A stretch of 17,280 bases of DNA from Pseudomonadota bacterium (lineage in GTDB: Bacteria > CALINM01). Shown piece after piece: positions 1-17,280 of the stretch. The translations under genes and the position numbers were made by a program. Within the stretch, counting starts at the first letter, position 1. The number at the start of each line of letters is the position of its first letter. The notes under the pieces were generated by a model. That model saw only the letters and a list, made by a program, of their open reading frames with translations, had not been told where the DNA came from and made no database searches. The DNA lies in NCBI GenBank assembly GCA_026415985.1, contig JAOAGA010000035.1:1-17280 (forward strand), read 5' to 3'.

Positions 1-19
1 AGATGTGTATAAGAGACAG
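1..19. other. Residual Tn5 mosaic-end / Nextera adapter
   Basis: The first 19 bases read AGATGTGTATAAGAGACAG, which is exactly the hyperactive Tn5 mosaic end found in transposase-based library adapters. It is at the very edge of the window and interrupts an open reading frame. It is best read as untrimmed adapter at a contig end. Bases 1-19 should not be treated as genomic, and the residues they would encode in the neighbouring gene are false. Confidence 0.95.
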
Positions 20-589
20 GCCCTGCATTGAAGAGCTCATAATAAACGGAATAATCTCTACTGGTCCAGCCTTTACACCCATCTGAACGCCTACCTGCAT
101 ACCATATAAAGAAACAGAGTAAGAAGAAGAGCTGTTAATAAGTCCTGTTGTTTTTGTTGTCCCGTTTATGGCGGTTATGGTAGGGCCTAAAAAAACGATC
201 ATACTGACTATATCGGTCTTAAAAGGTTGTAACTCAAGATTAAAACTCAAATTAACATTAGCTGCTTCCTGTTCCGTCTTTAATCCGGGAGTTTTTATAT
301 CTCCTGAGGTAGAATAAACCCCTACAGAAAAATCACCTGCAAAATAATCTGAAAAGGCTTTTCTTCCTATTAGGTTTAAACCTGCACCGGTCATATCAAC
401 TGTAGTATTAGGGATAGTTCCATCATCTTCAACGGTCAAATAACTTAACCCAAACTTGAAATCGCTCTTTCCTTCAGAAAAAGAGGGGGATACAATTGGC
501 GGTGGTGTGATTGAAAGATTAGTTTGATTGGCGTAGACATTAAAAGCTGATAAAAAGAAGATAAAAAATAACAAAAAAGGTTTCTTCAT
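20..589 (-). CDS. Secreted or outer-membrane beta-barrel-like protein, 3' end missing
   Basis: The frame opens at an ATG (589-587) with a perfect Shine-Dalgarno (AAGGAGG, 594-600) four bases upstream. It stays open for about 190 codons until it runs into the adapter at the contig end, so the C-terminus is missing. The first 20 residues (MKKPFLLFFIFFLSAFNVYA) form a clear Sec signal peptide with a likely cut after Ala20. The mature part is rich in Ser, Thr, Gly and alternating hydrophobic residues (for example FKFGLSYLTV, FAGDFSVGVY, VNLSFNLELQPF), which suits amphipathic beta strands of an outer-membrane barrel. I do not recognise a family, and the function is unknown. It follows aroB by 53 bases and has its own candidate promoter, so it need not belong to the pil-aro operon. 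Confidence 0.8.
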
Positions 590-593
590 ATTA

Positions 594-600
594 CCTCCTT
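594..600 (-). promoter_or_regulatory. Strong Shine-Dalgarno of the truncated membrane-protein gene
   Basis: AAGGAGG on the minus strand lies four bases before the ATG at 589. It is the best anti-16S match in the window and fixes the start of the truncated gene. Confidence 0.8.
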
Positions 601-623
601 TTTTTATAAATAATAATGTAATA

Positions 624-652
624 ATTTTAGCTAATTTACAGATTACAAACAA
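624..652 (-). promoter_or_regulatory. Candidate sigma-70 promoter for the truncated membrane-protein gene
   Basis: Read on the minus strand, TTGTTT (652-647) is followed after 17 bases by TAAAAT (629-624). The -10 matches consensus at five of six positions; the -35 matches at three. It overlaps the aroB stop codon and would start transcription roughly 25-30 bases upstream of the ATG. I see no hairpin plus T-run terminator between aroB and this gene, so read-through from aroB is also possible. Such matches are common in AT-rich DNA. Confidence 0.35.
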
Positions 653-1734
653 ATTTGATTTTTATTTAGATTATAATAACCTTCAAGGGCCATGTCTAAT
701 AGTCTCTCATCAACTATCTCTCCGCAACTTGCCTTTCCGATATCTTTCAGAAGCACCCACTCCACTTCCTTGTTTTTTCTTTTTTTGTCATAAATAAAGC
801 TTTCTTTCATTCTGTTAACCGGATATTTTGCCTTTAAGCTATAATCATATTTTTTCAAAAGACCTATAATCCTTTTTAACTTGTTTAAACTTAGAAAACC
901 CCTTAGATAACTTAGATAGGATTCAAAGGCTATGCCCTGTGCAACGGCAAAACCATGCATTATCTTCCAGTTAGACAATCTCTCCAAGCTGTGTCCAAAG
1001 GTATGACCGAAATTTAAAATGGCTCTTAAACCACCTTCTTTCTCATCTTTAGTTATAACCTTTATCTTAATATTTTGAGCAACAGAAATAATTTTATCAA
1101 TCAACTCCTTATCAACAGCCATAATCTTTTTTTGATTTTTCTCCAGAAGGTCAAAAAGTCCTTTATCTGAAATCAATCCCGCCTTTATAATCTCTGCAAG
1201 CCCCGATAAAAACTCATTTCTATCAAGACTTGATAAATAGTTTGTATCTGAAATTATGTAATCGGGTTGATAAAAAGTTCCAACGAGATTTTTGCCGGAT
1301 CTTAAGTTGAAGCCGGTCTTGCCACCAATAGAACTATCTACCATGGAGAGTAAGGTAGTTGGTATGTGAATTAACTTCATCCCTCTATGATAGGTGCTCG
1401 CAGAAAATCCCGCTAAGTCACCTATGACACCTCCCCCAAAGGCTATAAGACAGGAATTTCTTGTTGCCTTGTTTTCCGTAAGGAAATTATAAATTTTCAT
1501 GACAGAACTAATGTTTTTATACCTCTCACCATCTGGCAAGGTATATAAAAAAAACCTGTTTCTTAAAATATCCCTTATTTTATATCCCCACAAATTCCAA
1601 ACCTTATGGTTTGTTACAATATATGTACCATTATAGTTATTCAAAATATCCTTCAACGCATCAGTGGAATTAATTCCGCTGATAATAATGATCTCTTTTG
1701 AGCTTTCTCTGATTTTTATTAGTTTTTTTTCCAT
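643..1734 (-). CDS. aroB: 3-dehydroquinate synthase
   Basis: This cytoplasmic enzyme converts DAHP to 3-dehydroquinate, the second step of the shikimate pathway, using NAD and a divalent metal. The 363 residues match the family length. Seen motifs are DGERYKN (68-74), the glycine-rich GGGVIGDLAGF (100-110), PTTLLSMVDSSIGGKTG (125-141), and NFGHTFGHSLE (241-251). Likely metal ligands are E181 (GLAEIIKAG), H244 and H260. The last motif reads HGFAVAQG, where many family members have HGEAVA. The ATG start overlaps the end of aroK by 16 bases, which suggests translational coupling. It is the last gene of the pil-aro run. The DAHP synthase and the later aro genes are not in the window. Confidence 0.96.
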   Translation of the reverse strand: MEKKLIKIRESSKEIIIISGINSTDALKDILNNYNGTYIVTNHKVWNLWGYKIRDILRNRFFLYTLPDGERYKNISSVMKIYNFLTENKATRNSCLIAFGGGVIGDLAGFSASTYHRGMKLIHIPTTLLSMVDSSIGGKTGFNLRSGKNLVGTFYQPDYIISDTNYLSSLDRNEFLSGLAEIIKAGLISDKGLFDLLEKNQKKIMAVDKELIDKIISVAQNIKIKVITKDEKEGGLRAILNFGHTFGHSLERLSNWKIMHGFAVAQGIAFESYLSYLRGFLSLNKLKRIIGLLKKYDYSLKAKYPVNRMKESFIYDKKRKNKEVEWVLLKDIGKASCGEIVDERLLDMALEGYYNLNKNQICL

Positions 1735-2240
1735 TTAAGATACTCTTCGATGATTTCATTTGAAATATTTTTAATTTCTTTTTGATCACAATCAATTATA
1801 AAATGGGCCTGAAGATAAAATTTTTCTCTTTCATTTAAAAGACTTAATATTTTAGTCTCATCTTTTCCAATTATAACCGGTCTCTTATCTTTTTCGTCGA
1901 AAATTTTTAATCTGTTAAGCAACTCTTTACCTGTCAACCGAAGATATACTACAAACCCTGTCTTTTTCATTATATCCATATTGTCAAAAAAACAGGGGAC
2001 TCCGCCTCCCGTCGATATAACCGTTTTATCTCTCTGAGAGAGTTCTAAAAGTAATTCTCTCTCTTTTATTCTGAAATACTCTTCCCCATTTTTTGCAAAT
2101 ATATCTTTAATGGAGATACCCTCTCTGTTTTCTAAAATCTCATCCATATCCAAGAAATCGTAATCCAAATTTTTTGAGAGAACTTTCCCGGTAGATGTTT
2201 TTCCTGACCCCATAAAGCCGGTTAGATATATCTTTTCCAT
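1719..2240 (-). CDS. aroK: Shikimate kinase
   Basis: It phosphorylates shikimate at the 3-hydroxyl with ATP in the cytoplasm. At 173 residues it is the usual size of this single-domain P-loop kinase. The Walker A loop GFMGSGKTS spans residues 8-16. DMD (31-33) supplies the Mg/shikimate aspartates, R57 in EEYFRIKE and the GGG at 78-80 (STGGGV) fit the shikimate pocket, and R120 (KRPVI) is the lid arginine. The ATG lies inside the last codons of aroC (19-base overlap), and the 3' end overlaps aroB by 16 bases, so aroC, aroK and aroB appear to be translated as a coupled set. Confidence 0.96.
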   Translation of the reverse strand: MEKIYLTGFMGSGKTSTGKVLSKNLDYDFLDMDEILENREGISIKDIFAKNGEEYFRIKERELLLELSQRDKTVISTGGGVPCFFDNMDIMKKTGFVVYLRLTGKELLNRLKIFDEKDKRPVIIGKDETKILSLLNEREKFYLQAHFIIDCDQKEIKNISNEIIEEYLKWKKN

Positions 2241-3421
2241 AAATGATTTATTGAATCAAGATAGCTGTTGAAAGAACTGGTTATATCATTTATATTATCG
2301 GAACCAAATTTTAATAAAAACTCATTCATAATCCCATAGGCTAACATACTTTCTGCGACAACCGCACAAGCTGGTACCGCAGAAACATCAGACCTTTCAA
2401 AGGATGCTGACTCAGGTTTCATGGTCTTTATATTAAAAGATCGCAAAGGCTTTTTAAGTGTAGGAATGGGTTTCATAAAAACTGTAAAAACTATATCTTC
2501 TCCGTTTGTAATTCCACCCTCTATCCCGCCTGCAAAATTCGTCTTTCTATAACAACCCCTTTTTTTATTGAAAAATATTTCGTCATGAAATTCAGAACCT
2601 TCAGTGGCATTTGCAAAAAATCCTGCACCTAAAGATACCGCCTTAACAGCAGGAATACTCATAAGTAACCCACTTAAAATACCATCAATCTTCCTATCAA
2701 ACTGACAGTGAGAACCTAATCCGGGGAAAAGACCTTTAGCCACTACGGTAAAAACTCCACCTAAGGTATCTCCTTCCTTTTTTGCCAAATCAATCTTTTC
2801 TCTAACCTTTTTTATGGTATTTTTATCGGCAGGTATCCTTATATCGTTATCTTCGGCATTTAAAAAAAGCTCTTCCGGATCAATCTCCTTTTTAAGTAAC
2901 TTATTCAGCATATCTTTTGTATTAAGGCCAACACCGCCAATCTCCAATACAAAGCTGTAAATTCTTATCTTAAACAACTCCAAAAAAGACTTACACATAG
3001 CACCTACTGCTACCCTTCCCGCAGTCTCTCTTGCACTTGATCTTTCTAAGATATCTCTTATATCATTTCTTCTGTATTTAAGCAGTCCTGCCAGATCTGT
3101 ATGACCGGGTCTTGGTTTTAAAACTTCTCTGTCAGAAATCTTATCTGCAAAAGGGTACATTATTTTTTCCCAGTTTGCATAATCTCTATTTATTATTTCC
3201 ATTGTCACAGGAGCTCCTGTAGTCTCTGCAAATCTAATGCCAGAGGTAAATACAACCTCGTCTTTTTCTATGGACATCCTACCGCCTCGTCCATAACCTG
3301 TCATCCTTCTCTTTAACTCATTATTAATAAAAGAGGGGTCAATCTTGACCCCTCCGGGATAACCATCTATTATAACGGTGAGTTTAATACCATGGGACTC
3401 ACCGGCAGTTAAAAACCTCAC
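2222..3421 (-). CDS. aroC: Chorismate synthase
   Basis: It converts EPSP to chorismate, the last common step of the shikimate pathway, using reduced FMN, and is expected to be a cytoplasmic tetramer. The 399 residues fit the longer bacterial class. Signature segments are TAGESHG (5-11), GYGRGGRMSIEKD (42-54), RPGHTD (104-109) and RSSARETAGRVAVGA (127-141), with DVSAVPACAVVAES near residue 345. The start is GTG at 3421-3419; its first bases share GTGA with the pilQ stop, so it is coupled to pilQ. The need for reduced FMN is a metabolic link to the riboflavin genes elsewhere in the window, though the two sets are in different transcription units. Confidence 0.97.
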   Translation of the reverse strand: MRFLTAGESHGIKLTVIIDGYPGGVKIDPSFINNELKRRMTGYGRGGRMSIEKDEVVFTSGIRFAETTGAPVTMEIINRDYANWEKIMYPFADKISDREVLKPRPGHTDLAGLLKYRRNDIRDILERSSARETAGRVAVGAMCKSFLELFKIRIYSFVLEIGGVGLNTKDMLNKLLKKEIDPEELFLNAEDNDIRIPADKNTIKKVREKIDLAKKEGDTLGGVFTVVAKGLFPGLGSHCQFDRKIDGILSGLLMSIPAVKAVSLGAGFFANATEGSEFHDEIFFNKKRGCYRKTNFAGGIEGGITNGEDIVFTVFMKPIPTLKKPLRSFNIKTMKPESASFERSDVSAVPACAVVAESMLAYGIMNEFLLKFGSDNINDITSSFNSYLDSINHLWKRYI

Positions 3422-6303
3422 GATGCCTCAACCTCCTTAATGGGCTTTATTATGCTTGGTGTTAAAAATATCAACAATTCCCTGTTTTCGACTGCCTTTG
3501 CCTCTTTCTTAAAGAGCCAACCTATAAGGGGAATATCCATAAGGAAAGGGACCCCACCTTTGCTAACCGTTTCTTTGTTTCTGATAATACCACCTATAAC
3601 TATTGTCTGCCCATCTCTTACTAATATCTCTGTAGTGGCCTCGTTTTTATCTATGCTCGGGACACCACCTGCACTTCTAAGGGCTGTGTTTGGATTGTTA
3701 TTGCTTACTTTAACCTTAAGTATTATTGAGTTGTCCGGAGTAATTCTCGGTGTTACAGTAAGTTGTAAGCTGGCATCTATAAACTGGGTTTGTGTTCCTT
3801 TATCAGATAAGGTCTCGTAGGGGATTGATGAACCCTGTTGTATATTTGCCTCTACATTATTTAATGTAGTAATCTTAGGTCTGGAAAGAATCTTTCCTAC
3901 ACCTTTGTTTTCCATTGCTGAAAGCTGAATATCGAGTCCTGCACCACTTCTTAGGTTCACAAGAGCAAAGTTTATACCACCCCCTGCCCCTGCTCCTATT
4001 GCTGCAGGCAGATTAACCATATATGGAGCAGGCGTTACACCTGTTCCAGTTAAGTCCAGAGATCCCATATTACCTACATTAGTAGGATTAGGTCCACCAA
4101 CACCCGCTCTATATCTATCTCCTATTGTCTGAGATAATTTTACTCCCCACTGAATACCCATCTCTTTACTAAAATCGGAGCTCGCCTCTACAACCCTTGC
4201 TTCAATTACAACCTGCTGTGGGGGGGTATCTAATTTTACTATCAGCTTCTTGGCTTCATCAATATTATCTTTTATGTCGTTTATTATAAGAGAGTTATTT
4301 CTTTTATCGATAGTTACGCTACCACGAGAACTCAGAAGAGGTTTAATCTTATCAACAAAATCATTTGCTTCCGCATAATTAATGGGTACTATTTCAAGTA
4401 TCAGGTTTTCAACCTTTTCCCTAATCTTACTCGCAGCAAGAAGATCCTCCTGCTCCCTCTTAAGTCTGTCCTTAGGCATAACTCTTAAAATATTTCCAAC
4501 CTTTTTCATACCTAAGTTATTAACTTCCATAACAACATCAAGCACCTGATCCCAAGGGACTTCCTCAAGCTGTATGCTTAACCTGCCTTTAACATCATCA
4601 CTGGTAACGATATTCAAAATCTCGCCGTCTAACTTGGCAACCTCCGTTAACAGCTTGAAGATATGCTGTATCTCTGCATCTTTTAGATTGATCGTTATAG
4701 GTCTTCCTTTATATCTGCTATCTATCTGTTGCTTCTGTTTATCTTCCTTTGTTTCAGAAACCGCTGGCTCTTCCTTAGATTTAATAGTTATAACTGTTTC
4801 TTTAGCCTTCTCTTCCTTTTTGACCTCTATCTTCTTTTCAGGCTCTTTCTTTTCTTCCTTTTTGACAACATCTATCTTTTTTTCTTCCTTAGGCCTTATC
4901 TCCTCTTTTGGTTTTTCCTCAACCTTAGCCTTTTCTTCAGTCTTTACAGGTTCTTTCTTCTCTGCTTTTATCTCTTCCTGCTTAGGTTCCGCCTTTTTTT
5001 CTACAGCAATAACTTCTTCTTTAGGTTTTGGTTTAACCTCTTCCTTAGGTTTCTCTTCAATCTTTGGTGCCTCTTTTTTCTCTATCCTGCTTTCCTCAAC
5101 CTTTGGTGTTTCTTTGGGTAACGGTGCAGGTGCAGGAGTAGGTGGAGTTACCTGCTTTACTAACTCCTTCGGTTTATCTTCAGCCTTTGCAATAACCTTT
5201 TCCTTATTAAACTCAATTACTATATCTTTTCCTGCCTTTTCTGTCCTGTAACTTATTGGATCCTTTAAAATTGCAACAAACCTAACCCTATTTTCTTCTT
5301 CCGGTTTAACCTGATATAAAGTAAAGCTACTCAGAAGCTCACTGACCTCTTTTATATCATAGGTTTTCTGAATAGCCTTGTTCAGCCTTACACCTTTAAA
5401 CTCAAAGACCAGAACGGTATCACTAAGCTTATAGACTTTATAATCTGCGTTATGAATATCCTTAAATCTAAATAAATTTCTCTTGGGTTCAGGTATAAAA
5501 TCGACTGTATCAAGAGTCAAATAGATGACTTTTTCATCCTTTTTCTCCATTTCTTCTGTAGATAGCTCAATAACAAGCTTATCCTTTTCTGCCCTTGAGA
5601 TAAAAACAGGGACTTTATCAATGTTTATATCTATAAAAAGTCTTGTTAGATTGGGAAAGGGTTCAACCCTGATGGACTTAACAATATTATTATTTGTTAT
5701 AAAATTTTTCTGAGACAGACTATACTTGGCGCTTTGAATATCAAAAACAAGTCTTAAAGGGTTTTTTAGTACATAGTTTAAAGCATCGGGTTTGCCGGAG
5801 GTCTCAACTATGGCAACAAACTTTTTATTATCACCGGAAAAAAGTATATTGTTTATTGTTATAGGTTCTGACTTGGTCTGTTCTTCCTTGACAAATGTAT
5901 CTTTTTTTATATAAACAGTTATTCCCTGTGCAAGCCTCTCTATGGCAAACTCCGGCTTTTTTGTAAAAAGAATCTCAATCTTTCCGGTATAGTTCTCCTG
6001 ACGTCCCAATTGTGTAATTTTGTAAGACTTGATAAACCCCTTGTTTACCACCTTCTCACCGACGAAATTCCCAAAATCGATTACAGGAAATTCAAGAATA
6101 AGTTTTGGCGGGTTTTCTTCACTGTAGCTGGTATATACAAGACTTTTGTCTGAAAAAACCTTGAAAAGATAGGACGTGTTGTCTTCAGCTAAATCTATCG
6201 ACTGTACCTTCACTCTGAGTCTCTCAATATTCTGCGAGTGAGAAAGGCTAACAAATGATATGTAAATTATAAAGAAAAAAATTGGAATCTTTTTTAATCT
6301 CAT
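3418..6303 (-). CDS. pilQ: Type IV pilus secretin PilQ
   Basis: It forms the outer-membrane ring through which type IV pili extend. The 961 residues begin with a signal peptide (about 1-23, ending SLSHSQ). Three AMIN-like beta segments that would bind peptidoglycan follow (roughly 28-132, 147-250, 258-372). Next is a long Lys/Glu/Pro-rich linker (about 374-530), an STN/N0 domain (about 535-612), an N1/NolW-type domain (about 635-695) and the secretin barrel (about 695-955), which carries the hallmark GVPFLMDIPLIGWLF (917-931). It starts nine bases after pilP. The pilP stop and the Shine-Dalgarno share TAGGAG, and AGGAGCTTCCT there could fold into a very small hairpin. The 3' end overlaps aroC by four bases. 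The linker is longer and more charged than I would expect. Confidence 0.96.
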   Translation of the reverse strand: MRLKKIPIFFFIIYISFVSLSHSQNIERLRVKVQSIDLAEDNTSYLFKVFSDKSLVYTSYSEENPPKLILEFPVIDFGNFVGEKVVNKGFIKSYKITQLGRQENYTGKIEILFTKKPEFAIERLAQGITVYIKKDTFVKEEQTKSEPITINNILFSGDNKKFVAIVETSGKPDALNYVLKNPLRLVFDIQSAKYSLSQKNFITNNNIVKSIRVEPFPNLTRLFIDINIDKVPVFISRAEKDKLVIELSTEEMEKKDEKVIYLTLDTVDFIPEPKRNLFRFKDIHNADYKVYKLSDTVLVFEFKGVRLNKAIQKTYDIKEVSELLSSFTLYQVKPEEENRVRFVAILKDPISYRTEKAGKDIVIEFNKEKVIAKAEDKPKELVKQVTPPTPAPAPLPKETPKVEESRIEKKEAPKIEEKPKEEVKPKPKEEVIAVEKKAEPKQEEIKAEKKEPVKTEEKAKVEEKPKEEIRPKEEKKIDVVKKEEKKEPEKKIEVKKEEKAKETVITIKSKEEPAVSETKEDKQKQQIDSRYKGRPITINLKDAEIQHIFKLLTEVAKLDGEILNIVTSDDVKGRLSIQLEEVPWDQVLDVVMEVNNLGMKKVGNILRVMPKDRLKREQEDLLAASKIREKVENLILEIVPINYAEANDFVDKIKPLLSSRGSVTIDKRNNSLIINDIKDNIDEAKKLIVKLDTPPQQVVIEARVVEASSDFSKEMGIQWGVKLSQTIGDRYRAGVGGPNPTNVGNMGSLDLTGTGVTPAPYMVNLPAAIGAGAGGGINFALVNLRSGAGLDIQLSAMENKGVGKILSRPKITTLNNVEANIQQGSSIPYETLSDKGTQTQFIDASLQLTVTPRITPDNSIILKVKVSNNNPNTALRSAGGVPSIDKNEATTEILVRDGQTIVIGGIIRNKETVSKGGVPFLMDIPLIGWLFKKEAKAVENRELLIFLTPSIIKPIKEVEAS

Positions 6304-6312
6304 AGGAAGCTC

Positions 6313-6840
6313 CTATCTAACCTTTTTTATAGGTATAAATATCTCATTTTTCTTTTCTTTGCCTTTGTCGTCTATGATAACTTCCTCTATATAGACACCT
6401 TCGGCTGAAATCCTTTTTATTCTTGCATCTTCCTGTCCAATAGGTGCGCCCTCTTTAACAACCCACCCCTTCCCTTCAGGGTCTTCAAAAATAGCACTTT
6501 TAATCTTTTTGTTAGTCATTATGCCTATTAGTTTATATTTGTCCAGCTCATACCTCTCTGTAGGAGATGGTTTTTGTTTTTTCGGTTTAACCTGTTTAAC
6601 TTCCGTTTTAATCAAAGGGGTATAAAAGGGATCTCTTATGGCATAAAAATTATATCTTGGCATATTGGCAAGCTTAGCGGATATTGTCTGAAAGGTTATT
6701 GATGGTTTAGAGGTTATATTAGCCATAGTTGCCTTTACATCCTGCTTAAGATTGGTCTGATCCTGCACCTTATTTTCTCCGCAGGAAACAACCACTAAGA
6801 CAAAAACTAAAAAAACCAGTATTAATCTATTTTTTTTCAC
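6313..6840 (-). CDS. pilP: Type IV pilus inner-membrane lipoprotein PilP
   Basis: PilP joins the PilN-PilO inner-membrane complex to the periplasmic domains of the secretin PilQ. I choose the GTG at 6840-6838: it has GAGG nine bases upstream and gives KK plus a hydrophobic stretch ending in a lipobox (VVSC, lipidated Cys20). The alternative ATG at 6870 adds ten very basic residues and has no good ribosome site, but would leave the lipobox intact. The mature protein has a disordered segment, the typical RDPFYTP motif (about residue 68 onward), a short Lys/Pro stretch, then the small beta domain (YELDKYKLIGIM onward). About 175 residues is normal for PilP. It overlaps the 3' end of pilO and is followed closely by pilQ. 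Confidence 0.92.
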   Translation of the reverse strand: MKKNRLILVFLVFVLVVVSCGENKVQDQTNLKQDVKATMANITSKPSITFQTISAKLANMPRYNFYAIRDPFYTPLIKTEVKQVKPKKQKPSPTERYELDKYKLIGIMTNKKIKSAIFEDPEGKGWVVKEGAPIGQEDARIKRISAEGVYIEEVIIDDKGKEKKNEIFIPIKKVR

Positions 6841-7465
6841 CTTTCTTTTCCTCTTTCTTGGGAAGCTCATCTGGGTTTAAGAACCTGAAAGTTATAGCTT
6901 TAGTATCTGTTGTCAAAATAATTTTACCGTCTTTAGGAGTTGGAGTTTTAATACTCAATCCTGTAATGTGTATTATTCTCGGGTATCTCGCAATTGTCTG
7001 AAGAAACTCGCCTGTCTCCCTAAATCCACCACTAAATCTAAGATTTATTGGTATCTCGGCATAAAAATCCTTTTTTATCTCTTTCTCTGGTTTAAAGCTT
7101 AATATTTCCAGGTTATATCTTTTAAGATTATTTTCTATTGAAGATACAACAGATGGTATTTCCTCGTTGTTTGGTAAAACGGACATAGAATATTTAAGTT
7201 CCTTTTCAAGCCTCTCCACCTCAGCCTTAAGTCTTGGCAGGTTGGCAGCATCTCTTTTTTTAGCATCCCTTTTTTGCGTAAGTTCTAAAATCTCATCATT
7301 TAAAGACTTAAAGGACTTATACTTACCATAACCTACTAACCCTATGTAAAGACCAAAAACCAATAGTATAAAGCAGGATACAATGATAATTTTTATCTTT
7401 AATGACAGCCCCAAAATAAAATCAAGATTTATATTTTTCAGATCTATTTTTAAGTTTATAGCCAT
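6827..7465 (-). CDS. pilO: Type IV pilus inner-membrane protein PilO
   Basis: PilO pairs with PilN to form the inner-membrane alignment complex of the pilus machine. I choose the ATG at 7465-7463, since GAAGGG lies nine bases upstream, rather than the in-frame TTG at 7486 that would add seven residues. The resulting protein has 212 residues. A short cytoplasmic tail is followed by one membrane span (about 25-46: IIIVSCFILLVFGLYIGLVG), a coiled coil rich in Glu and Lys (about 52-90), and a periplasmic ferredoxin-like domain (about 95-195). The C-terminus is a Lys/Glu tail. The gene starts six bases after the pilN stop and overlaps pilP. Confidence 0.93.
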   Translation of the reverse strand: MAINLKIDLKNINLDFILGLSLKIKIIIVSCFILLVFGLYIGLVGYGKYKSFKSLNDEILELTQKRDAKKRDAANLPRLKAEVERLEKELKYSMSVLPNNEEIPSVVSSIENNLKRYNLEILSFKPEKEIKKDFYAEIPINLRFSGGFRETGEFLQTIARYPRIIHITGLSIKTPTPKDGKIILTTDTKAITFRFLNPDELPKKEEKKGEKK

Positions 7466-7470
7466 AAATT

Positions 7471-8007
7471 TTAACCCTTCAGACAAATAAGATTAAATTT
7501 AATAATCTTAACATTACCTTTAACCTGCTGATCTAAAGAAATCAGGTTTACTTTTGTAAACAACCCGACTCTCCCCAGTCTTTCCATAAAATTCGAAACA
7601 TCATTAGCACTATAGGCTTCTCCGTCTATAGCAACTTCTTTATCCTTATCCTGCAAATTAGTCAACCAGACGCTTTCAGGAACCGCTTCTCCTATCTTGT
7701 AAACCAGCTCTGTTGAAACAATTCTTTTTGTATTCAAAGTATCAATCACACCTAACTTTCTTTCGATTTCAGACTTTTGTCCTTTAATCTTATCAATCTG
7801 ACCTAACTTTTTATCAAGCTCTGCGATCTCATTTTTTAGCTCATCTCTTTCTGTTATTTTATCTTTCTCATAGGCAACCACTCTCCAATGAACAATACCT
7901 ACAATCACTAAAGAAATAACCATAGCAGAAATCATAATAACAAACTGAAACAGTATCTTTTCCTTCTTTTCGATCTCTCTGTAAGGTAAAAGATTTATCT
8001 TAATCAT
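7471..8007 (-). CDS. pilN: Type IV pilus inner-membrane protein PilN
   Basis: PilN contacts the cytoplasmic PilM through its N-terminal tail and pairs with PilO in the periplasm. The 178 residues begin with the PilM-binding INLLP motif (4-8), followed by a membrane span (about 19-40), a coiled coil (about 45-88) and a fimbrial-assembly type alpha/beta domain (about 95-175). The ATG is the natural start because it places INLLP at residues 4-8. The nearest Shine-Dalgarno-like run (GAGGGGG) is 12 or more bases away, which is a poor spacing. A 46-base gap separates it from pilM, the largest gap in this operon. Confidence 0.94.
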   Translation of the reverse strand: MIKINLLPYREIEKKEKILFQFVIMISAMVISLVIVGIVHWRVVAYEKDKITERDELKNEIAELDKKLGQIDKIKGQKSEIERKLGVIDTLNTKRIVSTELVYKIGEAVPESVWLTNLQDKDKEVAIDGEAYSANDVSNFMERLGRVGLFTKVNLISLDQQVKGNVKIIKFNLICLKG

Positions 8008-8053
8008 CTATGCTTAAAAACCCCCTCTTATCTTTGACACTTATAAAATTTAA

Positions 8054-9103
8054 TCATTTGTCTCCCAATCTTCTCATTCCAAGACCCACTGCCACACCAA
8101 AATGGTGATAGCTTATATCCTGCTGGCTTTTATCAATAGGAATATTGGTAAAAGGATTACCTATTATTGCATTAATCCCTGATTTATCTTTAATTTTTTC
8201 CGGCAATCCTTTCAGTTTTGAAGATCCGCCGAAAAGAAAAACATTTTCAATAATATCGTTAGGATTTGAGTTATAGAAAAAGTCTATGGTTCTTTGTATC
8301 TCTCCAGTTAAAACATTTATCTCCTCGTCAAGAATCTCGTTTACACTGTTCATGTCAACGTCTTTCTTGACACCAACCTTTACCTCTTCGGCTTCCTCAA
8401 AGGTAATCCCCAAATTTTTCTGAAGCGCCTCTGTCACCTTATTTCCCGCAACATTTATCGTTCTTGTAAAGAGGGAATCCCCTCCCTTAACAATATTTAT
8501 ATTTGTAAAACTTGCTCCTATGTTACATATAAGGTTTGTCTTATTTGTAAAAGACGGATAGTTAACCTCAAACATATTCTGAATGGCAAAAACATCTATA
8601 TCAACAACCATAGGCTCAAAGCCAAGATCTCTGATTATAAGCAGATAATCATCAATCAACTCTTTTTTTGCTGCCGCCAGAAGAACATCCATCTGTCCCT
8701 GAATATTTTCTGTTGCTCCCAATATTTTAAAATCCAGATAGACATCCTGTATACTAAATGGCAGGTATTGCTCCGACTCCCATTGTATGGAGTTTGCAAA
8801 CTCCTCTTCTGTAACGATTGGAACAGATATCTTTTTTACAATTACTCCCTGACCAGATACAGAGAGGGCAACATTTTTTACTGTTGGCTTAACTGTCTGA
8901 ACAATATCTCTTACCGCATCGGTAAGAGCAACTGAATCCATTATGGCACCATCAATTATTATATCTTTGGGAATCTGTTTAATACCTAACTTCCTGACTT
9001 TATAATCTTTTCTTGTCTTTTTAAGCTCTACCAGCTTGATACACTGAGACCCTATATCAATACCGAAGAGGTCTTTTTTTGACTTAAATAGTCCTTCAAT
9101 CAT
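8054..9103 (-). CDS. pilM: Type IV pilus actin-like ATPase PilM
   Basis: PilM is the cytoplasmic, FtsA/actin-fold partner of PilN. At 349 residues it is the usual length. Nucleotide-binding motifs are visible in order: phosphate-1 FGIDIGSQCIKLVEL (13-27), phosphate-2 LICNIGASFTNINIV (191-205) and the adenosine loop NVFLFGGSSKLKGLPE (287-302). IQWESEQYLPF (106-116) is also typical. The ATG overlaps the end of the upstream HTH gene by eight bases (ATGATTGA), so PilM synthesis is probably coupled to translation of the regulator. Confidence 0.95.
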   Translation of the reverse strand: MIEGLFKSKKDLFGIDIGSQCIKLVELKKTRKDYKVRKLGIKQIPKDIIIDGAIMDSVALTDAVRDIVQTVKPTVKNVALSVSGQGVIVKKISVPIVTEEEFANSIQWESEQYLPFSIQDVYLDFKILGATENIQGQMDVLLAAAKKELIDDYLLIIRDLGFEPMVVDIDVFAIQNMFEVNYPSFTNKTNLICNIGASFTNINIVKGGDSLFTRTINVAGNKVTEALQKNLGITFEEAEEVKVGVKKDVDMNSVNEILDEEINVLTGEIQRTIDFFYNSNPNDIIENVFLFGGSSKLKGLPEKIKDKSGINAIIGNPFTNIPIDKSQQDISYHHFGVAVGLGMRRLGDK

Positions 9104-9296
9104 CTAAAAACACCTTTTCTTTATCTTTTATATCCATACCTAAGGCAAGCAAAATTTTTTTCTGGGTATCAAGCCTGCAAGGCTCTCCTTTCTCAACCCG
9201 AGCTATGGTTACGATGGATAAACCACTTTTTCTTGCTAACTCCGATCTGCTTATAAGTAACCTCTTTCGCCATTCCTGAAGTCGATTCTTAGGCAC
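9096..9296 (-). CDS. Small XRE-family HTH protein, first gene of the pil-aro operon
   Basis: This 66-residue basic protein is little more than one lambda-repressor-type helix-turn-helix. SELARKSGLS (18-27) and IVTIARVEKGE (28-38) are helices 2 and 3, with the usual LLALGM (49-54) closing helix. There is no ligand-binding or dimerisation domain beyond it. The start is GTG at 9296-9294, set by AAAGGAG seven bases upstream; an overlapping ATG at 9298 is out of frame and reaches a stop after about 16 codons. It lies directly behind a promoter with a dyad over the start site and overlaps pilM by eight bases. I infer an autoregulated controller of the pilus/shikimate operon, but only the fold and position are seen. 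Confidence 0.88.
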   Translation of the reverse strand: MPKNRLQEWRKRLLISRSELARKSGLSIVTIARVEKGEPCRLDTQKKILLALGMDIKDKEKVFLDD

Positions 9297-9303
9297 ATTA
9301 TTA

Positions 9304-9310
9304 CTCCTTT
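9304..9310 (-). promoter_or_regulatory. Shine-Dalgarno selecting the GTG start of the HTH gene
   Basis: AAAGGAG on the minus strand is seven bases before the GTG at 9296. It supports the GTG over the overlapping ATG at 9298, whose frame closes quickly. Confidence 0.75.
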
Positions 9311-9315
9311 TTAAG

Positions 9316-9328
9316 TTTCATAATGAAA
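9316..9328. promoter_or_regulatory. 13-bp dyad over the predicted transcription start (candidate operator)
   Basis: TTTCAT-A-ATGAAA is a perfect inverted repeat with six-base arms around one central base. It abuts the -10 box (9329-9334), and its centre (9322) falls where transcription should begin. A dyad in this spot, upstream of a gene for a small HTH protein, is the classic layout for an autorepressor site. Binding by that protein is inference. The dyad itself is directly visible but short and AT-rich, so chance is possible. Confidence 0.5.
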
Positions 9329-9357
9329 TTGATAGCAGAGTTTTATTATTATGTCAA
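9329..9357 (-). promoter_or_regulatory. Sigma-70 type promoter of the HTH-pilMNOPQ-aroCKB operon
   Basis: On the minus strand a perfect -35 TTGACA (9357-9352) is followed by a 17-base spacer and TATCAA (9334-9329). TG one base before the -10 makes it an extended -10 (TGC-TATCAA). Transcription would begin near 9322, about 26 bases upstream of the HTH start codon. This is the best promoter in the window and lies in its longest gap between genes. Phased AT boxes lie just upstream. Confidence 0.8.
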
Positions 9358-9373
9358 ACTTTTTTTTAAAATT

Positions 9374-9410
9374 TTATAATTTTTTATAAAAATTTTATAA
9401 AATTTTATAA
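9374..9410. repeat. Four TTATAA boxes at helical spacing
   Basis: The palindrome TTATAA occurs at 9374, 9384, 9395 and 9405, so the steps are 10, 11 and 10 bp, close to one helical turn. Short A and T tracts fill the gaps, giving an almost pure A/T stretch from 9360 to 9411. It begins about 17 bp upstream of the -35 box of the pil promoter, where an UP element or bent DNA would act. The last copy overlaps the stop codon of the disrupted gene after nusB. Confidence 0.7.
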
Positions 9411-9853
9411 ATCCTGTCTGAAATAATCCCAATAATATCCTTTGAAAATTTCTTTCAACTCATTGATTTTATTAGATGTATGATAGGAAGGGACTAAAAA
9501 AAAACTATTAATCTTTAGCTTGTAGAGCATATCATTTAACTGCTTCAATAAAAATGACAGAGGGTTATCGTTAATTTCCCCCCCTGAGCCAAGATTGTAA
9601 AAAATAAAGTTATTACAAAATGAGACATAATTACTACTATAAAGAAAAACTTCTCTTTTGTTCAGATCTATCTTTTTTTTAATAATTAACCTTGTAATCT
9701 CGCCATTTAAATACCAGTCGAGATAGGCAGTGGGACCTTTTAACGGAAGACAGTCTTTCTCAAGGAAAGATATTATAAGCGGGAAGTGCTTTTCATAAAA
9801 AACATATTTTTTATTGTCTATGAGTTCACCCCATCTAAAATTTTTAATAACAT
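9405..9853 (-). CDS. Start-disrupted ORF after nusB; possible M17 aminopeptidase N-domain-like protein
   Basis: The minus strand is open for about 148 codons from the nusB stop to TAA at 9407-9405, but this frame has no ATG, GTG or TTG near its beginning. An ATG at 9853-9851, one base past the nusB TAA, is in the wrong frame and stops after 11 codons (MLLKILDGVNS). One added base in the A5T4 run (9845-9837) would join them as MLLKNFRWGELIDNKKYVF and onward, about 149 residues. The protein looks real, with GPTAYLDWYLNGEITRLI and FIFYNLGSGGE, which recall from memory the macro-like N-domain of M17 leucyl aminopeptidases. Options are a sequencing or assembly indel, a recent pseudogene, -1 frameshifting or transcript slippage, a non-standard ATT start, or read-through from nusB, which is in the same frame. 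Confidence 0.7.
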
Positions 9854-9854
9854 T

Positions 9855-10277
9855 TTAATCAGATTTTTTATTGGTTACAAATTTTTTATAAAACTTATCG
9901 AGGATTCCGTTTATAAACTTTTTTGATTCCTCTGTACCAAACTTTTTTGCCAATTCTATAGCTTCATCTATGGCAACTTTGAAAGGAACATCTTCTATAA
10001 ACAAAAGCTCAAAGGCACTTAATCTGAGAATTGCCTTATCAACTTTATGCATTCTGTCCAATATCCAGTTTTTTGATAGTGATTGTATCTTTTCATCTAT
10101 ATCTTTTATGTTTGCTGAAACTCCTCTTACGATATAATTTGAATAATCCTTTACTTCTTCCTTTTCATCCTGTCCTTCCCAGTAAATCCTTATACACTCC
10201 TCAGGAGAATAGCCGGACATCTCAAGCTGATAAAGAATTTTAATGGCATTTTCTCTTGCCTTTCTCCTGTTTTTCAT
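9855..10277 (-). CDS. nusB: Transcription antitermination factor NusB
   Basis: NusB pairs with NusE (ribosomal protein S10) on boxA RNA and supports rRNA transcription antitermination. The 140 residues match the family. The N-terminal RRKARENAIKILYQLEM (4-20) is the arginine-rich RNA-binding helix. ILRLSAFELLF (83-93) and VAIDEAIELAKKFGTEESKKFINGILD (101-127, key residues I103, D104, E105, N123) are the typical C-terminal helices. Its ATG overlaps the ribH stop by one base (TGATG). Linkage of nusB to ribH is widespread in bacteria. The next gene begins one base after its stop but is disrupted. Confidence 0.95.
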   Translation of the reverse strand: MKNRRKARENAIKILYQLEMSGYSPEECIRIYWEGQDEKEEVKDYSNYIVRGVSANIKDIDEKIQSLSKNWILDRMHKVDKAILRLSAFELLFIEDVPFKVAIDEAIELAKKFGTEESKKFINGILDKFYKKFVTNKKSD

Positions 10278-10738
10278 CAGGCAAGCTCCTTAATAAGCCG
10301 AGCCATCTCAATGGCCGATACTGCAGAATCATAACCTTTATTGCCTGCTTTTGTTCCCGCTCTTTCAATAGCCTGTTCAATGGTATCGGTTGTTAATACA
10401 CCAAATATAACTGGTTTACCCGTTTCAAGCCCAACAGCAGCAACACCTTTTGAGACTTCTGATGCTACATAGTCAAAGTGAGGAGTATTTCCTCTTATTA
10501 CCGCTCCGAGGGCAATAATGGCATCAAAATCTCTGTCTGCTAATTTTTTGCACATCAAAGGAATCTCAAATGCGCCGGGAACCTTATAAATCTCAATGGA
10601 ATTTTCGGAAACATTATGCCTTTTAAGTCCATCCAAGGCACCTAAAAGTAGCTGTTCAGATATAAAACTATTAAATCTGCTTACCACTATGGCAATTTTT
10701 AAGCCTTTGCCGTCCAGTTTTGCCTCTACTATTTTCAT
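10277..10738 (-). CDS. ribH: 6,7-dimethyl-8-ribityllumazine synthase
   Basis: It condenses the RibD product with dihydroxybutanone phosphate from RibBA to make lumazine, the penultimate riboflavin intermediate; family members build icosahedral or pentameric shells. The 153 residues are standard. Seen motifs are SRFN (20-23), PGAFEIP (54-60), [14 protein letters not shown] (78-91) with the likely catalytic H87, and AGTKAGNKG (127-135). The start is supported by AGGAGG five bases upstream. A 49-base gap separates it from ribBA; it holds a 10-bp palindrome but no terminator or riboswitch that I can see. Confidence 0.97.
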
Positions 10739-10787
10739 TTTTCCTCCTCGCTCAAAAAATTTAGGTTAACCTGCCTTATTTCTCAAA

Positions 10788-11990
10788 CTATATATTTTCA
10801 ATCATGTGTCCCATTTTTTCTTTTTTAGTTTTTAAATACTCTACATTATAATCTGTAGGTTTTATGACAATGGGCACTCTTTCTACAATTGTAAGATTAT
10901 ATCCTTCAAGCCCTTTTAATTTTTTGGGATTATTAGTTAAAAGCCTGATCTTTCTAAGACCTAAATCTGAAAGTATCTGGGCACCAATCCCGTAATCCCT
11001 TAAATCTGCCTTAAACCCCAGTGCTTCGTTGGCTTCAACCGTGTCTTTTCCTTTATCCTGAAGGTCATAGGCCTTTATCTTATTAAGAATTCCTATACCT
11101 CTTCCCTCCTGTGGAAGATAGAGAATTACACCCTTCCCCTCTTCTTCAATCATCTCCATCGCCCTTTTTAACTGATCACCGCAATCACATCTTAACGAAT
11201 GTAACACATCTCCCGTTAGACATTCAGAGTGAACTCTTACCAAAACTTCATCATCGGGACCTATTTCTCCCTTTTGTAAAACTATAGTTTCACCCGGTTC
11301 AATATCATTTACATAGACCATTATCTTAAACTCACCATACTTAGTTGGAAGTTTTGCCTCAGCCTCTTTTCTGACAAATTTTTCCGTACGCATTCTGTAG
11401 GCTATTATGTCTGCTATAGTCACAATAGGAATATCAAACTTTTTAGATATTTCCTCCAGGTCTGGCATTCTTGCCATTGTCCCGTCATCTTTCATTATCT
11501 CACATATAACTGAAGCAGGTCTTAATCCCGCCAATCTTGCCAAATCAACAGAACCTTCTGTCTGACCCGCCCTGACAAGTACACCTCCTTTTCTCGCCTT
11601 CAGAGGAAATACATGCCCTGGAGTAACAATATCGTCTGGAGTTGCCGATGGATTCACTGCTGTTAGGATTGTTGTTGCCCTGTCGTGGGCTGAGATACCG
11701 GTAGTAACCCCCTTTCTTGCCTCGATTGATACAGTAAAGGCAGTTCCAAATCTTGAAGTATTTCTGCTGACCATCATTGGTAAGTCAAGTTGCTTAACTA
11801 TTCCCTCATCTAAAGCTAAACAGATTAAACCTCTTCCTTCTTTTGCCATAAAATTAATAACTTCCGGAGTAACCTTTTCTCCTGCTATGGCAAAATCACC
11901 CTCATTTTCTCTATCCTCATCGTCTACGAGGATTATAATGCCTCCTTTTTTATAATGTTCTATAATCTTTTCCATCTTCTTTAGTATCAT
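10788..11990 (-). CDS. ribBA: Bifunctional DHBP synthase / GTP cyclohydrolase II
   Basis: It catalyses both entry reactions of riboflavin synthesis: ribulose 5-phosphate to dihydroxybutanone phosphate (N-terminal half) and GTP to the diaminopyrimidine (C-terminal half). The 400 residues fit a two-domain RibBA. The RibB half (about 1-205) has [10 protein letters not shown] (23-32) and [12 protein letters not shown] (96-107). The RibA half (about 206-400) has the zinc cysteines C257, C268 and C270 in [16 protein letters not shown], then [16 protein letters not shown] (293-308) and LTNNPKK (351-357). All key residues are present, so both activities are expected. The ATG at 11990 shares ATGA with the ribE stop and has GGAGG upstream; a second ATG at codon 6 is less likely. 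Confidence 0.97.
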
Positions 11991-12637
11991 AAAATACCGC
12001 CTCCGGAAAAACCTCTTGAAATAAGAAAGCCTTCACTCAGACTATCCTTACTTTCTTTTATAAAATTTTCAATATACTTACCAACTATATCAAACTCAAT
12101 ATTAACAAGGTCCCCTCTCTTCAGATATCTTAAATTAGTCACATTAAAAGTGTGAGGTATTATGTTTAATCTAATCATTCCGGTAAATTTTTCGTTTATG
12201 GTAAGACTTATACCGTTTATTGCAATAGACCCTTTATAAATGACATATTTATCAAAGCTTTTATCATAGGATATCTTAAAAATATAGAAATCACCTTCTT
12301 TTCTTGTCTCAACGATCTTTCCTACCGTATCGATATGTCCTGTTACAATATGACCTCCGAGCCGGTCAGAAAAAGAAAGGGCTCTTTCCAAGTTAACCCT
12401 ATCTCCAACTTTAAAATGTTTTGCAGTGCTAATATCCAATGTTTCCTTTGACACATCTACCTTGTAAGATCTTTCTTTTATCTCCGTCACTGTTAAACAA
12501 ATACCGTTTACCGCTATACTATCGCCAATCTTTGTGTTATTTAGAACTTTTTGGCATTCGATCTCAAATAACCTGCCGGAACTTCTTGCTGAGATTGATT
12601 TAACTATTCCTAACTCCTCTATTAGCCCCGTAAACAT
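11987..12637 (-). CDS. ribE: Riboflavin synthase, alpha type
   Basis: It dismutates two lumazine molecules to riboflavin and the diaminopyrimidine, and acts as a trimer. The 216 residues show the internal duplication of the family. The first barrel starts [10 protein letters not shown] and has [13 protein letters not shown] (38-50). The second starts near [10 protein letters not shown] (94-103) and has [12 protein letters not shown] (136-147) and IPHT (160-163). It is named ribE here, called ribC in some naming schemes. A 40-base gap separates it from ribD, with no clear Shine-Dalgarno. It overlaps ribBA by four bases. Confidence 0.96.
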
Positions 12638-12677
12638 AATAATTATATTAAACTTTTAAAGAGAGAAAAAACAAGTA

Positions 12678-13751
12678 CTAAAACCTCACCCATTCTACAA
12701 TTAAATCTTTATCTATCTTTTTTGTCTTATAATTGTCTAAATAAAAGGCAGTTTCAAGGGTTTTAAATCCGGCACCGGAAACAGATAAATTTCTCTCACC
12801 ACCCAGTATATAGGGTGTTAATATAACCATCAGTCTATCTACAAGTCTATTTTTCATCAATTCAAAGCTTAAGATACCCCCGCCTTCAACAAGGAGATTT
12901 TGTATTTTTTTTTCTCCTAAATCTCTCATAACTGTTTCTATATTCAGCCTGCCATCTGCTTTATCAACCACAACTGTTTCCGCTGGAATACCTTTTTCTT
13001 TTAGCTTACTACTGGCGGTATAGACCAAAACATCTCCTCTGCTTTTAAATAATTTTTCATCCCCCTTTAGTCTCCCCTCCGTATCGAGGACAACTTTAAG
13101 CAAATCCTTTTTTTTATGATAATATCTTATATCAAGAGAGGGGTTATCGGAAATTACCGTATTTATACCAACCATTATGGCGTCGGATTCAAATCTAAGT
13201 TTATGAATATATCTCAAGGTTTTTTCTGAAACAAGATATCTTGAACCCTTTAATGGTGCGTTCTTTCCATCTAAAGTTTCTGCAAATTTAAGGGTTACAA
13301 AGGGGGTTTTCTCAACTATATACTTGAAGAAAGGCGCGTATAATTTTCTCAGTTCATCTTCCAAAACACCTTCTTTTACATCAACACCGTTTCTTCTCAA
13401 TAATTCAATACCTTTACCTGCTACTTTCGGGTTTTTATCTCTTACTCCAACGACTACCTTTTTTATACCACTTTCTATTATCAGGTTTGCACAAGGCGGT
13501 GTCTTTCCAAAATGTGAACAAGGTTCAAGGGTAACAATTAAGATAGCCTTTTCTAAATCTTTTCTGTTGAGACCTTGAAGGGCAACAACCTCTGCATGAG
13601 GTCCGCCATATTTTTTATGATAGCCTTGACCTATAATCTTATTGTTTTTTACTATAAGAGCACCAACGGGAGGGTTGGGAGAAACGTAACCTATACCCCT
13701 CTTGGCAAGTGTCATAGCAGTTTTCATCAAATTTTCATAATTTAACTTCAT
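12678..13751 (-). CDS. ribD: Riboflavin-specific deaminase/reductase RibD
   Basis: RibD deaminates the pyrimidine made by GTP cyclohydrolase II and then reduces its ribose side chain with NADPH. The 357 residues are usual. The deaminase half (about 1-145) carries the zinc site H52-A-E54, C78 and C87 (PCSHFGKTPPC). The reductase half (about 148-357) has FVTLKFAETLDGK (151-163), VGINTVISDNPSL (194-206) and LLVEGGG (286-292). The start shares ATGA with the nrdR stop, so translation is likely coupled. No FMN riboswitch precedes it. Confidence 0.96.
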   Translation of the reverse strand: MKLNYENLMKTAMTLAKRGIGYVSPNPPVGALIVKNNKIIGQGYHKKYGGPHAEVVALQGLNRKDLEKAILIVTLEPCSHFGKTPPCANLIIESGIKKVVVGVRDKNPKVAGKGIELLRRNGVDVKEGVLEDELRKLYAPFFKYIVEKTPFVTLKFAETLDGKNAPLKGSRYLVSEKTLRYIHKLRFESDAIMVGINTVISDNPSLDIRYYHKKKDLLKVVLDTEGRLKGDEKLFKSRGDVLVYTASSKLKEKGIPAETVVVDKADGRLNIETVMRDLGEKKIQNLLVEGGGILSFELMKNRLVDRLMVILTPYILGGERNLSVSGAGFKTLETAFYLDNYKTKKIDKDLIVEWVRF

Positions 13752-14212
13752 TTTTTAGATGATTTTTTAAGAAGTTTTTCCAGTTCTTCGATAAACTGAG
13801 ACGGATCTTTAAAATCTTTGTAAACAGATGCAAATCTTACATAGGCTACATGGTCTATTTTCCTTAACTCTCTCATCACAAGCTCGCCGATAAACTGAGT
13901 GGATACCTCCTGCTCGCCATTTTCTATAACTGCGTTTTCAATCCTTTTGACAATTTCATCAATTTTATCGGCAGATATGGGACGCTTTTCAAGGGCCTTT
14001 TTCAAACCATTTTTAATCTTTTCAGAAGAAAAGGGCTCCCTTTTCCCGTCCTTTTTTATTACAAGGGGATAACTAAGCTCAATAATCTCTCTTGTTGAAA
14101 ATCTTCTGTTACAATTTAGGCAGGCTCTTCTTCTTCTGATCTCAGTACCGTCTTTGTTTGTCCTTGAATCCAATACCTTATCTTCTAAGAAACCACAAAA
14201 GGGACATTTCAT
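13748..14212 (-). CDS. nrdR: Ribonucleotide reductase repressor NrdR
   Basis: NrdR is a zinc and ATP/dATP-binding repressor of ribonucleotide reductase genes. The 154 residues match the family. The zinc ribbon cysteines are C3, C6 (CPFCG) and C31, C34 (CLNCNRRFSTRE), and RRRRA (26-30) is the DNA-contacting basic patch. The ATP cone spans about 48-138 (VIKKDGKREPFSSEKI onward). GGTGAT lies a few bases upstream of the ATG. No nrd gene is in the window, so its targets are elsewhere. Linkage to ribD and nusB is common in bacteria. A dCMP deaminase upstream gives it a dNTP-metabolism context. Confidence 0.96.
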   Translation of the reverse strand: MKCPFCGFLEDKVLDSRTNKDGTEIRRRRACLNCNRRFSTREIIELSYPLVIKKDGKREPFSSEKIKNGLKKALEKRPISADKIDEIVKRIENAVIENGEQEVSTQFIGELVMRELRKIDHVAYVRFASVYKDFKDPSQFIEELEKLLKKSSKK

Positions 14213-14245
14213 ATTATCACCGGAAAGAGGCTTACATAGACAGAT

Positions 14246-14689
14246 TTAATATTTAATAACCTCAATTTCAGCCTCTTTTATAAGCTCTTCGGAAAGCTCA
14301 TCAGGATAACCATCTAAATAGTAAATTTTTTTAACTCCCCCGTTTATCAACATCTTTGCGCAGATTGAACAAGGAAAGTTTGTGCAATACAAAAAAGAAT
14401 CAGATATGCTAACACCATAGAAAGCAGACTGTATAATCAGATTCTGTTCAGCATGAATCCCTCTGCATAGCTCGTGTCTTTGCCCTGAGGGGACATTTTT
14501 ACTTTCTCTGATACACCCCACTTCCAAACAATGTTTCAGCTGAGATGGTGCGCCATTGTACCCTGTTGCTAAAATTCTTTTATCTTTTACAAGAATAGCT
14601 CCTACCTGTCTTCTTATGCAGGTTGATCTTTTAGCTACAATCTTTGCAATTTCAAAGAAATACTCATCCCAATCGGGTCTTTTTTTCAT
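14246..14689 (-). CDS. Deoxycytidylate (dCMP) deaminase
   Basis: It deaminates dCMP to dUMP, feeding thymidylate synthase. The 147 residues and motifs fit the dCMP deaminase/ComEB family. The catalytic zinc site is H79-A-E81 (GIHAEQN) with C107 and C110 (PCSIC). A second Cys/His cluster (C54, C59, H72, C75) is typical of the family and may bind another zinc. [20 protein letters not shown] (29-48) is the family's N-terminal strand pair. Its ATG overlaps the stop of the RpiB-GlyA fusion (TAATG). SHMT upstream makes the methylene-folate that thymidylate synthase uses with dUMP, so the pairing makes sense. Some relatives are called comEB; I have no evidence of a competence role here. Confidence 0.93.
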
Positions 14690-16395
14690 TAAAAAAGATC
14701 CTTATAGATGGGGAACTTTTTACATAAATCAATTACTTCTTCTCTGTAATTTCTCTTTTTATTCATATTGTAAGGATCAAGAAGCAGATCCTTAATTATT
14801 TCCGCTATCTTAAGGGACTCTTTCTCTTTCATTCCTCTTGTTGTTATTGTTGGTGTTCCTATTCTGATACCTGAGGTTAGAGTCGGTGGTTTATCATCAA
14901 AGGGTATAGCATTTTTATTAACAACTACCCCTATTTCTTCAAGGGTTTTTTCTGCAGTTTTTCCTGTAATCCCTACCCCCGTCAAATCAAGGAGAAATAA
15001 ATGATTATCTGTTCCCCCGGAAATTACCCTGAATGGTTCTTCCATAAAAACCTCAGCCATTACCTTTGAGTTTGTCACAACCTGTCTCTGATAATCCTTA
15101 AACTCTTCAGTCATAGCTTCCCTGAATGATACCGCCTTCGCAACTATAGTATGAACGAGAGGACCGCCCTGAATACCCGGAAAAACCGCCTTGTCAACTT
15201 TATCTTTAAGATATTCTTTGCAAAGGATAAAACCACCACGGGGGCCTCTTAATGTTTTGTGAGTTGTGCTTGTAACTATATCTGCAAACGGAACAGGCGA
15301 CGGGTGGACACCGGCTGCAACAAGCCCCGCAATATGTGCCATATCAACCATAAAATAGGCACCTACTTTATCTGCAATGTTTTTAAATCTATCAAAATCA
15401 ATAATTCTTGAATAGGAGCTTGCGCCAGCAACTATAAGCTTAGGTTTGTTTTCTATGGCAAGTCTCTCTACCTCTTCATAATCTATAAGTCCGTCTTCTT
15501 TTCTTACACCGTAATGAACAACATTAAAAATTTTACTGACTATACTTACTGTTGCACCGTGAGTAAGGTGGCCACCATGGGCTAACTTCATTGTAAGTAT
15601 TGTATCTCCGGGGTTTAATACTGCAAAATAGGCTGACAGATTAGCAGCAGAGCCAGAAATGGGCTGAACATTGGCATGATCGGCATTAAACAGCTTTTTT
15701 GCTCTTTCAATAGCAATATTTTCTATATCATCACAAAACTCGCAACCTCCGTAATACCTCTTTCCGGGGTAACCTTCTGCATACTTGTTTGTAAACACAC
15801 TACCCTGTGCCGCGAGAACTGCCTTACTGGCAATATTTTCTGATGCTATGAGGACGATAGAATCCTGTTCTCTTTTCAGTTCAAGAGAGACTAAATGGGC
15901 TAACTGTTTATCATATCCCTCAAGTATGTCTACGACATTATATCTGCTTTTGTTTTTACTCTCAATTTCAATGATTTTATCCAATCTTTTCTGATGTCTT
16001 CCACCCTCAAAGGAGGTGTTAAGCCAGATATCAACATATTTTCTTGCACTTTCCTGAGAAAGATTATTCCCCCCTAAGACGAGTATATTAGCGTTATTAT
16101 GAAGCTTAGCAAATTTTGCTGTCTCTTCATCATTTATCAAAGCAGCTCTGACATTATAAAATTTATTAGCAACTATTGACATACCAATACCGGTTCCGCA
16201 TATCAGTATTCCCAGATCAAAGTCACCGTTACTTATCTTTTCCGCCACTTGAGAGGCAAAATCTGGATAATCTACCGATTCATTATCATTGTAGGCTCCG
16301 AAATCGAATACCGGAAACCCCTTTCTTTCCAAATAGCTTCTTAAGGATTCCTTAATCCTTATGCCTCTGTGGTCGCTTCCAATGGCTATTCTCAT
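14689..16395 (-). CDS. Fused ribose-5-phosphate isomerase B / serine hydroxymethyltransferase
   Basis: One 568-residue frame holds two complete enzymes. Residues 1-148 are RpiB, which interconverts ribose and ribulose 5-phosphates: SDHRG (7-11), catalytic C66 in [18 protein letters not shown]99, and GGRHQKR (131-137). Residues about 153-568 are a full-length SHMT (GlyA), which makes glycine and methylene-tetrahydrofolate from serine: LIASEN (182-187), [15 protein letters not shown] (203-217), and PLP lysine K380 in [14 protein letters not shown]. The linker is only about 5-10 residues. No ATG, GTG or TTG lies at the GlyA boundary; the nearest, TTG at Leu138, is inside RpiB. The ATG has AGGA six bases upstream and lies eight bases after fabF. 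Separate rpiB and glyA side by side is the usual order, so this looks like a fusion of neighbours. Confidence 0.93.
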
Positions 16396-16403
16396 AAAAA
16401 ATC

Positions 16404-17280
16404 CTATTCAAATTTTTTAAATATCAGTGATGCGTTTGTTCCCCCGAAACCAAAGGAGTTAGACATTGCGTATCTTATATTCACATTCCTTGCCTGAGCA
16501 GGGACATAGTCAAGATCACACTCACCATCTGAAGTCTCATAGTTAAGGGTTGGAGGAACAATACCTTCTTTTATTGACATTATTGTATAGATTGCCTCTA
16601 CTGCGCCTGCCGCTCCCAAAAGATGACCGGTCATAGACTTTGTTGAACTAACAGGAATTTTGTATGCTCTCTCACCAAAAATTTTTTTAATGGCAATTGT
16701 CTCAAACAAATCATTATAGTAAGTGGAAGTACCGTGGGCATTAATATAATCTATATCATCGGGACTGATTTTTGCATCAGAAATAGCCATTTTCATACAT
16801 CTATAGGCGCCTTCGCCTTCCGGAGCGGGCTGTGTCATATGATAGGCATCAGAGCCTAATCCATATCCAACCACTTCTGCATAAATTTTAGCCCCTCTCT
16901 TTTTTGCAAACTCAAGCTCTTCTAAAATTAAAATTCCCGCACCTTCCCCCATAACAAAACCGTCTCTATCCTTATCAAAGGGTCTGCTTGCCCTTGTCGG
17001 TTCTTCATTTCTGGTAGAAAGTGCCTTCATGGCACAGAACCCACCGATGGCAAGAGGTGTTATCGTGCCTTCCGCTCCTCCCGCTATCATTACATCTGAA
17101 TCACCTCTTAAGATACACTCAAAGGCTTCACCAATATTATGTGTGGAAGTGGCACAGGCGGTGACTACCGATAAATTGGGCCCCTTTGCGCCGTATTCCA
17201 TTGATATTAATCCCGGAGCCATATTGACAATACTGTAAGGAATAAAGAAAGGTGAGATCTTTCTCGGGCCACCTTCCATA
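16404..17280 (-). CDS. fabF: 3-oxoacyl-ACP synthase II (FabF), 5' end missing
   Basis: This condensing enzyme elongates acyl-ACP with malonyl-ACP in fatty-acid synthesis. The window cuts the gene: about 291 C-terminal residues are present, and roughly 120 N-terminal residues lie beyond 17280. The Met at the edge is internal and is not the start. The catalytic triad is complete: Cys in VTACATSTH, His in NAHGTST, and His in [12 protein letters not shown], with [12 protein letters not shown] near the C-terminus. Family members act as cytoplasmic homodimers. An acpP gene is expected upstream but cannot be seen. It ends eight bases before the RpiB-GlyA fusion, making it the first visible gene of the long operon. 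Confidence 0.96.

Follow-up and report, generated by a model that had tools for sequence, protein, structure and literature searches.

The window, a stretch of 17,280 nucleotides from a contig of a Pseudomonadota bacterium (JAOAGA010000035.1), carries on its minus strand a fused rpiB-glyA gene at positions 14689–16395, a merger of two housekeeping genes that encode a sugar-phosphate enzyme and a one-carbon enzyme. Read from the DNA of the window, this gene is one uninterrupted open reading frame of 568 codons that runs from an ATG start at 16395 to a TAA stop at 14691–14689, and its 568-amino acid product contains RpiB and then SHMT in a single open frame. The RpiB domain (PF02502) occupies residues 3–141 (15973–16389, minus strand) and the SHMT domain (PF00464) residues 159–534 (14794–15921, minus strand). 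The Pfam LacAB_rpiB match scores 183.8 bits against a cut-off of 24.7 and the Pfam SHMT match 547.1 bits against a cut-off of 27, with each profile covered essentially whole. The NCBIfam rpiB equivalog TIGR01120 (165.2, cut-off 138.65) and the SHMT model NF000586 (615, cut-off 335) agree with these assignments, and because the LacA and LacB equivalog models both score under their own cut-offs on the N-terminal half, we assign this half to RpiB rather than to LacA or LacB. The two halves align over essentially their full lengths with a stand-alone RpiB (PDB 3he8) and a stand-alone SHMT (PDB 3pgy), respectively; unlike the window protein, both of these are single-domain and unfused.

The residues expected to be needed for catalysis are retained on both sides of the fusion. 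Cys66 (codon 16198–16200, minus strand) and His99 (codon 16099–16101, minus strand) align with the catalytic residues of RpiB chains in the PDB, and the GTGIG loop of RpiB is present as CGTGIGMS. Lys380 (codon 15256–15258, minus strand), the PLP lysine, lies within the 14-residue SHMT motif. All three residues are invariant in an alignment of 14 fusions from eight families, and an AlphaFold2 monomer model built on this alignment has a mean pLDDT of 85, with both domains folding well. The original prediction of an in-frame RpiB-GlyA fusion with its family motifs and these three catalytic residues intact is thus borne out, and the protein looks functional, with both RpiB and SHMT activities predicted from its sequence.

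The junction, taken from one Pfam domain boundary to the next (residues 142–158; 15922–15972, minus strand), contains no in-frame stop codon and no ATG, GTG or TTG. From the last helix of RpiB to the first helix of SHMT, the AlphaFold2 model is unstructured only at residues 149–153 (15937–15951), which are modeled with lower confidence. These observations uphold the further claims that the linker is very short and that no start codon lies at the junction, so that a single polypeptide is expected.

The fused gene sits within a conserved operon on the minus strand. Upstream lies fabF (3-oxoacyl-ACP synthase II; 16404–17279), which is incomplete at the window edge, and downstream lies a ComEB-like dCMP deaminase gene (14246–14689), followed by nrdR, ribD, ribE, ribBA, ribH and nusB (9855–14212). 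The stop codon of the fusion overlaps the ATG of the dCMP deaminase gene in a TAATG at 14687–14691, an arrangement that suggests translational coupling of the two genes. G001 (locus L097), a relative in the same family but in a different genus, has the same order, fabF-[rpiB-glyA]-dCMP deaminase-nrdR-ribD-ribE-ribBA-ribH-nusB, and so do unfused genomes of Desulfobulbaceae (L101) and Desulfatitalea (L102), except that there rpiB and glyA are kept apart by a stop codon and a gap. The operon can therefore explain why the two genes are adjacent, but not why they are fused. Elsewhere in the window (643–9103), a by-eye reading of the translations places aroB, aroK and aroC directly beside a type IV pilus set (pilQ-pilP-pilO-pilN-pilM); these genes share their strand with the riboflavin operon.

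The adjacency of rpiB and glyA is ancient and is found in many phyla: among unfused genomes chosen by SHMT alone, regardless of fusion, 14 of 27 have separate rpiB and glyA genes no more than 1.5 kb apart. To follow the fusion itself, as the original prediction had proposed, we used a fusion profile to survey 386 broadly sampled bacterial genomes and found both domains in one uninterrupted frame in 12 of them, which belong to seven families (G000, G001, G022, G044, G267, G051, G367, G101, G239, G342, G213 and G072). Survey matches extended down to about 671 bits and the lowest-scoring fusion reached about 785 bits, so few fusions should be missing. Searches by phylum added G387, G389, G390 (at a contig edge) and G392. 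At least ten more fusions came from an organism-named sample: in Verrucomicrobiota (four of them Akkermansiaceae), in Kiritimatiellota, in Lentisphaerota and in one Acidobacteriota MAG; this sample was picked by likeness to the fusion through SHMT peptide patterns and represents only a sample of carriers. The fusion frames and their junctions were checked again in the DNA, and read-through matches with an internal stop were counted as separate genes.

Two candidates were rejected. Genome G232 stood out by a long RpiB frame, but it encodes SHMT in a different frame and is not fused. MT835680, a candidate phage-borne fusion, has separate genes, and its contig, with bacterial lpx-like and transporter-like genes, is probably no phage. 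The latter entry (L041, MT835680.1, positions 1–7951) is filed under 'Bacteriophage sp.' with human faeces as its source; it looks instead like a piece of bacterial chromosome, with adjacent rpiB, glyA and lpxA/lpxB-like genes.

Whether such a fusion was already on record had been left open in the original prediction, and it was: a protein of Methylacidiphilum infernorum V4, Minf_1669, was described in 2008 as an unusual combination of SHMT, low-molecular-weight phosphatase and RpiB domains, and was suggested to link serine metabolism with the pentose phosphate pathway (PMC2474590). The RpiB-GlyA architecture is thus known, and the window protein is a further example of it rather than an unusual case. 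Like Minf_1669, it joins RpiB and SHMT in one protein, but it belongs to a different lineage and consists of these two domains only; no LMWPc Pfam match was found in it, and RpiB begins at residue 1–3. All three domains of Minf_1669 do recur in a 764-amino acid phosphatase-RpiB-SHMT protein of an Akkermansia muciniphila MAG (L167:5383–7674). Other Akkermansiaceae loci (L106 and L123) encode RpiB-SHMT in which the phosphatase domain was not detected. The fusions of L167, the other Verrucomicrobiota, Kiritimatiellota, Lentisphaerota and the Acidobacteriota MAG resemble that of the window in domain order and in their short linker, but they are placed apart from it on the tree, and with the window proteins as probes no dCMP deaminase/nrdR/rib operon was detected beside them. 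In the open-access literature, we found no report of an rpiB-glyA fusion besides Minf_1669 and no biochemical study of any RpiB-SHMT fusion.

How such genes arise can be read from close relatives that differ at the junction. In family f21, four genomes are fused (G022, G387, G389 and G390) and keep the old glyA ATG with an AAGGAG before it, G169 has a TAA two codons upstream of the glyA ATG, and the genes are also separate in G307 and G386. Likewise, G044 is fused whereas its f43 relative G321 has a TAA at the junction, and G392 is fused whereas its f169 relative G189 has two TAA codons there. Since a junction stop is what distinguishes these unfused genomes from their fused close relatives, we conclude that fusion arises through loss of the rpiB stop codon. 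It has done so repeatedly. A tree of 86 rows, built from the two halves with the linker excluded, has 11 changes between the fused and separate states, six of them forced by well-supported branches, and a tree of 38 rows built in the same way has six changes (six to eight in bootstrap trees), of which five are forced. The root was not inferred, so that splitting after fusion may account for some of these changes. The organism-named sample, moreover, had been selected for likeness to the fusion.

We propose that the window gene very probably encodes a bifunctional enzyme with independent halves, an N-terminal RpiB and a C-terminal SHMT with a linker only a few residues long between them, which arose by in-frame loss of the rpiB stop in a conserved operon and which holds the two enzymes at a 1:1 dosage. 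In this ancient gene order rpiB already stood immediately upstream of glyA, and its stop codon would have been lost in frame, with the old glyA start retained at first and afterwards lost too, as in the window's family. Each half would then fold and act on its own substrates. RpiB and SHMT enzymes each form homo-oligomers whose active sites lie at, or close to, the contacts between subunits. The fused chain therefore has to pair at one of these contacts or at both, and we expect it to assemble via the homodimer interfaces of its halves. The consequence would be a fixed 1:1 dosage of RpiB and SHMT rather than substrate channeling; channeling is unlikely, being neither needed nor supported, because the two reactions share no metabolite.

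Taken singly, the find is a refinement of annotation, one gene being assigned both activities. As a set, the fusions form a natural series, from separate genes, to a lost stop with the start kept, to a lost start as well, and show operon neighbors repeatedly becoming a bifunctional enzyme. Recurrence across phyla is the most interesting aspect of this fusion. Should selection, and not just the closeness of the genes, lie behind that recurrence, a physical or regulatory connection of the pentose phosphate pathway with one-carbon metabolism would be indicated.

A metabolic role of this kind, in which the fusion couples flux through the pentose phosphate pathway to the supply of one-carbon units for making flavin, purines or thymidylate, perhaps with mutual regulation of the domains, seems unlikely to us. 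The repeated, independent origin of the fusion would fit such coupling, as would the gene content of the operon, which includes ribBA, dCMP deaminase and nrdR and also supplies flavin and deoxynucleotide precursors, and the authors who described Minf_1669 proposed a link of this sort between serine and the pentose phosphate pathway (PMC2474590). However, RpiB and SHMT have no metabolite in common, the same operon serves unfused enzymes, and close in-frame adjacency alone also predicts recurrent fusion. The original prediction had looked to the inputs of the operon for an explanation, with ribulose 5-phosphate feeding RibBA and methylene-tetrahydrofolate feeding thymidylate synthesis; the separate rpiB and glyA genes in the same operon of L101 and L102 speak against this, as does the lack of a common metabolite. 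A related idea, likewise unlikely, is that physical contact or mutual regulation between RpiB and SHMT already exists where bacteria with the ancestral gene pair make them as two proteins, and that the repeated, independent fusions fix this complex. If true, the fusion would reveal an unrecognized coupling of pentose phosphate and one-carbon metabolism.

It is very unlikely that the window gene yields two forms, the full-length fusion and SHMT alone from an internal start. Dual products are plausible in the f21 genus, where the old glyA ATG and its AAGGAG are still in frame inside the fused gene. The window gene and its G001 counterpart, in contrast, have no in-frame ATG or GTG in the stretch that leads from the RpiB end to the core of SHMT. 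The sole candidate internal start in the window gene is a TTG at codon 138, which still lies within the last RpiB helix and has no obvious Shine-Dalgarno sequence at good spacing. Initiation at this TTG, or proteolysis at the linker, could nevertheless be a source of separate SHMT. At four loci, L040, L093, L094 and L095 (of G022, G387, G389 and G390, respectively), the in-frame old glyA ATG is accompanied by a GGAG-type sequence, so that SHMT may be made there on its own as well as within the fusion.

Descent of all these proteins from a single ancient fusion, passed on vertically or by transfer and later split in some lineages, is highly improbable. Fusions do cluster in some groups, such as Verrucomicrobiota and their relatives, but placing all of them in a single clade is strongly rejected (AU p of about 1e-128), and so is a clade that unites the fusions of f43 and f169, two related families (AU p of about 2e-51). 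Families f21, f43 and f169 each mix fused and separate close relatives, and the linker sequences appear unrelated between lineages. Within the preferred account of repeated stop-codon loss, the window fusion looks like one with its own origin.

That the genes are in truth separate, with a stop codon or frameshift hidden by an assembly or sequencing error, is hardly credible: the source is one contig of a draft genome in 161 contigs, but the same architecture is seen in many other lineages and the same fusion in the independent relative G001 all but rules such an error out. This relative, the nearest one examined, is 70% identical and comes from a separate assembly, and it retains the operon and the linker motif RYNVVDI; checking a close relative for a stop or frameshift between the domains therefore leaves the fusion claim standing. 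Among the other genomes of the window's phylum, G001 alone yielded the two genes. In the third genome, G002, of the same family and listed as 92% complete, neither SHMT nor RpiB was found, which is probably an assembly gap.

Within the source genome, which is 84% complete, we found no second RpiB (PF02502), no second SHMT (PF00464 above the cut-off) and no RpiA (PF06026), so both halves of the protein are probably needed. Judged by this gene content, both activities of the cell probably come from the fused chain alone, although a further rpiB or glyA copy may be missing from an assembly of this completeness. One fusion-bearing genome, at locus L056 (G390:C78), carries an additional stand-alone RpiB copy.
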